64,000 nt of DNA from Luteithermobacter gelatinilyticus. GTDB lineage: Bacteria; Pseudomonadota; Alphaproteobacteria; Sphingomonadales; Emcibacteraceae. The notes beneath the pieces were generated by a model. That model ran no database searches. It was not told the origin of the DNA and saw only the letters and a list, made by a program, of their open reading frames with translations. Of the stretch, positions 1 to 64,000 are shown in pieces (positions within the stretch are counted from its first letter, which is position 1; the number at the start of each line of letters is the position of its first letter). Location: contig NZ_CP040517.1 of assembly GCF_005849285.1 (NCBI RefSeq), positions 1,370,501 to 1,434,500 on the forward strand. Direction: 5' to 3'. Made by a program: the position numbers and the translations under genes.

Positions 1-296
1 CCATTGGTGGTCAGGGTGAGCTCATCCAGTTCACCGTTATGCACATATTCGCCCAAATGACGGATCAGGGAAATGATGTTTTTCCTGACTAAAGGCTCCC
101 CACCGGTGAGCCGGATTTTTTTGATCCCCCGGCGGATAAAGACATGACATAAAAGTTCCAGTTCCTCCAAGGAAAGGATTTCGCTTTTCGGCAAAAATGT
201 CATGTTTTCTGCCATGCAATACTGGCATCTGAAGTCACAGCGATCTGTGACAGAAAGCCTGAGATAGGTAATATGTCTCCCGAACGGGTCGATCAT
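1..296 (-). CDS. moaA: GTP 3',8-cyclase MoaA (partial, N-terminal part)
   Basis: Radical SAM enzyme of the first step of molybdenum cofactor synthesis, converting GTP to 3',8-cyclo-GTP. About 98 N-terminal residues are present; the gene runs off the left edge. The translation begins [20 protein letters not shown], the usual MoaA opening. The radical SAM cysteines are C20, C24 and C27 (CDFRCQYC), and the SAM-binding GGEP is at about 65-68. The ATG at 296 was chosen because MoaA proteins begin close to the DPFGR motif; the frame stays open upstream but shows no better start. The IorAB-type molybdoenzyme at 53.2-55.9 kb is a possible user of the cofactor. Confidence 0.93.
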
Positions 297-379
297 GTTT
301 GGCCCTGATAGCTGAACTGATACTGTCTTTATAAACGGATGCGGGAAACTTTTCCATGAAAGATATGAGAAAAGTATCG

Positions 380-1504
380 TCAGGAGGGAGGGGGTGTTTC
401 GGTGCGGATCACTTTTGCCAGTGTCTCTCGCGCCTGTTGTCGGTCCATGCGGACAAATTGTTCAAACGCCTTGTCGATTTCCTTTTGTTCAAGGCGGGTA
501 TCCATGTTGCGGGCTTCCCGGGTCAGGCGAAAGATAGTGAGAAAAACACTGCGGTCTATCCCAACGGCGTGACAGGCCAGAGCCAGGGTATCGGCCCCCT
601 GGTCATACAGAATGGATTGTAACACCTGACGGGGCATGTCCGCCATGCGGGCAAAGCTGATTTCAAAAAGATTGATTTGTCCCTGCCGGAGGGTTTTCAT
701 CAGAAAAGCGGGACCCAGCTTGTTCGCCTTATGCAGTTTTTCCACAAGGCGTTCCTCCGAACTGTTCCTTTGATGAAGGGCCTGGGCGCCGTTTTCCTGA
801 TTCAGCGTGTCCAGCGTGCGCGCCAGAATATCCCTGATTTCCTGTTCGGAGATGTTGTGAACCTTGAGGATAAGATCCTTGAGATCATCTGAAACCCACT
901 GATACATTTTGGAATAAAATTCCTGTGGCAGGTCCGGCCGTTCGATGAGGGGGGATTGCAGGGCCGTTTTCTCCCGGGACTGTTCCACCAGAATATTCAG
1001 GGTTTCATTGTCAATTCTGGCGCCATGATTGCTGAGCAGGGTCAAGACAACGTCGTCGTTGCCCATATGGACCAGTTCCCGGCACACTTTCGCGGAAAGA
1101 TATTTGCGCGCGGCGATGCTGAACTGATGCTGGATGGTTTTATGCCGGATGATCCGGACCAGATTGTCGTCTGACAGCAGTTTACTCAACAACAGAACCG
1201 GGCGGGCCACTTCGATTTCGTCATTGGCCAGAAGAATGATCAGCTCAGGGGATGTATCTTCGCGATCCGCCAGCCTTTCAGCCAGTTTTTTGCGCACCTC
1301 CATTTCGACATGATGAAGAATACTGCCCAGAATATCAGCCATCAGGGCCGTTTCCCGGTCGGTCAGATCTTTGTGTCGTCTTTCGAGAAGGTCAACGATC
1401 GCCTGAAACAGCTCTGTTCGCCCTGATGTTGACTTCTGATGAGCCAATTCAATCAGGCCGCTGATTTCCCGGTCCAGATTTCCTCCTTGTGGGGGCATAC
1501 TCAT
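380..1504 (-). CDS. DUF2336 domain protein
   Basis: A 374-residue, largely alpha-helical soluble protein with no signal peptide or membrane segment. The long stretch of HEAT-like helices (around residues 20-330, with elements such as [13 protein letters not shown] and [19 protein letters not shown]) matches the DUF2336 family, found mainly in alphaproteobacteria. Its biochemical role is unknown. It lies between moaA and an orphan flgC-like gene on the same strand, with more than 80 bp on each side, so an operon is not implied. The family assignment is by recognition of sequence character; no catalytic motif is visible. Confidence 0.75.
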
Positions 1505-1715
1505 TTACTCAATAAGTCATATGGCTTTTTATATTAGCAGGGTACAAACTTACCCGAAAACAAGCGTGTTATCCAACTTATAGCGCAAATGTAAATGAAA
1601 CCTTGCTAAAAAGTTAAACTTCTTTCTTTTTATCAATAAGTTGTATAGGAATTGTTATCTTTTTTATGAGAAAGACATTGTAATTTATTGTTTTTCTATA
1701 GTGTTTGGTAAGATA

Positions 1716-2126
1716 TCAGAAGTCTTTTAGGAATTTGTGCAGGGTGTTATCAAGTTCTGCAAGCACCTTGGCATTGGTTTCGTACGCCGATGTGGCGCGG
1801 ATCATCTCACTCAACTCAACGAATTCATTGACATTGGGGGTGTTGACATACCCCTTGGGGCCGGCCACAGGGGATGTCGGGTCATAAACTGCAAGATGCG
1901 CCGGCGAGACGGGAACCGGATGGGCTTTTACCCCGCCGAACCTGTTGGTTGTCTGAACCGTTTTCTGGGGAAGGTAGGCTTTACTGCCGCGCAAACCGGC
2001 AGAGAATGTTTCATCGCCTTCAGGCGTAGAGGTAGTACGGGCATTAACGATATTGCTGGCGGCAATAGTCATCCGTGTGGAGGAGGCCAGAAGTCCGGAA
2101 AGACTTGTCTTAATCGCATTCAACAT
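1716..2126 (-). CDS. FlgC-like flagellar rod protein (orphan)
   Basis: A 136-residue protein of normal FlgC length. The N-terminus (about residues 1-35, SLSGLLASSTRMTIAASNIV) matches the rod/hook N-terminal helix with its ASNI.N motif. The C-terminus (NEFVELSEMIRATSAYETN, about 100-120) matches the FlgC C-terminal domain. FlgC forms part of the proximal rod of the flagellar basal body. No other flagellar gene is nearby: the neighbours are a DUF2336 gene and mfd. It may serve a flagellum encoded elsewhere or be a repurposed paralog. About 210 bp of AT-rich DNA separate it from the DUF2336 gene. Confidence 0.75.
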   Translation of the reverse strand: MLNAIKTSLSGLLASSTRMTIAASNIVNARTTSTPEGDETFSAGLRGSKAYLPQKTVQTTNRFGGVKAHPVPVSPAHLAVYDPTSPVAGPKGYVNTPNVNEFVELSEMIRATSAYETNAKVLAELDNTLHKFLKDF

Positions 2127-2243
2127 GGGGCGGTTCCCTCAAACTCACGTATGACACCCGCAAATAGGGCAGTAAAGCGAGTATGTTGGAAAAATCCAAA
2201 TAAAAGGTTAATCATCACGTTTCGAACGCTTAGAGTGTTTTTC

Positions 2244-2281
2244 TAGAGTAAATTGAATCCACCAATTCACAATTCACTCTA
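2244..2281 (-). repeat. Palindromic repeat copy 1 (reverse orientation)
   Basis: Imperfect palindrome with left arm TAGAGTAAATTG and right arm CAATTCACTCTA (one mismatch), a member of the roughly 40-bp family described at 43941. The core is in the opposite orientation to most copies. The outer TAG on the minus strand (2279-2281) is the stop codon of mfd. Confidence 0.8.
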
Positions 2282-5200
2282 AACGGTCTGCCCGGCGATT
2301 TTGGCTAGCGCCCGGGCCAAAATATAACAACCTTTCAGCCGGTTTTCGATTTGGTCCCATTTTCTTACATAAACCAGCTTATGATCCGGCCGCAGCTTGG
2401 CGACTACGTTTTGTTTGGAGATAAAGTCAATCAGGCCGGCCGGATTGGCGAACCTGTCCTTCCGGAAGGACAGAATGGCCCCCTTGGGACCGGCTTCGAT
2501 TTTCTCAATGCCGGCTTTGCGGCAGAAATATTTGATCCGGATCACGCTTAGCAGATGTTCCACTTCTTCGGGTAGGGGGCCGAAGCGGTCGATCAGTTCC
2601 GCGCCAAAGGCGTCGATTTCATCTTCGCTGTCGTCCAGCTCGGCCACCCGCCGATACAACGACATCCGCAGGTTCAGGTCAGGTACGTATCGTTCGGGAA
2701 TGAGTACGGCGGCGCCCAGATTGATCTGCGGCGACCAGTTGTGGTCCATGTCATCGCCTGTGATGCCGTTTCTGGCCTGGGCCACGGCTTCCTCCAGCAT
2801 ATGCTGATACAGTTCCAGTCCCACTTCCTTGATATGCCCCGACTGTTCTTCCCCCAGAAGATTCCCCGCGCCGCGAATGTCCATGTCATGGCTGGCAATG
2901 GTGAAACCTGCTCCCAGCGTATCCAGCGCCTGCAATACCTGCAGGCGTTTTTCCGCCGTGGCCGTGGGAATGCGCTTGGGTGGCAGGGTAAGATAGGCAT
3001 AGGCGCGCACCTTGGAACGGCCCACCCGGCCACGCAACTGGTACAATTGGGCCAGGCCGAACATATCCGCCCGATGAATGATCATCGTATTGGCGGTGGG
3101 AATATCCAGCCCGGATTCGACAATGGTGGTGGACAGCAGTACATCATAGCGCCCTTCGTAAAAGGCATGCATGATATCCTCGATTTCCGAAGGCGGCATC
3201 TGCCCATGGGCGACAACGAACTTCACTTCGGGCACATGTTCTGTCAGAAAATCAGCAATTTCTTTCAGGTCCGCAATGCGCGGACAGACATAAAAACTCT
3301 GGCCGCCGCGGTAATGTTCCCTAAGCAGGGCTTCCCGTACCACAAGAAAGTCCATGGGCAGGATAAAGGTGCGCACCGCCAGGCGGTCCACCGGGGGGGT
3401 GGCGATCAGACTCAAGCCCCGCATGCCGCTCATAGCCAGTTGCAGCGTACGTGGAATAGGCGTGGCAGTAAGGGTGAGCACATGCACGTCATGGCGCAAT
3501 TTTTTCAGGCGTTCCTTATGGGAAACGCCGAAATGCTGTTCCTCGTCAATGATTAACAGGCCGAGATTTTTGAACTGTATGGTCTTGCCCAGCAGGGCAT
3601 GGGTCCCGACGACAATATCACAGGCACCGCGGGCGAGTTCCTCTTTGGTTTGCTTCTGATCGCGGGCCGGCACCAGACGCGACAAATGCCCGATTCTCAC
3701 CGGCAGATCCTTGAAACGGTCCACGAAATTCTTGTAATGCTGCCGGGCCAAAAGAGTGGTGGGAGTCACGATGGCAACTTGATACCCAGCCATAACCACC
3801 AGAAATGCGGCGCGCAGGGCAACTTCCGTTTTGCCAAACCCAACATCACCGCAAATCAGCCGGTCCATGGGACGGCCAGAGCCCAGATCCTCAATCACAT
3901 CCTGGATCGCGCGCAACTGATCCTCGGTTTCGGCATAGGGAAACCGGGCGCAGAATTCTTCATACAGACCGTCTGAAGGCGTAATCACCGGCCCCTTGCG
4001 CAATTCCCTTTCCGCCGCGACTTTGATCAGCTCGTCAGCCATTTCCAGGAGTTTTTTCTTCAGCCGCGCCTTTTTGCTCTGCCAGGCGGTGCCGCCCAAC
4101 TTGTCCAGCTGTACATGCGTCCCTTCGGCGCCATAGCGGCTCAGCACCTCGATATTTTCCACCGGCACATAAAGTTTGTCGCCGCCATGATAGGTCAGCA
4201 TGACGCAGTCATGAGCGGCCCCCATGACCTCTATGGTCTTAAGGTCCTCATAACGGCCCACCCCGTGATCCATATGAATGACCAGATCACCGGGTGAAAG
4301 GGCGGAGGCTTCGCTGATGAAATTTTCCGCCCGGCGCGAGCGGCGCACCTTGCGGATCAGGCGATCACCCAAAATGTCCTGTTCCGAGATCAGGACAATG
4401 TCGTCCGCTTCAAATCCATGTTCCAGCGGCAGAACGATCAACCCCAACGCGCCGTCTGGCAATTGGTCCCCTTCTGGCCAGTTTTCCACCAGCCGGTGGC
4501 GGGTCATGCCGTGATCCTTGAGTACGGCGGATAACCTGTCCCGGGCGCCGATGCTGTAGCTGGCAAGAAAGACTTTTTTACCACGCTGGAACAAAGACAC
4601 CACATGCTGACGCAGGGCGTCGTAAACATTAACATCCCGGTTATTGCGTTCCGGCGCAAAGTCCCGGCCAATTTTTCCTTCAAAATCTAGATGCGGGACT
4701 TCTTCGGGGGCACCGTAAGGGGAAAAACTGTGAATCCGTCGGGTTTCGCTTATGTGAGCCCACTCCTGTGCCGTCAGATACAGGAGTTCCGGCGCCAATG
4801 GTTTATAGACTGTTGCCGTAAGGCTGCCGGCGGGGGTTTTTTCATAATCGCTTTTGCGGGCCAGATAATAATCCTGAATGGCCGACAGACGATCTTCCAG
4901 GGCTTCCTGTCCCAGATGATCCAGTGTGATGGTGCACCCTGGCAGATAATCGAAAAGGGTTTCCAGAGTTTGATGGAACAAGGGCAGCCAGTGTTCCATT
5001 CCCTGATGTTTGCGGCCTTCGGTGACAGCGTCATAGAGTGGGTCGTCTCCGAGAACCGTGCCGAATTCTGCCACATAACGGGCGCGGAAATGACGGATGG
5101 AGTCTTCGGTCAGAAATACTTCGCTCATGGGCACCAGATTAATCTGGGCCACCTTGGCGCCGGATCGCTGGCTCAGCGCGTCGAATTCGCGGATCACATC

Positions 5201-5779
5201 GATTTCGTCGCCAAACAGGTCGATCCGCAGCGGATTGTCATATCCCGGCGGAAAAATATCCACCAGGCCGCCACGAATGGCAAAATCACCGTGTTCCATC
5301 ACGGTGCTGGCACGGCTGTACCCGTTGGTGGATAGAAAACGGGTCAATTCCTCAAGGTCGATCTGGTCCCCCGGCTTGGCGCTGAACGATACATTCTGCA
5401 TAACGGCCCGTTCGGGGACACGCTGACTTGCCGAACCGATTGTGGCGATCACCAGAGTTTTTTGTGCCGATGACGACTCCAGCCGGGCCAGGCGGCTTAG
5501 TGTGGTCATGCGTTCTGCTACAATGTCCTGATGCGGAGAAATACGGTCATAGGGCAGGCAGTCCCAGGACGGGAACCGCAGGACCTCCACTTCCGGTGCA
5601 AAATAGCCGACCAGTTCGGCCATATTTGCCAGGCGGGTGCCGTCACGGGCGATATGCAGGTGCAGGTTCTGTCCGCATTCCTCGAGAAGCTGTGCCAGCA
5701 GCATCGCGTCATAGCCTTCGGGCACATGGCTGAGGAGTAGCGGAATGTCGGACGAAATAAGCTCGCGCAGGTTTTTCAC
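2279..5779 (-). CDS. mfd: Transcription-repair coupling factor Mfd
   Basis: ATP-driven DNA translocase that removes RNA polymerase stalled at lesions and recruits UvrA. At 1166 residues it has the full family length. The N-terminal UvrB-like part includes PSWDCLPYDRISP (about 75-90). The CarD-like RNA polymerase-binding domain carries GDLVIHMDHGVGRY near residue 500. RecG-like helicase motifs follow: GDVGFGKTEVALRAAF (Walker A), DEEQHFGVSHKERLK, LTATPIPRTLQLAM and QLRGRVGRS. The start overlaps sdhE by ATGA (5776-5779), suggesting translational coupling. The TAG stop lies inside a palindromic repeat. Confidence 0.98.
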   Translation of the reverse strand: MKNLRELISSDIPLLLSHVPEGYDAMLLAQLLEECGQNLHLHIARDGTRLANMAELVGYFAPEVEVLRFPSWDCLPYDRISPHQDIVAERMTTLSRLARLESSSAQKTLVIATIGSASQRVPERAVMQNVSFSAKPGDQIDLEELTRFLSTNGYSRASTVMEHGDFAIRGGLVDIFPPGYDNPLRIDLFGDEIDVIREFDALSQRSGAKVAQINLVPMSEVFLTEDSIRHFRARYVAEFGTVLGDDPLYDAVTEGRKHQGMEHWLPLFHQTLETLFDYLPGCTITLDHLGQEALEDRLSAIQDYYLARKSDYEKTPAGSLTATVYKPLAPELLYLTAQEWAHISETRRIHSFSPYGAPEEVPHLDFEGKIGRDFAPERNNRDVNVYDALRQHVVSLFQRGKKVFLASYSIGARDRLSAVLKDHGMTRHRLVENWPEGDQLPDGALGLIVLPLEHGFEADDIVLISEQDILGDRLIRKVRRSRRAENFISEASALSPGDLVIHMDHGVGRYEDLKTIEVMGAAHDCVMLTYHGGDKLYVPVENIEVLSRYGAEGTHVQLDKLGGTAWQSKKARLKKKLLEMADELIKVAAERELRKGPVITPSDGLYEEFCARFPYAETEDQLRAIQDVIEDLGSGRPMDRLICGDVGFGKTEVALRAAFLVVMAGYQVAIVTPTTLLARQHYKNFVDRFKDLPVRIGHLSRLVPARDQKQTKEELARGACDIVVGTHALLGKTIQFKNLGLLIIDEEQHFGVSHKERLKKLRHDVHVLTLTATPIPRTLQLAMSGMRGLSLIATPPVDRLAVRTFILPMDFLVVREALLREHYRGGQSFYVCPRIADLKEIADFLTEHVPEVKFVVAHGQMPPSEIEDIMHAFYEGRYDVLLSTTIVESGLDIPTANTMIIHRADMFGLAQLYQLRGRVGRSKVRAYAYLTLPPKRIPTATAEKRLQVLQALDTLGAGFTIASHDMDIRGAGNLLGEEQSGHIKEVGLELYQHMLEEAVAQARNGITGDDMDHNWSPQINLGAAVLIPERYVPDLNLRMSLYRRVAELDDSEDEIDAFGAELIDRFGPLPEEVEHLLSVIRIKYFCRKAGIEKIEAGPKGAILSFRKDRFANPAGLIDFISKQNVVAKLRPDHKLVYVRKWDQIENRLKGCYILARALAKIAGQTV

Positions 5780-6093
5780 TTTACAATCTTCAGATAGTCC
5801 ATACCCCGTAGCAGGGCCATAACGTCGTGATTAAGATGTTCGGGCGGTTCCCGGTCGGAGGTGATCCAGGCCACCAGGTCGGAATCTGCCTCGCGCAACA
5901 GCTCTTCATAACGATCCAGCTGTTCTTTGCTCAGCTTTGCCAGATATGTATCAGCAAAACTCCCCAACAGCAGGTCCGCTTCCTTGATCCCCCGGTGCCA
6001 GCTGCGAAATTTCAGTCGTTTACGACGGGTTTCCGGACTTTCGTTTGGATCTATTTCAGGTTCGATGAAACCAGGCGCGTTAAAACGGGTCAT
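5776..6093 (-). CDS. sdhE: Succinate dehydrogenase assembly factor SdhE (DUF339)
   Basis: Small cytosolic protein that promotes covalent FAD attachment to the succinate dehydrogenase flavoprotein. It is 105 residues long. The family signature RGIKEADLLLGSFADTYL (about 34-51), containing the conserved RGxxE, is intact, followed by the usual acidic helical C-terminus (EELLREADSDLVAWI). It overlaps mfd by four bases, an order common in alphaproteobacteria. recG is divergent on the other side, so the promoter for sdhE-mfd probably lies in 6094-6229. Confidence 0.92.
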   Translation of the reverse strand: MTRFNAPGFIEPEIDPNESPETRRKRLKFRSWHRGIKEADLLLGSFADTYLAKLSKEQLDRYEELLREADSDLVAWITSDREPPEHLNHDVMALLRGMDYLKIVK

Positions 6094-6229
6094 GATCTTT
6101 TCACTTGGTTCTGGGGCGTTGGGTAATTCGTCAGTAATTCCGTTTTGGCAATCAGAATATGTTCGTTATGTTTACGTTATGTGTCATTGTGTCTACAGGA
6201 TATCAACAGGAAAATAAAACAATAAAGCC

Positions 6230-8323
6230 ATGCGTCCGGAAATTCTTTACCCTTTCTTTGCCGAAACCATTAGCCTGTCCGGGGTCGGCGGACGTTTGGC
6301 CGGGCTTCTGGAAAAACCTGTCGGCAGAAGGATTCTTGATCTGTTGTGGCATTTGCCGACGGATGTGATTGACCGACGCCTAAGCCCGAAACTTTCGGAG
6401 ATTCGCCATGAGCAGATCATCACCGTTGAGGTGGAGATCGGTAATCATGAGCCGCCCCCCGCCAAAAGCCGCCGGCCTTACCGCATATGGTGTCATGATG
6501 GCACGGCGTCACTACAACTGATTTTTTTCCATGTAAAAGGCGATTATCTGGTGCGACAACTGCCTGTAGGAAGCCGCCGGGTGATCAGCGGCCGGGTGGA
6601 AATTTTTAACGGTCAGCTTCAGATGAGCCATCCGGACTATATGCTGTCCCCGGAACGACGGGAGGAAATACCCGCTCTGGAGCCGGTTTATCCTCTGACA
6701 GCGGGAATAAGCGGCAAGGTGATGACCCGGATCATCAGGGCCGCCCTGGAACGCGTTGTGGATTTGCCGGAATGGCAGGATGACGCGTTGCGGCGGCGGC
6801 AAGGCTGGCCCGGCTGGAAAGCGGCCTTGCTTAACCTGCATTATCCGGAGGGGGCAGGGGATCTTTTGCCGGAAAGTCCGGCGCGCCGACGGCTGGCTTA
6901 TGATGAATTTCTGGCCAACCAATTGGCGCTGGCCCTGGTGCGCCGGCAGTCCCGACGCAAAAAGGGGCGGGCCTTGCGCGGGGGCGGGAAACTCACCCGC
7001 CAGTTATATCAGAATTTGCCCTATGAACTGACTTCATCACAGAAAGCCTGTCTGGAGGAAATCAGGGCGGATCTGGCGGCGCCAACCGCCATGATGCGAC
7101 TGCTGCAAGGGGATGTGGGCAGTGGTAAGACAGTTGTGGCGTTGATCAGTATGCTTTGCGCGGTGGAAAGCGGGGCGCAGGCTGCGTTGTTAGCGCCGAC
7201 CGAAATCCTTGCCCGTCAACATTATGAGAGTCTGAAGGAGCTTATCCAGGAACTCGACCTGCGCCTTGAGGTGCTGACCGGCCGGGACAAGGGCAAGGCG
7301 CGGGAAAAGACGCTGGCGGCGCTTGCTGCTGGCGAAATTGATATTCTGGTGGGAACCCATGCGTTGTTTCAGAAAGATGTAATCTATCATGATCTGGCCC
7401 TTGTGGTGATTGATGAACAACACCGTTTCGGGGTGGAGCAGCGGATGGCGCTGGCTGCCAAGGGGAAAGAAGGCGAAAGCATGAATGTTCTCGCTATGAC
7501 GGCGACGCCCATTCCGCGCACCCTGACGCTCACGGCTTATGGGGATATGGACGTCTCGCGGCTGACGGAAAAACCGCCGGGCCGAAAGCCGGTGGATACC
7601 CGGACAATTCCGTTGGACCGGCTGGATGAAGTGGTGCAGTCTTTGGCGCGGGCCATTAGATCCGGGGCGCGAATCTACTGGATTTGTCCATTGGTGGAAG
7701 ATTCTGAAGTGACAGACCTGGCCGCCGCCGAAGCGCGTCATCGGGAACTGGCGCAGATTTTTGGCGATCGTGTGGGGCTGGTTCATGGCAAAATGAAAGG
7801 CCGGGACAAGGATCAGGTTATGGCAAGGTTTGCGTCGGGGGATTTGGATATTCTGGTGGCAACAACGGTCATCGAGGTGGGGGTCAATGTGCCCGAGGCC
7901 ACGGTGATGGTGATCGAACATGCCGAGCGTTTTGGCCTGGCGCAGTTGCATCAGCTGCGCGGACGGGTTGGCCGCGGCACAGGCAAGTCCGTTTGCCTTT
8001 TGCTGTACAGCAATAGCGGTGGAGAGACGGCCCGGGCGCGCCTCAGAATCATGCGGGAAACGGAAGACGGGTTCCGCATCGCCGAAGAGGATCTGCGGTT
8101 GCGGGGCGCGGGAGAGGTTCTGGGGACGCGTCAGTCGGGATTGCCGGACTTCAGGGTGGCGTCACTGGAGGCGCACCAGGATCTAATCCCCATCGCCCGG
8201 GATGATGCGCGTCTCATTCTGGAAAAGGATCCCGAGCTGAAATCGCCACGGGGGCGAGCGCTCAGAATCCTTCTCTACCTGTTTGAGCAGGACGAAGGCA
8301 TCAAATATCTGCGGTCAGGATGA
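6230..8323 (+). CDS. recG: ATP-dependent DNA helicase RecG
   Basis: Branch-migrating helicase that regresses stalled forks and processes Holliday junctions and R-loops. At 697 residues it is full length. An N-terminal wedge/OB domain (about 60-170) is followed by the helicase core: GDVGSGKTVVAL (Walker A, near 295), IDEQHRFGVEQR (motif II), MTATPIPRTLTLT (motif III) and QLRGRVGRG (motif VI). It is divergent from sdhE-mfd. Its 3' end overlaps the convergent DUF502 gene by nine bases. Confidence 0.98.
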   Translation: MRPEILYPFFAETISLSGVGGRLAGLLEKPVGRRILDLLWHLPTDVIDRRLSPKLSEIRHEQIITVEVEIGNHEPPPAKSRRPYRIWCHDGTASLQLIFFHVKGDYLVRQLPVGSRRVISGRVEIFNGQLQMSHPDYMLSPERREEIPALEPVYPLTAGISGKVMTRIIRAALERVVDLPEWQDDALRRRQGWPGWKAALLNLHYPEGAGDLLPESPARRRLAYDEFLANQLALALVRRQSRRKKGRALRGGGKLTRQLYQNLPYELTSSQKACLEEIRADLAAPTAMMRLLQGDVGSGKTVVALISMLCAVESGAQAALLAPTEILARQHYESLKELIQELDLRLEVLTGRDKGKAREKTLAALAAGEIDILVGTHALFQKDVIYHDLALVVIDEQHRFGVEQRMALAAKGKEGESMNVLAMTATPIPRTLTLTAYGDMDVSRLTEKPPGRKPVDTRTIPLDRLDEVVQSLARAIRSGARIYWICPLVEDSEVTDLAAAEARHRELAQIFGDRVGLVHGKMKGRDKDQVMARFASGDLDILVATTVIEVGVNVPEATVMVIEHAERFGLAQLHQLRGRVGRGTGKSVCLLLYSNSGGETARARLRIMRETEDGFRIAEEDLRLRGAGEVLGTRQSGLPDFRVASLEAHQDLIPIARDDARLILEKDPELKSPRGRALRILLYLFEQDEGIKYLRSG

Positions 8324-9127
8324 ACTTTCATCGCCACCTTCTTTGTCTTTTACCGGTTGTGAAGGGTCTTTTTTCCCTGTCCAATCGGTAATGCGCGAGC
8401 CTTTTTCCGGCCGGGCCCTTTGGCGCAGGTCGCCAGTGCCATTTGCATCGACTTTATTGTTTTTCGGATCCACAAGACCTGCGGAAATCACATATTTTAC
8501 CCCCTCATCAGGGGTCATGCTCAGATAAATCAGGTCCCGTTTTGGCACAAACAGTAAAAAACCCGACGTAGGGTTTGGGGTGGTGGGCAAAAACACATTG
8601 ATGACTTCATTTTCCAGTTTTTCCTGCACTTCGCCCCTGTTTTCGCTGGTGACAAAGGCAATGGCCCACAAACCACGACGCGGATATTCCACCAGCACCA
8701 CATCCTTGAAACTGGTGGCATTCTGGGAAATTACGGTTTCAAAGATCTGTTTCAACGTGCTGTATATGCTGCGGATGATCGGCATGCGATTGAGGATTCG
8801 TTCGCCGAATCTCAATAATGCCCGCCCAAACAGATTGGCCGCCAATGCGCCCAGCATGGTCAGGAAAACCACCACAATAACCAGCCCCAGGCCGGGAATG
8901 GAAAAGGGCAGATAATTTTCTGGTTGATAGGCTTCGGGGATCAGCGGCGTAACGTTGCGATCAACCGTGTCAATAAACATCCAGGCTAGATAAATGGTAA
9001 TCCCGATCGGGGCCGCAACCACTAGCCCTGTCAGAAAATAATAGCGTAGGCGATGCATAAGCCCGGTTTTGAGCTGTCCGGAAGGATCGCCGGTTTCCGG
9101 AGTTTCTGGTGTGTTGTGTTCTGGCAT
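8315..9127 (-). CDS. DUF502 family inner membrane protein
   Basis: A 270-residue protein with two hydrophobic segments near the N-terminus (about 29-49, YYFLTGLVVAAPIGITIYLA, and about 75-95, GLGLVIVVVFLTMLGALAAN) and a soluble C-terminal region. The features NRMPIIRSIYSTLKQ and VEYPRRGLWAIAFVT are typical of DUF502. Function is unknown. It is convergent with recG and 96 bp downstream of the putative ceramide synthase gene on the same strand. Its link to the lipid locus is by position only. Confidence 0.85.
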   Translation of the reverse strand: MPEHNTPETPETGDPSGQLKTGLMHRLRYYFLTGLVVAAPIGITIYLAWMFIDTVDRNVTPLIPEAYQPENYLPFSIPGLGLVIVVVFLTMLGALAANLFGRALLRFGERILNRMPIIRSIYSTLKQIFETVISQNATSFKDVVLVEYPRRGLWAIAFVTSENRGEVQEKLENEVINVFLPTTPNPTSGFLLFVPKRDLIYLSMTPDEGVKYVISAGLVDPKNNKVDANGTGDLRQRARPEKGSRITDWTGKKDPSQPVKDKEGGDESSS

Positions 9128-9223
9128 GGTTCGTCAGCATCCCGAAATCGGCCGCCGGTTACCCGACAGCGTTATGGTTCAGACTATATATCCTGATTTG
9201 CCTAACCGGAAAAGAGGGCAGGA

Positions 9224-10444
9224 CTATGATACCGTCGATTTTTCCGGGGTCAGGTCTTTTTCAAAAAGGCGGTAGGTCTTGTCATGTTGACACCCGATGG
9301 TTTCCAGCATTTTTTGCAGGCGGGTGTTTTCCTCCAGAACCCATCCCAGTTCCGCATGTGTGCAGCCGGCGGCCACGGCATGGATACGGCAGGTTTCAAT
9401 CAGTGAAAAAGCCATGGCCCCGCCCAGTGCGCTATTCTGATGTTGGTGGCGTACTCCCATCAGCGGCACGCGCACGGTTTTATAGGAGGGGCGGAGTTTT
9501 AACCGCCAGAGCAGTTTGAAAATACCCGTGGGTAGCAGCCGGCCGTTTAGGTCGTGAATGATTTCATTCAGATTGGGCAGGGTGACCATCATGGCCTGGG
9601 CTTCGCCGTCCAGTTCCGCAATGTAAGTGAAATCCTCGCGGATCAGGAGCTTGAGATCCTTAACCGCCTGTTGAAGTTCCTTTTCCGTAAACGGCAAAAA
9701 CCCCCAGTTTTGGGACCAAGCGTCATTATAGATATCCAGAATGATGCGCAAATCCCGGTCATACTGTTTCATATTGATGGGGCGGATGGTGATCCGGTCA
9801 TTGGCCAGTACCCTTTTGACCAGCTTGTCGATGGCCGGCGGCAAGATTTCCTGGGTAATATCCAGCCAGTAGGCCCAGACATCCTTGACTTTCCGGTACC
9901 CGGCCGCCGTAACCAGTGTCTGGTAATAGGGACGGCTGTACGGCATCATCAGCATAGGTGGCCTGTGATACCCGTCCACCAGCATGCCGGTTTCTTCATT
10001 GATGGATAGGCTGAACGGGCCGATTATTTTTGTCATGCCTTGGTCACGCAGCCAGGCTTCAGCCGTTTCGAAAAGGGCCGCGGCGACAGCTTGGTCTTCA
10101 ATGCAGTCGAAAAAACCGAAATGTCCAATCCTCTTCCCGTGATATTTGGGCACCAGGTCGTCGATCTGAGCGGAAATGCGGCCGACAACCTCGCCGCCCC
10201 GGCGGGCGATCCAGTATCGGGCGCGGGCATGTTCGAAAAAGGGATTCTTGTCCCGGTTTAAAATATCCCGACGTTCCATCTCCAAAGGCGCCACCCATTG
10301 TGGGTCATCAGCGAAAACCATATGCGGCAGCCGGATGAAACTGTTGAGCTGCTGTTTTGTGGTGACTTCCTCGATCTGCACAGCGGACTGTTTCACGTCA
10401 GGCTTTTCCTTCTGGAGTGTTGGGCTGGACTGTCGGGCTATCAT
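9224..10444 (-). CDS. bcerS: GNAT-fold N-acyltransferase, candidate bacterial ceramide synthase
   Basis: A 406-residue protein. The N-terminal third (about 25-185) contains a GNAT-like region (PLEMERRDILNRDKNPFFEH, IARRGGEVVGRISAQID, IIGPFSLSINEETGMLVDGY). A second GNAT-like half ends in HAELGWVLEENTRLQKMLE. This large two-part GNAT type includes the Caulobacter ceramide synthase, which N-acylates the sphingoid base and is unrelated to eukaryotic Lass proteins. The family also has members annotated only as N-acetyltransferase. The assignment rests on family resemblance plus spt, ACP, cerR and acyl-AMP ligase genes within 9 kb. It lies 28 bp downstream of the fatty acid hydroxylase gene, probably in one transcript. 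Confidence 0.72.
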   Translation of the reverse strand: MIARQSSPTLQKEKPDVKQSAVQIEEVTTKQQLNSFIRLPHMVFADDPQWVAPLEMERRDILNRDKNPFFEHARARYWIARRGGEVVGRISAQIDDLVPKYHGKRIGHFGFFDCIEDQAVAAALFETAEAWLRDQGMTKIIGPFSLSINEETGMLVDGYHRPPMLMMPYSRPYYQTLVTAAGYRKVKDVWAYWLDITQEILPPAIDKLVKRVLANDRITIRPINMKQYDRDLRIILDIYNDAWSQNWGFLPFTEKELQQAVKDLKLLIREDFTYIAELDGEAQAMMVTLPNLNEIIHDLNGRLLPTGIFKLLWRLKLRPSYKTVRVPLMGVRHQHQNSALGGAMAFSLIETCRIHAVAAGCTHAELGWVLEENTRLQKMLETIGCQHDKTYRLFEKDLTPEKSTVS

Positions 10445-10472
10445 ATCAGGCCGGAATGATGCCAGAAAGGTG

Positions 10473-11285
10473 CTATTCCGCGGCCGTCTGTGTGTGCTCC
10501 GTAGCGGTTTTCTTATCTTTGGAAGTGTGTTTCAGCCGCCGTTCCCGGGGGGAATTATGGCTGACCCCGCCGGACATACGGGCAACCCAGGGATATTTTT
10601 CGGCCATTTCTGCGGTATATCCCAGGTCAAAGACTGTGGGGCTTTTTTCCAGTTCTGCGGGGTTGTCCTGATAGGTGCCGAACAATTTGTCCAGCCAGAA
10701 ACTCATGATGCCGTAATTGACTTTTTCATTCTGAAAATGATGCATCACATGAAGTTTCTTGATTTTCTTCACATATTCATTTTTGGGCTTATAGGACAAA
10801 TGCATAATGCAGTGGAAGAACTCATAAAAACAGGTAATGATCAAGCCCGTCGCAAACGCGGTTGCCGCGCCGCCAATGCCATCCAGCAGATACCCCACCG
10901 GAATGGTGGCCAAGGCAATCAGCGGCATGGTGGTATAGAGGGCCCCAAACAGAATGGACAAATCATAAGGGTCCTGGTGGTGATCATAATGCACCCGCTT
11001 CCAGGTCCGCGCGGTAATGGGGTTCTTATAAAAGATGTTGCCATGCAGAATATAGCGATGGGCCAGATACCAGACGAGGGGGTAAACCACATAGGTGATG
11101 GCCACGGCCGCTACATTGGCCCATAGACTGGTGACATGGGTTGCGGCAATATATATGGAGATCAGGGCAGCAATAATATATCCCTGAATGGCATAATATT
11201 GGAAATACGCCACCACCAATTCCTTTAAAGTCATCTTGTCCAGATGATGGGTTTTGTTTTTCCAGAAACCAAATCGTGCAACCAC
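10473..11285 (-). CDS. Fatty acid hydroxylase / sterol desaturase family membrane protein
   Basis: A 270-residue membrane di-iron oxygenase. Histidine boxes are visible in the expected order: HRYILHG (about 76-82), HYDHH (about 99-103), EFFHCIMH and HVMHH. Three or four hydrophobic stretches surround them (VVAYFQYYAIQGYIIAALIS; VAAVAITYVVYPLVWYL). The C-terminus is charged and soluble. Enzymes of this superfamily hydroxylate or desaturate lipid chains, including ceramides. Between the ceramide synthase candidate and lptG, hydroxylation of a ceramide or its fatty acid is the simplest inference; the substrate cannot be read from sequence. Confidence 0.85.
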   Translation of the reverse strand: MVARFGFWKNKTHHLDKMTLKELVVAYFQYYAIQGYIIAALISIYIAATHVTSLWANVAAVAITYVVYPLVWYLAHRYILHGNIFYKNPITARTWKRVHYDHHQDPYDLSILFGALYTTMPLIALATIPVGYLLDGIGGAATAFATGLIITCFYEFFHCIMHLSYKPKNEYVKKIKKLHVMHHFQNEKVNYGIMSFWLDKLFGTYQDNPAELEKSPTVFDLGYTAEMAEKYPWVARMSGGVSHNSPRERRLKHTSKDKKTATEHTQTAAE

Positions 11286-11382
11286 CTGTTATCTCCTGTG
11301 CCTTCTCTGTGAAAGCTTTACGCTAAAATATAGTGTCCGGATGCAATTATCCAATTGTTTTTGCAGATTTCCTTGATCGGGA

Positions 11383-12510
11383 TCATTCTTCGGTCAAAAG
11401 AATAAAACTGATCCCGGCCAGACCAAATAGCAAGAACGGCAGCCATCCGGCCACAATGGCGGGAACGGCGCCATATTGCCCTAATGCCACAAATAGATTG
11501 TTGATGACAAAATAACTGAACCCCAAAGCCAGTGTCAGCAGAATACGCCCGAACAGATTTCCGCCGCGATGCAGTCCGAATGCGGCAAGTCCCGCGAGAA
11601 GCGGCATGAGAAGTGTGCTCAGGGGCGAAACGAATTTCTGATGGAGATAGGTTTTCAGATCGTTTGTGACGTGTCCTTCGCGCTCAAGCTGATCAATGGC
11701 GGTCAGCAATTGTTGTAGATTGACCTGATCCGCCTTGATGCCCAAAGCAATAAAACGTTCAGGCGGCACATTGGTTTTCCAGTCCAGGTTTTCGAGAGGG
11801 GTTACCTTCAGGGTGTCAATATCGAACTTCTTGACTTCAAAAAGCTTCCATTTGCCGTCCCGGTAGACTGCAAAGTCGGCCTTGATCAGGGCCTTGACCT
11901 GCAACTGGTCATTGCGGATATATTGGGTGACCCGGTCCAGCAGAAGAATGCTGCCATTGCGGCTGGCACTTTCGGCCTTGATCAGGTTGTTCCCATCCGT
12001 CACCCAGCTGTCGTAAACCCGGTCCGGCGCCGGCGGCACATTGGCGGCAAAATCATGTTCTTCCCAGTTTTTCAGCTCTGCTCTCGCGGTGACGGCAATT
12101 GTTTCATTAAACACAAAATGAATGGCAGCAACCAGCCCGGACATCAAAATCAGCGGCAATATTATGCGAAAGGCATTCCAGCCTGCTGCTTTCATGATGA
12201 TGACTTCGTTGTGAATATTCAGTCCCGCCAATGACAAAATGGCGGCCAGCAACGCAACAAAAGGAGAAAACAATGAGACAAGTTGCGGCATGCGAAGCGT
12301 GACATAGGTCCACAAGTCAGCAAGGGTCGCGCCATCGCCGGCCAGAATGTCATCGGATTTGGCCAAGAGATCAAGAACCTGCAATGTTGAAATCAGGCCG
12401 ACCAGAATAATTACATAACGAATGATGAATACCCGCGCCAGATACAGGTCAAGGCTTCCGGGATTGAACATCTGACCGATGACACTGGAAAATTTTGTTA
12501 TTCTGTCCAT
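11383..12510 (-). CDS. lptG: LptG/YjgQ family permease
   Basis: Inner-membrane permease of the LptF/LptG family. LptB2FG normally extracts LPS and drives it across the periplasm via LptC. It is 375 residues: an N-terminal membrane block (about 20-130), a periplasmic beta-jellyroll (about 140-270, with YDSWVTDGNNLIKAESASRNG) and a C-terminal membrane block (about 295-372). lptF precedes it with a 1-nt gap. In Caulobacter a comparable lptF/lptG pair sits in the sphingolipid locus and has been linked to sphingolipid export, so this copy may carry LPS, sphingolipid or both. Confidence 0.9.
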   Translation of the reverse strand: MDRITKFSSVIGQMFNPGSLDLYLARVFIIRYVIILVGLISTLQVLDLLAKSDDILAGDGATLADLWTYVTLRMPQLVSLFSPFVALLAAILSLAGLNIHNEVIIMKAAGWNAFRIILPLILMSGLVAAIHFVFNETIAVTARAELKNWEEHDFAANVPPAPDRVYDSWVTDGNNLIKAESASRNGSILLLDRVTQYIRNDQLQVKALIKADFAVYRDGKWKLFEVKKFDIDTLKVTPLENLDWKTNVPPERFIALGIKADQVNLQQLLTAIDQLEREGHVTNDLKTYLHQKFVSPLSTLLMPLLAGLAAFGLHRGGNLFGRILLTLALGFSYFVINNLFVALGQYGAVPAIVAGWLPFLLFGLAGISFILLTEE

Positions 12511-12511
12511 G

Positions 12512-13687
12512 TCAGTTCACCGCACTCAGGCGCCGGGCAATTTTGCCGACGGCTTCCACCATTGCTTCATATACAATTTCCAGTTTCCTCAGCGGCATGC
12601 CGCCCACTTTATAGGCACCTACATAATAAAGCCGCGTTGTCAGCAAAATGAATAGCAGTGTCGGCCCCCAGATGGACAGCCAGGGCGATATCGCCCCTTC
12701 CGAGGCAAAGGCCAGACCGAATTCTAGAAGTTTGTGGTACACCAGCAGCACAACAATTCCGACGGAAATGCCCAGTGCTCGCCCGGACCGTTTGGCGACC
12801 AGGCCCAACGGCATGGCCAGGAAAGGGACGATCAGAATGGACAGCGCCCGCGCCGTACGGGAATGCAGGGCCGCAACGTAGGCTTCGTTACCGCTGTTGC
12901 GTTGTTGCCAGAGTTCAAGAAAGGTCATTTCTCGCGCATCTTCGCCACGCTCACGGAACTGTTCAAAAAGCGGCACATGAATAGGCAGGTCATGCATTTC
13001 AAAGTTCATGACCCGGGGACGGCTCTGGCTGATATCCAGATCAATCAACGTGCCGTTATAAAGTCTCAGGATCAGATAACGTTCGTCCGGAGAAACAAAA
13101 AAGCCGCCTTTTTTGGCGCTGATGGACTGAATCCGCCCGTCGGGACTTTCCTTTTGCGCGAAGATGTCAATCAGCTCGCGGCCCGACTGGCGGGATTCCT
13201 CGATCCTGAGGGTTAGCCCGTCGCCAAGGTCCGTAAAGGCGCCGGCCTTGATACTGGCGCCGAGGGCACCGCTGCGAACATCAAAATACAGGCCGTTATA
13301 GGCGTAACGGCTGTAGGGTTGGACAAACCCCACCACGATAACATTGACCATCAGCAGAAAGATGGCAATACCCAGTGAGGGCAAAAGCAGACGATTGAGG
13401 CTGAGACCGCTGGCCAGCAGGGCGTCCAGCTCGCTGTTCAGCGCCAGTTTGCGTATGGCCAGCAACACGCCCAGAAACATGGCGAGCGGAATAACCAGCG
13501 TGAGATATTGCGGCATGAGATTGCCCAGCATCCGCCAGACAATGTCAATAGGGCCGCCCTGATTGATTACAAAATCAAACAGGGTGAGCATTTTTTCCAG
13601 CAACAGAAGTAATGCGGCAATCCCCAAAGTGATCACCAGCGGAATAATCGTTTCACGCAGAATGTAATAGTCAATTTTTTTGAGCAT
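12512..13687 (-). CDS. lptF: LptF/YjgP family permease
   Basis: Partner permease to the downstream lptG, 391 residues with the same plan: membrane helices at about 10-120 (LVITLGIAALLLLLEKMLTL, LMPQYLTLVIPLAMFLGVLL), a periplasmic jellyroll at about 140-270, and helices at about 285-365. The element SELDALLASGLSLNRLL after the second helix is the coupling region expected to contact the LptB ATPase. The start MLKKIDYYILRE is typical for LptF. It is divergent from the lipid kinase gene across about 225 bp. No lptB, lptA or lptC is in this window. Confidence 0.9.
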   Translation of the reverse strand: MLKKIDYYILRETIIPLVITLGIAALLLLLEKMLTLFDFVINQGGPIDIVWRMLGNLMPQYLTLVIPLAMFLGVLLAIRKLALNSELDALLASGLSLNRLLLPSLGIAIFLLMVNVIVVGFVQPYSRYAYNGLYFDVRSGALGASIKAGAFTDLGDGLTLRIEESRQSGRELIDIFAQKESPDGRIQSISAKKGGFFVSPDERYLILRLYNGTLIDLDISQSRPRVMNFEMHDLPIHVPLFEQFRERGEDAREMTFLELWQQRNSGNEAYVAALHSRTARALSILIVPFLAMPLGLVAKRSGRALGISVGIVVLLVYHKLLEFGLAFASEGAISPWLSIWGPTLLFILLTTRLYYVGAYKVGGMPLRKLEIVYEAMVEAVGKIARRLSAVN

Positions 13688-13912
13688 TGCTGATCATACC
13701 GCACGGGGTTTTGCTATTTTGGGCTGGATTTTGCGCGCAATCCTGCCTATAGCTGCTAGTACAAAAAATATACCGAAAAGGGAAATGCTTTTTCCCTGTT
13801 TACAGGTCCGGGCTAAGATTTTTTTATGTCCATTATGCGGCGGATAATCAAATAATGGCCATAATTTTCTTATGCCTTGCTGTCAGAATAACAGAATAAC
13901 CGGAAAAAAGAA

Positions 13913-14875
13913 TTGAGCATTATTGCCATCCTGACCAGCCCGGCGTCATTCGAGGGCACCGATGAAATGACCCGATTGAGAGAGGTCATTCATGGCGGCT
14001 CGGGCATTATTCATTATGAAGTGGAAAAACACAATCATATCGGTGAGGCGCTCCGGACTTTTGCACGAAGTGGCGCGAAGGCGCTTGTCATTATCGGGGA
14101 CAAGGCTCTGGCGTCGGCGACATTTGAATTTCTGGTGGAAAAAAATCCCTTTGACGGCCCTCCGCCGCCGATCGCCATATTACCGGCCGGGGATAATAAT
14201 ATTGTGGCCGAAAATCTTGGTGCTGTCAGCGCGGTTCCTCATCGGGAATTAACGCGGATACTGGAACGTCATAAAAACGGACGGCTTCTGCAGGACAGTC
14301 TGAGCTTGCCGCTGATGAAAATTGAAGGCGTTTATGGGGTTGGAACCTTATATGGCCTGTTTTTCTGTACCGGGGAGATTATCGGCGAAAAAGCCCTGTT
14401 TCATCGTGGTTTTGCGCCGCCGGGACTACGGCGGCGTTTGGGACATGCCTGGCGGGCGTTGGCAGTTACCCGGAAAGCCTATCTGCGTGCCCTTAAAGAT
14501 AAAAATATGGACAAAACCATCCGTATTAACGTCAATCAGCGCGGCGCGGTTGTGGGACGATTCTTTATGGTGGTGCTGACTACAATGAACAGAGGGCTTC
14601 TTGGAGCCGAGTTGCCAGAGGCATCGGAGGGGGCACACCTGAATTTTCTGAGCGTGGAAAACACGTCGGATGCTGTTCTGAAAAATGGTCGGCAGCTGGT
14701 CAGGGGCCGGTATGAAAACCGTGTCCTTCCAGGACTGGTCATGAGTCGTGTACGGCATGTCCGCCTTGTCCAGGACGGCCGGTTTATTCTGGACGGAAGT
14801 TATTTTGAGCCGGATAAAAACGGCGAACTGCTGATTTCCGCAACAGTTCGCCTGAATTTTATCCTTTTATCCTGA
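13913..14875 (+). CDS. Diacylglycerol-kinase-family protein, possible ceramide/sphingoid kinase
   Basis: A 320-residue protein with the fold pattern of the DAGK/sphingosine kinase/YegS family: an ATP-binding N-terminal half and a beta-rich C-terminal half. The nucleotide motif normally reading GGDGT is IIGDKALASATF (about 62-73), while the second glycine-rich motif survives as PAGDNNIVAENLG (about 91-103). It is the only plus-strand gene inside the sphingolipid locus and is convergent with spt. Caulobacter encodes a ceramide kinase of this family in its equivalent locus, so a ceramide or phospho-ceramide role is likely but unproven. The start is TTG at 13913: an in-frame TAA stop lies at 13889-13891, and a weak GGAAAAAAG precedes it. 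Confidence 0.7.
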   Translation: MSIIAILTSPASFEGTDEMTRLREVIHGGSGIIHYEVEKHNHIGEALRTFARSGAKALVIIGDKALASATFEFLVEKNPFDGPPPPIAILPAGDNNIVAENLGAVSAVPHRELTRILERHKNGRLLQDSLSLPLMKIEGVYGVGTLYGLFFCTGEIIGEKALFHRGFAPPGLRRRLGHAWRALAVTRKAYLRALKDKNMDKTIRINVNQRGAVVGRFFMVVLTTMNRGLLGAELPEASEGAHLNFLSVENTSDAVLKNGRQLVRGRYENRVLPGLVMSRVRHVRLVQDGRFILDGSYFEPDKNGELLISATVRLNFILLS

Positions 14876-14903
14876 TTATCCTTTTATCCCAGCCGGGGAG
14901 GAC

Positions 14904-16136
14904 TCAGGCCGTTTGCAACCGCCGGAGGTCCTGTTTTAAGACCCCCATGCGCTCGCCCACAAGTTTGAATTTTTCAAGCATCAGGTCAATTTGTTCAAAA
15001 CTGTGAGCGGCCGACAGGCTGCATCTTAACAGATTATAATTGTTGGGAGTTGCAGGAGGCAGGGCCAGATTGACATAGACCCCTTCTTTGATCAGTTCGC
15101 CCCAGAATGCGATGGCCGTTTGAATATCGTCGATAATGACAGCAGCAATGGGGCTTTCCCCTGTGGTGCCCATGTTAAAGCCAATATCCGCGAGCCCTTT
15201 GTTCAGGCGCATGGAATTGTCGAGCAGTTTTTCGCGCAGATTGGTGCTGGCAATGATTTGCAGGGCCTTGGTCGCGGAAGCCACCACAGACGGGGGCAGG
15301 GAGGCCGTAAACATATAGGGACGGCAAACCAGGCGGAGCACCTCGAATTTGGGATGGTTGGAAACGCAATAACCGCCAATGGTGCCCACGCTCTTGCTAA
15401 AAGTGCCGACAATGAAATCAATCTGGTCTTCGACCCCCTGGGCCTGGGCCACGCCCCGGCCGGTTTTGCCAAACACGCCGATGGAGTGGGCCTCATCCAC
15501 CAGAATATAGGCATTGTGTTTCTTGGACACGGCGGCGAGTTCCTTTAATGGTGCCTGGTCGCCAAGCATGCTGTAAACCCCTTCCACGACAACCAGAATT
15601 CCGGCGTCCGGGTCTTGGCGGCGGACGCGGGTTAACCGCTTGTCCAGATTTTCGGGATCATTATGGGTAAAGCGAATGACAGTGGCGTTGCCCATGGCGC
15701 AGCCATCATAAATACTGGCGTGGCTATCGGCGTCAATCAGGACATAGTCCTTGGGACCGGCGAGGGTGGAGATAATGCCGAGATTAGCCTGATAACCGGT
15801 GGAAAAAACCATGGCGTGTTTGGTGCCATAGAATTTCTTGAGCTCTTCTTCCAGTTTTTTATGGCTGTGATAGGTGCCATTGAGCACGCGGGAGCCGGTG
15901 GTGCCGGTGCCCTGGGTGAGAAGGGCTTCCTGTGCGGCAGCAACGGCATCCTCATTAAAAGTCATGCCCATGTAATTATTGGTGCCCGCCAGAATGGTTT
16001 TACGGCCGTTAATGATGGCCTCTGTGGGAGAAAGGATTTTCTCCATACTGACGGTAAACGGGTTCCCTTCCCCTTCCGGCAGAGCACGGAAATGGTTCAG
16101 GGTTGTGTCGAATTTTTCAAATAAATCGGTAGTCAT
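14904..16136 (-). CDS. spt: Serine palmitoyltransferase
   Basis: PLP-dependent alpha-oxoamine synthase that condenses serine with an acyl thioester to 3-ketosphinganine, the committed step of sphingolipid synthesis. It is 410 residues, soluble and full length. The PLP lysine is K248 in GTFSKSVGTIGGY, DEAH is at 214-217, and a PLP-stacking histidine is expected at H139 (DADSHASIYDG). Close relatives are KBL and AONS; the assignment to Spt rests on motif context and on the partner ACP, reductase and acyl-AMP ligase genes. The start overlaps the ACP gene stop by ATGA, suggesting coupled translation. Confidence 0.9.
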   Translation of the reverse strand: MTTDLFEKFDTTLNHFRALPEGEGNPFTVSMEKILSPTEAIINGRKTILAGTNNYMGMTFNEDAVAAAQEALLTQGTGTTGSRVLNGTYHSHKKLEEELKKFYGTKHAMVFSTGYQANLGIISTLAGPKDYVLIDADSHASIYDGCAMGNATVIRFTHNDPENLDKRLTRVRRQDPDAGILVVVEGVYSMLGDQAPLKELAAVSKKHNAYILVDEAHSIGVFGKTGRGVAQAQGVEDQIDFIVGTFSKSVGTIGGYCVSNHPKFEVLRLVCRPYMFTASLPPSVVASATKALQIIASTNLREKLLDNSMRLNKGLADIGFNMGTTGESPIAAVIIDDIQTAIAFWGELIKEGVYVNLALPPATPNNYNLLRCSLSAAHSFEQIDLMLEKFKLVGERMGVLKQDLRRLQTA

Positions 16137-16384
16137 TGGTCTTTAAGAATTTTTTCAACGGCTGCAGATACCTGACCGACTTTTTCCAGGTCCGGGAGAA
16201 TATTCAACGGGACCGTAATATCAAAATGATCCTCGATGGCGGCGACGAAGTCCATCACGGCCAGAGAATCTAGTTCCAGGTCGGTGGTAAAGGATGTATC
16301 CGCGGTCAGTTCGAGGCCTTTCGTATTGAAGGGCTCCAGCAGCGTAAAGATCTGCGTCAAAATCTCGTTATTGTCCTGTGTCAT
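16133..16384 (-). CDS. Dedicated acyl carrier protein for sphingolipid synthesis
   Basis: An 83-residue acidic ACP. The phosphopantetheine attachment serine is S40 in LELDSLAVMDF, and the second helix region AVMDFVAAIEDHFDI is typical. It overlaps spt by four bases. It probably presents the fatty acyl thioester made by the acyl-AMP ligase (17537-19279) to serine palmitoyltransferase. The ATG at 16384 was chosen because GAGGA lies just upstream; an in-frame ATG ten codons earlier lacks a good ribosome site. The AcpS at 32695 could activate it. Confidence 0.9.
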   Translation of the reverse strand: MTQDNNEILTQIFTLLEPFNTKGLELTADTSFTTDLELDSLAVMDFVAAIEDHFDITVPLNILPDLEKVGQVSAAVEKILKDQ

Positions 16385-16443
16385 ATTCCTCGCCCTAGTC
16401 ATGCTTCTCCGCAACAGGGAAAGCCATTCTAATTATCTATAGG

Positions 16444-17391
16444 TTATAATAAATTATTCTGTCTGTACCAGCGAAAACTTTTTTCAAGTCCCTCATGTAA
16501 TGAGACTTGCGGCTGCCAGGGAAGGACATCCTTAGCATGCTCATCCCGGCATATCCAGTCGGGATGACATAATTCGTTAACTTTTCCCGGAGAGACCATG
16601 GGGATGTAACGGAACAATTTTGACAAAATTATGTTGGCATGCGCAAAAGTTTTGAGCGGCGCGTGGCCCACAGTCAGTGAAAAAGCCGGGCGCCCAATGA
16701 GGCGGGCGGCGGTGGCAAAGACATCACCAAGCGCATATCCGCCTGGCGTACCGTCATCTATATCCAGGATTCGACCATAGGCGCTGTCCCGAAGCGCTGC
16801 ATCGGCCAATGCCGTGATCAGATCCTCTACATAAATGACCGCCACCCGGTTGGCCGGATTTCCCGGAACCAGCGCGAGACGCCATTTGAGGGATTTAAAA
16901 AGTTTGAGAATTTCCATATCCCCCGGGCCATAAATAGCTGGGGGGCGGAATATGGTCCAGGGCAGATCGTCCGGGGCCTCCCGGATCAGCATTTCTTCTC
17001 CCTGACGTTTACTTTCCGCATAGGCGGACAAATGGCGCTCCCGAGCCGCCAGAGACGAGAGCAGAATAAAATGAGGTCGGGCGTTCTGACGTTGTAGAGC
17101 GGCCAGCAGGGCCTGCACACTGTCGCGGTTGACCGTGGTGAATCCCTTGAAGTTGCGCGCCTTGACGGCGCCAGCAATGTGATACAACACCTCTGCCCCC
17201 ATCACCAGCTTTTCCAGGGCGGCCTTGTCTGCGAATGTGCCTTTGATCCAGGTGATGCCAGGGTGTTCGGGTTGGGGCCTGCGGGTAAGGGCGCGAACCT
17301 CTACTCCCCGGTCCGCAAGATAACGGATCAGGTGTGACCCGACAAAACCGGTGGCCCCTGTCACAGCGGCTGTTTTTATCATCTGACTCAA
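16444..17391 (-). CDS. cerR: NAD(P)-dependent epimerase/dehydratase, probable ceramide reductase CerR
   Basis: A 315-residue extended short-chain dehydrogenase. The Rossmann dinucleotide motif TGATGFVGSH is at about 11-20, and the catalytic YxxxK is in SAYAESKRQGE. In Caulobacter the homolog encoded beside spt reduces the 3-keto group of the sphingoid base or ceramide, and bacterial pathways use this family instead of the eukaryotic KDSR type. It is 59 bp upstream of the ACP gene and downstream of the acyl-AMP ligase. The C-terminal segment after residue 250 (FAHANIILSKLFRYIPMVSP) resembles an amphipathic membrane anchor. Confidence 0.8.
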   Translation of the reverse strand: MSQMIKTAAVTGATGFVGSHLIRYLADRGVEVRALTRRPQPEHPGITWIKGTFADKAALEKLVMGAEVLYHIAGAVKARNFKGFTTVNRDSVQALLAALQRQNARPHFILLSSLAARERHLSAYAESKRQGEEMLIREAPDDLPWTIFRPPAIYGPGDMEILKLFKSLKWRLALVPGNPANRVAVIYVEDLITALADAALRDSAYGRILDIDDGTPGGYALGDVFATAARLIGRPAFSLTVGHAPLKTFAHANIILSKLFRYIPMVSPGKVNELCHPDWICRDEHAKDVLPWQPQVSLHEGLEKSFRWYRQNNLL

Positions 17392-17420
17392 CGTATAAAC
17401 TTATTTCCAATCAAACGGTT

Positions 17421-17450
17421 CTAAAGTGAATTGTGATAGGTTTCACTCTG
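17421..17450 (+). repeat. Palindromic repeat copy 2 (short, diverged)
   Basis: Reads CTAAAGTGAATTGTGATAGG followed by a shortened right arm TTTCACTCTG. It matches the left arm and left core of the family at 43941 but has lost part of the centre. It lies between the acyl-AMP ligase and cerR genes. A 15-bp unit repeated twice (AGAGAGATTACCGTT / AGAGAGATTGCCGTT, about 17479-17508) lies next to it. Confidence 0.65.
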
Positions 17451-17519
17451 GCAACAAAGTAAAACGGTAACCCCTGCCAGAGAGATTACCGTTAGAGAGA
17501 TTGCCGTTAGGATTTTCAT
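17421..17519 (-). CDS. Possible small membrane peptide (32 aa), doubtful
   Basis: A 32-codon frame beginning 17 bp after the acyl-AMP ligase stop. It reads as a hydrophobic N-terminus (MKILTAISLTVISLAGVTVL) followed by LCC and a short polar tail. No clear ribosome site is visible, so translation would depend on coupling to the upstream gene. Its last codons and TAG stop come from the palindromic repeat. It looks like a leader or small membrane peptide, but it could be chance. Confidence 0.25.
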   Translation of the reverse strand: MKILTAISLTVISLAGVTVLLCCQSETYHNSL

Positions 17520-17536
17520 TTCGTCAACCGGATGGC

Positions 17537-19279
17537 TCAGGGGGCCAGGGTACCGGAGAGATATTGTTGCCGCGCCTTGGTCCGACTCAATTTGCCAGAA
17601 GAGGTTCGTGGCAGAGAGCGCGGCGGCAGCAGCACCACCTTGGCCGGCATGCCGATCAACGATTTGACCTTGTGTCTGATCTTGTTTTCCAGTTCCTGCC
17701 GTTCGGCTTCGTTGCGGGATCGGCATTGTACCAGTATGGCAGGAACTTCTTCATTGTTTTCACCGGGAATGGAGATAGCGGCGCTGTCACCAGATCGCAG
17801 CTCCGGCAATTGCTCGACAGCCCATTCAATGTCCTGTGGCCAGTGATTTTTACCGTTAATGATGATCAAATCCTTGATCCGGCCAATGATATAGATGGCG
17901 CCATCCGCCATATATCCCATGTCTCCGGTATCCAGCCAGCCGTCTTCAGACAGGCATTGGCGAGTGGCTTCCTCATCCTGAAAATAACCGGACATGACGC
18001 TGGTGCCACGCACGCAAACCCGGCCGATCTGACGTTCGCCGAGGGCGTTGTCATTTTCATCCCGGATTTCCATTTCATATTCAGTGAGCGGAATACCGCA
18101 ATTCACCACTTCCCGGTAATTAGCACCATTGCCGTTGGCTTTGGTGAATTTTTCCAACATTTTGATTTCGCCGTTCAGGACACGCTCATCAACGAGATCG
18201 ACCTCAACGCCCTTGCCCAGTTTGGCGAAACTGACGGCCAGCGTACATTCCGCAAGGCCATAGCTCGGCAGGAAAGAGGTTTCGCGGAAACCAACATTTT
18301 TAAATGTTTCATGGAAATTGCGGAGCACATCGGGACGGATCATATCTCCGCCGATCCCCGCGACCCGCCAACAGGACAGGTCCATGCCCTCGGTGTCTGT
18401 GCCGTTGGCCCGACGACTGCAGATTTCATATCCGAAAGTGGGGCTGTAGGTGATGGTGCCCCGGTTGCGGGAAATCAGTTTCAGCCATTGCATCGGGCGA
18501 CGGGCAAAAGCTTCCGTTGCCAGATAGTCGGTGGTCATCTGGCAGGCAAGAGCAGACAGCAACGTGCCGACCAGCCCCATGTCATGGTAAAATGGTAGCC
18601 AGGAGACCAGGCGGTCATCGTCCCGCACGTCAACCCCTTCTTTGCCAATCCCATAACAATTGGCCATCAGGGAACGATGGGTGACAGCTACGCCATGCGG
18701 AAACCGGGTACTGCCCGAAGAATATTGAAGATAAGCCAGGTCGTCCGAGTTGGCCTTGTGTAATTCAATATCCTTGAGATCGGCCAGTGTGGCCTGAGCT
18801 TCAAAGGTATCGGCCGAACCCACATATTTCATGTCCAGCCCCTGGGCGGCTTCATCCAGTAGCGGCAGCATGTATGACGCCGAAAATGCCACACTGGCGC
18901 CACAGCTTTTCATCTGTTGATGAAGCTGGCGCGTATAACCTTCGCGTCCGCCAAAAGAAGTGGGCAGGGGCAGGGGGACCGGCAGAAGCCCGGCATACTG
19001 ACATCCCAGGAAATAGCAGACAAAATCCTCGCTGGTTTCGGCAATAAGGGCCACTCTTTCCCCTTTTTTGAAACCGAACAGAATCAGCCGCCGGCCGATT
19101 TCCTGGGCCCGATCTCTGATCTGGGCATAGGTGATACTGCTTTCCAGTTCCCCACGCGGAGAATAAAAGTTTAGCCCTCTGATCCCTTGTGCTGCATAAT
19201 CCAGGGCATCAAGAAGGGTGTCAAAATCCGCAAAACGCCTTGGCAGCGTCGGATCTACTGTAGGTATAGGTTCACGCAT
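17537..19279 (-). CDS. Fatty acyl-AMP ligase / acyl-ACP synthetase
   Basis: A 580-residue ANL-superfamily enzyme of the FAAL type. The motifs are YLQYSSGSTRFPHGVAVTH (P-loop), SWLPFYHDMGLVGTLLS, YGLAECTLAVSF and GWLDTGDMGYMADGAIYI, and the C-terminal hinge is IGRIKDLIIINGKNHWPQDI. It should activate a fatty acid as acyl-AMP and load it on the ACP encoded three genes downstream, supplying acyl-ACP for serine palmitoyltransferase. It heads the minus-strand run to spt, so a promoter is expected in 19280-19698. The closest functional analog is the acyl-ACP synthetase of the Caulobacter sphingolipid locus. Confidence 0.88.
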   Translation of the reverse strand: MREPIPTVDPTLPRRFADFDTLLDALDYAAQGIRGLNFYSPRGELESSITYAQIRDRAQEIGRRLILFGFKKGERVALIAETSEDFVCYFLGCQYAGLLPVPLPLPTSFGGREGYTRQLHQQMKSCGASVAFSASYMLPLLDEAAQGLDMKYVGSADTFEAQATLADLKDIELHKANSDDLAYLQYSSGSTRFPHGVAVTHRSLMANCYGIGKEGVDVRDDDRLVSWLPFYHDMGLVGTLLSALACQMTTDYLATEAFARRPMQWLKLISRNRGTITYSPTFGYEICSRRANGTDTEGMDLSCWRVAGIGGDMIRPDVLRNFHETFKNVGFRETSFLPSYGLAECTLAVSFAKLGKGVEVDLVDERVLNGEIKMLEKFTKANGNGANYREVVNCGIPLTEYEMEIRDENDNALGERQIGRVCVRGTSVMSGYFQDEEATRQCLSEDGWLDTGDMGYMADGAIYIIGRIKDLIIINGKNHWPQDIEWAVEQLPELRSGDSAAISIPGENNEEVPAILVQCRSRNEAERQELENKIRHKVKSLIGMPAKVVLLPPRSLPRTSSGKLSRTKARQQYLSGTLAP

Positions 19280-19698
19280 ATACGTTTTTTATCACTACCT
19301 AAGCCTGGTTAATCTATTTTCTTTAAAACGGAACATTCCATAAATCGGGTATATCCCGTTAACTTAATTTCACTCTCGATACAGTTTGTCGACATGTATC
19401 GCAAGAATTTTATTTGTCTTTTCGATTTAATTTATTCTACGCCAGAGAGGTTTTTACCTGTTGAAAGTTTACTAACTTGCTGATTTATATGTCAATTATT
19501 TCTTTTTGACATTTTCTGCCGCAAAAAACCTCTGGACAACTGTACGGCAACTTGTCGAGATGAGGTGGGCGGGATAGTCTGTGAAGACACAAAAAGACAC
19601 TGTGCCGGTTCCGTACGGACAGCGGGTGCGTAAAATAGCCCGCGTTCTGGGGGAAGGGAGCTGTGAATAATGAATGACAGAAATGATGAGCTTAAGGC
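19280..19698. other. Intergenic region between the lipid locus and recX
   Basis: A divergent, AT-rich stretch of 419 bp that should hold the promoters for the acyl-AMP ligase (minus) and recX (plus). I see no convincing sigma-70 promoter, hairpin or RNA gene. A 29-codon GTG frame at 19581-19670 (start MKTQKDTVPVPYGQRVRK) is too weak to call. Confidence 0.5.
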
Positions 19699-20331
19699 AT
19701 GCAGAACTCAAGGGATTTTCAGGAAATAAAGCGCACGCAGGACAGTCAACAGAGGCGTAAGATCCAGGAAATTTCACGCGACTATCTGCGCAATGCCACT
19801 TATCGTTATCTTGAACGTTATGCCACCTCCGAAGCCAATCTGAGAAAAGTTTTACTGAACAAGGTGGCGCGGCGCACACGGGAGGTGCCGGTGTCACCAG
19901 AGACCATGCAGGAAATATCTTGCTGGATTGATGAGATTATCGCCACATGTCGGAAGATGGGTATGGTGGATGACCGGTTTTATGCAGAAAGCCGGGCGCG
20001 CACCCTGATCCGCAGGGGGAATTCCCGACTGAAAATTTTTCAGAAATTGCGTGCTAAGGGACTGTCCATAGCCTTGATCGAGGAGGTTTTGGCAGATTTA
20101 CAGGAAGAAATGGCGGATCCTGAACTGGTGGCGGCCATCAAATATGTCCGGCGGCGGCGGTTTGGCCCTTTTTCGGGGGTACAGACTGATGAACAACAAA
20201 CGCAAAAACAGATGGCAGCCATGGCACGGGCGGGCTTTTCCTATGACATGGCGCAAAAGGTTCTGGGGGCGTCGCGCGAGACGCTGGAAGATCTGCTTTA
20301 TGCCTCATCCGCCATGGGGCCCTCTTCATGA
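19699..20331 (+). CDS. recX: RecX family regulatory protein
   Basis: A 210-residue basic, all-helical protein with RecX three-helix repeats: LRNATYRYLERYATSEANLR (about 29-48), the middle repeat MGMVDDRFYAESRARTLIRR and GNSRLKIFQKLRAKGLSIAL, and a last repeat GFSYDMAQKVLG. RecX binds RecA filaments and modulates their activity. The N-terminal 25 residues are charged and extra. It overlaps the downstream MFS gene by ATGA. recA is not in the window. Confidence 0.88.
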   Translation: MQNSRDFQEIKRTQDSQQRRKIQEISRDYLRNATYRYLERYATSEANLRKVLLNKVARRTREVPVSPETMQEISCWIDEIIATCRKMGMVDDRFYAESRARTLIRRGNSRLKIFQKLRAKGLSIALIEEVLADLQEEMADPELVAAIKYVRRRRFGPFSGVQTDEQQTQKQMAAMARAGFSYDMAQKVLGASRETLEDLLYASSAMGPSS

Positions 20332-21545
20332 GAGCGGGCCGGATCTTGCGGCGTCTGCTGCCGCCTGGCCGTGAGGAAGCTGCGCTGGTTTCCATTAAGC
20401 TTGGCAATGTATATGGCGGCCTGTTTCTTTATATCGGGGTCCTTTTACCATTCTGGGCCGTATGGATGCAGTCCAAAGGACTGAGCCCCTCCGAAATTGG
20501 CATCATTATGACGGTTCCCTTTATCACCAAGCCGTTCATTCCGCTTCTGGTGACCCAGTTTGCTGACCGTATCGGTAGCGCCCGGCCGCTTTTTCTGATT
20601 AATTTGGGATTGTCTGTGATCTTTTTTGTCCCGTATCTTTTCGTTGACAGTTTCTGGGAAATTTTCTGGGTTACGGTGCTGTTTAACCTGTTCGTCCCGT
20701 CTTTGATGCCACTGCTGGAATCCATGTCCGTCTATCATACCCGAAAGCTGGGTATTCACTACGGGCGGGTCAGGTCCGCCGGATCTTTGACGTTTATTTT
20801 CAGTTCCCTGTTGATGGGCGCTGTTCTGACCCGCAGCACAACGGACTGGGTGATGGTCCTGGCACTGGTTTTTCTGGCGTTGAGTTTTTCAGCTGCTCTG
20901 TTCCTGCCCGAAGATCAGCGCCGAAAAATGCCGGAGGAGAATGGGGAACGCTCGGTCGGAGAGGAACAGGAAACTCCTTTGAAATTTTTGCTGACCAACC
21001 GCAATTTTCTGATTTTTCTGGCAGTTTCCGGCCTGATCCAGATGAGCCATGGCGTCTATTACGGCATGGGCAGCCTGTACTGGAAGACACATGGCATTCC
21101 GGAAAACATTATCGGGCTTCTCTGGAGCGTGGGGGTAGTTGCGGAAATCATTGTTTTTATGTTCTGCAGCAAGATTATTGCCGCCTTGCGCCCTATGCAT
21201 GTCTTTATGGTCATTGGGCTGTCGGGTGTGATCAGGTGGATCATATTGGGCGGTACGCTCTCGGTTCCCGTCCTGCTTCTGGCACAATTAATCCACGGCC
21301 TGACCTATGGGGCCGCACATCTTGCCGCCATTTATTATATTGCGGCGCGAGTGCCGCAAAACTGCGCCTCAACGGCTCAGGGACTCTATAGTGCCATTCC
21401 CTTGGGTCTGGCCTCTGGTGCGACTATGATGTCGGCCGGTTATCTTTATGAAGGGTTTGGCGGTAAGGCTTATTGGGGAATGGCTCTGATGTGCCTGTTG
21501 GCAGTTTTAGTGGCTAGAAAACTGCGTCGGGTTACCGAAGAGTGA
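20328..21545 (+). CDS. MFS transporter, HcaT-like
   Basis: A 405-residue polytopic membrane protein with about 12 hydrophobic segments. The early motif LPFWAVWMQSKGLSPSEIGI (about 39-58) and VTQFADRIGSARPLFLI are typical of the phenylpropionate/nucleoside symporter-like MFS group (MFS_1_like). A loop rich in Glu and Arg (about 205-225) separates the two halves. The substrate cannot be inferred. The first 20 residues (MRAGRILRRLLPPGREEAAL) are basic and may be an overlong start; the first transmembrane segment begins near GNVYGGLFLYIG. It is translationally coupled to recX. Confidence 0.85.
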   Translation: MRAGRILRRLLPPGREEAALVSIKLGNVYGGLFLYIGVLLPFWAVWMQSKGLSPSEIGIIMTVPFITKPFIPLLVTQFADRIGSARPLFLINLGLSVIFFVPYLFVDSFWEIFWVTVLFNLFVPSLMPLLESMSVYHTRKLGIHYGRVRSAGSLTFIFSSLLMGAVLTRSTTDWVMVLALVFLALSFSAALFLPEDQRRKMPEENGERSVGEEQETPLKFLLTNRNFLIFLAVSGLIQMSHGVYYGMGSLYWKTHGIPENIIGLLWSVGVVAEIIVFMFCSKIIAALRPMHVFMVIGLSGVIRWIILGGTLSVPVLLLAQLIHGLTYGAAHLAAIYYIAARVPQNCASTAQGLYSAIPLGLASGATMMSAGYLYEGFGGKAYWGMALMCLLAVLVARKLRRVTEE

Positions 21546-21641
21546 CGGATTTTTGCCATTGTTCCGTATTATACAGGACAGTGAGACTAGGTCGTAAACT
21601 CATTGAAATATCCTGAAAGACCTTGAATAAGGAGATACAAA

Positions 21642-22175
21642 ATGATGAAACGGAATATACGGAAATATATGGTGGCAACCGTGGCGGGGCTGGTGTTGGG
21701 GGCAAGCGTTGGCGTTGTTTCCGGCGTGGCGGAGCCTTCCGAGAACTGGACCGGTCCCATGCCGGGTTCTCATGGGCCTGGCTCCCAGGGTATGAAAGGG
21801 CATGGCATGATGCACAAACACATGATGCATAAACATATGCTGATGACCCTGGCGGACAAGAACGGTGACCGCAGCCTTTCAAAGGCAGAAATGGACGCTT
21901 TTCATAAGGAATGGTTGGCGCGTTCTGATAAAAACGGGGATGGCGCGTTGAATCTTGCTGAGTTTGACGCCATGCATGAGGCAATGCGCGAAGAAATGCG
22001 CAACCGGCATATGCAAAAACGTTTCAAGGGACTCGACAGCAATAAGGATGGCAAGGTAAGCCTGCAGGAAATGCAGGAACATGCCGATAAACGTTTTGAG
22101 ATGATGGACCGCAACAAGGACGGGGAACTGAACCGGGAAGACCGCAAGCCCATGAAACCTTACGGTAAGCGCTAA
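21642..22175 (+). CDS. Secreted EF-hand calcium-binding protein
   Basis: A 177-residue protein with an N-terminal signal peptide (about 1-30, VATVAGLVLGASVGVVSGVA) and a Met/His-rich linker (MKGHGMMHKHMMHKHMLM, about 47-64). Four EF-hand loops follow, each starting D-x-N/D-x-D/N-G: DKNGDRSLSKAE, DKNGDGALNLAE, DSNKDGKVSLQE and DRNKDGELNRED. A periplasmic calcium sensor or buffer is likely; the Met/His stretch could bind copper or another soft metal. AAGGAG sits upstream of the start. It is monocistronic, with a strong terminator 40 bp after the stop. Confidence 0.85.
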   Translation: MMKRNIRKYMVATVAGLVLGASVGVVSGVAEPSENWTGPMPGSHGPGSQGMKGHGMMHKHMMHKHMLMTLADKNGDRSLSKAEMDAFHKEWLARSDKNGDGALNLAEFDAMHEAMREEMRNRHMQKRFKGLDSNKDGKVSLQEMQEHADKRFEMMDRNKDGELNREDRKPMKPYGKR

Positions 22176-22217
22176 CAAATATCACAAATACGCTCAGCAA
22201 GTTACTGGCGACGATGA

Positions 22218-22247
22218 ATGGCGGGCGTATTCCCGCCATCTTTTTTG
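22218..22247 (+). terminator. Rho-independent terminator after the EF-hand gene
   Basis: Perfect 8-bp stem ATGGCGGG / CCCGCCAT with a six-base loop, followed by C and six T. Confidence 0.9.
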
Positions 22248-22363
22248 GTTATAAAAGGGCCTTCGGGGATATCCTCTCTTGCAGTTATGGGGAATGAAGA
22301 CTATTTTCCATCAACAGCACAAAATGATTTTGACGACAATGTCTCTTGTTGAGGAGTTTTGAT

Positions 22364-23245
22364 ATGATCAAGGGCTCAATTACGGCCTTGATTACGCCGT
22401 TTCGGGACGGGAAGTTTGATGAGGACGCTTTCCGTAAGTTCGTAAACTGGCAGATCGAACAGGGATCGCACGGGTTGGTGCCCTGTGGCACGACCGGGGA
22501 ATCACCAACCCTGGACCATGACGAACATCGCAGGGTGACCGAAGTCTGTATCGAGGTTGCGGCGGGCCGCGTGCCGGTAATTGCCGGATGCGGGTCCAAC
22601 TCAACAAAAGAGGCAGTGGGGTTGATCCGCCATGCTTCAGAGGCAGGGGCAGATGCGGCGCTTGTGGTCACACCCTATTATAACAAGCCCACGCAGGAAG
22701 GGTTGTTTCAGCATTTCAAGGCGCTGAATGATGCCAGCGACATCCCGATCATTATCTACAATATTCCGCCGCGTTCCGTGATTGACATGAGTGTGGAAAC
22801 CATGGCCCGCTGTTATCGGGAATTGGATAAGGTAATCGGGGTCAAGGATGCGACCGGCAATGTGGCTCGGGTGCCGTTGCAGCGGGCAGCCATGGGGCCT
22901 GATTTTCTGCAACTGTCCGGGGAAGATCAGACGGCACTGGGCCTGATGGCGCATGGCGGACACGGCTGTATTTCAGTGACGGCAAATATCGCGCCGGCGC
23001 TGTTGGCGAAATTTCAGGAAGCCTGCCTGGCCGGAGAGTACAAAACTGCACTTGGGATCCAGGATCGTCTGACGCCTCTTCATGACGCTATGTTTGTGGA
23101 AACAAGCCCCGGTCCGGTGAAATATGCCGCCGAACTACTGGGGTTATGTTCTGCGGAAACGCGCCTGCCGATTGTACCGGTCAACGAGAATACCCGGAAA
23201 ACTGTCAAGGCGGCCCTGATCAAGGCTGGGCTTCTGGACGCATAA
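22364..23245 (+). CDS. dapA: 4-hydroxy-tetrahydrodipicolinate synthase
   Basis: Class I aldolase condensing pyruvate with aspartate semialdehyde in lysine and diaminopimelate synthesis. It is 293 residues, the normal length. The Schiff-base lysine is K161 (GVKDATGN), the GTTGE motif is at 42-46, and YNIPPR is near 132. The ATG at 22364 was chosen because GAGGAG lies 8 bp upstream and the product then starts [13 protein letters not shown] as in other DapA proteins. smpB begins at the base after its stop codon. Confidence 0.97.
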
Positions 23246-23719
23246 ATGGCCAAGAATAAAAACAGCGGGCACAAGGTGGTGGCCGAAAACCGCAAGGCCC
23301 GCTTTAACTTCACCATAGAAGAGGATTTTGAGGCCGGTATAGTCCTGAAGGGCACCGAGGTGAAATCCCTGCGTCAGGGAGAGGCCAATATTTCCGAATC
23401 CTATGCCGAAGTTAAGGATGGCGAGGTGTGGCTGGTGAATTCCTATATCAAGGAATATGATATGGGCAACCGGTTCAACCATGATGCTCGGCGTCCGCGC
23501 AAGCTGTTGCTGCATAAGCGGGAAATTAACCGGATTTTTGCCGCGGTCCAGCGTAAGGGCATGACTCTTGTGCCGCTTTCTCTATATTTTAACGAACATA
23601 ACAAGGCGAAAGTCAAACTGGCGCTGGCCAGAGGGAAAAAGGTCCACGATAAACGGGCTACGGAAAAGGAACGTGACTGGAACCGGCAAAAATCACGTCT
23701 GATGAAGGACCTCGGCTAG
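23246..23719 (+). CDS. smpB: SsrA-binding protein SmpB
   Basis: Binds tmRNA and delivers it to stalled ribosomes. It is 157 residues; the signature is [20 protein letters not shown] with [20 protein letters not shown], and the basic C-terminal tail is [18 protein letters not shown]. The gene starts directly after dapA, an order common in alphaproteobacteria. The TAG stop (23717-23719) is the first three bases of a tandem/palindromic repeat. The tmRNA gene is not adjacent. Confidence 0.97.
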
Positions 23720-23786
23720 ACTGAATTGGCCAGACTGAATTGGCCAGACTGAATTGGCCAGACTGAATTGGCCAGAGTGAATTGTG
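23717..23786 (+). repeat. 14-bp tandem repeat, five units
   Basis: The units are TAGACTGAATTGGC, then three copies of CAGACTGAATTGGC, then the diverged CAGAGTGAATTGTG. The unit resembles the palindrome arm TAGAGTGAATTG with G changed to C, so the array probably arose by duplicating the left arm of copy 3. The first unit supplies the smpB stop codon. Confidence 0.9.
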
Positions 23787-23810
23787 ATGAGTTTGATACA
23801 GTTCACTCTA
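23773..23810 (+). repeat. Palindromic repeat copy 3
   Basis: Left arm CAGAGTGAATTGTGATGAG, core and right arm GTTCACTCTA. It belongs to a variant subtype whose core contains GATGAG.TTGA, shared with copy 4. It sits between two convergent genes; TAG on the minus strand (23808-23810) is the stop of the His-rich protein gene. Confidence 0.75.
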
Positions 23811-24425
23811 GCGGGCATAGTCCGGCACGGCCTTGGCGGGGCCGAATTTCCAGCTGCCGTCCGGTTGCAGGCAGGCCGTGCCATAGGCCGGAACGGTTTC
23901 GTTGCCGACGGTAATGGTGGTCTGATACTCCCGTTCCTGCAGGCATGAACTGTTGGTGCGGATCTGTTGGGGGCTGGAAGCCACCCAGCCGCTTCCTTGT
24001 ACCGGCTGCTGCACATAGGCGGGGGCAGTTTCGGTTTTGGGGTGAGACTGTGCCGCCTGTGTCAGGCCGTATACCAGCAAACCGCCCGCAATCAGCCCCA
24101 GCGCCACGTCACCGCTGCCATGTCCATGAAAATGACCTCTGAAATGCAGGCCACGCCCGTATCTGTAGGGGTGATGATAATATCGGCCATACCCGTAATG
24201 CCCGTAATAGTGGGAACGGTAATGAGGTCTGTAATGATGGCGGTAGTGGTGTTTATGGTGTTTATAATGAGATCTGTAATGATGGCCGTAATGGTGTTTC
24301 TTGTAGTGATGGCCGCCCTTATGGTGCCGGCCACCCGCGTTTGCTTCAACGGTGGTGATCAGGCCAAAGGACAGAACGCCCATCACCAGAGCAGTTTTTT
24401 TAATCAATGGACCCAGCTTAAACAT
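23808..24425 (-). CDS. Secreted His/Tyr-rich protein of unknown function
   Basis: A 205-residue protein with a signal peptide (about 1-30, KKTALVMGVLSFGLITTVEA). A low-complexity block at about 32-95 consists of histidine-tyrosine-basic repeats such as HHYRSHYKHHKHHYRHHYRP. A hydrophobic glycine-rich segment (VALGLIAGGLLVYGLTQA, about 108-125) follows. The conserved-looking C-terminus has two cysteines (SCLQEREYQTTITVGNETVP, GTACLQPDGSWKFG). The histidine block suggests periplasmic metal or polyanion binding; no family is recognised with certainty. The start at 24425 has GAGAGGG upstream. It is convergent with smpB, and its TAG stop comes from a repeat. Confidence 0.7.
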   Translation of the reverse strand: MFKLGPLIKKTALVMGVLSFGLITTVEANAGGRHHKGGHHYKKHHYGHHYRSHYKHHKHHYRHHYRPHYRSHYYGHYGYGRYYHHPYRYGRGLHFRGHFHGHGSGDVALGLIAGGLLVYGLTQAAQSHPKTETAPAYVQQPVQGSGWVASSPQQIRTNSSCLQEREYQTTITVGNETVPAYGTACLQPDGSWKFGPAKAVPDYAR

Positions 24426-24523
24426 GATATGCCCTCTCCGGTTCGTTAGGTCCCCCTTGCACCATATGCCCATATTATGCGGGGGATCCTGAACTGCTCC
24501 TGAACGCGGCCGCTGGGTTCTGT

Positions 24524-25450
24524 TTATTTGCTGACTTTTTTCTGAACTGTGGGATAGATGATTTTCAGGAAATCGTCCGGTTTCAGAAAGCCGCCTCCCC
24601 AGTTATCATTATACGCGCGGAGGGGATTCTTTTCCACAGCCGCTTCATAGGTCAGCCCGGCCCGGGCCAGTGGTTCCACTGCGGCGACAACGCCTGTCAG
24701 CATATCGTGAAAGTTTTGCAGGTCCTGCCGACGGGCGAGGGGGCCGTGGCCCGGAATGATAATGGTCTCTTCATCGGCCATGTCGAGAAGTTGGCTAACG
24801 GCACGGATCAGCCCGTAAATGGAACCGCCCGCGCCGGTGTCAATAAAAGGATAAAATCCGTTAAAGAACAAATCACCCGTATGAATAATGTTGTGGTCGT
24901 TGAAAAACAGTACACTGTCGCCGTCAGTATGGGCGTGAGCGAAATGTCGGGCGGTGATGTGCTGTCCGTTCAGGTGGAACGTGACCTGATCATTAAAAGA
25001 CAGCACAGGCAGGGCTTCTTTTGGCTGGGCCGGTGTGGCTCTGTTGAAAAATTCGATGACCTGATCCGTGCTCAGGCGTTTATAGACATTGTCGTGGGCG
25101 ACGATGATGGCGCCTTTTTTACCCAGATTTTCATTTCCACCGGTATGATCGAAATGATAGTGGGTATTAATGACAAATTTGACGGGCTTGTCGGAAATTT
25201 CTTTCAGGGCTGTGAGGATCTTGTCCGTAAGAGGGGCAAACTGATCATCAATCAGGAAAATGCCATCTTCCCCGGCGGCTACCCCAATATTCCCGCCACG
25301 CCCCTGAAGCATGTAGACACCGCCTTTAATTTCAGTGGTGGTAATTTTCACATCCGCCATATTGTCCTGTGCCTGGCCAGGGCCGCTTGCCAGGGCCAGG
25401 GTCAGGGTCAGGGCTAGGGTGAGGGTCAAAACAGAAATAATTTTTCTCAT
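24524..25450 (-). CDS. Secreted metallo-beta-lactamase-fold hydrolase
   Basis: A 308-residue protein with a signal peptide (about 1-28) of unusual repeated Leu-Thr composition (LTLTLALTLTLALASG). The zinc signature NTHYHFDHTGG carries HxHxDH; further ligands are HAHTDGD, HTGDLFFNGFYPF and IIPGHGPLARR. This is the periplasmic MBL subgroup often annotated as cyclase-like or quinoprotein-relay proteins. The substrate is unknown and beta-lactamase activity should not be assumed. It stands alone between convergent and divergent neighbours. Confidence 0.85.
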   Translation of the reverse strand: MRKIISVLTLTLALTLTLALASGPGQAQDNMADVKITTTEIKGGVYMLQGRGGNIGVAAGEDGIFLIDDQFAPLTDKILTALKEISDKPVKFVINTHYHFDHTGGNENLGKKGAIIVAHDNVYKRLSTDQVIEFFNRATPAQPKEALPVLSFNDQVTFHLNGQHITARHFAHAHTDGDSVLFFNDHNIIHTGDLFFNGFYPFIDTGAGGSIYGLIRAVSQLLDMADEETIIIPGHGPLARRQDLQNFHDMLTGVVAAVEPLARAGLTYEAAVEKNPLRAYNDNWGGGFLKPDDFLKIIYPTVQKKVSK

Positions 25451-25545
25451 GATAATCCCCTAAAGATCTGTTGCATGGCAAGAAGGTATCATAAAATGAC
25501 CTGCTCAGCCTAGATATGAAAGGAGTTTCTTTTACAGGAGGAAAA

Positions 25546-26247
25546 TTACCGTTCTAGGTAGGCTGTAATTTTGTCAAATACTTGTTCGAACATTTCCGGC
25601 GTGAGGCGGCCGGTATTGGTGTTGTATCGGGAACAGTGATAACTGTCGATCAGGGCGAGCCTTTCCGGTCCGCAGTCCGTCGATCCTCTTTCAAAGATAT
25701 TTCCCAGTTCGTGAAGGGCGCCGTGGGCAAACCTGTATGCCGATTTTTTCAGGCCAAAGGCGCTGAGCACCGCATTATGAGCTACCAGCCCCAGCGCAAG
25801 CACAAGCCGAACATGGGGCAGGGCGTTAATTTTATCAGTAAGGAAGGGACGGCAGGTTTTTTCTTCCTGAGAAGTGGGTTTGTTTTGCGGCGGCACACAG
25901 CGCACGGCATTGGTGATCAGGGCCCTTTTGAGCGTCAGGCCGTCCTGCGGGTCTGCCCGGTACTGACCGTCGGCAAAACCGTATTTGATCAGGGTCGGAT
26001 AAAGCAGGTCGCCGGCATAATCCCCGGTAAAGGGGCGGCCTGTCCGATTGGCCCCTTTTAACCCCGGGGCGAGCCCTACGATCAGTAGTTCTGCCGCCGG
26101 ATCACCGAAAGAGGGCACTGCGCCATTGTAAAAGGCCGGATACGTTTTCTGATTGTCGTGCCGAAACGTTACCAGGCGGGGGCAAAGGGTGCAGTCCCGC
26201 GGTGGCTCCCCAACTTGTCCAGTGGGAGCAAAGACAGAAGATGTCAT
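25546..26247 (-). CDS. Uracil-DNA glycosylase, family 5 (UDGb type)
   Basis: A 233-residue DNA repair enzyme that excises uracil and related deaminated bases. The N-terminal CTLCPRLV contributes to the Fe-S cluster site. The active-site motif GLAPGLKGANRTGRPFTGD (about 58-76) is the form seen in family 5. Additional cluster cysteines lie in NAVRCVPPQNKPT and EEKTCRPFL, and the intercalation motif HCSRYNTNTGRLT lies near residue 204. It overlaps the NYN gene by ATGA, so the two are probably co-translated. Confidence 0.88.
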   Translation of the reverse strand: MTSSVFAPTGQVGEPPRDCTLCPRLVTFRHDNQKTYPAFYNGAVPSFGDPAAELLIVGLAPGLKGANRTGRPFTGDYAGDLLYPTLIKYGFADGQYRADPQDGLTLKRALITNAVRCVPPQNKPTSQEEKTCRPFLTDKINALPHVRLVLALGLVAHNAVLSAFGLKKSAYRFAHGALHELGNIFERGSTDCGPERLALIDSYHCSRYNTNTGRLTPEMFEQVFDKITAYLER

Positions 26248-26789
26248 TCAAAGGTCTCCGGGATCTGACGGCCGAATTCATGGTACATGTCGGCCAGTTC
26301 AATGAAGGAATCAGCCTGCCGGCGGAGCTCATCGGCAATCATTGGCGGTGTGGTTTTGGTGCTGCTGACCACGGAGACCCGCACCCCCCGGCGCTGCACG
26401 GATTCAACAAGGCGGCGAAAATCCCCGTCTCCGGAAAACAGCACCATGTGATCTACATATTCAGCCAGGTTCATCATATCGATGGCCAGTTCCATGTCCA
26501 TGTTGCCCTTGATTTTCTTTTCCCCCCTATGGTCGACAAATTCCTTGGTGGGTTTGGTGATCAGGGTATAGCCATTGTAATCAAGCCAGTCGACAAGCGG
26601 ACGCAAAGGGGAATATTCTGATTCCTCAATCAGGGCAGTATAATAATTTGCCCGCAACAGAATGCCCCGTGTGGCAAAATATTCACGAAGCCGTTTGTAG
26701 TCTATGTCAAAATTCAGGGCCTTCGCTGTGGCAAAAAGGTTGGATCCGTCAATAAAAAGTGCAAGTTTTTCGTTAGGATAGAAATACAT
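26244..26789 (-). CDS. NYN domain protein (LabA/DUF88 family)
   Basis: A 181-residue PIN-like NYN nuclease-fold protein. The conserved acidic residues are in LFIDGSNLFATAKAL (about 10-24), KGNMDMELAIDMMNLAE (about 91-107) and LFSGDGDFRRLVESV. LabA-type proteins are predicted metal-dependent RNases; the cellular role of this subgroup is unclear. It is the first gene of a two-gene unit with the UDG and is divergent from folK across 200 bp. Confidence 0.88.
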   Translation of the reverse strand: MYFYPNEKLALFIDGSNLFATAKALNFDIDYKRLREYFATRGILLRANYYTALIEESEYSPLRPLVDWLDYNGYTLITKPTKEFVDHRGEKKIKGNMDMELAIDMMNLAEYVDHMVLFSGDGDFRRLVESVQRRGVRVSVVSSTKTTPPMIADELRRQADSFIELADMYHEFGRQIPETFE

Positions 26790-26987
26790 CCGAATATCCT
26801 GTTAATTTATCTTCGCCAATAGAAAACCCAAGAGAAAACGATGAATTAAATATTGCTCTAGACTAGCATGAAATATTTTCAATATCAAAGGCCTGGATGA
26901 TGATATTATTACATGGCATGAATGGGGTTCACTGATTGGGCAAGGGACTTTAAAACATAACAAAAGTTGATATTAGCGGGAAGTGCA

Positions 26988-27539
26988 GTGATATTGATCG
27001 GCTTGGGCAGCAACCTTGTTTCCGAGGTGCATGGTAGCCCCAAAAACATCCTAAAAGAAGCTCTTCGCTGTCTTGGCAAAAGAGGGGTTAGGGTTATCAA
27101 TGTTTCCCCTTTTTATGAAACGGAACCGGTTCCTCGTTCGGATCAGCCGTGGTTTGTGAATGCGGTAGCCCAGCTGCATACAGAGCTTTCCTGTGATGAG
27201 CTTCTGGCCGTTTTGCATGACATAGAACGGGAGATGGGGCGGGTGCGTAAAATCCGCTGGGAAGCGCGGATTATTGATCTGGATCTGTTGGCGTACCACG
27301 ACCTGGTTATGCCCTCTCTTGCCATATGGACCAATACGGCGGCGGAGACGGGGCCCTCCGTTATGATGACGGGGCAGATTTTTGTGCCGCACCCTCGCTT
27401 GCATCAGCGACGGTTTGTGCTGCTGCCATTGCAAGATGTGGCGGCGGACTGGCGTCATCCTGTATTCAGACAGACGGCAGAAGAATTGCTTGCAAATTCG
27501 CCCGGGGAGCAGGAAGGTGTTGTCCGTAAGCTAGAGTGA
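26988..27539 (+). CDS. folK: 2-amino-4-hydroxy-6-hydroxymethyldihydropteridine diphosphokinase
   Basis: Transfers pyrophosphate from ATP to the pterin in folate synthesis. About 183 residues. Motifs are ILIGLGSNL at the N-terminus, SDQPWFVNAVAQL, RVRKIRWEARIIDLDLLAY (Mg-ATP site) and PHPRLHQRRFVLLPLQDV. The GTG at 26988 was preferred because it places the start just before the conserved ILIGLGSN; a TTG at 26967 in the same frame is the alternative. The TGA stop lies inside a palindromic repeat. Confidence 0.93.
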   Translation: MILIGLGSNLVSEVHGSPKNILKEALRCLGKRGVRVINVSPFYETEPVPRSDQPWFVNAVAQLHTELSCDELLAVLHDIEREMGRVRKIRWEARIIDLDLLAYHDLVMPSLAIWTNTAAETGPSVMMTGQIFVPHPRLHQRRFVLLPLQDVAADWRHPVFRQTAEELLANSPGEQEGVVRKLE

Positions 27540-27583
27540 ATGTGCGAGAGTGAATTGCGATGAGATTGACACGATTTACCCTA
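27531..27583 (+). repeat. Palindromic repeat copy 4 (left arm duplicated)
   Basis: Begins CTAGAGTGAATGTGCGAGAG, followed by a second left arm AGAGTGAATTGCGATGAG and a degenerate right arm GATTTACCCTA. It has the GATGAG core subtype of copy 3. folK terminates at the TGA of the first CTAGAGTGA. Confidence 0.7.
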
Positions 27584-27735
27584 ACGCGGCCGTCCATCAT
27601 CAAGCGCTGGTCGGACGACAGGCTGCTGATAAGCGGGACACGGCGGAAAAAGAGGACGTTCTGCCCTTTACAGACGGAAGATAGGGTTGTATAAGCCTCG
27701 TTTCTGGAACATAGCAGATTGGAGATCGTTGCGGC

Positions 27736-28119
27736 ATGGCACGCGTTACAGTTGAAGATTGCGTAGATAAGGTACCAAACCGTTTTGAGCTTGTCCTGGT
27801 AGCTGCCCAGCGGGCCCGGCAGATTTCTTCCGGCGCTCCTTTGACCGTTGATCGGGATAATGACAAAAATCCTGTGGTGGCCCTGCGTGAGATTGCCGAG
27901 GAAACCGTCAAGGTTGAAGATTTGAAAGAAGCGCTGATTCGCAGCCAACAGAAACATGTGGAAGTGGATGAGCCGGAAGAAGATGATCTTTCCCTGCTGC
28001 TGGCCGGGCAGAAGCTGGAAGAAACCAATCAGGATCTGACGGCTGAAAACCTGTCCATGATTGCCGGGGAAATGATGGGCGAAGCCGGGAAAGAGGATGA
28101 GCAAAAAGATGAGGAGTGA
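27736..28119 (+). CDS. rpoZ: RNA polymerase omega subunit
   Basis: Small RNA polymerase subunit that aids beta-prime assembly and forms part of the ppGpp site. It is 127 residues. The conserved N-terminus is [20 protein letters not shown], with AAQRARQI and [14 protein letters not shown]; the acidic C-terminal extension ([12 protein letters not shown] onwards) is typical for alphaproteobacteria. The next gene is rsh, so the ppGpp synthetase lies beside a component of the ppGpp target. A terminator follows. Confidence 0.96.
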
Positions 28120-28167
28120 TCCTCTTTTCCTCATCAAAAGGATTTGAGGAAGTTCCAACCTCGGACA

Positions 28168-28203
28168 GGGCCTGCATGATCTTTTCTGCAGGCCTTTGTT
28201 TTT
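28168..28203 (+). terminator. Rho-independent terminator after rpoZ
   Basis: Stem GGCCTGCA / TGCAGGCC with a ten-base loop, followed by TTTGTTTTT. Confidence 0.88.
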
Positions 28204-28316
28204 GAGGGGTGAAGACCAATTTTTGTATGAAATTTTTTACATGTCTTTAAGGACCTTTCTGGTCTACTTATATCATTGGTGTCATAGCGGTCATCATGAG
28301 AAACGAGTAACGGGTT

Positions 28317-30464
28317 GTGATTAGGCAATACGAACTGGTCGAACGGGTGAAGTCCTACGATCCGGAGACTGACGAAAATCTCCTGAACAGGGCTTATGTG
28401 TTCTCCATGAAGGCTCACGGCAAGCAGCTCAGAGCCAGCGGCGACCCCTATTTTTCACACCCCCTGGAGGTCGCGGGTATCCTGACGAACATGCAGCTGG
28501 ACTGCAATACCATCGTGACGGCATTGCTGCATGACACCATTGAGGACACGGTGGCCACTCGCGAACAGATCGAGGAACTGTTTGGCGAGGAAATTGCCAA
28601 AATGGTCGATGGGGTAACCAAACTGTCCAAACTCGAATATGTCTCGGAAAATTCCAAACAGGCGGAAAATTTCAGCAAGTTCCTGCTGGCCATGTCCAAT
28701 GACATCCGGGTGTTGCTGGTCAAACTTGCCGACAGGCTGCACAACATGCGCACGCTGCATTATATCCGCAAAGAGGAAAAACGGGTTCGTATCGCCCGGG
28801 AGACCCTGGACATTTATGCGCCACTGGCCGAACGCATCGGCATGCAGGAAGTAAAGGAAGAACTGGAAGGCCTTGCTTTTCCCTATGTTTATCCGGAAGC
28901 TTATGAATCCATCATCAAACGTCTGGAATATCTTCATGCCAATACGGCGGATATTCGCGATCAGGTGATCCGTGAACTCGAAATGCTGATGGAGGAAGCC
29001 GGCATTGAAGCAGAAGTCAAGGGCCGGGAAAAGAAACCTTATTCCATCTGGCGTAAGATGACCTACCGCAATGTAAGCCTGGAAAATCAGGCGGACATTC
29101 TTGCTTTCCGGATTATTGTCGATGATCGGGAAACCTGTTATCGGGCGCTGGGCGCGGTACATCAGAAATGGCAGGCTGTTCCGGGATTGTTCAAGGACTA
29201 TATTTCCATGCCCAAGCCGAACGGTTATCAGTCCCTTCATACTGCCGTGATCGGCCCGCAGAAGAACAAAATTGAAATCCAGATTCGCTCAACGGAAATG
29301 GATGCTGTGGCGGAAAAGGGGGTGGCGGCACACTGGACCTACAAGCAGCACGCCAACTCTAAGGAAGGCGCCCAGTTCCGCTGGCTGCAGGATCTTCTGG
29401 AAATCCTGGAACATTCCGCCGATCCCGAAGAGTTTCTTGAACACACCAAACTGGCCATGTATCAGGATCAGGTGTTCTGTTTTACCCCCAAGGGAGAACT
29501 GATCAGCCTGCCGCGCGGAGCCACGGTGGTGGATTTTGCTTATGCGGTGCATACCCGTATCGGCGATACCTGTGTGGGCGGTAAAATCAACGGCAAACCG
29601 GTCCAGCTCAGAACCATACTGAAAAACGGGGATCAGGTGGAAATCCTGCGCTCCAAAGCACAACACCCGTCCCCCACCTGGTTGAACTTTGTAATTACCG
29701 GCAAAGCCAAATCCGCCATCCGACGTTTTATCCGGCTGCAAAAAAAGAATGAATATATCAAGCTGGGACGCAGTATTCTTGAACGCTCCTTTCTGCGGGA
29801 AAGCCGGGAATTTACCCAGAAATCCATTGGCCTGGCGGCAAAGAAACTGAATATGGGCGGGGTGGATGAGGTTTATGAAATGGTCGGAAAGGGGGAACTT
29901 TCAGATCGCAAGGTTCTTGAGACCGTTTTCCCGGGAATCAAGCTGAACGGAAAGGACAATAATCGGCCCCTCAACGGCGCAGATGAAAATGGTGAGAAAA
30001 AGAAGAAAAACAGATCCATTCCGATCCGTGGCCTGACGCCAGGGCTGGCGGTGCATTTGGCAGAATGCTGCCATCCCTTGCCTGGCGACAGAATTGTGGG
30101 CATCAGCACCACCGGTAAGGGAATCATGGTGCATACGATTGATTGTGATGCGTTGGAAGCGTATTCCGAAACCCCTGAAGCGTGGCTGGATTTGTCCTGG
30201 GCGGAGCAGGAGGAGGATCTCGGCTTTTTTGTGGGGCGGATCGAAATGCTCCTGGATCATGAACCCGGCGTGCTGGCAACGGTTCTGAATATCGTGGCCC
30301 TGGAACGGGGCAATGTGAGCAACATAAAATTCGTTGAACGTTCCCCCGATCTGTTCAGGATTGAGCTTGATATTGAAATCAGAGATGTTAAACATCTGAC
30401 CAGCATAATCACGGCTCTCAGGGCCAATGAACGGGTGAATTCTGTGGAGCGGGCGTTCAGCTGA
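28317..30464 (+). CDS. rsh: Bifunctional (p)ppGpp synthetase/hydrolase (Rsh/SpoT)
   Basis: Controls the stringent response. At 715 residues, the HD hydrolase domain is intact (AHGKQLRASGDPYFSHPLEV, then LLHDTIEDT near 77), so both activities are expected. The synthetase domain contains FKDYISMPKPNGYQSLHTAV (about 295-315). A TGS domain follows (FTPKGELISLPRGATVVDFA, about 385-445). The C-terminal ACT domain carries VGRIEMLLDHEPGVLATVLN. The start is GTG at 28317. It begins the rsh-to-era housekeeping run. Confidence 0.97.
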   Translation: MIRQYELVERVKSYDPETDENLLNRAYVFSMKAHGKQLRASGDPYFSHPLEVAGILTNMQLDCNTIVTALLHDTIEDTVATREQIEELFGEEIAKMVDGVTKLSKLEYVSENSKQAENFSKFLLAMSNDIRVLLVKLADRLHNMRTLHYIRKEEKRVRIARETLDIYAPLAERIGMQEVKEELEGLAFPYVYPEAYESIIKRLEYLHANTADIRDQVIRELEMLMEEAGIEAEVKGREKKPYSIWRKMTYRNVSLENQADILAFRIIVDDRETCYRALGAVHQKWQAVPGLFKDYISMPKPNGYQSLHTAVIGPQKNKIEIQIRSTEMDAVAEKGVAAHWTYKQHANSKEGAQFRWLQDLLEILEHSADPEEFLEHTKLAMYQDQVFCFTPKGELISLPRGATVVDFAYAVHTRIGDTCVGGKINGKPVQLRTILKNGDQVEILRSKAQHPSPTWLNFVITGKAKSAIRRFIRLQKKNEYIKLGRSILERSFLRESREFTQKSIGLAAKKLNMGGVDEVYEMVGKGELSDRKVLETVFPGIKLNGKDNNRPLNGADENGEKKKKNRSIPIRGLTPGLAVHLAECCHPLPGDRIVGISTTGKGIMVHTIDCDALEAYSETPEAWLDLSWAEQEEDLGFFVGRIEMLLDHEPGVLATVLNIVALERGNVSNIKFVERSPDLFRIELDIEIRDVKHLTSIITALRANERVNSVERAFS

Positions 30465-30523
30465 ACGCAATGGGCCCGGCAGTGGGGCCAGCGTGAGGGG
30501 ACGGTTAGAGGACAAGGTGGAAG

Positions 30524-31114
30524 ATGATGATGGATCGTGATGAAGTCCTTGATGTGTTCAGGGAAGCGGGGGCTTTGCTGGAAGGGCATTTCTTATTATC
30601 CTCCGGGCTACATAGCGCTATGTATCTGCAATGCGCCCGGGTATTGATGGACCCCAAAAGGGCGGAAAGGCTCTGCCGTGCGTTGGCCGCCAAAGTGCGC
30701 GCGGCTACGGGGGAACCCATTGATATGGTGGTTTCTCCGGCTATGGGGGGGGTGATTGTTGGTTATGAAATGGGGCGCCAGCTTGGTGTGCCGGCCATCT
30801 TTACGGAACGGGTAGAGGGGGAGTTTACCCTCCGGCGCGGTTTTGAAATTCCCGAAGGCGCCAGAATCCTAATGGCCGAAGACATCGTGACCACAGGGCT
30901 TTCGTCCCGGGAATGTATTGATGTGATCCGTCGGTATGGCGGTAATGTGGTGGTGGCAAGCTGTTTAATTGACCGCAGCAATGGCAAGGCGGATGTGGGC
31001 GTCCCATTGGTCTCACTTGCCGGTCTGGAAATCCCGGCTTATGAAGAAGACAACCTGCCGCCCGAATTGAAGACCCTGCCGGCCATAAAACCGGGAAGTC
31101 GCGGCCTCAAGTGA
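30524..31114 (+). CDS. pyrE: Orotate phosphoribosyltransferase
   Basis: Couples orotate with PRPP to give OMP in pyrimidine synthesis. It is 196 residues. The PRPP-binding motif is [20 protein letters not shown] (about 113-132); [20 protein letters not shown] at the N-terminus and [17 protein letters not shown] are typical of the alphaproteobacterial form. The start is one of three consecutive in-frame ATG codons at 30524, so the exact one is uncertain by up to two residues; GAGGACAAGG lies upstream. Confidence 0.96.
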
Positions 31115-31229
31115 TCATAAGAGATGGTCGCTTGTGTCCGCCACAGAAGACATTAACAGACAAGACATCCTTTGAGCAGGTGTTTTCTTAATTTGTCGAG
31201 CGGATGATTTAACAGGAAAGGACCGGATA

Positions 31230-31919
31230 CTGTTCAGGCGTCGCACCGAAAAGACGTTTGGGGGAAAAGTCAGGGATCTGATCTGGCCAAGTGTGGGTTG
31301 GAAAAGGACCCTGAACTATCTGCATCATCGTCTGGCGCGTATTCCGGGAACCTCTTATGCCATAGCGGCGGGGTTTGCCTGCGGGGCCGCTGTTTCCTTC
31401 ACACCCTTTATCGGATTTCATTTTCTGCTGGCGGCGTTGTTCGCCTGGATCATTCGGGGCAATGTGCTGACCTCGGCTATGGGCACCATTGTTGGCAATC
31501 CCTGGACCTTTCCATTGATCTGGTTTGTTACATATCAGACGGGATGCTGGTTGCTGGGCTGGGAGGCATCGGGCCAGTTGGGCGCGGAAATGGAAGCCAT
31601 GCTGCACAGCTTTACCTTTGGGGAAGTGCTGACAAGCCCTCTTGTGGTGTTGAAAAAACTGACCCCGTTTTTCCATTCTGTCTTGTTACCGATGCTGGTG
31701 GGGGGACTATTGATCGGTGCTGTGGTGTGGGGCATTACCTATTGGCCGATTTACAAACTGGTGTCAGAATATAAACGTAAACGCTTTGAAAAGCGCATGA
31801 AGGCATTGGAGCGCAAATTGGCGCTTGGCACCGCCGAAGAGACGGAGCGGGATGTGCGCCGCACCACGGCTGACAAAGCGCAGGAAAATATCGGCAAGGA
31901 AGAAGGTGTGTTATGGTAG
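31230..31919 (+). CDS. DUF2062 family membrane protein (probable non-canonical start)
   Basis: A membrane protein with a conserved DUF2062 core: AIAAGFACGAAVSFTPFIGF, then FAWIIRGNVLTSAMGTIVGN with NPWTFPLIWF. Three hydrophobic segments and a charged C-terminal tail follow. The only usual start codon is GTG at 31293, but the frame is open 21 codons further and reads LFRRRTEKTFGGKVRDLIWP, the N-terminus normal in this family. A CTG at 31230, seven bases after AGGAAAGGA, fits as the true start. Function is unknown. It overlaps pdxJ by seven bases. Confidence 0.8.
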   Translation: MFRRRTEKTFGGKVRDLIWPSVGWKRTLNYLHHRLARIPGTSYAIAAGFACGAAVSFTPFIGFHFLLAALFAWIIRGNVLTSAMGTIVGNPWTFPLIWFVTYQTGCWLLGWEASGQLGAEMEAMLHSFTFGEVLTSPLVVLKKLTPFFHSVLLPMLVGGLLIGAVVWGITYWPIYKLVSEYKRKRFEKRMKALERKLALGTAEETERDVRRTTADKAQENIGKEEGVLW

Positions 31920-32695
31920 ACAGGCGCAAAAATGGGCAAGGCGGCAGAATTCGTCTTGGGGTGAATATTGATCATGTGGCCACCATCCGGAATGCCCGCG
32001 GCGGCGTTCATCCCGATCCTGTCAGAGCCGCACATCTTGCGGCTCATGCAGGAGCAGACGGCATTACGGCGCATTTGCGCGAAGACCGCCGGCATATTTC
32101 CGACAATGATATTGACCGCCTGATGGCGGAAATCAGCCTGCCGCTTAACCTGGAAATGGCGGCGACGGAGGAAATGCTGGAAATCGCTGTCCGGCACAAA
32201 CCGGCCTCAAGCTGTCTGGTGCCGGAAAAACGTCAGGAATTGACGACCGAGGGCGGTCTTGATGTTATTGTCGGCTATGAACATCTCAGCGCTTATGTGG
32301 CGGCATTGAAGGAGGCCGGCATCAGTGTCAGCCTGTTTATTGATCCAGATGAAGACCAGGTTCGCGCATCGAAACAGATTGGCGCGGACAAGGTGGAACT
32401 GCATACCGGCACCTATGTGGAAGCTTCGGGACAGGATGTGCGTCGGGAACTGGATCGGTTGCGCCGGGCAGCGGCATTATGTGAAGAACTGGAGCTAGAA
32501 GTGCATGCAGGCCATGGCCTGAATTACGACACCGTTATGGCCGTGGCGGCCATCCCGCAATTTACGGAATTTAATATTGGCCATTTCCTGGTGGGTGAAG
32601 CCATTTTTGTTGGGTTTGAGGAAAGCATCCGCCGGATGCGGGTTCTTATGGATCGGGGCCGTAACAGAGCGACTCCGGGCGGGGCAGACACATAA
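31913..32695 (+). CDS. pdxJ: Pyridoxine 5'-phosphate synthase
   Basis: TIM-barrel enzyme closing the pyridine ring of vitamin B6 from aminoacetone phosphate and deoxyxylulose phosphate. It is 260 residues. Motifs are LGVNIDHVATIRNARGG (about 15-31), AGADGITAHLREDRRHI (about 49-65), and HAGHGLNYDTV near 199. It shares one base with acpS (TAATG), an arrangement conserved across proteobacteria. PLP from this route serves Spt, RocD, MetC and CysK in this window. Confidence 0.97.
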   Translation: MVDRRKNGQGGRIRLGVNIDHVATIRNARGGVHPDPVRAAHLAAHAGADGITAHLREDRRHISDNDIDRLMAEISLPLNLEMAATEEMLEIAVRHKPASSCLVPEKRQELTTEGGLDVIVGYEHLSAYVAALKEAGISVSLFIDPDEDQVRASKQIGADKVELHTGTYVEASGQDVRRELDRLRRAAALCEELELEVHAGHGLNYDTVMAVAAIPQFTEFNIGHFLVGEAIFVGFEESIRRMRVLMDRGRNRATPGGADT

Positions 32696-33111
32696 TGCGG
32701 GTGATCGGGCTGGGCAATGATCTGGTGGATATTCGCCGGATTGAAAATTCTTTGCAACGGTTTGGAGCAAGATTTATCCACAGGATTTTTACAGAAACCG
32801 AAATCGCGCGATCCGAGGCCCGGGAGCTGACACGGGCGGCAAGCTATGCCAAACGGTTTGCCGCTAAGGAAGCCGCCGCCAAGGCTCTGGGAACAGGGTT
32901 CTATCAGAATGGAGTGGTCTGGAAAGACGTCACGGTGGAAAATGACGAGCTGGGACGTCCGTATCTCAAACTTGGCGGTATGGCGCGGCAAAGGCTTGAG
33001 GAATTGGTGCCCAATGGCTATACAGCAGAAGTCACTCTGACTATGACAGATGATTACCCATGGGCCCAGGCCATTGTTTTAATTACGGCTTACCCTGCCG
33101 GAAGCGCGTGA
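32695..33111 (+). CDS. acpS: Holo-[acyl-carrier-protein] synthase
   Basis: Transfers 4'-phosphopantetheine from CoA to ACP. It is 138 residues. The Mg-binding aspartate is in IGLGNDLVDIRRIE (about 3-16), and the second motif is AKRFAAKEAAAKALGTG (about 51-67). Besides the fatty acid ACP it would be expected to activate the sphingolipid ACP at 16133. It overlaps the pdxJ stop by one base. Confidence 0.95.
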   Translation: MRVIGLGNDLVDIRRIENSLQRFGARFIHRIFTETEIARSEARELTRAASYAKRFAAKEAAAKALGTGFYQNGVVWKDVTVENDELGRPYLKLGGMARQRLEELVPNGYTAEVTLTMTDDYPWAQAIVLITAYPAGSA

Positions 33112-33221
33112 ATGGTCAGACCATATGCGCAGATTAACAATTGAGATTTGACGGACAATAGGCTAAGCCTAGTCCGTATGCATTATATGTTTTCTTCACA
33201 TGCGAAAGTATTCTTTGTTCC

Positions 33222-34046
33222 ATGAGCAACAATATTAAGGATCAGGTGAACGCCTCGCCCGAAACCAAGGATCAGGCCAAGGGCCAGGCCAAGGACCAGG
33301 CCAAGGACCAGGAAAGTTGGCTGGATTTTGCGAAAACCATTTTTTACGCAATTCTGATTGCCGTATTTTTCAGGAGTTTTGTGTATCAGCCCTTTACGAT
33401 TCCTTCGGAATCCATGCTCAAAAACCTGATGATCGGGGACTATCTTTTGGTCTCAAAATTCTCCTATGGGTTTAGCCGTCATTCCCTGCCTTTTAGTCTT
33501 CCCCTGTTTTCCGGACGGATATTTGAAAGCCCGGTAGAACGGGGCGACGTGGCGGTCTTCCGGCTGCCCCGGGATCCGGGAACTTATTATATCAAGCGTA
33601 TTGTCGGTTTGCCGGGGGACCGGATTCAGATGAAAAAGGGTGTGTTGTATATTAACGGAGAGGCCGTCAGACGCGAGCGTCTTGAGGATTATGTTCGGAT
33701 CAATGAACATGGCCGCCGGGAAAGCTTCGAACAGTACCGGGAAACTCTGCCCAATGGCAAAAGTTATATTGTCCTGGACAAAGGGTATTCCCCGTTCAAT
33801 CACGCCGATGACACCCAGGTTTTCCGAGTACCGGAAGGTCATTACTTTGCGATGGGCGACAATCGCGATAATTCCCGGGACAGCCGTCTGCCCAAGGATG
33901 TGGGGGTAGGGTATGTGCCTTATGAGAACATTATCGGCCGGGCCGAATGGATCACCCTTTCTTTCGATAACAAAGCCAGGCTTTGGGAGTTTTGGAAATG
34001 GTTTCCCGAAGAGCGTCGCGAACGCTTTTTTACGACCATACACTAA
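33222..34046 (+). CDS. lepB: Signal peptidase I
   Basis: Membrane serine protease that removes signal peptides. It is 274 residues. The catalytic serine is S64 (PSESMLKNLMIGDYLLVSK) and the general-base lysine is K125 (YYIKRIVGLPGDRI); the C-terminal signature MGDNRDNSRDSR is intact. A single membrane anchor spans about 37-51. The first 30 residues are an extra hydrophilic tail with K-D-Q-A repeats encoded by a 12-bp tandem repeat at about 33265-33309. It precedes rnc and era as in most alphaproteobacteria. Confidence 0.96.
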   Translation: MSNNIKDQVNASPETKDQAKGQAKDQAKDQESWLDFAKTIFYAILIAVFFRSFVYQPFTIPSESMLKNLMIGDYLLVSKFSYGFSRHSLPFSLPLFSGRIFESPVERGDVAVFRLPRDPGTYYIKRIVGLPGDRIQMKKGVLYINGEAVRRERLEDYVRINEHGRRESFEQYRETLPNGKSYIVLDKGYSPFNHADDTQVFRVPEGHYFAMGDNRDNSRDSRLPKDVGVGYVPYENIIGRAEWITLSFDNKARLWEFWKWFPEERRERFFTTIH

Positions 34047-34050
34047 TGAT

Positions 34051-34752
34051 ATGCAGGAAGAAGACGTGACTGCGGAAAAAGGACAGTATGTACAGCTATA
34101 CAATTCCCTGGGATATACCTTCCGGGATGAAAGTTTGCTCAGGGAAGCCCTCACGCATCCGAGCCTCGAAGGGGTGAATAACTATCAGCGTTTGGAGTTT
34201 GTCGGTGACAGGGTACTGGGACTGGTGATAGCCGAATGGCTGTATGAAAAATACCCCCATGAACCGGAAGGCGGTCTGGCAAGTCGCCATACCAATCTGG
34301 TGCGCCGGGAAACCTGTGCCGAAGCCGCGGAAAATATCGGGCTGGGGGATTATATTATTATGGCCAAAAGCGCCGAAGATAGCGGCGGACGAAGCCGGAT
34401 TACGATTCTTGCGGACATCTGCGAGGCGGTGATCGGAGCCATCTATCTGGAAGGGGGCGCGGAGCCGGCACGTAAATTAATCCGCACCTATTGGCGCGAT
34501 TTTCTCAAGGATGCCAACATCGCGGAACGGGATGCCAAGACGCGATTGCAGGAATGGGCGCAAAGCCGGCGAATTGCAACCCCCACCTATGTAACCCTCA
34601 ACCGCAAGGGACCGGCTCATGAGCCGCTTTTTACCATTGCCGTCCGCATGAACGGATTTGAACAGCAGACTGGTCAGGGGCGCTCCAAACGCGAAGCAGA
34701 GCAGGCGGCCGCAGCCAAGATGCTCAGCTTGGTGGAAGAGGTGTCTGCATGA
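34051..34752 (+). CDS. rnc: Ribonuclease III
   Basis: Double-strand-specific endonuclease for rRNA and mRNA processing. It is 233 residues. The catalytic signature YQRLEFVGDRVLGLVIAEWL is near 45-65, a second acidic site is in DICEAVIGAIYLEGG, and a C-terminal dsRNA-binding domain occupies about 160-232 (GQGRSKREAEQAAAAKML). ATG at 34051 is used; a GTG at 34066 preceded by AGGAAGAA is an equally plausible start. It overlaps era by ATGA. Confidence 0.97.
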   Translation: MQEEDVTAEKGQYVQLYNSLGYTFRDESLLREALTHPSLEGVNNYQRLEFVGDRVLGLVIAEWLYEKYPHEPEGGLASRHTNLVRRETCAEAAENIGLGDYIIMAKSAEDSGGRSRITILADICEAVIGAIYLEGGAEPARKLIRTYWRDFLKDANIAERDAKTRLQEWAQSRRIATPTYVTLNRKGPAHEPLFTIAVRMNGFEQQTGQGRSKREAEQAAAAKMLSLVEEVSA

Positions 34753-35654
34753 CGGGAAGGGAACCAACCCGTTGCGGGTATGTGGCATTGATCGGCGCGC
34801 CCAATGTGGGTAAATCCACCCTTCTGAATGCCTTGGTCGGCAGCAAAATCTCGATAGTCACCCATAAGGTTCAGACCACCCGGACCCGCCTTATCGGCGT
34901 GGGGGTAGATGGCCCGAACCAGATGATCTTTCTGGATACGCCCGGTATTTTTCAGCCTAAAAGACGGCTGGAGCGTGCCATGGTTTCCGCTGCCTGGGAA
35001 GGGGCTTATGATGCGGATATCGTTCTTCTGATGATTGATGCGACGCGCGGGGTGGATGAGGATACGCGACGGATCGCAGAAAACCTCAAAGAACACAAGC
35101 GGCGCGCCATGTTGGTCATCAATAAGGTGGACGCGGTAAAAAGGGAGCGGCTACTGGCGTTGGCGCAAGAAATGAATGCGGCTGGGGAGTTCACCGATAC
35201 CCTGATGATTTCCGCCCTGACCGGGGATGGTCTGGAGGACCTGAAACAAAAAATCGCCAAATATCTGCCCGAAGGCGTCTGGCTGTATCCCGAGGATCAG
35301 TTGACGGATATTACCGAACGCATGCTGGCGGCGGAAATTACCCGCGAAAAGTTTTTTCTGCGCCTGCATGATGAGCTGCCCTACAGCGCCACCGTTGAAA
35401 CCGAAAGCTGGAAAGAACTGAAAGATGGCAGCGTGCGTATCGAACAGGTCATCTATGTGGAGCGGGACAGCCAGAAGAAAATCGTGATTGGCAAAGGCGG
35501 CCAGACCTTAAAGGAAATCGGTCGTCAGGCCCGGGAAGAATTGCAGGACCTTCTGGATCGCCGGGTGCATTTGTTTTTGTTCGTTAAGGTGCGCAAAGGC
35601 TGGACCGAAGACAGGGAACGCTATCGGCAGATGGGCCTCGACTGGGTGGATTAA
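34749..35654 (+). CDS. era: GTPase Era
   Basis: Essential GTPase that binds 16S rRNA and assists 30S maturation. It is 301 residues. G motifs are GAPNVGKST (G1, about 15-23), DTPGIF (G3), NKVD (G4, about 124-127) and SALTGDG (G5). The C-terminal KH domain contains VIGKGGQTLKEIGRQAREEL. Its start overlaps rnc. In many alphaproteobacteria recO follows; here a repeat and the convergent rocD gene follow instead. Confidence 0.98.
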   Translation: MTGREPTRCGYVALIGAPNVGKSTLLNALVGSKISIVTHKVQTTRTRLIGVGVDGPNQMIFLDTPGIFQPKRRLERAMVSAAWEGAYDADIVLLMIDATRGVDEDTRRIAENLKEHKRRAMLVINKVDAVKRERLLALAQEMNAAGEFTDTLMISALTGDGLEDLKQKIAKYLPEGVWLYPEDQLTDITERMLAAEITREKFFLRLHDELPYSATVETESWKELKDGSVRIEQVIYVERDSQKKIVIGKGGQTLKEIGRQAREELQDLLDRRVHLFLFVKVRKGWTEDRERYRQMGLDWVD

Positions 35655-35682
35655 CGGTTTGCAGTAGCCTTCGCCATCATTG

Positions 35683-35750
35683 CGATGTCATTGCGCGAAG
35701 TATCAGCGACGAGGCAATCCACGGTTCCCCATGGATTGCCAAGAGATACC
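35683..35750. repeat. Palindromic repeat of the widespread 'GTCATTGC...GGCAATCCA' type
   Basis: Contains GTCATTGCGCGAAG, AGCGACGAGGCAATCCA and the return arm TGGATTGCC around CGGTTCCCCA. The arms GGCAATCCA / TGGATTGCC form a hairpin. This resembles dispersed palindromes seen in many proteobacterial genomes. It fills the gap between convergent era and rocD and is unrelated to the CTAGAGTGAATTG family. Confidence 0.65.
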
Positions 35751-35756
35751 CGCCTC

Positions 35757-36965
35757 TCATTCTGCCGCCAGAACCTCGGTGAGCTGGTCCACCATCCAGT
35801 CGATATTTTCTTTCTCAATAGTCAGGGGCGGGGCGATACGAATGACTGTTTCATGGGTTTCTTTGCACAGCATGCCCCGTTCCATAAGCGCCTCACAATA
35901 AGGCCGGGCCGGTCCCACATCCTTGTGCAATTCAATGCCCACCATAAGCCCTTTGCCCCGGATTTCCGCCACTTTATTAGTGGGAATGGCTTCCAGTTTG
36001 CGCATCAGATAATCCCCGAGCAGGTGGGAGCGTTCCGCCAGGTTTTCCTCTTCAATCACCTCAAGCGCGGCAAGTCCCACAGCCGCTCCCAGCGGGTTGC
36101 CGCCATAGGTGCTGCCGTGAATGCCGGGGGTGAAAACTTCGAGTACGGCTTTGGAGGAGACCACGGCGGAAACCGGATAGGTGCCGCCGCTCAACGCCTT
36201 GCCCACAATCAGCATATCGGGTTTGGCGTCATGTTCGTGCTGGTAACAGAACATTTTTCCGGTGCGTCCCAACCCCGTCTGGATTTCGTCCAGAACAAAA
36301 AGCACATTATGGCGATGGCAGATATGACGCGTGGCACTCAGATATCCTTCCGGCGGCACATTGATTCCAGCCTCGCCCTGAATGGGTTCCATGATCACGG
36401 CTGCCGTATTTGGGGTGATTGCCGCTTCCAGCGCCTGGGCGTCCCCATAGGGGATCAGTTTGAATCCTGGCGTAAAAGGACCGAAGTGATGTTTGTATTC
36501 CTCTTCGGAAGAGGCGCTGACCGTGGTAATGGTCCGGCCGTGGAAATTACCTTCGCAGAAAATGATTTCAGCCTGGTTGTTCGGAACGCCTTTGACTTCA
36601 TAGGCCCATTTCCGCACCGCCTTGATGGCGGTTTCCACGGCTTCAGCCCCGGTGTTCATCGGCAACGCCATTTCCATCTCGGCGACCGAACAGAGCTTTT
36701 CCAGAAAACTTCCCATTCGGTCGTTGTGAAAGGCCCGAGACGTGAGAGTCAGTTTTTCGGCCTGTTCCTTAAGCGCCTGGATGATTTTGGGGTGGCAGTG
36801 TCCCTGATTGACAGCCGAATAGGCGCTTAGACAGTCCAGATATTTTTTGCCGTCAGTGTCCCAGACCCAGATATCTTCCCCCTTGGTCAGGACAATCGGC
36901 AGAGGGTGATAGTTATGGGCGCTGTAACGTTCTGTTTTTTCAATAAGCTGTTCTTGCAGTGTCAT
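35757..36965 (-). CDS. rocD: Ornithine aminotransferase
   Basis: PLP enzyme converting ornithine and 2-oxoglutarate to glutamate semialdehyde. It is 402 residues, class III aminotransferase. Signatures are [20 protein letters not shown] (about 102-121), [14 protein letters not shown] and the PLP lysine in [16 protein letters not shown]. It resembles ornithine aminotransferase more than acetylornithine aminotransferase and follows arginase with a 2-bp gap, which supports arginine breakdown to glutamate. Confidence 0.93.
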
Positions 36966-36967
36966 GA

Positions 36968-37933
36968 TTATTGTTCCTTAGAGGACAGGGAAAAAGCCTC
37001 GTTGGCCTGAGGCGGCAGAATGTGTTTGCCGAACAGACTGGCGACCAGTTCAACGGCCAGAAGAGCCGTGGAGTTTTTATGATCCAGCGCCGGGTTGATT
37101 TCGGCAATATCCAGAGAGCCCATCAACCCGCTGTCGTGAATCATTTCCATGCACAGCTGGGCTTCCCGGTAGCTGAGGCCGCCGGGAATGGTGGTGGCGA
37201 CACCGGGAGCAATGGACGGGTCCAGGCTGTCCACGTCAAAACTGACATGCAGGTGCGCGTTTTTGCTCGCCACATCCTCAAGAATTTCGGACATGGTCTG
37301 GCGTATACCGATTTCATCAATGCGGCGCATGTCATAAACGGTGATGCCACTTTTCATCACCAGGTCCTTTTCCTTGCGATCCACAGAACGGATGGCCACC
37401 TGACAGATGTTTTCCGTTTCCACCATGGGAACCGCAGGACCGATGGACAGAAGTTCCTTCGGGCCGTATCCGGCGGCGACGGCAACGGGCATACCGTGAA
37501 TATTGCCGGTCGGACTGGTGTCATTGGTGTTGAAATCCGCATGGGCGTCGATCCACAAAAGATACAGTTTTTTGCCCACCCGGGCACAGTAGCGGGCTAC
37601 GGCAGCGACGGAACCGATGGACATGGCATGATCGCCGCCCATCATAATCGGGAAATGTCCTTCCAGAAGCTGCTCATAGACCGCATCCTGGACATTTCGG
37701 CACCAGATGGCTGTTTCCCGCAGATGGCGATAGCCGTTTTTCGATGCGGCCTGTGGGTTTTTCGGGCCGAACAGGTTGCCTGTATCGTTGACTTCATATC
37801 CCAGCTCTTCAAGGGTGCGGATAATACCGGCAACCCTGAGGGCTTCGGGCCCCATGCTGGCGCCGCGATCGCTGGCGCCAATATCACTGGGAACCCCGAT
37901 CAGAGAAATTTTCCGGTTCTTCTGTAATGTCAT
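36968..37933 (-). CDS. rocF: Arginase
   Basis: Mn-dependent hydrolysis of arginine to ornithine and urea. It is 321 residues. Metal-binding motifs are [10 protein letters not shown] (about 98-107), IDAHADFNT (about 128-136) and [16 protein letters not shown] (about 229-244). It is transcribed with rocD. Divergent across 228 bp is an Lrp/AsnC regulator gene, a common arrangement for amino-acid-induced catabolic operons. Confidence 0.94.
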
Positions 37934-38161
37934 TTTGGGGATGCCTTTTCGTAACGTGTATTTCTCGAAAACGTCCTGAAAACATTTGCCTTGTTCTTCC
38001 TAAGTTTTACACGGAATCCGAAAAATGAAATTTCTATTTTTGGAAAAGGTCAAAATATTATTCGGATTGTAACCGAAATGTGATATATTGTTTTAAAAAG
38101 ATTATTCGTTATTTTTTTTAATGAGTTACATAACATAATAAAGAACCTACGGAGTCCAAGA

Positions 38162-38647
38162 ATGGCGAAAAAGAAGTCTCTTGATAAGATTGATTTGAAG
38201 ATTCTTTCGATTTTACAGAATGATGCGCGTATCACCAATCATGATCTGTCCCAGAAGGTAGGGCTATCTCCGAGTTCCTGCCTGCAACGGGTGCGAAAGC
38301 TTGAAGAGGAAGGGTATATTGAAGGATATATGGCAAACATCAATCTGGATATGATCTGCCGGACCGTGACAGTCCTGGTCACTGTTAGCCTTCATGAACA
38401 TACCAATGACAATTTCAAGGCCTTTGAGGAAGCCATCGAAAAATTCCCGGAAATAGTGGAATGCTACACGGTGAGCGGCAATTTTGATTATTTCCTGCGG
38501 ATTGTCTGTCCTGACATGAACAGCTATCTCAAGCTCAATGATGATCTGATCAGCAATATGGAAGGTGTGGCTAATATATCGAGCCATGTGGCGCTTGCCC
38601 ATACCAAACCGTTTCGTGGTTATGCACTTGATCGGCTTGTCGAATAA
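38162..38647 (+). CDS. Lrp/AsnC family transcriptional regulator
   Basis: A 161-residue regulator. The N-terminal winged helix-turn-helix (about 8-65) contains LDKIDLKILSILQNDARITN and KVGLSPSSCLQRVRKLEEEG. The C-terminal RAM ligand-binding domain (about 70-155) contains FPEIVECYTVSGNFDYFLRI. Divergent to rocF-rocD, it probably activates that operon in response to arginine or ornithine. The 228-bp gap is AT-rich, as expected for Lrp targets, but I cannot point to a specific operator. Confidence 0.92.
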   Translation: MAKKKSLDKIDLKILSILQNDARITNHDLSQKVGLSPSSCLQRVRKLEEEGYIEGYMANINLDMICRTVTVLVTVSLHEHTNDNFKAFEEAIEKFPEIVECYTVSGNFDYFLRIVCPDMNSYLKLNDDLISNMEGVANISSHVALAHTKPFRGYALDRLVE

Positions 38648-38866
38648 GGCGGTAAAAATATTCCCCTTTTTATTGCTGCTCACAGCTGTGAACCTGGTTT
38701 GCAGGCAGATATTTAACCTGAGTTAAACCTGCATACTGTTCCGGTGGAAAGGCTTTTTGCCCAACCTGTCATTTTGCCGGATTTAGCGATGCTAACCCTT
38801 GCGGAACATCCCCGCCGGTGCTAGGTTCCGCTCATCTTATGTCATCACAACAAAGTCAGGAACAAG

Positions 38867-39154
38867 ATGTCTGTTGATAAGGATACTGTCGCGAAAATCG
38901 CGAACCTTGCCCGGATTACTGTGCCCGAGGACAAGCTGGAGCCGTTGGCCGGGGAACTCAATAATATTCTTGATTGGGTAGAAATGCTGTCCGAAGTGGA
39001 TACGGACGGGGTGGATCCCATGACCAGCGTGGTTGAAGCCAGTCTACCCATGCGGGAAGACAAGGTCACCGACGGTGGTTATCGAGAGGATATCCTGGCC
39101 AATGCACCGGCGGCTGAACATGGCTTTTTTGCCGTTCCCAAGGTCATCGAATAG
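38867..39154 (+). CDS. gatC: Asp/Glu-tRNA amidotransferase subunit C
   Basis: Small subunit that holds GatA and GatB together in the GatCAB complex, which amidates misacylated Glu-tRNA(Gln) and Asp-tRNA(Asn). It is 95 residues. Typical elements are VAKIANLARITVPEDKLEPL, LNNILDWVEMLSEVDTDGVD and MREDKVTDGGYREDILANAP. It heads gatC-gatA-gatB, with 9 bp to gatA. A clear CAGGAACAAG ribosome site precedes it. Confidence 0.96.
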   Translation: MSVDKDTVAKIANLARITVPEDKLEPLAGELNNILDWVEMLSEVDTDGVDPMTSVVEASLPMREDKVTDGGYREDILANAPAAEHGFFAVPKVIE

Positions 39155-39163
39155 GAGGGGATC

Positions 39164-40657
39164 ATGACAGAACTGACAAAACTGACCCTCGCCGAAGCCC
39201 GCGACGGACTGAAAGCCGGCGACTTCACTTCCCGCGAGATTACCGAACAGCATCTGGAAGCAATTGAAGATGCCAGTGAATTGAACGCCTATATTGTCAC
39301 AACTGCCGAACAGGCGCTGGACATGGCGGAGCGGGCTGATGCCATGATCCGTGCGGGCGAGGCCAAGGCCATGACCGGTTTGCCCGTGGGCATCAAGGAT
39401 CTGTTTTGTACCAAGGGGGTGCACAGCTGCGCGGCGAGTCATATTCTTGACGGTTTCAAGCCGCTCTATGAATCCACCGTGACCGCCCAGATGTGGCAGG
39501 ACGGGGCCGTGATGCTTGGCAAATTGAACATGGATGAGTTCGCCATGGGCTCCTCCAATGAAACCAGCTATTACGGTCCGGCCATTAACCCTTGGCGGGC
39601 GGAAGGTTCCGACAAGAAACTTGTGCCGGGGGGATCTTCTGGCGGGTCGACGGCGGCTGTTGCCGCGGATATTGCGCTGGCGGCCACCGGCACGGATACT
39701 GGCGGCTCTATCCGGCAACCGGCATCCTTTACCGGCCTTGTGGGCCTGAAACCCACCTATGGGCGCTGCTCTCGCTGGGGCATTATCGCCTTTGCCTCTT
39801 CGCTGGATCAGGCGGGGCCGATCACCAAGACGGTGCGGGATGCGGCGATCATGCTGGAAAGCATGGCAGGGCATGACCCTAAGGATTCAACTTCGATCAA
39901 TGTGCCGGTTCCCCATTACGAAGCGGCTCTGACCGGGGACATTCGTGGTCTGAAAGTGGGTATTCCCAAGGAATACCGGGTGGACGGCATGCCGGCGGAA
40001 ATTGAAAAACTGTGGCAGCAGGGGATCGGCTGGCTGAAAGATGCGGGGGCCGAAATTGTGGATATCAGCCTGCCGCATACCAAATATGCCCTGCCCACCT
40101 ATTATATTGTGGCGCCGGCGGAGGCTTCATCCAACCTGGCGCGTTATGATGGGGTAAAATATGGGCTCAGGGTTTCTGGCGACAGTCTGGCGGAAATGTA
40201 CAGCAATACCCGTGCCGCAGGGTTTGGCGACGAAGTCAAGCGTCGGGTTCTGATCGGCACCTATGTACTGTCCGCCGGCTATTACGACGCCTATTACCTG
40301 AAGGCGCAAAAGGTGCGCAGCCTGATTGCCCGGGATTTCTCAAAAGCCTATGAGCAGGTGGATGTGATCCTCACCCCCACAGCGCCGAGTGCGGCCTTTG
40401 CTCTTGGCGAAAAGTCCGACGATCCTCTGGCCATGTATCTCAATGACGTCTTTACCGTGCCGGCAAGCCTGGCCGGTCTTCCGGGAATCTCTGTCCCGGC
40501 GGGATTGAGCGCGGAGAAACTACCGCTGGGGCTGCAACTCTTAGGCAAACCCTTTGATGAAGAAACAGTGCTGCGGACGGCAGACGTTCTGGAGCAGGCG
40601 GCCGGCTTTACTGCCAAACCGCAAAACTGGTGGTCACGCAACGGGGGAGAGAAATAA
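39164..40657 (+). CDS. gatA: Asp/Glu-tRNA amidotransferase subunit A
   Basis: Amidase subunit releasing ammonia from glutamine. It is 497 residues. The Ser-cisSer-Lys triad is visible: K78 (GIKDLF), S158 (PGGSSGGS) and nucleophile S182 ([12 protein letters not shown]). It overlaps gatB by one base (TAATG). Confidence 0.98.
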
Positions 40658-42141
40658 TGGTGAAGATTATTCAGGGCGCCACGGGGGATTGGGAAATTAT
40701 CATCGGGCTTGAAGTTCATGCCCAGGTGATTTCCGAAGCCAAGCTGTTTTCCGGTTCCTCCACGGCGTTTGGGGCAGAGCCCAACACGCAGGTCAGTTTT
40801 GTGGATGCGGCTATGCCTGGCATGTTACCCGTGATCAACAAGGAATGTGTGCGGCAGGCAATCCGGACGGGTCTTGCGCTTCAGGCCAAGATCAATACCT
40901 ATTCCGTTTTTGACCGCAAAAACTATTTTTATGCCGATCTGCCCCAAGGGTATCAGATTTCCCAGTATAAACACCCCATTGTGGGAGAAGGGGAAATCCA
41001 CCTGGATCTGGAAAATGGGGAAACCCGGGTAGTGGGGATCGAACGGATTCACCTGGAACAGGATGCCGGCAAGTCCATGCATGATCAGCATCCAGAAATG
41101 ACCTATGTGGATCTCAACCGCTCCGGCGTGGCACTGATGGAAATTGTCTCCAAACCGGATATGCGCTCTTCTGAGGAAGCCGGGGCTTACCTGAGAAAAC
41201 TTAGAACCATTTTGCGTTATATCGGTACCTGTGATGGCAATATGGAGCAGGGCAGCATGCGCGCTGACGTCAATGTGTCCGTGCGCCGGCCGGGTGAACC
41301 GCTGGGAACACGTTGCGAAATCAAAAATGTTAACAGCGTGCGGTTTGTGATGCAGGCCATTGAATATGAAGCCAACCGCCAGGTCGCCATTCTGGAAGAC
41401 GGCGGGGTAATAGAGCAGGAAACCCGGCTGTTTGATCCAAATACGGGCAAGACCCGTTCCATGCGGTCCAAGGAAGAGGCCCACGACTATCGCTATTTCC
41501 CTGATCCGGACCTGCTGCCTCTGGAGTTTACCGAGGAGTTTGTGCGCGAGATTGCCGCAGATTTGCCGGAATTGCCGGATGCGAAAAAGGCCCGGTTCAT
41601 CGAGGACTTGAAAATCCCTGCCTATAATGCCGGGGTGCTGGTGGCAGAAAAAGAAAATGCCGCTTATTTTGAACAGGTTCTGGATGCTCTGGAAAAAATG
41701 ACCGGCAAGGATAAACATGAATTTGCCACCCAGGTGTCCAACTGGGTGACCGGTGACTTGTTTGGGGCGTTAAACAAGTTGGGATGTACCATTACCGACA
41801 GTCCGATCCCGCCAGAACATGGCGCGGAGCTGCTGAAACTGCAGATGGATGGCACAATTTCTGGACGCATCGCCAAAGACGTGTTTGAAATTATGCTCAC
41901 CTCCGACCAGTCTCCGGAACAGATTGTGGAGGAAAAGGGCCTGAAACAGGTGTCAGATACCGGCACCATCGAGGCTTTCATCGACGAGGTGATGGCGGCC
42001 AATGCCGATAAGGTCGAAGAATATCGTGCCGGGAAGGAAAAACTGCTCGGCTTCTTTGTCGGACAAGTCATGAAAAAGACTCAAGGCAAAGCCAATCCGC
42101 AACTGGTGAACCAGTTGTTGTTGCAAAAACTCAAGGGCTGA
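40657..42141 (+). CDS. gatB: Asp/Glu-tRNA amidotransferase subunit B
   Basis: Phosphorylates and amidates the tRNA-bound Glu or Asp. It is 494 residues. The N-terminal catalytic domain contains [25 protein letters not shown], and [17 protein letters not shown]; the middle has [15 protein letters not shown], and the C-terminal YqeY-like helical domain ends [23 protein letters not shown] at 40657 overlaps the gatA stop, and the preceding GGGGGAGAG is a good ribosome site. A terminator follows the stop by 53 bp. Confidence 0.98.
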
Positions 42142-42194
42142 GCACGTCGTTTTCGAAAATCGAATTTACAAAGCAGTATTAACAGCAAACAAAG

Positions 42195-42222
42195 CGGGGC
42201 GCGAGAGCTGCCCCGTTTTTTT
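42195..42222 (+). terminator. Rho-independent terminator after gatCAB
   Basis: Stem CGGGGC / GCCCCG with a nine-base loop, followed by seven T. Confidence 0.9.
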
Positions 42223-42339
42223 GTGAAAGTTTTGCAGGACGTTCTTTTTTCTTAAAATTGCCATATTAACCATAATACTGTAGCCTGTTGTTTGTATGGC
42301 AACATACTTTTTATTTCTTTCACGAGAGTAGGGGACGGA

Positions 42340-42663
42340 ATGATGATGGAATTTAGGAAAAACCTTCTGATGGCAGCTTTTGCCGGGACGGCTCTTTTCG
42401 GCCTTGCGGCTTGCGGGGATGACAATGGCTCCACCACAACCGCAACGGAGAAGGAAGCGGAAGCCACCAGTGAAACATCTTCCATGACGGATGAAGCCGA
42501 AAAAGCGGCTGAAGATGTTATGGAAGAGGCAGGCAAAGCTATGGAAGACGCTGCTGAGTCCGCAGAGGAAACAGCAGAAGAAGTGATGGATGAGGCCGAA
42601 AAGGCCGCTGAAGAAGCCAAAGAAAAAATGGACGAAAAAATGAAGGAAAATATGCCCAAATAA
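42340..42663 (+). CDS. Small acidic lipoprotein with helical repeats
   Basis: A 107-residue protein. The N-terminus has a lipoprotein signal with lipobox LAAC (AAFAGTALFGLAACGDD), so a lipidated cysteine near residue 23 is expected. The mature part is nearly all Ala, Glu, Lys, Met and Asp in 11- and 7-residue periods (EAEKAAEDVMEEAGKAMEDA), which predicts a long amphipathic helix like apolipoprotein, LEA or Lpp-like proteins. No enzymatic motif. The ATG at 42340 follows GGGGACGGA. Its role is unknown; an envelope spacer or membrane-surface protein is a guess. Confidence 0.75.
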   Translation: MMMEFRKNLLMAAFAGTALFGLAACGDDNGSTTTATEKEAEATSETSSMTDEAEKAAEDVMEEAGKAMEDAAESAEETAEEVMDEAEKAAEEAKEKMDEKMKENMPK

Positions 42664-42684
42664 TCCGGTCTTTTTCGGATTTTT
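42662..42684 (+). terminator. Probable terminator after the lipoprotein gene
   Basis: Stem AATCCG / CGGATT with an eight-base loop, running into five T, directly at the stop codon. A second hairpin (AAACGG / CCGTTT, 42720-42745) with a T-rich tail lies 36 bp further. The rest of the 247-bp gap to 42911 is AT-rich and featureless. Confidence 0.6.
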
Positions 42685-42910
42685 GGTTAACGTTCTTCAC
42701 CAAAATCGTTAATTTTTAGAAACGGGCTTCCGTGGGGGTCCGTTTTTATTTTGAAAAATTTATGTAAAACAATGTGTTGTGGGGTTTGTTTTATAGTTAA
42801 CCAAATTTTTAATTTTTGCAGAGATGCTCAATTTCATAAGGCCGAAAAAAGCCTGTTTAAAAATAAAATCATGTGAACACCAAAAAATAGGGTTTTGATG
42901 GAGAAGAAAA

Positions 42911-43180
42911 ATGGGTCGGTTGGATGATAGTTATCTTACAACAAGGTTTCAGGAAGCGGACCGGGGCGCGCCAGAGGCGCTTTATGATCTGGGACTGCTG
43001 TATTCCGTCGGGCAAGGGGTTGAACAGAATAATGTCGAAGCCCATAAATGGTTCAACCTGGCGGCCATTCGCGGCATGAAAAGTGCTCAGATTGATCGGG
43101 CCGAAGTGGCGGAATATATGTCACCGCAGGAAATCGCCGAAGCGCAGAAAAAAGCCCGCGAGTGGCTGGCGACTCATTAA
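42911..43180 (+). CDS. Small Sel1-repeat protein
   Basis: An 89-residue cytosolic protein with one clear Sel1/TPR-like repeat: APEALYDLGLLYSVGQGVEQ followed by NNVEAHKWFNLAAIRGMKSA. It ends in a helix (SPQEIAEAQKKAREWLATH). Such repeats mediate protein contacts; the partner is unknown. GGAGAAGAAAA precedes the ATG. A strong terminator follows. Confidence 0.82.
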   Translation: MGRLDDSYLTTRFQEADRGAPEALYDLGLLYSVGQGVEQNNVEAHKWFNLAAIRGMKSAQIDRAEVAEYMSPQEIAEAQKKAREWLATH

Positions 43181-43232
43181 TGCGGATCTTGAGATTTTTA
43201 ATCCGGCACCACAAACAAATTATCCGATCCGA

Positions 43233-43264
43233 AACCTTTCCTGTTATGACAGAAAAGGTTTTTT
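43233..43264 (+). terminator. Rho-independent terminator after the Sel1 gene
   Basis: AACCTTT-C-CTGT, loop TATG, ACAG-A-AAAGGTT: an 11-bp stem with one mismatch, followed by TTTT. Confidence 0.9.
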
Positions 43265-43315
43265 AGGGGGCTGAGCGAACATTTTCCCGAGATAAAAAGT
43301 TTTCCGAATTTCCCC

Positions 43316-43342
43316 TTGACCGCATGGGGCTTCCTCTATAAA
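43316..43342 (+). promoter_or_regulatory. Probable sigma-70 promoter of tRNA-Ser
   Basis: TTGACC, 15 bp, TATAAA, ending 10 bp before the tRNA. The spacer is slightly short for sigma-70, but both hexamers are close to consensus. Confidence 0.55.
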
Positions 43343-43351
43343 CAAGGCGGC

Positions 43352-43441
43352 GGAGAGGTGGCCGAGTGGCTTAAGGCGCTCGCCTGCTAAGCGAGTTGGG
43401 GTTAACGCCCCTCGCGGGTTCGAATCCCGTCCTCTCCGCCA
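43352..43441 (+). tRNA. tRNA-Ser (GCT)
   Basis: A 90-nt class II tRNA. The acceptor GGAGAGG pairs with CCTCTCC, followed by G and an encoded CCA. The anticodon stem-loop CTCGCCTGCTAAGCGAG gives anticodon GCT (codons AGC/AGU). A long variable arm (TTGGGGTTAACGCCCC) and GGTTCGAATCC in the T arm are present. Confidence 0.97.
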
Positions 43442-43660
43442 TTTCCTTCCTTATGTTATTTTTCTTTTTTGGGCTATTTTTTACGCGTTATACGCAGCAG
43501 ACAATCAAACTCCTCTCTCATATTTCTAGGCGTTATAGAACGCAGATACACAATTTTGTGAAGTGGTTTGACCGGGGCGGCTGTTGTGTGGTTTGTCCGC
43601 TGTGTGGTATTTATGGCAGGGCATAAGGATGCACCAACATCAATATAACGAGGAATGACA

Positions 43661-43915
43661 ATGAGCACACCAATGAAAACAGCCGGTCTGGCTATGGCGG
43701 TTGCCGCTGCCGGATTCTTCGCCGCCGCGCCTGCTACGGTTACGGCCGGGGAAAAGGGGAATGTCAAATGTTATGGCGTTAACGCGTGCAAAGGGCATAA
43801 TGACTGCAAAGGCGCCAATAATGCCTGTGCCGGACACGGGTCCTGCAAAGGGCAGGGTTTTGTGCTAATGTCCGAAGACGCCTGTAAGAAAGTTGGCGGA
43901 GAAGTCAAAAAATAA
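43661..43915 (+). CDS. bufA2: Bufferin-type RiPP precursor, BufA2-like
   Basis: An 84-residue secreted peptide. The signal peptide covers about 1-29 ([19 protein letters not shown]). The mature part has six cysteines in [31 protein letters not shown] and [10 protein letters not shown], matching the BufA2 type of bufferin. In characterised bufferins an MNIO enzyme converts core cysteines to thiooxazole-type heterocycles, and the exported peptide binds copper. The enzyme genes follow at 44048 and 44917. The ATG at 43661 is six bases after AGGA; the ATG two codons earlier is too close. A repeat and a terminator separate it from bufB. Confidence 0.85.
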
Positions 43916-43940
43916 ATTCTGCCGGGGGAGCCCCCAAAGG

Positions 43941-43980
43941 CTAGAGTGAATTGTGTATAGGTTGGCTCAATTCACTCTAG
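43941..43980 (+). repeat. Palindromic repeat copy 5 (best copy, reference)
   Basis: A 40-bp element: perfect 13-bp inverted arms CTAGAGTGAATTG and CAATTCACTCTAG around the 14-base core TGTATAGGTTGGCT. It lies 25 bp after the bufA2 stop and directly before the terminator at 43982. Other copies are at 2244, 17421, 23773, 27531, 48376, 53110, 55851, 58504 and 60614. Confidence 0.92.
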
Positions 43981-43981
43981 G

Positions 43982-44019
43982 GAATAGCGGCATCCCGGCG
44001 GGACGTCGCTATTCTTTTT
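43982..44019 (+). terminator. Terminator/attenuator between bufA2 and bufB
   Basis: Outer stem GAATAGCG / CGCTATTC (8 bp) enclosing a second stem TCCCG / CGGGA, followed by five T. Between the precursor and its modifying enzyme genes, it probably stops most transcripts after bufA2 and lets a minority read into bufB-bufC. Confidence 0.82.
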
Positions 44020-44047
44020 GGCCGCTTTCTTTGATATAGGGGAGCAG

Positions 44048-44920
44048 ATGACGCAGAAACCTTTTCTTGGTTATGGTCTGGGGCTGAGACCGGATCATTT
44101 CGAGGCCATTCTTAACGATACACCTTCTTCTGACCGTCCGTCCGTTGACTGGTTTGAAATCATTTCGGAAAATTTTATGGTGCCCGGCGGCAAACCACGT
44201 CATTATCTGGAGCGCATCCGGGAGCGGTATCCCCTGGTCATGCATGGGGTATCCCTGTCTATTGGCTCCACCGACCCCCTGAATATGGAGTATCTGGAGG
44301 ATCTGAAAGATCTGGCAAGGACGGTGAACCCGCAATGGATTTCGGATCATTTATGTTGGACGGGGCAGGATGGGCTCAATCTGCATGATCTGATGCCGTT
44401 GCCCTATACAGAAGAAAGCCTGAACCATGTGGTCAGGCGAATACGCCAGGTGCAGGATTACCTGGAACAGCATATCCTTATCGAGAATGTATCCAGCTAT
44501 CTCACTTACAATCAGTCCGACATGACAGAATGGGCGTTTTTGCGCGAAATTGCCGAACAGGCGAATTGTTATATCCTGCTGGACATTAACAATATTTATG
44601 TCAGCGCCTTTAATCATGACTTCGATCCGGAAGACTATCTGAAAGCCATGCCGAAAGAACGTGTTTATCAGTTCCATCTCGCGGGCCATGAACATAACGG
44701 CGATTATATTGTAGATACCCATGACCACCCGGTCGCTGCAGAGGTCTGGGCCTTATACCGGCGGGCGCTGGAACATTTCGGGCCGGTATCCACCATGATC
44801 GAACGGGATGACCATATCCCCCCCTATGAAGACCTGCTGGCAGAATTGACCCAGGCCCGTCGCATTGCACAAGAAGTGGTCGGATCACAAAAGGGTATGA
44901 GGCAGGAGGCGACGTCATGA
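44048..44920 (+). CDS. bufB2: MNIO family RiPP-modifying enzyme (DUF692, BufB)
   Basis: A 290-residue TIM-barrel multinuclear non-heme iron enzyme. Conserved elements are FEIISENFMVPGG, VMHGVSLSIGSTDPLN, WISDHLCWTG, LIENVSSYL, LLDINNIYVSAFNH and QFHLAGHEHNGDYIVDTHDH, supplying the His, Asp, Glu and Asn ligands of the iron centre. It should install oxidised heterocycles on cysteines of the BufA2 precursor. The ATG at 44048 follows AGGGGAG. It overlaps bufC by ATGA, so the two are coupled. Confidence 0.92.
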   Translation: MTQKPFLGYGLGLRPDHFEAILNDTPSSDRPSVDWFEIISENFMVPGGKPRHYLERIRERYPLVMHGVSLSIGSTDPLNMEYLEDLKDLARTVNPQWISDHLCWTGQDGLNLHDLMPLPYTEESLNHVVRRIRQVQDYLEQHILIENVSSYLTYNQSDMTEWAFLREIAEQANCYILLDINNIYVSAFNHDFDPEDYLKAMPKERVYQFHLAGHEHNGDYIVDTHDHPVAAEVWALYRRALEHFGPVSTMIERDDHIPPYEDLLAELTQARRIAQEVVGSQKGMRQEATS

Positions 44921-45726
44921 CGTCATTGAGCCGGCTTCAAGCGTTGTTCAGACAAGCGGTCACGGCAGAGGCCGGGGAGGCGGCTCATGAGTTTCTGGGA
45001 GAAGTTGCCCCTGACGGTCGGATCGGGCCGGAAAAGCGGCTTCATATTTATGCCCACGCTTATCAGGCGCGGCTTCGGGAAACCTTGCAAAAGGATTATC
45101 CTGTGCTGCAGAGCATGTTGGGAGAGGCGGCATTCGGGACATTGTGCGATGCCTATGCCCGGGCCCACCCCTCCCGGCATCCTTCCCTGCGGTTTTACGG
45201 ACAGCATCTTTCCGCCTTTTTGCGAAAGGAGCCCCCTTATAGAAATTTGCCGGCCCTTGCCGAAATGGCGGCGTTTGAATGGGGATTTGTAAACGTTTTC
45301 GATGCCCCTGACGCATCGGCTGTTTGCGTGGAAGATGTCGCCCGTATTCCGCCGCCGGCGTGGACGACCCTGCGCCTTGGGTTTCATCCCTCCTTATCCC
45401 TTCAGCAGACAAAATGGAATGTAACGGCCATATGGTCTTCGGTTAGCCGTGAGGAGCAACCTGTTCTGCCCCAGGAACTGGCGGCACCGGTTATTGTCAT
45501 ACAGTGGCGACGTGATCTGGTCAGTTATTTCCGTACGCTGGATCCGGATGAGGCGGAGGTGCTGCCTCTGGCGCTTCGTCAGGAAAGTTTTCCCGTCCTG
45601 TGTGAACAGCTGTTCCGTGAACAGGGGGAACAAGCCCCGTTAAGGGCGGCTGAACTTCTCAAACGCTGGGTTTCAGAAGGGCTTGTCGTGGCGCTGGATT
45701 ATGCCGACGTCGCGACACCTCACTAA
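44917..45726 (+). CDS. bufC2: DUF2063 family RiPP partner protein (BufC)
   Basis: A 269-residue soluble protein. The N-terminal DUF2063 domain (about 5-105) contains RLQALFRQAVTAE, GPEKRLHIYAHAYQARLRET and LQKDYPVLQSMLGEAAFGTL; RFYGQHLSAFLRKEPPYRNL and ALAEMAAFEWGF follow. In bufferin systems BufC works with BufB, probably as a precursor-recognition partner. It is annotated as DNA-binding in some databases, for which I see no support. It begins inside the end of bufB. Confidence 0.88.
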   Translation: MTSLSRLQALFRQAVTAEAGEAAHEFLGEVAPDGRIGPEKRLHIYAHAYQARLRETLQKDYPVLQSMLGEAAFGTLCDAYARAHPSRHPSLRFYGQHLSAFLRKEPPYRNLPALAEMAAFEWGFVNVFDAPDASAVCVEDVARIPPPAWTTLRLGFHPSLSLQQTKWNVTAIWSSVSREEQPVLPQELAAPVIVIQWRRDLVSYFRTLDPDEAEVLPLALRQESFPVLCEQLFREQGEQAPLRAAELLKRWVSEGLVVALDYADVATPH

Positions 45727-45834
45727 AAGCTCACAAGAGTTCACCAAAAATGTGATGAGCTGTGATTTTCCTTTTTCAAGGTGTGGTGGAACTATAGGTC
45801 CCGCAAATGGCAACAACTTTGAAGAGGATACACA

Positions 45835-46110
45835 ATGTCAAAGCTCAAAGAAAAAACCACATCTGCACTTCTGATCTCCGCCATGGCGACGGCAGTCAGC
45901 CTCACGGCGGCACCGGGCGGGGCTCTGGCTGGCGATAAAGCGGTCGAGAAATGTTACGGTGTGGCTAAAGCAGGGAAAAACGACTGCGCTACTGCCACAA
46001 GCTCCTGTGCCGGGACGTCCAAGGTAGATGGACAGAAAGACGCCTGGATTTATGTTCCCGAAGGCACATGCAGCAAGCTGGTCGGGGGCAGCACGTCCCC
46101 CAAAAAATAA
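45835..46110 (+). CDS. bufA1: Bufferin-type RiPP precursor, BufA1-like (DUF2282)
   Basis: A 91-residue secreted peptide. The signal peptide covers about 1-32 ([20 protein letters not shown], then GGALA). The mature region has four cysteines: [32 protein letters not shown] and [11 protein letters not shown], the DUF2282 pattern of BufA1. GAAGAGGA precedes the ATG by six bases. It starts the second cassette 108 bp after bufC2. No terminator separates it from its enzyme gene. Confidence 0.9.
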
Positions 46111-46124
46111 TCTCCCGGTCCGCA

Positions 46125-47033
46125 ATGATGGTATCCGATCCTATGACGGGCCCGATGCAGTGGGCACAAGAGACAATTCCGGCATCGGCCGGAATTGGCC
46201 TCAAGGCCCAGCATTATCAGGACATTCTTGCAGAAAAACCCGCCATTGGCTGGGTGGAAGTTCATACGGAAAATTATATGGGTGAGGGGGGCGCCGCCCA
46301 TTATTACCTGGGTAAGATCCGGGAAGATTATCCCTTGTCGCTGCATGGCGTGGGGTTGTCCCTGGGATCAGCCGATGGGCTGGATCAGGACCATCTGGAC
46401 CGGATCAAGCAGGTGATGGACCGATATGATCCGGGGCTGATTTCGGAACATGTTTCCTTCAGCACCATCAATGGGCAGTATTTCAACGATCTTCTTCCCC
46501 TGCCTTATACGGAAGAGGCGCTGAAAATTTTATGTGAAAACATAATGCGATGCCAGGACCATCTGGGGCGCAGACTCCTGGTGGAAAACCCATCTACCTA
46601 TCTGGAATACAACGAAAGCCATATCCCCGAATATGAGTTTCTCAATGAAACCGTTGCTCGCACCGGTTGTGGCCTGTTGCTGGACATTAACAATATTTAC
46701 GTGAGTTGCAGCAATCACGGCCGGGAATGTCACGAGTATCTGCGCCAGATCCGTCCGGAGGCGGTGGCGGAATATCATTTGGCGGGCCATACGGAAAAGG
46801 TCTGGCGCAACCGGGTCTTGCGCATAGATGATCATGGGGCCAATGTCTCGCGGGAGGTGTGGGAGCTGTATGAAAAGACACTGGAGTTGATGGGCCCCCG
46901 ACCCACCTTGATCGAATGGGATACCAATGTGCCCTCTCTGCTCACACTCTTGCAGGAAGCAGAGCGGGCCGAACACTTCCTGGGGGCGGCAAAACACTCT
47001 CCGGGGCCTGCCCCTCTCGGGAGGCTGAAATGA
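46125..47033 (+). CDS. bufB1: MNIO family RiPP-modifying enzyme (DUF692, BufB), second copy
   Basis: A 302-residue relative of the enzyme at 44048, with motifs in the same order: VEVHTENYMGEGG, LHGVGLSLGSADGLDQDH, LISEHVSF, LVENPSTYLEYNESHIPEYE, LLLDINNIYVSCSNHG, YHLAGHTEKVWRN and LIEWDTNVPSL. The presumed substrate is the BufA1 peptide just upstream. Only 14 bp separate it from bufA1 and no strong ribosome site is visible before the ATG at 46125, so translation may be coupled or weak. The C-terminus (KHSPGPAPLGRLK) overlaps bufC by ATGA. Confidence 0.92.
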   Translation: MMVSDPMTGPMQWAQETIPASAGIGLKAQHYQDILAEKPAIGWVEVHTENYMGEGGAAHYYLGKIREDYPLSLHGVGLSLGSADGLDQDHLDRIKQVMDRYDPGLISEHVSFSTINGQYFNDLLPLPYTEEALKILCENIMRCQDHLGRRLLVENPSTYLEYNESHIPEYEFLNETVARTGCGLLLDINNIYVSCSNHGRECHEYLRQIRPEAVAEYHLAGHTEKVWRNRVLRIDDHGANVSREVWELYEKTLELMGPRPTLIEWDTNVPSLLTLLQEAERAEHFLGAAKHSPGPAPLGRLK

Positions 47034-47797
47034 AACTTGGCCGGCTTCAGATTGCGTTCCGGCAGGCGCTTCTGAGTGGTGACCCTGCGGCCTTGGCCCG
47101 ATATGTCAAAGGGGCCAAAGCCGAAGCCGGGGAAAGGGTGCAAATTCATCAAAATAATGTCCTTCTCTCCCTCAAAGCAGCGCTGGCGGACAATTTTCCT
47201 GTGGTGCACAAGCTGGTTGGGGATGATTTTTTTCAGGCGTTGAGTGGGGAATATATTCGCAAATTTCCCCCGCAGTCCCCGGTTCTTGCGGAATATGGCG
47301 CCAATTTTCCGACATTTCTGACAACCTTCCGGGGGGCGAAGGATCACCCTTATCTTGCAGATATGGCCCGGTTTGAACGGGGTATCATCCGTGCTGCCCG
47401 AGCCCGGGATGCAATTCCGCTGGATCCGGCGGGGATAGAAGGGGAGGGGTTTGCGCATCTTGAGGAAATGGTGTTGCACTTTCTGCCTTCTGTAGAGCTG
47501 TTTGAAAGTCCTTATCCCATTCTTGAGATCTGGCGCAGCAACCAGCCGGACTATGCAGGAAATGACCGGATATCACTGGATCAAGGGGGGAGCCGTCTGG
47601 CGGTCTATCGGCCGCATCTGGAGGTGCTTTTTTTGCGTTTAGAGGCGGCGAATTTTGACTTTATCCGCTTGTTGAAAAAACCGAAACCGCTTGGGCAGGC
47701 GGTGCGGGATATCCTGGCGGATTACCCGGATTTTGACCTTCAGGGTGCGCTCGCATTGATTTTGGGCGCTCGGCTTGTCGAAGCCTATTCTTATTAG
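47030..47797 (+). CDS. bufC1: DUF2063 family RiPP partner protein (BufC), second copy
   Basis: A 255-residue protein. The DUF2063 domain is at about 3-95: KLGRLQIAFRQALLSGD, ERVQIHQNNVLLSLKAALAD, NFPVVHKLVGDDFFQALSGE and SPVLAEYGANFPTFL. The C-terminal half (LPSVELFESPYPILEIWRSN; GSRLAVYRPHLEVLFLRLE) follows the plan of the first copy but is clearly diverged, so the two cassettes are not a recent duplication. GAGGCTGA lies before the ATG at 47030, and the gene overlaps bufB by four bases. Confidence 0.88.
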   Translation: MKLGRLQIAFRQALLSGDPAALARYVKGAKAEAGERVQIHQNNVLLSLKAALADNFPVVHKLVGDDFFQALSGEYIRKFPPQSPVLAEYGANFPTFLTTFRGAKDHPYLADMARFERGIIRAARARDAIPLDPAGIEGEGFAHLEEMVLHFLPSVELFESPYPILEIWRSNQPDYAGNDRISLDQGGSRLAVYRPHLEVLFLRLEAANFDFIRLLKKPKPLGQAVRDILADYPDFDLQGALALILGARLVEAYSY

Positions 47798-47827
47798 AAG
47801 CCTGTTCTTATGAAAAGGGAAAGAGCA

Positions 47828-48337
47828 ATGATACATAAGCTGGACAAAACGATTCACTATGGGAAAAAAACCATTCAGATGGCGGGGTGTATCCCGGAAA
47901 GTATGATCTTACTGTTGGCCCGTCTGGGCATGGGAGGGATCTTCTGGCGGTCAGGCATGACCAAGATCACCCTTGAACAGGATGCGGCAAATTTCACGCT
48001 GGACCAGTTCCTTCAGGTCATCACCCTGAAATGGCAGGTTTCCGACTTCACCTATGTATTGTTCGAAGGTGATTATGATGTGCCGGTTCTGCCACCGGAG
48101 CTGGCGGCGCATATGGCGTTGCTGGCTGAATTGACTTTGCCGGTATTATTGCTGATTGGTCTGGCCAGCCGGCTGTCGGCCTTGGCGATGTTGGGTATGA
48201 CCGCAGTGATTCAGACGTTTGTCTATCCCGGGTTATGGCCGGATCATTCCTTGTGGGCCGCGGCGCTGTTATTGCTGATTGCCAAAGGTAGCGGCAAGAT
48301 TTCGGTCGATCATCTGATTGCCCGGAAATTGAAATAA
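47828..48337 (+). CDS. DoxX family membrane protein of the bufferin locus
   Basis: A 169-residue protein with four predicted membrane segments. MILLLARLGMGGIFWRSGMTKI is the DoxX first helix; AHMALLAELTLPVLLLIGLA and SALAMLGMTAVIQTFVYPG follow. DoxX proteins are common last genes of bufferin operons (BufD); a redox or respiratory link is proposed but not established. The ATG at 47828 was chosen because GGAAAGAG precedes it; an ATG at 47810 is possible. It lies 30 bp after bufC. Confidence 0.85.
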   Translation: MIHKLDKTIHYGKKTIQMAGCIPESMILLLARLGMGGIFWRSGMTKITLEQDAANFTLDQFLQVITLKWQVSDFTYVLFEGDYDVPVLPPELAAHMALLAELTLPVLLLIGLASRLSALAMLGMTAVIQTFVYPGLWPDHSLWAAALLLLIAKGSGKISVDHLIARKLK

Positions 48338-48375
48338 TAACTGCGCTGTTATGATTTTAGGCAAAGGCGGCGACT

Positions 48376-48404
48376 TAGAGTGAATTGTGAAGAGGTTGAT
48401 TTTA
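48376..48404 (+). repeat. Palindromic repeat copy 6 (right arm mostly lost)
   Basis: Left arm and core TAGAGTGAATTGTGAAGAGG, then GTTGATTTTAG, where about ten bases of the right arm seem deleted. It lies between convergent doxX and sufU-like genes; the sufU-like stop codon (TAA, 48402-48404) falls at its right edge. Confidence 0.65.
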
Positions 48405-48869
48405 GCCCGTCGTCTCCCGCGCCTTTCGGGCGGCAAGAGAAGTACTGTCCAGGGCTTTTAGAATCGCCTGAAGGGGAAGGGTCACACAAGTATGGCGGTT
48501 CTTATGGGGCGCTACGGGCGCAAACATCGAAAAGTCCTGCCATTTTTCTGCAGGCCATGAAACACTGTCCAGTGTGTTTTCTTCCAGACCCGCCATCAGT
48601 ATGGCGCAGACCTCGCGAAGCCGAGCTGAGGGCTCTCCTGCCAAATGTTGTCCTAACAGGGAAGCACTGGCCTGACATAACACGCAGGCCCGGGTTTCAT
48701 GACGAAAATCATGAATAATATCCTGTTCGGCGTTGAGATAAACTGTAATGCGGTCACCGCACAGGGGGTTGTGCAGGGTGTAATGCAGGATAGCATTCTC
48801 CAGCGCCCCATGGCCGACCGCCAGCGCCGCCTGTTTCAGGATTGATTTTTGATATAACGCGTCGATCAT
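48402..48869 (-). CDS. SufU/NifU-like iron-sulfur cluster scaffold protein
   Basis: A 155-residue protein. Three conserved cysteines are in NPLCGDRITVYLN (about 35-47), ACVLCQASASLLGQHLAGEP (about 61-80) and KNRHTCVTLPLQAILKAL (about 123-140), the SufU pattern. SufU-type proteins act in Fe-S assembly, in some bacteria as a zinc-dependent sulfurtransferase for SufS. No suf operon is nearby. It is convergent with the bufferin locus; linkage to copper handling would be speculative. Confidence 0.85.
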   Translation of the reverse strand: MIDALYQKSILKQAALAVGHGALENAILHYTLHNPLCGDRITVYLNAEQDIIHDFRHETRACVLCQASASLLGQHLAGEPSARLREVCAILMAGLEENTLDSVSWPAEKWQDFSMFAPVAPHKNRHTCVTLPLQAILKALDSTSLAARKARETTG

Positions 48870-49128
48870 TTTTTCTCAGTAAATCAATCCGCCGATCATG
48901 TCCAGTCTTTACTCTCACAGCTTTTTCTGGCGCCTTGATGGCGCTGGCGTGCCTGATTTTAGGCTTTGGCATCCCCTGAGATGATAACTGGTGAGGACTG
49001 GAGGCGATTTTTGTGGTTTTTTTCCGGTTTTTCTTGATCTTTCACTGTGTGTCTCAGTATGTATTGGCAGGTTTGTTTTCGCCGCATGTGAAATCGGCAT
49101 GATAATTAATGGAAGGCTTTAGTAAACA

Positions 49129-50745
49129 ATGGTAAAAACAATCTCCCAAGGGATGGTCAGAAATTTCATGGGCCATTCACCCGAGTGGTACAAACTGACC
49201 ATTATCGGGTTTCTTATTTTGAACCCTATGCTGTATATTGCACTGGGCCCGGAGACTGGCTCTTATATTGTCGGCTGGATCCTGGTTCTGGAATTTATTT
49301 TCACGCTGGCCATGGCGCTGAAATGTTATCCCCTGATTCCGGGCGGGTTATTGGCGCTCGAAGCGTTGTTTATGGGCCTGACCAGCCCTACCAGCGTTTA
49401 TCATGAAATTGAGCATGGTCTTGAGGTGATCCTGCTGCTGGTCTTTATGGTGGCAGGCATTTATTTCATGCAGGGCCTGTTGCTGTTTACCTTTACCAAG
49501 GTGCTGCTCAAAGTCCGCTCAAAGGTGCTTTTGTCGTTCCTGTTTTCGTTTATGGCGGCGGTACTTTCCGCCTTTCTGGATGCGCTGACGGTGACCGCCG
49601 TGGTGATCACGGTTGCGGTCGGATTTTATTCCATTTACCACAAGGTGGCCTCCGGAAAGACCTTTCATCATGAACATGATCATTCTTCTGATCACAGCGT
49701 TCAGGAACTGCACCGCAGCGACCTGGAACAGTTCCGGGCCTTTTTGCGCAGCCTGATGATGCATGCCGCTGTGGGGACGGCACTCGGCGGGGTGTGTACG
49801 ATAGTGGGTGAACCGCAAAACCTGATCATTGGCAGTGTCGCCGGATGGAGTTTTGTGGAATTCTTTATCCGCATGGCGCCTGTGAGCCTGCCGGTTCTGG
49901 TGTCCGGGCTTATAACCTGTATGGTGCTGGAAAAAATTAAGATCTTCGGTTATGGCACCGAACTTCCTGTCGCGGTCCGCAATATTCTGGAAGAATTTGA
50001 TGCAGAACAGTCCAGCAAACGTACCCTGAACGAAAAAGCGTCCCTTATCGCCCAGGCGGTTGTGGCCGGGTGGCTGGTGATCGGACTGATGTTCCATCTG
50101 GCGGCTGTAGGATTGATCGGGTTGTCAGTGATTGTGCTGCTGACGGCGTTTAATGGCGTGACCGAAGAACACCAGATTGGCAAGGCCTTTGAAGAAGGGC
50201 TGCCGTTTACGTCTCTGCTGGTGGTCTTTTTTGCTGTGGTCGCGGTTATTAATGACCAGGAACTTTTCCGCCCCGTCATTGACTTTGTTCTTAGTATGGA
50301 TACCCATAGTCAGATCGCAGGTTTTTATATTGCCAATGGCGTGTTGTCAGCCATCAGCGATAATGTGTTTGTGGCGACGGTGTATATCAAGGAAATCAAA
50401 AATGCCTTGGATCTCGGTCAGATTGCTCGTGATTCCTTTGATCTGATGGCGGTGGCGATCAATACGGGGACCAACATTCCCAGTGTGGCAACTCCGAACG
50501 GGCAGGCCGCTTTCCTGTTTCTGCTGACCTCTGCGCTTGCGCCTCTGATCCGTCTATCCTATGTGCGCATGGTTATTATGGCGCTGCCTTATACCATTGT
50601 TATGACTCTGGTGGGTCTGATTGCGGTCTTGACTGTGCTGGAGCCGGCGACGGACTACATGTATGAAGAAGGTCTTATCCAGCACCACAGTGAGTATGAA
50701 GCTTCACACCAGGACGAAAATGCCAAAGGGGCGACGGAACACTGA
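49129..50745 (+). CDS. nhaB: Na+/H+ antiporter NhaB
   Basis: A 538-residue inner-membrane protein with about 12 membrane segments, exporting Na+ in exchange for protons. The N-terminus [19 protein letters not shown] and the internal blocks [20 protein letters not shown] and [15 protein letters not shown] are characteristic of NhaB, as is [20 protein letters not shown] in the C-terminal half. A His-rich cytoplasmic loop ([11 protein letters not shown], about 184-194) is present. It is monocistronic and closed by a perfect terminator. It fits a salt-adapted host. Confidence 0.95.
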
Positions 50746-50813
50746 TCCGAATGATATGAGTGCGGGCAGTGGGATTTCGCACCATACAACCGTTCTATAA
50801 AAAAATGTTTTAT

Positions 50814-50846
50814 AAGGCAGGGTTAATGTAACCCTGCCTTGTTTTT
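50814..50846 (+). terminator. Rho-independent terminator after nhaB
   Basis: Perfect 12-bp stem AAGGCAGGGTTA / TAACCCTGCCTT with loop ATG, followed by GTTTTTG. Confidence 0.95.
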
Positions 50847-50968
50847 GTGGTCTGTTTAATATTTTTTAAACCTATGGTTTTTCTTGGGATATATCCATGT
50901 TATAATCTGCCGTTATTTGTGTTGGCAGTGAAAAGTAATTATTGGGGAACGCATAGTGGGGACGTTGT

Positions 50969-51574
50969 ATGATGGAGTCAAGTGCGACAGTAGGTGCACA
51001 GGCAAACGCGGGAGAGAATCAGGATTTTGCTGAGGAAGAGAGCAAAAAAGAAACGCCCACGGTAAAACACAATCCCTCAGATCATTTTGAGGAGGTTACC
51101 GGGACGATCAAATGGTTTGATTCCGTTAAAGGGTATGGCTTTGTGGCGCCAGAAGACGACAAGGGAGATATTCTTGTCCATTTTTCCATTCTCAAGGAAC
51201 TCGGACGGCGGTCTCTGCCCGAGGGATGTACGCTGACTTGTCTTTCCGCAGATCGTCCCAAAGGACGACAGGCGGTGAAAATCCTGAATTACGACTTGAC
51301 AACGGCAGTACAGAAAGACGGGCCGGAAGGGCGCAGTTCAGTTGACTTTGACGCGGATCTGAGTGATCTGGAGTTTGTCGAGGTTTCCGTGAAATGGTTC
51401 AACAGGGTTAAAGGGTATGGATTTGTGAACCGGGGAGATGGAGGACAGGATATTTTCATTCACATGGAAGTCTTGCGCCATTTTGGCCTTGATCATCTCT
51501 CACCGGGACAAACATTAAGGGTTGCGATCGCGGAGGGAGATCGCGGCCTGATGGTACGAGCCATTAAAACCTAA
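50969..51574 (+). CDS. Double cold-shock domain protein
   Basis: A 201-residue nucleic-acid-binding protein with two cold-shock domains: about 46-110 ([29 protein letters not shown]) and about 137-200 ([29 protein letters not shown]). RNP1 (KGYGFV) and RNP2 motifs are intact in both. The first 45 residues are acidic and disordered. Two-domain CspA proteins of this kind are typical of alphaproteobacteria and act as RNA chaperones. The start is ATG at 50969, with a second ATG immediately after. Confidence 0.93.
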
Positions 51575-51632
51575 TGCCTGCCATTAAAATGCCTGCATTT
51601 ACGTGATATGCTTTTCCTGAAAGGATATCGCG

Positions 51633-52277
51633 ATGATGTTTGTTGTTTTTTCTTCTGTTTTTGAGTTTTTTATTGAAAAAATGGCCCTGTCAGTACGCGA
51701 GTTGGGGACGGGGATGTGCGCTGTTCCGGCTCGGTTTTTCCCAAAAAGAAAAGGCATATTTCTTTCACTCCTGGCAGCGGCTTTCATCTTCTCTCCTTTG
51801 GCATATGCCACTGAATCCTTACAATCAGAGGTGGTCATCCAAACGGCGAAAAAAGAGATTGTGATAACAGTGGAAATTGCGGACACGCCGTTCACGCGCG
51901 CCAGGGGATTGATGTATCGGGACAGTCTGGCGGAAGGTCATGGCATGTTGTTCATTTTTGAAGCGGTGCAACCGGTTACCATGTGGATGAAAAACACCTA
52001 TATTCCGCTTGATATCCTGTTTCTTGATGAACAGGGCCGGATTGTCCATATTGCCTATTCCACCACTCCGCTGTCGCTGTCGTATATTTCTTCCAGGTTT
52101 CCGGTTTTGGGGGCGCTTGAGGTGAATGCGGGTTTTGCCCGGAAAGAAGGCATTTCCGTGGGGGACAGGGTGCTTCATCCGGCCTTCCAGAAGGCCCTTC
52201 CTCCTCAAGAGGAGCAGCAACCGACTTCAGGAAAAAACATGCCGTCGCCGGGAAAAGACTTGCTCTTCGGGGGCTGA
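51633..52277 (+). CDS. DUF192 family exported protein
   Basis: A 214-residue protein. A hydrophobic signal/anchor lies at about 40-60 (GIFLSLLAAAFIFSPLAYA). The DUF192 domain (about 67-175) contains VEIADTPFTRARGLMYRDSL, MLFIFEAVQPVTMWMKNTYI and PLDILFLDEQGRIVHI. Function of the family is not settled. The start at 51633 has AAGGA seven bases upstream; a second ATG at 51714 after GGGGACGGGG would give a more normal signal-peptide length. A small hairpin without a T run follows the stop. Confidence 0.88.
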   Translation: MMFVVFSSVFEFFIEKMALSVRELGTGMCAVPARFFPKRKGIFLSLLAAAFIFSPLAYATESLQSEVVIQTAKKEIVITVEIADTPFTRARGLMYRDSLAEGHGMLFIFEAVQPVTMWMKNTYIPLDILFLDEQGRIVHIAYSTTPLSLSYISSRFPVLGALEVNAGFARKEGISVGDRVLHPAFQKALPPQEEQQPTSGKNMPSPGKDLLFGG

Positions 52278-52350
52278 TCAAGTATTAAGCCTCCTCAAGA
52301 GAGGCTCCGGATGTAGTTCGATATGGTTCTGCCGGGGGCCGCATATCCTA

Positions 52351-52428
<78 letters not shown>

Positions 52429-52610
52429 CTGTCAGACTCTGAACGATTAAAAGCATGATCTTTTCATGTCTTTTATCTGCCAGGCTGATCTTTGGGGTTA
52501 TCTTTATCGGGTATTTTTTTCGGGGCGATGGCATATTTGGGCTTTTCCTTCCGGGGGCTTTGCGATAAATAACGGTGAACTTTTCAAAGCTTGGAAGAAC
52601 AGGTGTCGAT

Positions 52611-52898
52611 ATGACAGCACGGATTTATCAGCCCGCCAGAAATGCCATGCAGTCCGGCAAGAAAGGAACCGGAATGTGGGTTCTGGAATTCGACCCTGAA
52701 CAGCACAGGTATCATGATCCGTTGATGGGCTGGACAGGGTCCGGCGATGTCAAAAGCCAGATCCAGCTGAAATTCGACACTATGGAAGACGCCGTGGCCT
52801 ATGCCAAACGCTATAATATTGATTATGTTCTGTTGCCGCCGCATAGACCCAAGCCACGAATCAAATCCTATGCCGACAGTTTTGCCTATCGCGGATAG
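52611..52898 (+). CDS. NADH dehydrogenase accessory subunit, NDUFS4-like
   Basis: A 95-residue protein of the ETC complex I family, homologous to the mitochondrial NDUFS4 (18 kDa, AQDQ) subunit. Typical features are ARIYQPARNAMQSGKKGTGM, WVLEFDPEQ, PLMGWTGSGDVKSQIQLKFD and TMEDAVAYAKRYNIDY, with IKSYADSFAY at the end. It stabilises the NADH-oxidising arm of complex I and is characteristic of alphaproteobacteria. It lies between two tRNA genes, away from a nuo operon. The start ATG at 52611 gives the family N-terminus. Confidence 0.92.
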   Translation: MTARIYQPARNAMQSGKKGTGMWVLEFDPEQHRYHDPLMGWTGSGDVKSQIQLKFDTMEDAVAYAKRYNIDYVLLPPHRPKPRIKSYADSFAYRG

Positions 52899-52951
52899 GG
52901 CAAAAAAATATGAGACTTCAAGATATAGAAATTTAAGGTATGGAAATTTTC

Positions 52952-53028
52952 GGCCCCGTAGCTCAGCTGGATAGAGCAGGAGCCTTCTAAGCTCAAGGTC
53001 GCAGGTTCGAATCCTGCCGGGGTCACCA
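52952..53028 (+). tRNA. tRNA-Arg (TCT)
   Basis: A 77-nt tRNA. The acceptor GGCCCCG pairs with CGGGGTC with one G-T pair; CCA is encoded. The anticodon stem-loop GAGCCTTCTAAGCTC gives TCT (codons AGA/AGG). The T arm GCAGGTTCGAATCCTGC is perfect. Confidence 0.97.
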
Positions 53029-53037
53029 GATCGACAA

Positions 53038-53062
53038 CCCTCCCCATTGCGGGAGGGTTTCT
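53038..53062 (+). terminator. Rho-independent terminator after tRNA-Arg
   Basis: Stem CCCTCCC / GGGAGGG with a six-base loop, followed by TTTCTT. Confidence 0.88.
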
Positions 53063-53109
53063 TGTATGGGGAAACTCTGGTTGGCAGCCTGCCGTCCTTC
53101 CTGTACCCT

Positions 53110-53149
53110 CTGGAGTGAATTGTGCATAGGCTGGCTCAATTCACTCTAG
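53110..53149 (+). repeat. Palindromic repeat copy 7
   Basis: CTGGAGTGAATTG, core TGCATAGGCTGGCT and right arm CAATTCACTCTAG, one arm mismatch. It lies between the tRNA-Arg terminator and the iorA start, 24 bp before the iorA ATG. Confidence 0.9.
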
Positions 53150-53173
53150 GGGACGATACGGCTGGAGGAGACC

Positions 53174-53629
53174 ATGATCAACTTCACACTAAATGGCAAG
53201 GCGCACAGCTATGACGGGGATTCGGAAATGCCCCTGTTGTGGTATTTGCGCGATGAAGCGGGACTTACGGGCACCAAATATGCTTGCGGGATTGGCGAAT
53301 GCGGTGCCTGCATGGTGCATCTTAACGGCCAGGCCATGCAAAGTTGCCTTATACAGATGGGGGACCTGGACGGAGCCATGGTGACCACCATAGAAGGGCT
53401 TTCGGCGCAAGGGGATCATCCGGTGCAGATGGCCTGGAAAGAACATAACGTGCCGCAGTGCGGTTATTGTCAGTCGGGCCAGATCATGATGGCGGCGGCG
53501 CTGATTGCCGAAAACCCCAATATGAGTGAACAGGAAATTCGTCGGGAAATGTGGGGCAACATCTGCCGTTGCGGCACCTATCAGCGGATAGTGAATGCCG
53601 TAAAATCAGCTGCGGAGAAGTCAAAATGA
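53174..53629 (+). CDS. iorA: [2Fe-2S] subunit of an isoquinoline 1-oxidoreductase-type molybdoenzyme
   Basis: A 151-residue electron-transfer subunit. The plant-type cluster motif is in YACGIGECGACMVHLNGQAM (about 37-56); the second cluster is bound by CGYCQSGQIM (about 96-105) and NICRCGTYQRI. It is the small subunit of the two-subunit xanthine oxidase-family enzymes (IorAB type). GGAGGAG gives a strong ribosome site. It overlaps iorB by ATGA. Confidence 0.93.
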   Translation: MINFTLNGKAHSYDGDSEMPLLWYLRDEAGLTGTKYACGIGECGACMVHLNGQAMQSCLIQMGDLDGAMVTTIEGLSAQGDHPVQMAWKEHNVPQCGYCQSGQIMMAAALIAENPNMSEQEIRREMWGNICRCGTYQRIVNAVKSAAEKSK

Positions 53630-55854
53630 CCCGTATTATGAATGTCAGCCGCCGTCACCTGATCAAATCTGCTGTTGTTGGCGGTCTGGCCCTGAGCGCT
53701 GAAGTGAGCGGATTTTCGCTGATGCGGGCTTTTGCTGGAGAAAAGTCCCTTACCCCGAATCTTTATGTGGTCATAGATCCGGACGGTAGCGTACATATCA
53801 CGGCGCATCGCTCAGAAATGGGACAAGGTACGAAAACCGGCCTGCCGCAGGTGGTGGCGGATGAGCTGGGCGCGGACTGGAGCCAAGTCAGAATCATTCA
53901 GGCCATTGGTGATTCGCGCCTGGGGGACCAAAATACGGACGGATCGCGCTCAGTGAGGCGTTTTTATGAAAAAATGCGGGAGATGGGCGCGGCAGCGCGG
54001 CAGATGATGGAGCGGGCCGCAGCGAGGGAATGGGGCGTTCCCGTGGAAGAGGTCCATGCGGATAACCACCGAATTTTGCATAAAAAGTCAGGCAAAACGA
54101 TGCCTTTTGGAAAGGCGGCAGTTCTCGCGGCTGATGATGCCGTACCCGGGCGGGAGGAGCTGAACTTTAAGTCACCAGCGGACTTCACGTTGATTGGAAA
54201 ACCGGTCAAAATCTATGATCTGGACGACATGGTCAGCGGTCGGGCCATTTATGCCCAGGATCTGCATAGGGAAGGCATGCTGGTGGCGGTTATTCAGCGG
54301 CCGCCGGTTTTTGGGGCCACGGTCAAACAGTATGATGCGGCGCAGGCGCTGAAAATTGCGGGTGTGGAAAAAGTGATTCGCATGCCGGATGTGCAGACCC
54401 CTACGGCCTTTACCCCGTTGGGGGGCGTGGCGGTGCTGGCCAAAAACACCTGGTCTGCCATGAAAGGCCGCGAGGCGCTGGAAATTGAATGGAGTTCCAG
54501 CCCCCATGATCGCCATGACAGTGCGGCGTATCAGCAGGAGCTGATGAAAACGGCGCAGAAAGCCGGTTCTTTTGTGGGCCGTCATGACGGTGATGTGGAT
54601 CAGGCGCTGGCAAAGTCTGATAAGGTCGTTGAGGCAGATTACCTGATGCCGTATTACGCTCATGCGCCCATGGAACCGCCGGCGGCCTTGGCTCATGTCA
54701 CAGGAGAGACGGCGGAAATCTGGGCCTGTGTGCAGGACCCGCAATCCACACAGGATGTGGTGGCGGCGACCCTGGGGCTGAAAAAGGAGAATGTCACCGT
54801 ACATGTCACGCTCCTTGGCGGGGCTTTCGGGCGCAAATCCAAATCCGACTTTGTGGCCGAAGCGGCGTTTTTGTCCCAGCAAACAGGAAAACCCGTCAAA
54901 GTGGTCTGGACCCGCGAGGATGACATCCGTCATGATTATTATCACGCCATCAGCGCCCAGCATCTGAAAGCCGGGCTGGATAAAAATGGCGCGGTGATCG
55001 CCTGGAACCATAATTCGGTTTTCCCCACCATCGGATCCATTTTCAGCCCCGGCGCGGATCAGCCCCTGCCGTTTGAGATGGGGTTGGGATTGGTGGATCT
55101 GCCCTATAACATTCCCAATATCCGGGCCGAAGTAGGTAAGACCCAGGCCCATATCCGGATCGGTTGGGTCCGCTCGGTCTGCAACATTCACCACGCCTTT
55201 GCCGTAGGCTCGTTCATGGATGAACTGGCCCATGCCGCCGGCCGCGATCCACGAGATTTTCTGCTTGAACATCTGACCCCGGACCGGGAAATTCCGGTGG
55301 ACAGCTTCAACGCCAAATTCAATTATGGTGAAAAACAGACGGATTATCCTTTTGAGACGGCGCGTCTCAAACATGTTGTCCGACTGGTCACCGACAAGGC
55401 CGGTTGGGGTCGGAAACTCCCCAAAGGGCATGGCTTGGGGCTGGCTTGTCATTACAGTTTTCTCAGCCACATTGCCGTTGTGGCCGAGGTGGCGGTCAAG
55501 GATGGCGCGGTGACGATCCCGCGGGTGGATCTGGCGATTGATTGCGGGCGGTATATCAATCCTGACCGGGTGATTGCCCAGATGGAAGGGTCCATTATTT
55601 TTTCCATATCCCATGCCCTGACCTCGGAACTGAGCATTAAGGGTGGCAAGGTGGAACAAAGCAACTTTCATGATTACCGGCTGGCGCGTTGTGATATGAC
55701 GCCGGATATCCGGGTTCATCTGGTGGACAGTGACGATAAGCCACGCGGGGTGGGCGAGCCCGGTGTACCGCCGGTTACCGCCGCCATTTGCAATGGGATT
55801 TTTGCGGCCACCGGCAAACGTATCAGAAAGCTGCCGATAGCTGAGCCGTTTTAG
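53626..55854 (+). CDS. iorB: Molybdopterin-binding subunit of an IorB/aldehyde dehydrogenase-type molybdoenzyme
   Basis: A 742-residue large subunit. A Tat signal is at the N-terminus (SRRHLIKSAVVGGLALSA), so the complex is probably exported folded to the periplasm. Cofactor motifs are HRSEMGQGTKTGLPQVVADE, LLGGAFGRKSKSDFVAEAAF and GVGEPGVPPVTAAICNGIF, the last holding the catalytic Glu. Such enzymes hydroxylate N-heterocycles or oxidise aldehydes; the substrate is unknown. No XdhC-type maturase gene is adjacent. The stop TAG (55852-55854) is formed by the repeat arm. Confidence 0.92.
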   Translation: MTRIMNVSRRHLIKSAVVGGLALSAEVSGFSLMRAFAGEKSLTPNLYVVIDPDGSVHITAHRSEMGQGTKTGLPQVVADELGADWSQVRIIQAIGDSRLGDQNTDGSRSVRRFYEKMREMGAAARQMMERAAAREWGVPVEEVHADNHRILHKKSGKTMPFGKAAVLAADDAVPGREELNFKSPADFTLIGKPVKIYDLDDMVSGRAIYAQDLHREGMLVAVIQRPPVFGATVKQYDAAQALKIAGVEKVIRMPDVQTPTAFTPLGGVAVLAKNTWSAMKGREALEIEWSSSPHDRHDSAAYQQELMKTAQKAGSFVGRHDGDVDQALAKSDKVVEADYLMPYYAHAPMEPPAALAHVTGETAEIWACVQDPQSTQDVVAATLGLKKENVTVHVTLLGGAFGRKSKSDFVAEAAFLSQQTGKPVKVVWTREDDIRHDYYHAISAQHLKAGLDKNGAVIAWNHNSVFPTIGSIFSPGADQPLPFEMGLGLVDLPYNIPNIRAEVGKTQAHIRIGWVRSVCNIHHAFAVGSFMDELAHAAGRDPRDFLLEHLTPDREIPVDSFNAKFNYGEKQTDYPFETARLKHVVRLVTDKAGWGRKLPKGHGLGLACHYSFLSHIAVVAEVAVKDGAVTIPRVDLAIDCGRYINPDRVIAQMEGSIIFSISHALTSELSIKGGKVEQSNFHDYRLARCDMTPDIRVHLVDSDDKPRGVGEPGVPPVTAAICNGIFAATGKRIRKLPIAEPF

Positions 55855-55890
55855 AGTGAATTGAGCCAACCTATTCACAATTCACTCTAG
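55851..55890 (-). repeat. Palindromic repeat copy 8 (reverse orientation)
   Basis: TTAGAGTGAATTG, core AGCCAACCTATTCA and CAATTCACTCTAG: arms near perfect, core inverted relative to the copy at 43941. Its first TAG is the stop of iorB; hisI ends 13 bp beyond its right arm. Confidence 0.9.
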
Positions 55891-55902
55891 CCTGATCCGG
55901 GT

Positions 55903-56319
55903 CTATTCCGATTTGCCGTAAAGTTCAGCGGGGTCCTTTTCCACCTCGCTGATAATTTTCAGACCGCGGGCTGTGACTTCCTCAAAAAAGCAGCTGCGCC
56001 GTCCGGTGTGACAGGCCACGCCTTCTTGCTCCACCAGCAATAACAGCGTATCGCCGTCACAGTCGATGCGAAAATTTTTGAGCATCTGGACCTGTCCGGA
56101 ACTTTCCCCCTTGCGCCACAACGCCCGGCGGGAGCGCGACCAGTAACAGACCTGCCCCGTCTTCAGGGTTTCGCTCACCGCTTCGGCTGTCATCCACGCC
56201 ATCATCAGCACTTCCCCCGTATCATGCTGTTGGGCAATGGCCGGGATTAGCCCATCAGCATCAAATTTAAGCCGGGAGAGCACCTGCTGAATAATTTTTT
56301 CCGGAATGCTGGCGGTCAT
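55903..56319 (-). CDS. hisI: Phosphoribosyl-AMP cyclohydrolase
   Basis: Third step of histidine synthesis. It is 138 residues, monofunctional (no HisE fusion). The motif MMAWMTAEAVSETLKTGQVC, followed by YWSRSRRALWRKGESSGQVQ, is diagnostic; zinc ligands are expected in CDGDTLLLLVEQEGVACHTG and RRSCFFEE. The ATG at 56319 was chosen because AGGAAA lies upstream; the frame extends 18 codons further without family similarity. It is divergent from zur. Confidence 0.94.
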   Translation of the reverse strand: MTASIPEKIIQQVLSRLKFDADGLIPAIAQQHDTGEVLMMAWMTAEAVSETLKTGQVCYWSRSRRALWRKGESSGQVQMLKNFRIDCDGDTLLLLVEQEGVACHTGRRSCFFEEVTARGLKIISEVEKDPAELYGKSE

Positions 56320-56417
56320 GATGTTTCCTGTCTGACAGCTTATAAGCTTGAAATTCATTGCGTATGTCGTCACTATTCATTAAATGGGATTGATCAATAA
56401 GACAAGAATAACCATCC

Positions 56418-56882
56418 ATGATGCAAACTGCCGCCAAACATGATCATGACAAATGTATCGAGCAGGCCCTGAGCGCCGCCCGGGATATCTGCGACCGTCG
56501 CGAGATGCGGTTTACCCCGCTCCGCCGCAGAGTTTTGGAGCTGGTCTGGCGGGGGCACAAGCCGGTGACGGCCTATGAGCTACTGGATCTTTTGAGTGTG
56601 GGGCAGAAAAAAGTTGCCCCGCCGACCGTTTATCGTGCCTTGGATTTTCTCATAGAACAGGGACTTGTGCACCGGATTGAATCCCTCAACGCTTTTATCG
56701 GCTGTCCGGACCCAGCGCACCGACATCAGGGCCATTTTCTGATTTGCAAAAAATGCCGGACCGTTGCCGAAGTCACTGAAACGGCTCTTGATCGGCACAT
56801 TACCCGAATAGCCGCAGATCATGGCTACAGCAGCGAACAGAGCATGCTCGAAGTCATGGGCCTGTGTGCCAATTGCCGGTGA
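56418..56882 (+). CDS. zur: Fur family zinc uptake regulator Zur
   Basis: A 154-residue zinc-sensing repressor. The helix-turn-helix lies in RREMRFTPLRRRVLELVW and APPTVYRALDFLIEQGLVHR. Structural zinc is bound by ICKKCRTV and GLCANC, with a regulatory site around AHRHQGHFLICK. Assignment to Zur rather than Fur rests on motifs plus znuC and znuB directly downstream. I looked for a Zur box in 56320-56417 and found no convincing palindrome. Confidence 0.88.
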   Translation: MMQTAAKHDHDKCIEQALSAARDICDRREMRFTPLRRRVLELVWRGHKPVTAYELLDLLSVGQKKVAPPTVYRALDFLIEQGLVHRIESLNAFIGCPDPAHRHQGHFLICKKCRTVAEVTETALDRHITRIAADHGYSSEQSMLEVMGLCANCR

Positions 56883-56896
56883 ACGGGGCTGAACTG

Positions 56897-57694
56897 ATGC
56901 AGGGCCGGGCGGAGCCAATACTTGAGCTTGAGGGTATTTCCCTGTCCTTTCGGGGACGGGAGGTGCTCTCGAATGTGAGCCTGAGTGTCATGGCGGGGGA
57001 AATTGTGACCTTGATCGGCCCCAATGGCGCCGGGAAAAGCACCCTGATGAAAATTGCTCTGGGGCTTGTGCAGCCGGACAACGGACATGTCCGTCGCCGA
57101 AAGGCGCTGCGGATCGGGTATATGCCCCAGAAAGTGATGCTGGATGACAGCCTGCCGCTGACGGTGCAGCATTTTTTAAGACTGAGGCCCGGCACCACAG
57201 CCCAACAGATGGAACGAGTTCTGCACCAGGTCAGACTTATGGCCCGGATTGACAACCCTGTCCAAAATCTTTCAGGGGGGGAAATGCAACGGTTGCTCTT
57301 GGCCCGGGCGCTTTTGGGACAGCCCGATTTTCTGGTGCTTGATGAGCCGGTGCAGGGGGTGGATATTACCGGTCAGGAAGAATTGTACCGGCTGATCACC
57401 ACTATACGGGACGAAACGGGATGCGCTGTTCTGATGATTTCCCATGATCTGCATATGGTCATGGCCGGGGCGGATCAGGTGATTTGTCTGAACGGCCATA
57501 TCTGCTGTCAGGGCGCCCCGGATTCCGTGCGGGATCATCCCGAATACAGGGCGTTGTTTGCGCCCGGGGTGGAAAATGTCGCCCTCTATACCCATCATCA
57601 TGATCATCACCATGACAGCCGGGGAAATGTTGTGCCCGGTTGCCTGCCGGATCATAACCCGTCGCAGACGACAGGGCCAAAGAAACATGATTGA
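56897..57694 (+). CDS. znuC: Zinc ABC transporter ATP-binding protein ZnuC
   Basis: A 265-residue ABC ATPase. Walker A GPNGAGKSTLMK, Q-loop GYMPQK, signature NLSGGEMQRLLLARAL, Walker B FLVLDEPVQGVD and H-loop MISHDLH are intact. A C-terminal histidine-rich tail (THHHDHHHD) is usual for ZnuC and may sense zinc. ATG at 56897 is used; a GTG at 56879 overlapping the zur stop is possible. It overlaps znuB by eight bases. Confidence 0.93.
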   Translation: MQGRAEPILELEGISLSFRGREVLSNVSLSVMAGEIVTLIGPNGAGKSTLMKIALGLVQPDNGHVRRRKALRIGYMPQKVMLDDSLPLTVQHFLRLRPGTTAQQMERVLHQVRLMARIDNPVQNLSGGEMQRLLLARALLGQPDFLVLDEPVQGVDITGQEELYRLITTIRDETGCAVLMISHDLHMVMAGADQVICLNGHICCQGAPDSVRDHPEYRALFAPGVENVALYTHHHDHHHDSRGNVVPGCLPDHNPSQTTGPKKHD

Positions 57695-58478
57695 GGATTT
57701 TATTCTGAATGCTCTTATTGCCGGCAGCCTGGTGGCTCTAGTGGCGGGTCCTCTGGGGTGTTTTCTGGTCTGGCGGCATATGGCCTATTTCGGCGACACC
57801 ATTGCTCATTCCGCGCTAATGGGGGTGGCGCTGGGTGTGGCGTTGGGGACGGCAAGTCCGCTGATTATGGTGGCGGTTTGCGCCGTGGTGGCGCTGCTGT
57901 TGCTGGTATTGCAGCAGGACCGTAGCCTTTCCTCGGATACCTTGCTGGGTATTCTGGCTCACAGCGCCTTGTCTATCGGTCTGATCGTTATCTCACTGCA
58001 ACCGGCTGTCCGGCAGGACATGATGTATTATCTTATTGGGGATATTCTGGCCGTAAACGCCGAGGATATTACCGGTATTCTGATCATGGCGCTGTTGGTG
58101 CTTGCCGGGCTATTGCTTATCTGGAAGTCTCTGCTATCCATTACCGTTCATGAGGACCTGGCCCGGGTGGAGGGCGTAGCCGTGGGACGCACCAAGGCCG
58201 CCTATATGCTGATGATTGCGGTCCTGGTCGCGTTGGCAATGAAAGTGATCGGCGTGCTTCTGGTTACTGCATTGATGATTATTCCCGCCGCTGGGGCGCG
58301 CAACATCACCCGCACGCCGCTTGCCATGACGTTGATTTCGGCGCTGATCGGGGTGATTTCGGTTTTTGCCGGAATCACTTTGTCTGGAACCTGGGATGTT
58401 CCAACTGGTCCGGCCATCGTGCTGGCGGCTGTGGCTATCTTTTCTGCGTCAAGAATTTATTATTTTTTATCAAAATAA
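57687..58478 (+). CDS. znuB: Zinc ABC transporter permease ZnuB
   Basis: A 263-residue inner-membrane permease with about eight hydrophobic segments. Family features are GPLGCFLVWRHMAYFGDTIA, HSALMGVALGVALG and VGVLLVTALMIIPAAGARN-like text (seen as IGVLLVTALMIIPAAGARN). The ATG at 57687 gives the usual start MIEDFILNAL. No znuA solute-binding protein gene is adjacent, so the periplasmic zinc-binding component must be elsewhere. Confidence 0.93.
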   Translation: MIEDFILNALIAGSLVALVAGPLGCFLVWRHMAYFGDTIAHSALMGVALGVALGTASPLIMVAVCAVVALLLLVLQQDRSLSSDTLLGILAHSALSIGLIVISLQPAVRQDMMYYLIGDILAVNAEDITGILIMALLVLAGLLLIWKSLLSITVHEDLARVEGVAVGRTKAAYMLMIAVLVALAMKVIGVLLVTALMIIPAAGARNITRTPLAMTLISALIGVISVFAGITLSGTWDVPTGPAIVLAAVAIFSASRIYYFLSK

Positions 58479-58503
58479 TAAACAATCTTCTTAAAGTGCT
58501 TTA

Positions 58504-58541
58504 TTAGAGTGAATTGTGCATGGGTTGACTCAATTCGCTCT
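58504..58541 (+). repeat. Palindromic repeat copy 9
   Basis: TTAGAGTGAATTG, core TGCATGGGTTGACT and right arm CAATTCGCTCTC (two changes). It lies between convergent znuB and metC. The last codons and TGA stop (58530-58532) of metC are inside the right half. Confidence 0.85.
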
Positions 58542-59699
58542 CAATCTCTTGAAGCCCTGTTCCAGGTCAGCGATCAGGTCGTCCGGATGCTCGATACCCA
58601 CATGCAGGCGGATCAGTGGACCTGAGGTTGGCGCGGGGGTAGCGGTGCGGATACGGGCGATGTTTTGGACGGGCAGGATCAGGCTTTCATACCCCCCCCA
58701 GCTGAAGCCCATCTTGAAATGCTGCATGCCGTCCAGAAAGGCGGCCAGTGCCTTTTCGCTACCCTGTTTGAGGAAAAAGGAAAACAGCCCGCAACTGCCG
58801 GTAAAGTCCCGTTTCCAGATATCGTGGCCCGGACAGCCGGGCAGAGCCGGGTGGCGTACATGGTCAACTTCTTCCCGCTCTTCCAGCCAACGGGCAAGGA
58901 TAAGGGCATTTTCCTGATGCTGTTTCAGGCGCAGTCCCAGGGTGCGCAGGCCCCTCAGCGCCAGATAAACATCATCAGGGGCCGCGCAATACCCCATCTG
59001 AAAACTCATTTCCCGAAGCTGGTCCCAATGTTCGGGTGTGGCCGTGGCGGTGCCAAGCATCACGTCTGAATGACCGACGATATATTTTGTGGCGGCCTGG
59101 ATGGAGATATCTACGCCATGCTCGAAGGGTTTGAAATACAGTGGGGTGCCCCAGGTATTGTCCATCATGACAATAGCGCCATGATCATGGGCGGCTTTGG
59201 CTATGGCGGGAACGTCCTGAACTTCCATCGTGAGAGAGCAGGGGGATTCTACAAATACAACCCGGGTATTGGGGCGCAGAAGTTTGCGGATTTCTGCGCC
59301 GATAAGCGGATCGTAATAGGTGGTTTCCACCCCCATACGCTTGAGGACAGTATCACAAAAGCTGCGGGTTGGTTCATAGGCGCCGTCCACCATAAGAATG
59401 TGATCCCCGCTTTCCACAAAAGACAGGATCGCACCGGATATAGCGGCGAGACCGGAAGGATACAGGGCGCATCCGGCGCCGCCTTCCAGTTCGCACAGGG
59501 CGTCCTGAAAGGCAAACTGTGTGGGGGTGCCCCGCCGACCATAATAAAGATGGTTCTTTTCCCGGTGGCGGATGGCGTTTTTCATATCCGCGAGGGTATC
59601 GAAAATCACTGTCGAGGCATGATAAACGGGAGGATTTACGACTTTCCCGGTCCATTCCTTGCGCCGGCCGGCATCGACGAGTCGGGTTTCCTTTTTCAT
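58530..59699 (-). CDS. metC: Cystathionine beta-lyase-type PLP enzyme
   Basis: A 389-residue Cys/Met metabolism PLP enzyme. The PLP lysine is in SIQAATKYIVGHSDVMLG (about 196-213); YGRRGTPTQFAFQDAL and SGLAAISGAILSFVESGDHI are typical, and GYCAAPDDVYLALRGLRTLG matches MetC rather than MetB. It should cleave cystathionine to homocysteine, pyruvate and ammonia; cysteine desulfhydrase activity is possible. It is followed on the same strand by sulfur genes sseA and cysK (upstream in transcription). Its C-terminal residues RAN come from a repeat. Confidence 0.9.
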   Translation of the reverse strand: MKKETRLVDAGRRKEWTGKVVNPPVYHASTVIFDTLADMKNAIRHREKNHLYYGRRGTPTQFAFQDALCELEGGAGCALYPSGLAAISGAILSFVESGDHILMVDGAYEPTRSFCDTVLKRMGVETTYYDPLIGAEIRKLLRPNTRVVFVESPCSLTMEVQDVPAIAKAAHDHGAIVMMDNTWGTPLYFKPFEHGVDISIQAATKYIVGHSDVMLGTATATPEHWDQLREMSFQMGYCAAPDDVYLALRGLRTLGLRLKQHQENALILARWLEEREEVDHVRHPALPGCPGHDIWKRDFTGSCGLFSFFLKQGSEKALAAFLDGMQHFKMGFSWGGYESLILPVQNIARIRTATPAPTSGPLIRLHVGIEHPDDLIADLEQGFKRLRAN

Positions 59700-59714
59700 G
59701 ATTATTTTCCCGCG

Positions 59715-60563
59715 TTATTTTTCCACCGGCGTATCCGGGTGGCTGCCCCATTCCGCCCAAGAGCCGTCATAAACGGCCACTTCCTGGTGGCCCACCAGGT
59801 GAAGGCCCAGGGCCAGCACACAGGCCGTAATACCGGACCCGCAACTAGTGACTACCGGTTTTTTAAGATCCACTCCTGCCTCCTGGAATATTTTTTTCAG
59901 GTCTTCCGCAGGACGATAGGTGCCGTCTTTTGGGTCAAGCAGGGTCGTATAGGGAATATTGAGACTATCGGGGATGTGACCTGATTTCATATTCGGCCGA
60001 GGTTCCGGCACGCTGCCCTTGAAACGGGGTTCGCCGCGGGCATCAATCACCTGTTCCCGTCGGGTATGCAGATTGGCCAGCATCTGATCCAGATCCCGAA
60101 CCATGGTGTTATTGAACCGGGCGGTAAAATGCCGTGGTCCCGGAATGGGAGGAATATCTTCTGTGGGGCGGTTTTCCGCCCGCCACTTTTGAAAACCGCC
60201 ATCAAGGACTGCCACGTCCCGATGTCCGAAACATCTCAACATGAACCAGGCCCGCGCGGCGGATTTGACGTCGCTGTTGTCATAGATGACAATGCGCATG
60301 CCATCCCCCAGACCAAGCTTGCGCAGGCGACTGGAAAGTTTTTCAGGACTTGGCAGCATATGTGGCAGATCTATGTCTGTATCACAGACGTCATCCAGAT
60401 CCAGAAACACCGCGCCGGGGATATGGGCCTCGTTATATTCTGCCCGGGCGTCGCGCCCCTGATCCGGCATATGCCAGGAAGCGTCTACCACTCTTACGTC
60501 AGGGGCGTGAAGATGGTCAGCGAGCCATTGTGTGGAAACGAGCGCGGGATAATTCTCTGCCAT
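59715..60563 (-). CDS. sseA: 3-mercaptopyruvate sulfurtransferase
   Basis: A 282-residue two-domain rhodanese. The catalytic cysteine is C241 in the active loop SCGSGITACVLALGL; CGSG(I/V)TA is the mercaptopyruvate form rather than thiosulfate. The N-terminal inactive rhodanese domain includes VVDASWHMPDQGRDA and EYNEAHIPGAVFLDLDD. It lies 15 bp before metC and probably shares its transcript. It transfers sulfur from mercaptopyruvate to thiols or cyanide. Confidence 0.94.
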   Translation of the reverse strand: MAENYPALVSTQWLADHLHAPDVRVVDASWHMPDQGRDARAEYNEAHIPGAVFLDLDDVCDTDIDLPHMLPSPEKLSSRLRKLGLGDGMRIVIYDNSDVKSAARAWFMLRCFGHRDVAVLDGGFQKWRAENRPTEDIPPIPGPRHFTARFNNTMVRDLDQMLANLHTRREQVIDARGEPRFKGSVPEPRPNMKSGHIPDSLNIPYTTLLDPKDGTYRPAEDLKKIFQEAGVDLKKPVVTSCGSGITACVLALGLHLVGHQEVAVYDGSWAEWGSHPDTPVEK

Positions 60564-60613
60564 GGTTTATCCTTTTAAATATTATCGAAAATAATTTGTG
60601 TCCGGTGGCTTCC

Positions 60614-60631
60614 CAGCTGACTTCACTCTAG
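60614..60631. repeat. Palindromic repeat copy 10 (half element)
   Basis: Only the right arm is recognisable (CTTCACTCTAG, preceded by CAGCTGA). The TAG on the minus strand at 60628-60630 is the stop codon of the cysteine synthase gene. Confidence 0.55.
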
Positions 60632-61626
60632 AGCCAGTCCGGGTAGGGCAGTCCCTGTTCCTTGAGGAAGTCAGGGTTAAAGAGTTTGCTCTGGTACCTT
60701 GTACCATAATCGCATAGGACTGTCACAATGGTGTGTCCCGGTCCCATTTCCTTTGCCAGACGGATGGCACCCGCCACGTTGATGCCGGAGGAGCCGCCAA
60801 GGCACAACCCTTCATATTTCAGAAGGTCAAACACAACCTCAAGCGCTTCGGCATCTGGAATCTGATAGGCGTCATCCACCTCTACTCCTTCCAGATTGGC
60901 GGTGATGCGCCCCTGACCGATGCCTTCGGTTATGGAAGTGCCTTCGGCTTTCAGTTCGCCGTATTTATAATAATGATACAACGCCGCGCCCATCGGGTCA
61001 GCCAGGACGATTTTGACATTCTTGTTGCGTTCTTTCAGCGCCATCGACACCCCGCCCAATGTGCCGCCACTGCCAACTGCACAGGTGAAAGCATCCACGG
61101 TGCCCTCTGTCTGCTCCCAGATTTCCGGGCCAGTGCCCAGATAATGGGCCTTACGGTTGGCTACATTATCGAACTGATTGGCCCAAATCGCGCCATTGGG
61201 GGAGGTGGCGGCAATTTCCTCGGCCAGACGGCCGGAATATTTGACGTAGTTGTTCGGATCCTTGTAGGGCACCGCCGGGACCAGTCTGAGATCACAGCCA
61301 CATAATCTGAGCATATCCTTTTTTTCCTGTGACTGGGTTTCCGGCATGACGATAACGGTTTTATATCCCAGGGCATTTCCCACCAGACCAAGGCCGATGC
61401 CGGTATTGCCGGCTGTACCTTCCACAATGGTGCCGCCCGGCTTTAAAAGACCTTTTTCTTCCGCATCCCGTATAATATACAAGGCGGCGCGATCCTTGAC
61501 GGATCCACCCGGGTTAAGGAACTCTGCTTTGCCCAGAATGGTACACCCGGTTTCTTCAGAGGCTTTTTTGAGCTTGATCAGTGGCGTGTTTCCGATGGCT
61601 TCCACTAAACCGTCACATATCTTCAT
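60628..61626 (-). CDS. cysK: Cysteine synthase A
   Basis: O-acetylserine sulfhydrylase, 332 residues. The PLP lysine is K44 in NPGGSVKDRAALY; the substrate loop is EGTAGNTGIGLGLVGNALGY, and the phosphate-binding loop is AVGSGGTLGGVSMAL. The longer form and the C-terminus LFNPDFLKEQGLPYPDWL match the alphaproteobacterial CysK group near cystathionine beta-synthase-like enzymes. It is upstream of sseA and metC on the same strand, 64 bp away. Confidence 0.93.
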   Translation of the reverse strand: MKICDGLVEAIGNTPLIKLKKASEETGCTILGKAEFLNPGGSVKDRAALYIIRDAEEKGLLKPGGTIVEGTAGNTGIGLGLVGNALGYKTVIVMPETQSQEKKDMLRLCGCDLRLVPAVPYKDPNNYVKYSGRLAEEIAATSPNGAIWANQFDNVANRKAHYLGTGPEIWEQTEGTVDAFTCAVGSGGTLGGVSMALKERNKNVKIVLADPMGAALYHYYKYGELKAEGTSITEGIGQGRITANLEGVEVDDAYQIPDAEALEVVFDLLKYEGLCLGGSSGINVAGAIRLAKEMGPGHTIVTVLCDYGTRYQSKLFNPDFLKEQGLPYPDWL

Positions 61627-61750
61627 CTTGATGACCCCGTTTTCTGCGCTTGAATAATTCCCTATAGATAGGATGCTCTATGCCGGGTCGCAAGCCTGTC
61701 GTCAATTGTCCTCAAAAAAACACTGAAGGCAGGAAAGGGCAGATGGAGCC

Positions 61751-62092
61751 CTAAGAGGCAAGTTGCAGGCCGCTTTCTGCCGAGGGAGAGCGGCCCAATA
61801 TGGTTTCTGAACGCACATCACAGACCGCAACAAGCGCTTGCAGCTTTTGTTCCAGAATAAGGCGGCCCTCGGCGCTGAGGTTTTGGATGTGGACCTGGAT
61901 GACCAGTTTGCTTTTCAGGCGGTTTTGCGCTGAAAATTTGCTGCATCTCACCAGATCAGGGACCAGATGCTGCCGTTCAAATACGGAAAGGATCCGGGGC
62001 AGGGTGCCGGCTTCAGGCTCCGCTGTTACCTGAAAATGAGTCGTTTCGCAAAAAGAGGGGGTCCCGCAACGGGAGGTATTGGACAAAGACAT
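61751..62092 (-). CDS. Small ACT-domain protein (IlvM/IlvH-like), role unknown
   Basis: A 113-residue protein. An ACT-like fold is suggested by HFQVTAEPEAGTLPRILSVF and QHLVPDLVRC, then LVIQVHIQNLSAEGRLILEQ and KLQALVAVCDVRSET, resembling the regulatory subunit of acetolactate synthase (IlvM). No ilvB or ilvI gene is in the window, and the N-terminal 18 residues are Ser/Thr/Cys-rich. It may be an amino-acid-binding regulator. The leader just upstream (62104-62209) folds strongly and partly covers the ribosome site. Confidence 0.65.
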   Translation of the reverse strand: MSLSNTSRCGTPSFCETTHFQVTAEPEAGTLPRILSVFERQHLVPDLVRCSKFSAQNRLKSKLVIQVHIQNLSAEGRLILEQKLQALVAVCDVRSETILGRSPSAESGLQLAS

Positions 62093-62103
62093 GCTCTGTT
62101 TTC

Positions 62104-62209
62104 CTTAATACGATGATGTTTCTTTCGCAGAGAGTTGGTCCATAAGGGACCGGCCCGGCCTTACGCGAAGACCGGGAACATAATTCGAAAGAGACACATT
62201 CGTATTAAG
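62104..62209 (-). ncRNA. Candidate structured leader RNA (three-way junction)
   Basis: Outer helix: CTTAATACGA (62104-62113) pairs perfectly with TCGTATTAAG (62200-62209), extended by TCTTTCG (62121-62127) with CGAAAGA (62186-62192). Inside are two hairpins: GGTCC / GGACC (62137-62151, flanked by T-G pairs) and CCCGG-CTT / AAG-CCGGG (62154-62176). Read on the minus strand, the 3' end of the outer helix runs into AAGGA, the ribosome site of the ACT gene, nine bases from its ATG. A regulatory leader is therefore likely; plus-strand action on queF 75 bp away is the alternative. It matches no riboswitch class I recognise. Confidence 0.55.
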
Positions 62210-62284
62210 TAAAACCGTTTCATGGCTTTGATCTTTAGAAAATATGGAGTAAGAAGTCAACAATGTTGATGAAGAGGTAAGCCG

Positions 62285-62749
62285 ATGAGTAAGGAAATTT
62301 ATAAAGGTTTGTCCCAGTTGGGCGGAACGGCGAAACTGCCTGAAAGCCCCGAACAGGCGGTGCTGGAAAAGGTTCCCAACCCGCGGCCGGACTCCCGATA
62401 TTTTGTACGTTTTACCTGTCCCGAATTCACTTCTCTATGTCCGGTCACCGGACAGCCTGACTTTGCCCATCTGGTCATTGATTATGTGCCGGACGGGTTT
62501 CTCGTCGAGAGCAAGTCGCTGAAGCTCTATCTGCATTCTTTCCGTAACCATGCCGCTTTTCATGAAGACTGCACAGTTGGAATTGGGGAGAGGCTGGTGG
62601 AAGAATTAAAACCACACTGGCTGAGGATTGGCGGATACTGGTATCCGCGTGGCGGTATTCCCATTGATGTCTTTTTTCAGACCGGCACGCCACCCCAAGG
62701 GGTCTGGATTCCGGACCAAGGGGTTCCCGCTTATCGGGGCAGGGGATAA
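62285..62749 (+). CDS. queF: NADPH-dependent 7-cyano-7-deazaguanine reductase QueF
   Basis: Reduces the nitrile preQ0 to preQ1 in queuosine synthesis. It is 154 residues, the short type I form. The nucleophilic cysteine is C52 and the proton donor D59 in [20 protein letters not shown]; the QueF motif [15 protein letters not shown] follows, and the C-terminus is [31 protein letters not shown] precedes the ATG. No preQ1 riboswitch is recognisable upstream. Confidence 0.96.
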
Positions 62750-62834
62750 CACCTGACATGATTGCCAGGCCCCAGCGCTGTGCTTTGCTCTGAAAACGCG
62801 GTTCTTACCAAAAGTGTTCTCAGGAAATTTATTT

Positions 62835-63509
62835 TCAGGGAATTTGCAGGATCTTGTGGGTCTGTAGACTGAGCCGCCATTGGGGATGGCGCCGGCAGTA
62901 GTCCAGCGCCTTGCGGGTATTGTCCTGTCTGAATTTTTCGGTGTCCTGCCCGTTTGCGTCGGGGCCAAATCCGTCCATGGGTTGTAGAAAAAAATGCTTA
63001 AAGGCCAGATCAGCCACATCTTCCGGGCGAATGTTTTCCTGTGGATAAACCAGCTTCAGCTCATGTCCCTGTTTCTGGACAAGGTTAGTGAGGGATTTGG
63101 GGCTGACGCAGATCCAGTCCACTGTTTTCGGAACGGGCAGGCTACCGTTGGTTTCGACGGCTACTTCAAACCCTGCGTCGTGAAAGGCCTCGATCAGAGG
63201 CTCGTCCAGCTGTAGCAGGGGTTCGCCGCCGGTGCAGACAAGATATGGGCGTCCCCGATCCTGTGTGTTTTCCTGCCATAGCCTTGCGGCGGCGCGGGCC
63301 AGTTCCTGTGGTGAGGCAAATTTGCCGCCGCCGGGGCCATCGGTGCCCACAAAATCCGTATCACAAAAGCGGCATGTGGCGTTTTCACGGTCCTTTTCCA
63401 GCCCGGACCAGAAATTGCAGCCGCTGAACCGGCAGAAGATGGCGGCCCGGCCGGTGCGTGCCCCTTCACCCTGAAGGGTATAAAAGAGTTCCTTTACACT
63501 ATAGGTCAT
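62835..63509 (-). CDS. queE: 7-carboxy-7-deazaguanine synthase QueE
   Basis: Radical SAM enzyme of queuosine synthesis. It is 224 residues. The cluster cysteines are C31, C46 and C49, a CX14CX2C arrangement seen in a QueE subgroup instead of the usual CX3CX2C. The N-terminus [20 protein letters not shown] and the motif [19 protein letters not shown] are typical, with ETNGSLPVP and CVSPKS further on. It overlaps queC by ATGA. Confidence 0.95.
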
Positions 63510-64000
63510 GATGTCATGGCATCCTGGTAGGGAATGGGGTCCCTGGCGTTTGCTTCGGCAAATCCCTTGAGGCGCAGCAGGCAGGCGTCACATTGGCCGC
63601 AGGCCGCGCCGTCTTTTGCCGGATCATAACAGCTGGTGGTTAAACTGTAATCCACCCCCAAAGACAGCCCCGTGCGGATAATTTCCGCCTTGGACATGTG
63701 AATCAGCGGGGTGTGGATGTTCAATTTCCGGTGGTCTTGGGTGCCGGCCTTGGTGGCCAGATTGGCCATTTTTTCAAAAGCGGCAATAAATTCAGGGCGA
63801 CAATCCGGATACCCGCTGTAGTCCAGTGCGTTCACGCCGATAAAAATGTCGTTGGCGCCAAGGACTTCGGCATAGGCAAGGGCAAAGGACAGGAAAATGG
63901 TGTTGCGGGCCGGGACATAGGTGACCGGCACATCTTCGCTCATATCCTCATGGCTGCGTCCCTTGGGCACAGGGATATCGTCCGTCAGGGCGGATCCCCC
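63506..64000 (-). CDS. queC: 7-cyano-7-deazaguanine synthase QueC (partial)
   Basis: Converts 7-carboxy-7-deazaguanine to preQ0 using ATP and ammonia. The C-terminal 165 residues or so are present; the N-terminus with the PP-loop lies beyond the right edge. The frame continues open to the edge ([19 protein letters not shown]). Visible features are [40 protein letters not shown] and the zinc-binding TSCYDP...[11 protein letters not shown]. Together with queE and queF this covers preQ1 synthesis after the QueD step. Confidence 0.94.

Follow-up and report, generated by a model that had tools for sequence, protein, structure and literature searches.

Why does Luteithermobacter gelatinilyticus carry, one directly after the other, two gene sets for bufferin-type peptides, and is one looking at a duplicated system, at two that are neighbours by chance or at a composite whose halves are used together? 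The question is posed by positions 43661-48337 of the window (the whole 64,000-nucleotide stretch that was analysed), where bufA2-bufB2-bufC2 is followed by bufA1-bufB1-bufC1-doxX (Table 1). The answer argued for here is that this is probably a composite bufferin locus, made up of two modules that are each complete, have separate evolutionary histories and are turned on jointly.

The earlier note on this DNA had described two different bufferin cassettes in tandem, with a six-Cys BufA2-like peptide in one, a four-Cys BufA1-like (DUF2282) peptide in the other and one DoxX ending the locus, and as a description this is correct, the families being above their cut-offs. The bufA2 ORF opens at 43655, with ATG 43661, the start given in the earlier note, preferred for its better-spaced GAGGA, and the N terminus of its product looks, by eye, like a signal peptide. 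BufA2 has the marks of a Buf2 precursor, an NF050166 score above cut-off and six Cys in Cys-Lys motifs (the fourth is followed by Ala, not Lys), and BufA1 those of a Buf1 precursor, a PF10048 score above cut-off and four Cys. Searches of the 3.15 Mb genome for MNIO and DUF2282 genes gave two of the former and one of the latter, all at the buf locus, and no others. Both enzymes retain the His, Asp, Asn and Glu columns that are invariant in >95% of 154 bufferin MNIOs. Equivalog cut-offs for the oxazolin (EGKCG) type were not reached: HvfB scores were 286 and 242 against 360, those for HvfC 55 and 56 against 142, and that for HvfX 37 against 80. BufC1 and BufC2 have the PF09836 domain of type 1 PME partners, and the predicted model of BufC1 (pLDDT 92.0) resembles known MNIO partner proteins, matching the partner-sized chain of TglHI (8hi7_A, 8hci_A) and 3dee with moderate TM-scores of 0.55-0.65 by query length, whereas a PDB sequence search with BufC1 gave nothing up to E 1.

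Table 1. Features of the bufferin locus and its surroundings (positions in the window)
Feature	Position	Strand	Basis
Operator-like motif 5' of bufA2, TACAC-N5-TGTGA-N5-TTTGA	43547..43571	+	Counterpart 5' of bufA2 in L091, L092
bufA2, six-Cys Cys-Lys bufferin precursor	43661..43915	+	NF050166 BufA2 80.9 bits, cut-off 60
REP-like palindrome between bufA2 and bufB2	43941..43980	.	Core AGAGTGAATTGTG
Terminator-like hairpin and T run 3' of bufA2	43981..44019	+	Fold of 43910-44055
bufB2, MNIO, Buf2 lineage	44048..44920	+	NF050167 MNIO_BufB 384.8 bits, cut-off 310; PF05114 384 bits; trees
bufC2, DUF2063 partner protein (PME type 1)	44917..45726	+	PF09836 69.6 bits, cut-off 27.2
Operator-like motif 5' of bufA1, TTCAC-N6-TGTGA-N5-TGTGA	45740..45765	+	Counterpart 5' of bufA1 in L091, L092, L097
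bufA1, four-Cys DUF2282 bufferin precursor	45835..46110	+	PF10048 88.2 bits, cut-off 22.4
bufB1, MNIO, Buf1 lineage	46125..47033	+	NF050167 MNIO_BufB 387.8 bits, cut-off 310; trees
bufC1, DUF2063 and RRE-type partner protein	47030..47797	+	PF09836 87.3 bits, cut-off 27.2; predicted structure
doxX	47828..48337 (alternative start 47810)	+	PF07681 50.5 bits, cut-off 23.6
SufU/NifU-like gene, synteny marker directly 3' of buf locus	48402..48869	-	PF01592 33.1 bits; adjoins in relatives
nhaB, synteny marker	49129..50745	+	PF06450 818 bits; adjoins in L091, L092, L104, L105

Gene order is the same in both halves, as a recent duplication would have it, but there is virtually no chance that one gave rise to the tandem and that explanation is rejected: identity is 41% between BufB1 and BufB2, 30% (178 residues) between the DUF2063 proteins and 43% (54 residues) between the precursors, and the enzymes fall in two separate clades, which bears out the divergence of the gene pairs that had been noted from the sequence. 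Nor do the two DUF692 proteins group outside the bufferin clade, an outcome that had been allowed for; by NF050167 and the trees both lie within the bufferin-maturase family. A tree of 154 labelled MNIOs, 109 Buf1-type and 45 Buf2-type (counts that omit the unlabelled rows, 24 ‘none’ and 5 ‘?’ of 183, and in trees where L043 and L176 have identical MNIOs), requires a single change of precursor type, and judged by sequence the two MNIOs of the window are members of two old lineages. BufB2 has Asp255 at alignment column 321, where 33 of the 45 Buf2-type enzymes have Asp and 71 of the 109 Buf1-type ones Thr; we infer a role in Cys-Lys selectivity for this position since it was mapped through 3bww and the available text of PMC13097082. 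Across the labelled enzymes lineage and precursor type coincide exactly, which argues against one enzyme pair modifying both precursors with the enzymes of the other cassette partly redundant, as does the report, in the available text of PMC13097082, that an NACKG-type substrate is not processed by FonBC. Such sharing is doubtful but deserves to be kept in mind, for there are four same-order genomes in which a DUF2282 precursor adjoins a Buf2-lineage enzyme that is the sole MNIO of the genome: in three (G594, G581, G745) a DUF2282 gene and doxX are divergent to bufA2-MNIO-DUF2063, and in the other (G156) no six-Cys precursor was found within 13 kb. These orphan DUF2282 peptides may, however, simply remain unmodified.

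To which module does DoxX belong? It follows 94 of 104 Buf1-type MNIOs versus 1 of 42 Buf2-type MNIOs and the sister genus yielded none where Buf2 stands alone, so that a DoxX common to both cassettes, which had been raised as a question, is not supported and is rejected; doxX belongs to the Buf1 cassette, and would work with that module.

Within the family the pair is old and conserved in its synteny, three genera having it in common. In some relatives one cassette alone occupies this position: Buf1 in G016 and G006, Buf2 in the sister genus. Outside the family the tandem is rare, being present in 2 of 66 sampled multi-MNIO genomes, many of them drafts in which tandems divided across contigs would escape the count; genomes with both precursor types number at least 15, a lower bound because one four-Cys precursor or more (that of L119, for example) escaped labelling.

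If the modules evolved separately, are they nevertheless used together? The consensus CAC-N5/6-TGTGA-N5-TGTGA precedes both precursors in three same-order family loci, from three genera. The motif was initially chosen by eye from three loci, and a matrix was then built from seven buf sites, the training sites scoring at least 25.7; in 170 clean control upstreams, left after 27 windows with buf or msrP promoters were dropped, the best score was 13.2. The genome's MsrP and MsrQ are NCBIfam equivalogs above cut-off, and of family msrP upstreams (29 of 30 loci, the partial L263 being excluded) 25/29 reach the 99% mark and 20/29 match or exceed the best control, a figure that overstates the number of events because relatives are not independent. 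In 6 of the 29, among them that of G003, the top-scoring site lies on the other strand. Held-out buf promoters of the family are more variable: 4 of 10 reach the control maximum, and L094, L101, L103 and L106 are below the 95% mark. A similar motif occurs in another alphaproteobacterial family, whose tandem has the reverse order, 5' of both precursors in L095 (in reverse orientation at bufA1) and 5' of bufA2 in L096; it is absent 5' of both precursors in the Burkholderiales tandem L084. Genome-wide, the longer pattern with 2 mismatches has 26 matches against 14 for its control. Among the neighbours checked against Pfam there was no regulator gene, whether next to the buf locus or next to msrP of L264. 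One exact site, C1:1081704 (L211), was set aside as chance, since it lacks a proper left CAC arm; an SDR-like gene, so called by eye, is nearby.

Caulobacter provides the obvious comparison. According to the available text of PMC3511200 and PMC8224329, its buf2, buf1 and msrPQ belong to the SigF regulon and are induced by Cu, and the locus tags there (CCNA_03363-03366 and CCNA_03001-02999) agree with the statement of the earlier note that the two Caulobacter systems lie apart from each other. Caulobacter vibrioides thus has two bufferin-type operons, as here, with DoxX only in the CCNA_03363-03366 operon and with msrPQ in the same regulon, but at two loci with sigma-F promoters and NrsF; the window has one locus, neither of these, and another conserved motif. 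Sister-family buf genes have sigma-F promoters that match perfectly or differ at a single position, and loci there that hold both precursors have a sigma-F-type promoter on each (the A1 count of 7 stands for 6 distinct, L059 and L191, both of 614,203 bases, apparently being one contig). Against GTAACC-N16-CGAA the buf promoters of the window have 4 mismatches (p 1.0), with no sigma-F-type promoter, and NrsF, present in 1 of 32 family genomes, was not found in the host genome, so that the locus lacks both the promoter and the NrsF of a sigma-F/NrsF-controlled bufferin cluster. The balance tips, if gently, towards a regulon replacement in this family, in which a reader of CAC-N5/6-TGTGA-N5-TGTGA took over bufferin-2, bufferin-1 and msrPQ, making both cassettes parts of one copper/oxidant response; with the same slight leaning, the genes taken over would be those under sigma-F/NrsF control in Caulobacter and, where buf genes are concerned, in the sister family as well.

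Two other views of the motif and of the adjacency have to be set against this. The motif could be the site of a global CRP/FNR-type regulator, or an unrelated repeat, instead of a regulon-specific operator: its TGTGA/TCACA half-sites resemble those of CRP, exact TGTGA-N5-TGTGA is no commoner in the genome than its reversed control (2 versus 3), 7 of 137 loci outside the family (L061, L071 and L173 among them) score above 13.2, and the genome has an extra site 5' of a multidrug-type RND operon. Yet half-site polarity is TCAC...GTGA with an extra direct repeat, not TGTGA-N6-TCACA, and the separation of training sites from the best control, together with the msrP sites that attain the latter, makes this unlikely. 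Quite unlikely is sub-specialisation of the cassettes for different metals or inducers, with adjacency by chance. Each cassette does occur alone at the same place, the Cys make-up of the precursors is unlike, and MerC-bufferin fusions suggest other metals for some bufferins (available text of PMC12452194); against this, adjacency is retained in three genera and both Caulobacter operons are Cu-induced. Different inducers, which had been raised as a question, are made unlikely because both precursors carry one operator-like motif, and the sister-family loci with their sigma-F-type promoters on both precursors point the same way.

Under the composite reading, each precursor, on the model of published relatives, would associate with its cognate MNIO/DUF2063 pair, have part of its Cys residues oxidised to 5-thiooxazoles and be exported by Sec to the periplasm, there to bind excess copper. 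One regulator, probably binding the motif 5' of bufA2, bufA1 and msrPQ, would call up two chelators and methionine-sulfoxide repair as a single periplasmic metal/oxidant response, its effector genes being those of the Caulobacter sigma-F regulon under a different switch. An old locus that unites both bufferin types in one strain, and apparently in one regulon, offers a clean test of enzyme-precursor choice, and a place to ask why cells maintain two copper buffers in the periplasm and what role is played by DoxX, which goes with Buf1. Families that run the same genes by sigma-F or by another motif are a natural experiment on how regulons are rewired; the motif itself is a bait for finding its regulator.

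Likenesses elsewhere are partial. The precursor-MNIO-DUF2063-DoxX core of Buf1 (DUF2282) clusters in PMC12452194 is that of the window's Buf1, here combined with a complete Buf2 cluster; the available text of that paper mentions precursor genes in tandem but no doubling of entire cassettes. With the Buf2 (Cys-Lys, six-Cys) clusters, or captophorins, of PMC13097082, as far as its available text goes, the window shares a Cys-Lys precursor and an MNIO whose mapped selectivity position is Asp, but it has the adjoining Buf1 module and, in BufA2, the Ala after the fourth Cys. E. coli likewise links msrPQ to copper stress, in CusSR/HprSR control of hiuH-msrPQ (PMC9302797), and its palindromic box CATTACAAAATTGTAATG loosely resembles ACACAATTTTGTGA, by eye only; bufferins are not named in the available text of that paper. 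Among the papers surveyed on bufferins and MNIO enzymes, a coverage with the original bufferin paper outside it, no title or abstract describes a Buf2-Buf1 double cassette or this motif. The bufferin system itself is a known one in an uncommon arrangement, and its regulon is probably rewired.

A further operator-like site is that 5' of the RND operon (MexEF-like; L222/L269), in one genome only; in L269 a MarR/HpaR-type regulator gene adjoins the operon.

The interval 3' of bufA2 has features of its own. The REP-like core AGAGTGAATTGTG has 212 exact copies in the genome against 0 for the reversed pattern. Folding of 43910-44055, which spans this palindrome too, gives -62.2 kcal/mol (z -4.6), and a hairpin with a T run is at the equivalent place in L091 and L092. 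A consensus scan returned 6 promoter-like matches (4.4 in shuffles) and 11 terminator-like ones (5.5 in shuffles), two of the latter at the bufA2 hairpin. A simple hairpin finder was positive 3' of 8/45 Buf2-type and 1/110 Buf1-type precursors; because it missed the window's own hairpin, folding z-scores were adopted, and these fall below -2 for 21 of the 45 and 18 of the 110. A hairpin so placed would be expected to yield BufA2 in excess over its enzymes.

Seven genes in one direction form two sets at this locus (see table), which the earlier note had taken for two different bufferin cassettes in tandem. Curated models bear it out: the bufA2 precursor scores 80.9 bits with NF050166 (cut-off 60), the bufA1 precursor 88.2 bits with PF10048 (cut-off 22.4), and both MNIOs exceed the NF050167 cut-off of 310 (384.8 and 387.8). 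Beyond the locus's two MNIOs and one DUF2282, searches of the genome (3.15 Mb, one contig) yielded no MNIO or DUF2282 gene. The locus is real; it belongs to a known class, the bufferins/captophorins, but is arranged in an uncommon way, and by analogy with what the available parts of PMC12452194 and PMC13097082 report, cysteine chemistry and a copper role would be expected here. BufC1, the DUF2063 partner of the second set, is predicted confidently (pLDDT 92.0), the top PDB matches of its model being 3dee and, from the TglHI complex, the chain of partner size (8hi7_A, 8hci_A); the MNIO of that complex is a different chain. In the window BufA2 the fourth Cys is followed by Ala rather than Lys (NACAG); the orthologues in G001 and G003, from the same family, have NACKG.

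Positions of the features discussed
Feature	Sequence	Positions	Content
Buf2 cassette (first set)	window	within 43661-48337	bufA2 (six Cys), then MNIO, DUF2063
Buf1 cassette (second set)	window	within 43661-48337	bufA1 (four Cys, DUF2282), then MNIO, DUF2063, DoxX
BufA2	window	43661-43915	
REP-like palindrome copies	window	43941-43980, 48377-48389, 53112-53147, 55853-55888, plus others	
Regulator and metal-uptake permease genes	window	56418-58478	FUR-family regulator, ABC-3 permease
Single-MNIO locus	L098	5886-7290	
Motif-like site	L269	~5600-5820	

That the gene pairs are diverged, as also claimed, is evident from identities of only 41% for the MNIOs and 30% for the DUF2063 proteins. How old is the divergence? 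We labelled 185 MNIO open frames from 179 stretches by upstream precursor type (110 Buf1, 45 Buf2, 25 none, 5 unclear). In a FastTree built from 183 of these (109 Buf1 and 45 Buf2 among the typed) the label switches exactly once, with the Buf2 enzymes one clade (support 95-96), and IQ-TREE with 53 rows gives the same split; the window's two MNIOs are thus, on their sequences, members of two old lineages. The column that probably corresponds to the selectivity position FonB Phe250/BufB2 Asp251, described in the part of PMC13097082 available and mapped here through 3bww, holds Asp (33/45) or Ala (11/45) in Buf2-type enzymes and Thr (71/109) or Asn (15/109) in Buf1-type ones; the window enzymes have Asp255 (Buf2) and Thr (Buf1).

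Pairing of enzyme and precursor may have exceptions in single-MNIO genomes of the same order. G594, G581 and G745 have a DUF2282 gene and doxX divergent from bufA2-MNIO-DUF2063, and in G156 a Buf2-lineage MNIO adjoins a DUF2282 precursor with no six-Cys one found within the 13 kb read. Either Buf2 enzymes accept DUF2282 peptides or such peptides remain unmodified. The MNIO at L098, of Buf2 lineage and its genome's only one, adjoins a four-Cys DUF2282 precursor, no six-Cys one being found.

The suggestion that one DoxX is common to both cassettes does not stand: within 2 kb downstream on the same strand, DoxX follows 94/104 Buf1-type MNIOs versus 1/42 Buf2-type (6 and 3, respectively, being omitted as the sequence was too short). 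So too in Caulobacter, according to the portion of PMC8224329 available, DoxX is at the end of CCNA_03363-03366 alone, the operon that starts with a DUF2282 gene. That DoxX is a Buf1 gene is well supported.

Outside the window's family the tandem is rare. MNIOs occur in 15/32 genomes of the window's family, and in the window genome, G001 and G003, representing 3/5 of its genera, two lie ~2.1 kb apart in the same order. A class sample had MNIOs in 155/387 genomes and two or more in 36 (the window's not counted), of which only G096 and G194, from one genus, have them <5 kb apart, in reverse order; a phylum sample (176/397 with MNIO) gave no pair within 5 kb in 30 further multi-MNIO genomes, the nearest being 10.8 kb (G468), and since many sampled genomes are drafts, tandems split over contigs go undetected in these counts. 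Both types occur in at least 15 of the 33 class multi-MNIO genomes with loci read (of 36), adjacent in 2. Among 59 named loci recovered with BufB1, one, L084 from a Burkholderiales MAG, has both cassettes, ~1.2 kb apart.

Was the pair ancestral in the family? In G001 and G003 it is followed, as in the window, by sufU-like, nhaB, csp and DUF192 genes. The same place holds the Buf1 cassette alone in G016 and G006, of the genus of G003, and at six sister-genus loci (L093, L099, L100, L106, L107, L108) the Buf2 cassette is followed directly by sufU-like, with neither Buf1 set nor doxX in the gap; L093, L106 and L108 have a CitMHS-type transporter at the nhaB position. On the opposite flank a mechanosensitive-channel gene is present in L092, L093, L097, L099, L100, L104, L105, L106 and L109, and absent in the window and L091. 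The family's locus Buf2 enzymes cluster (SH-aLRT 91), as do its locus Buf1 enzymes together with G002 and L037 (93), both values below the tool's 95 mark. Read most simply, these data point to an ancestral pair from which one module or the other was lost in place, an answer well backed by the evidence; gain of the cassettes in place is a conceivable alternative. Two sister-genus genomes also have phylogenetically distinct Buf1 cassettes outside the syntenic locus (L094, L101, L102), whose enzymes are placed separately (99).

A motif first picked out by eye and then recovered by a scan, T[AT]CAC-N5/6-TGTGA-N5-TGTGA, precedes bufA2 and bufA1 in the window, G001 and G003, as well as bufA1 of G002, at a distance of ~50-140 nt; its final element is degenerate at some sites. 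Exact TGTGA-N5-TGTGA is no commoner genome-wide than its reversed control (2, one at the buf locus, versus 3); the longer motif with up to two mismatches occurs 26 times versus 14. Those sites include one ahead of an MsrP gene (NCBIfam 465/207 bits) with MsrQ (173/130) next. With a matrix built from seven buf sites, msrP upstreams at 29 usable loci of the family, which as relatives are not 29 independent events, exceeded their own Markov-resampled versions at p<0.05 in 27 and p<0.01 in 20, the best site being on the opposite strand in 6. Against 170 other family upstream regions (27 overlapping buf or msrP promoters removed), 28 scored at or above the 95% mark, 25 at or above the 99% mark, and 20 equalled or passed the maximum, 13.2; for ten held-out family buf promoters the numbers were 6, 5 and 4, with L094, L101, L103 (the G013 cassette) and L106 below the 95% mark. 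These sequence matches suggest a putative single switch for both cassettes and msrPQ, a new and testable regulatory proposal.

In Caulobacter, as given in the part of PMC3511200 available, two buf operons and YedY/MsrP belong to the sigma-F regulon (promoter GTAACC-N16-CGAA, anti-sigma NrsF), which, according to the portion of PMC8224329 available, copper induces under every condition tested. In contrast, both window buf promoters lack such a box (four mismatches, p 1.0). NrsF occurs in 1/32 family genomes, G013, ~1 kb from the buf MNIO. The G013 bufA1 promoter lacks the new motif and differs from the sigma-F box by a single mismatch (15-nt spacer, p 0.017), which makes this genome a useful contrast within the family. 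All bufA1 promoters scored in a sister family of the same order (7 rows, 6 distinct) and its 5 bufA2 promoters carry the box with 0-1 mismatch, and all lack the new motif. Elsewhere the box is at 30/101 bufA1 and 6/36 bufA2 promoters versus 5/537 random 250-mers, and the motif exceeds 13.2 at 4/101 and 3/36, including, in the reverse-order tandem L095, bufA2 and (in reverse orientation) bufA1, as well as L096 bufA2 (L096 bufA1, its upstream too short, was left out); it is absent from L084 and from those off-locus Buf1 cassettes with scorable upstream, L094 and L101. The family's buf regulation has probably been rewired away from sigma-F. As copper induces msrPQ by CusSR in E. coli (PMC9302797, in the part available), an OmpR-type candidate regulator is a reasonable guess; no regulator turned up in this analysis. 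At L190, L208, L209 and L210, doxX and a DUF2282 precursor are divergent from bufA2-MNIO-DUF2063, with a sigma-F promoter on each side (0-1 mismatch). The FUR-family regulator and permease genes are 8-10 kb away from the buf locus, downstream and unjoined to it, and the L269 site, in one genome, stands ahead of an RND operon of MexEF type that has a MarR/HpaR-type regulator.

The cassettes differ also after the precursor, the median gap to the MNIO being 78 nt in Buf2 versus 29 nt in Buf1, and the first 75 nt forming more stable folds in Buf2, relative to resampled sequence, with median z -1.9 versus -0.6 (below -2 in 21/45 and 18/110). All three same-order family loci have a hairpin and T run 3' of bufA2 and a short bufA1-bufB1 gap. 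This points to partial termination after bufA2, which would give an excess of precursor over enzymes. In the window a REP-like palindrome comes before this hairpin; its core, AGAGTGAATTGTG, has 212 exact genome copies versus 0 for the reversed pattern, with 12 in the window allowing one mismatch or none. A near copy sits between the new motif and msrP.
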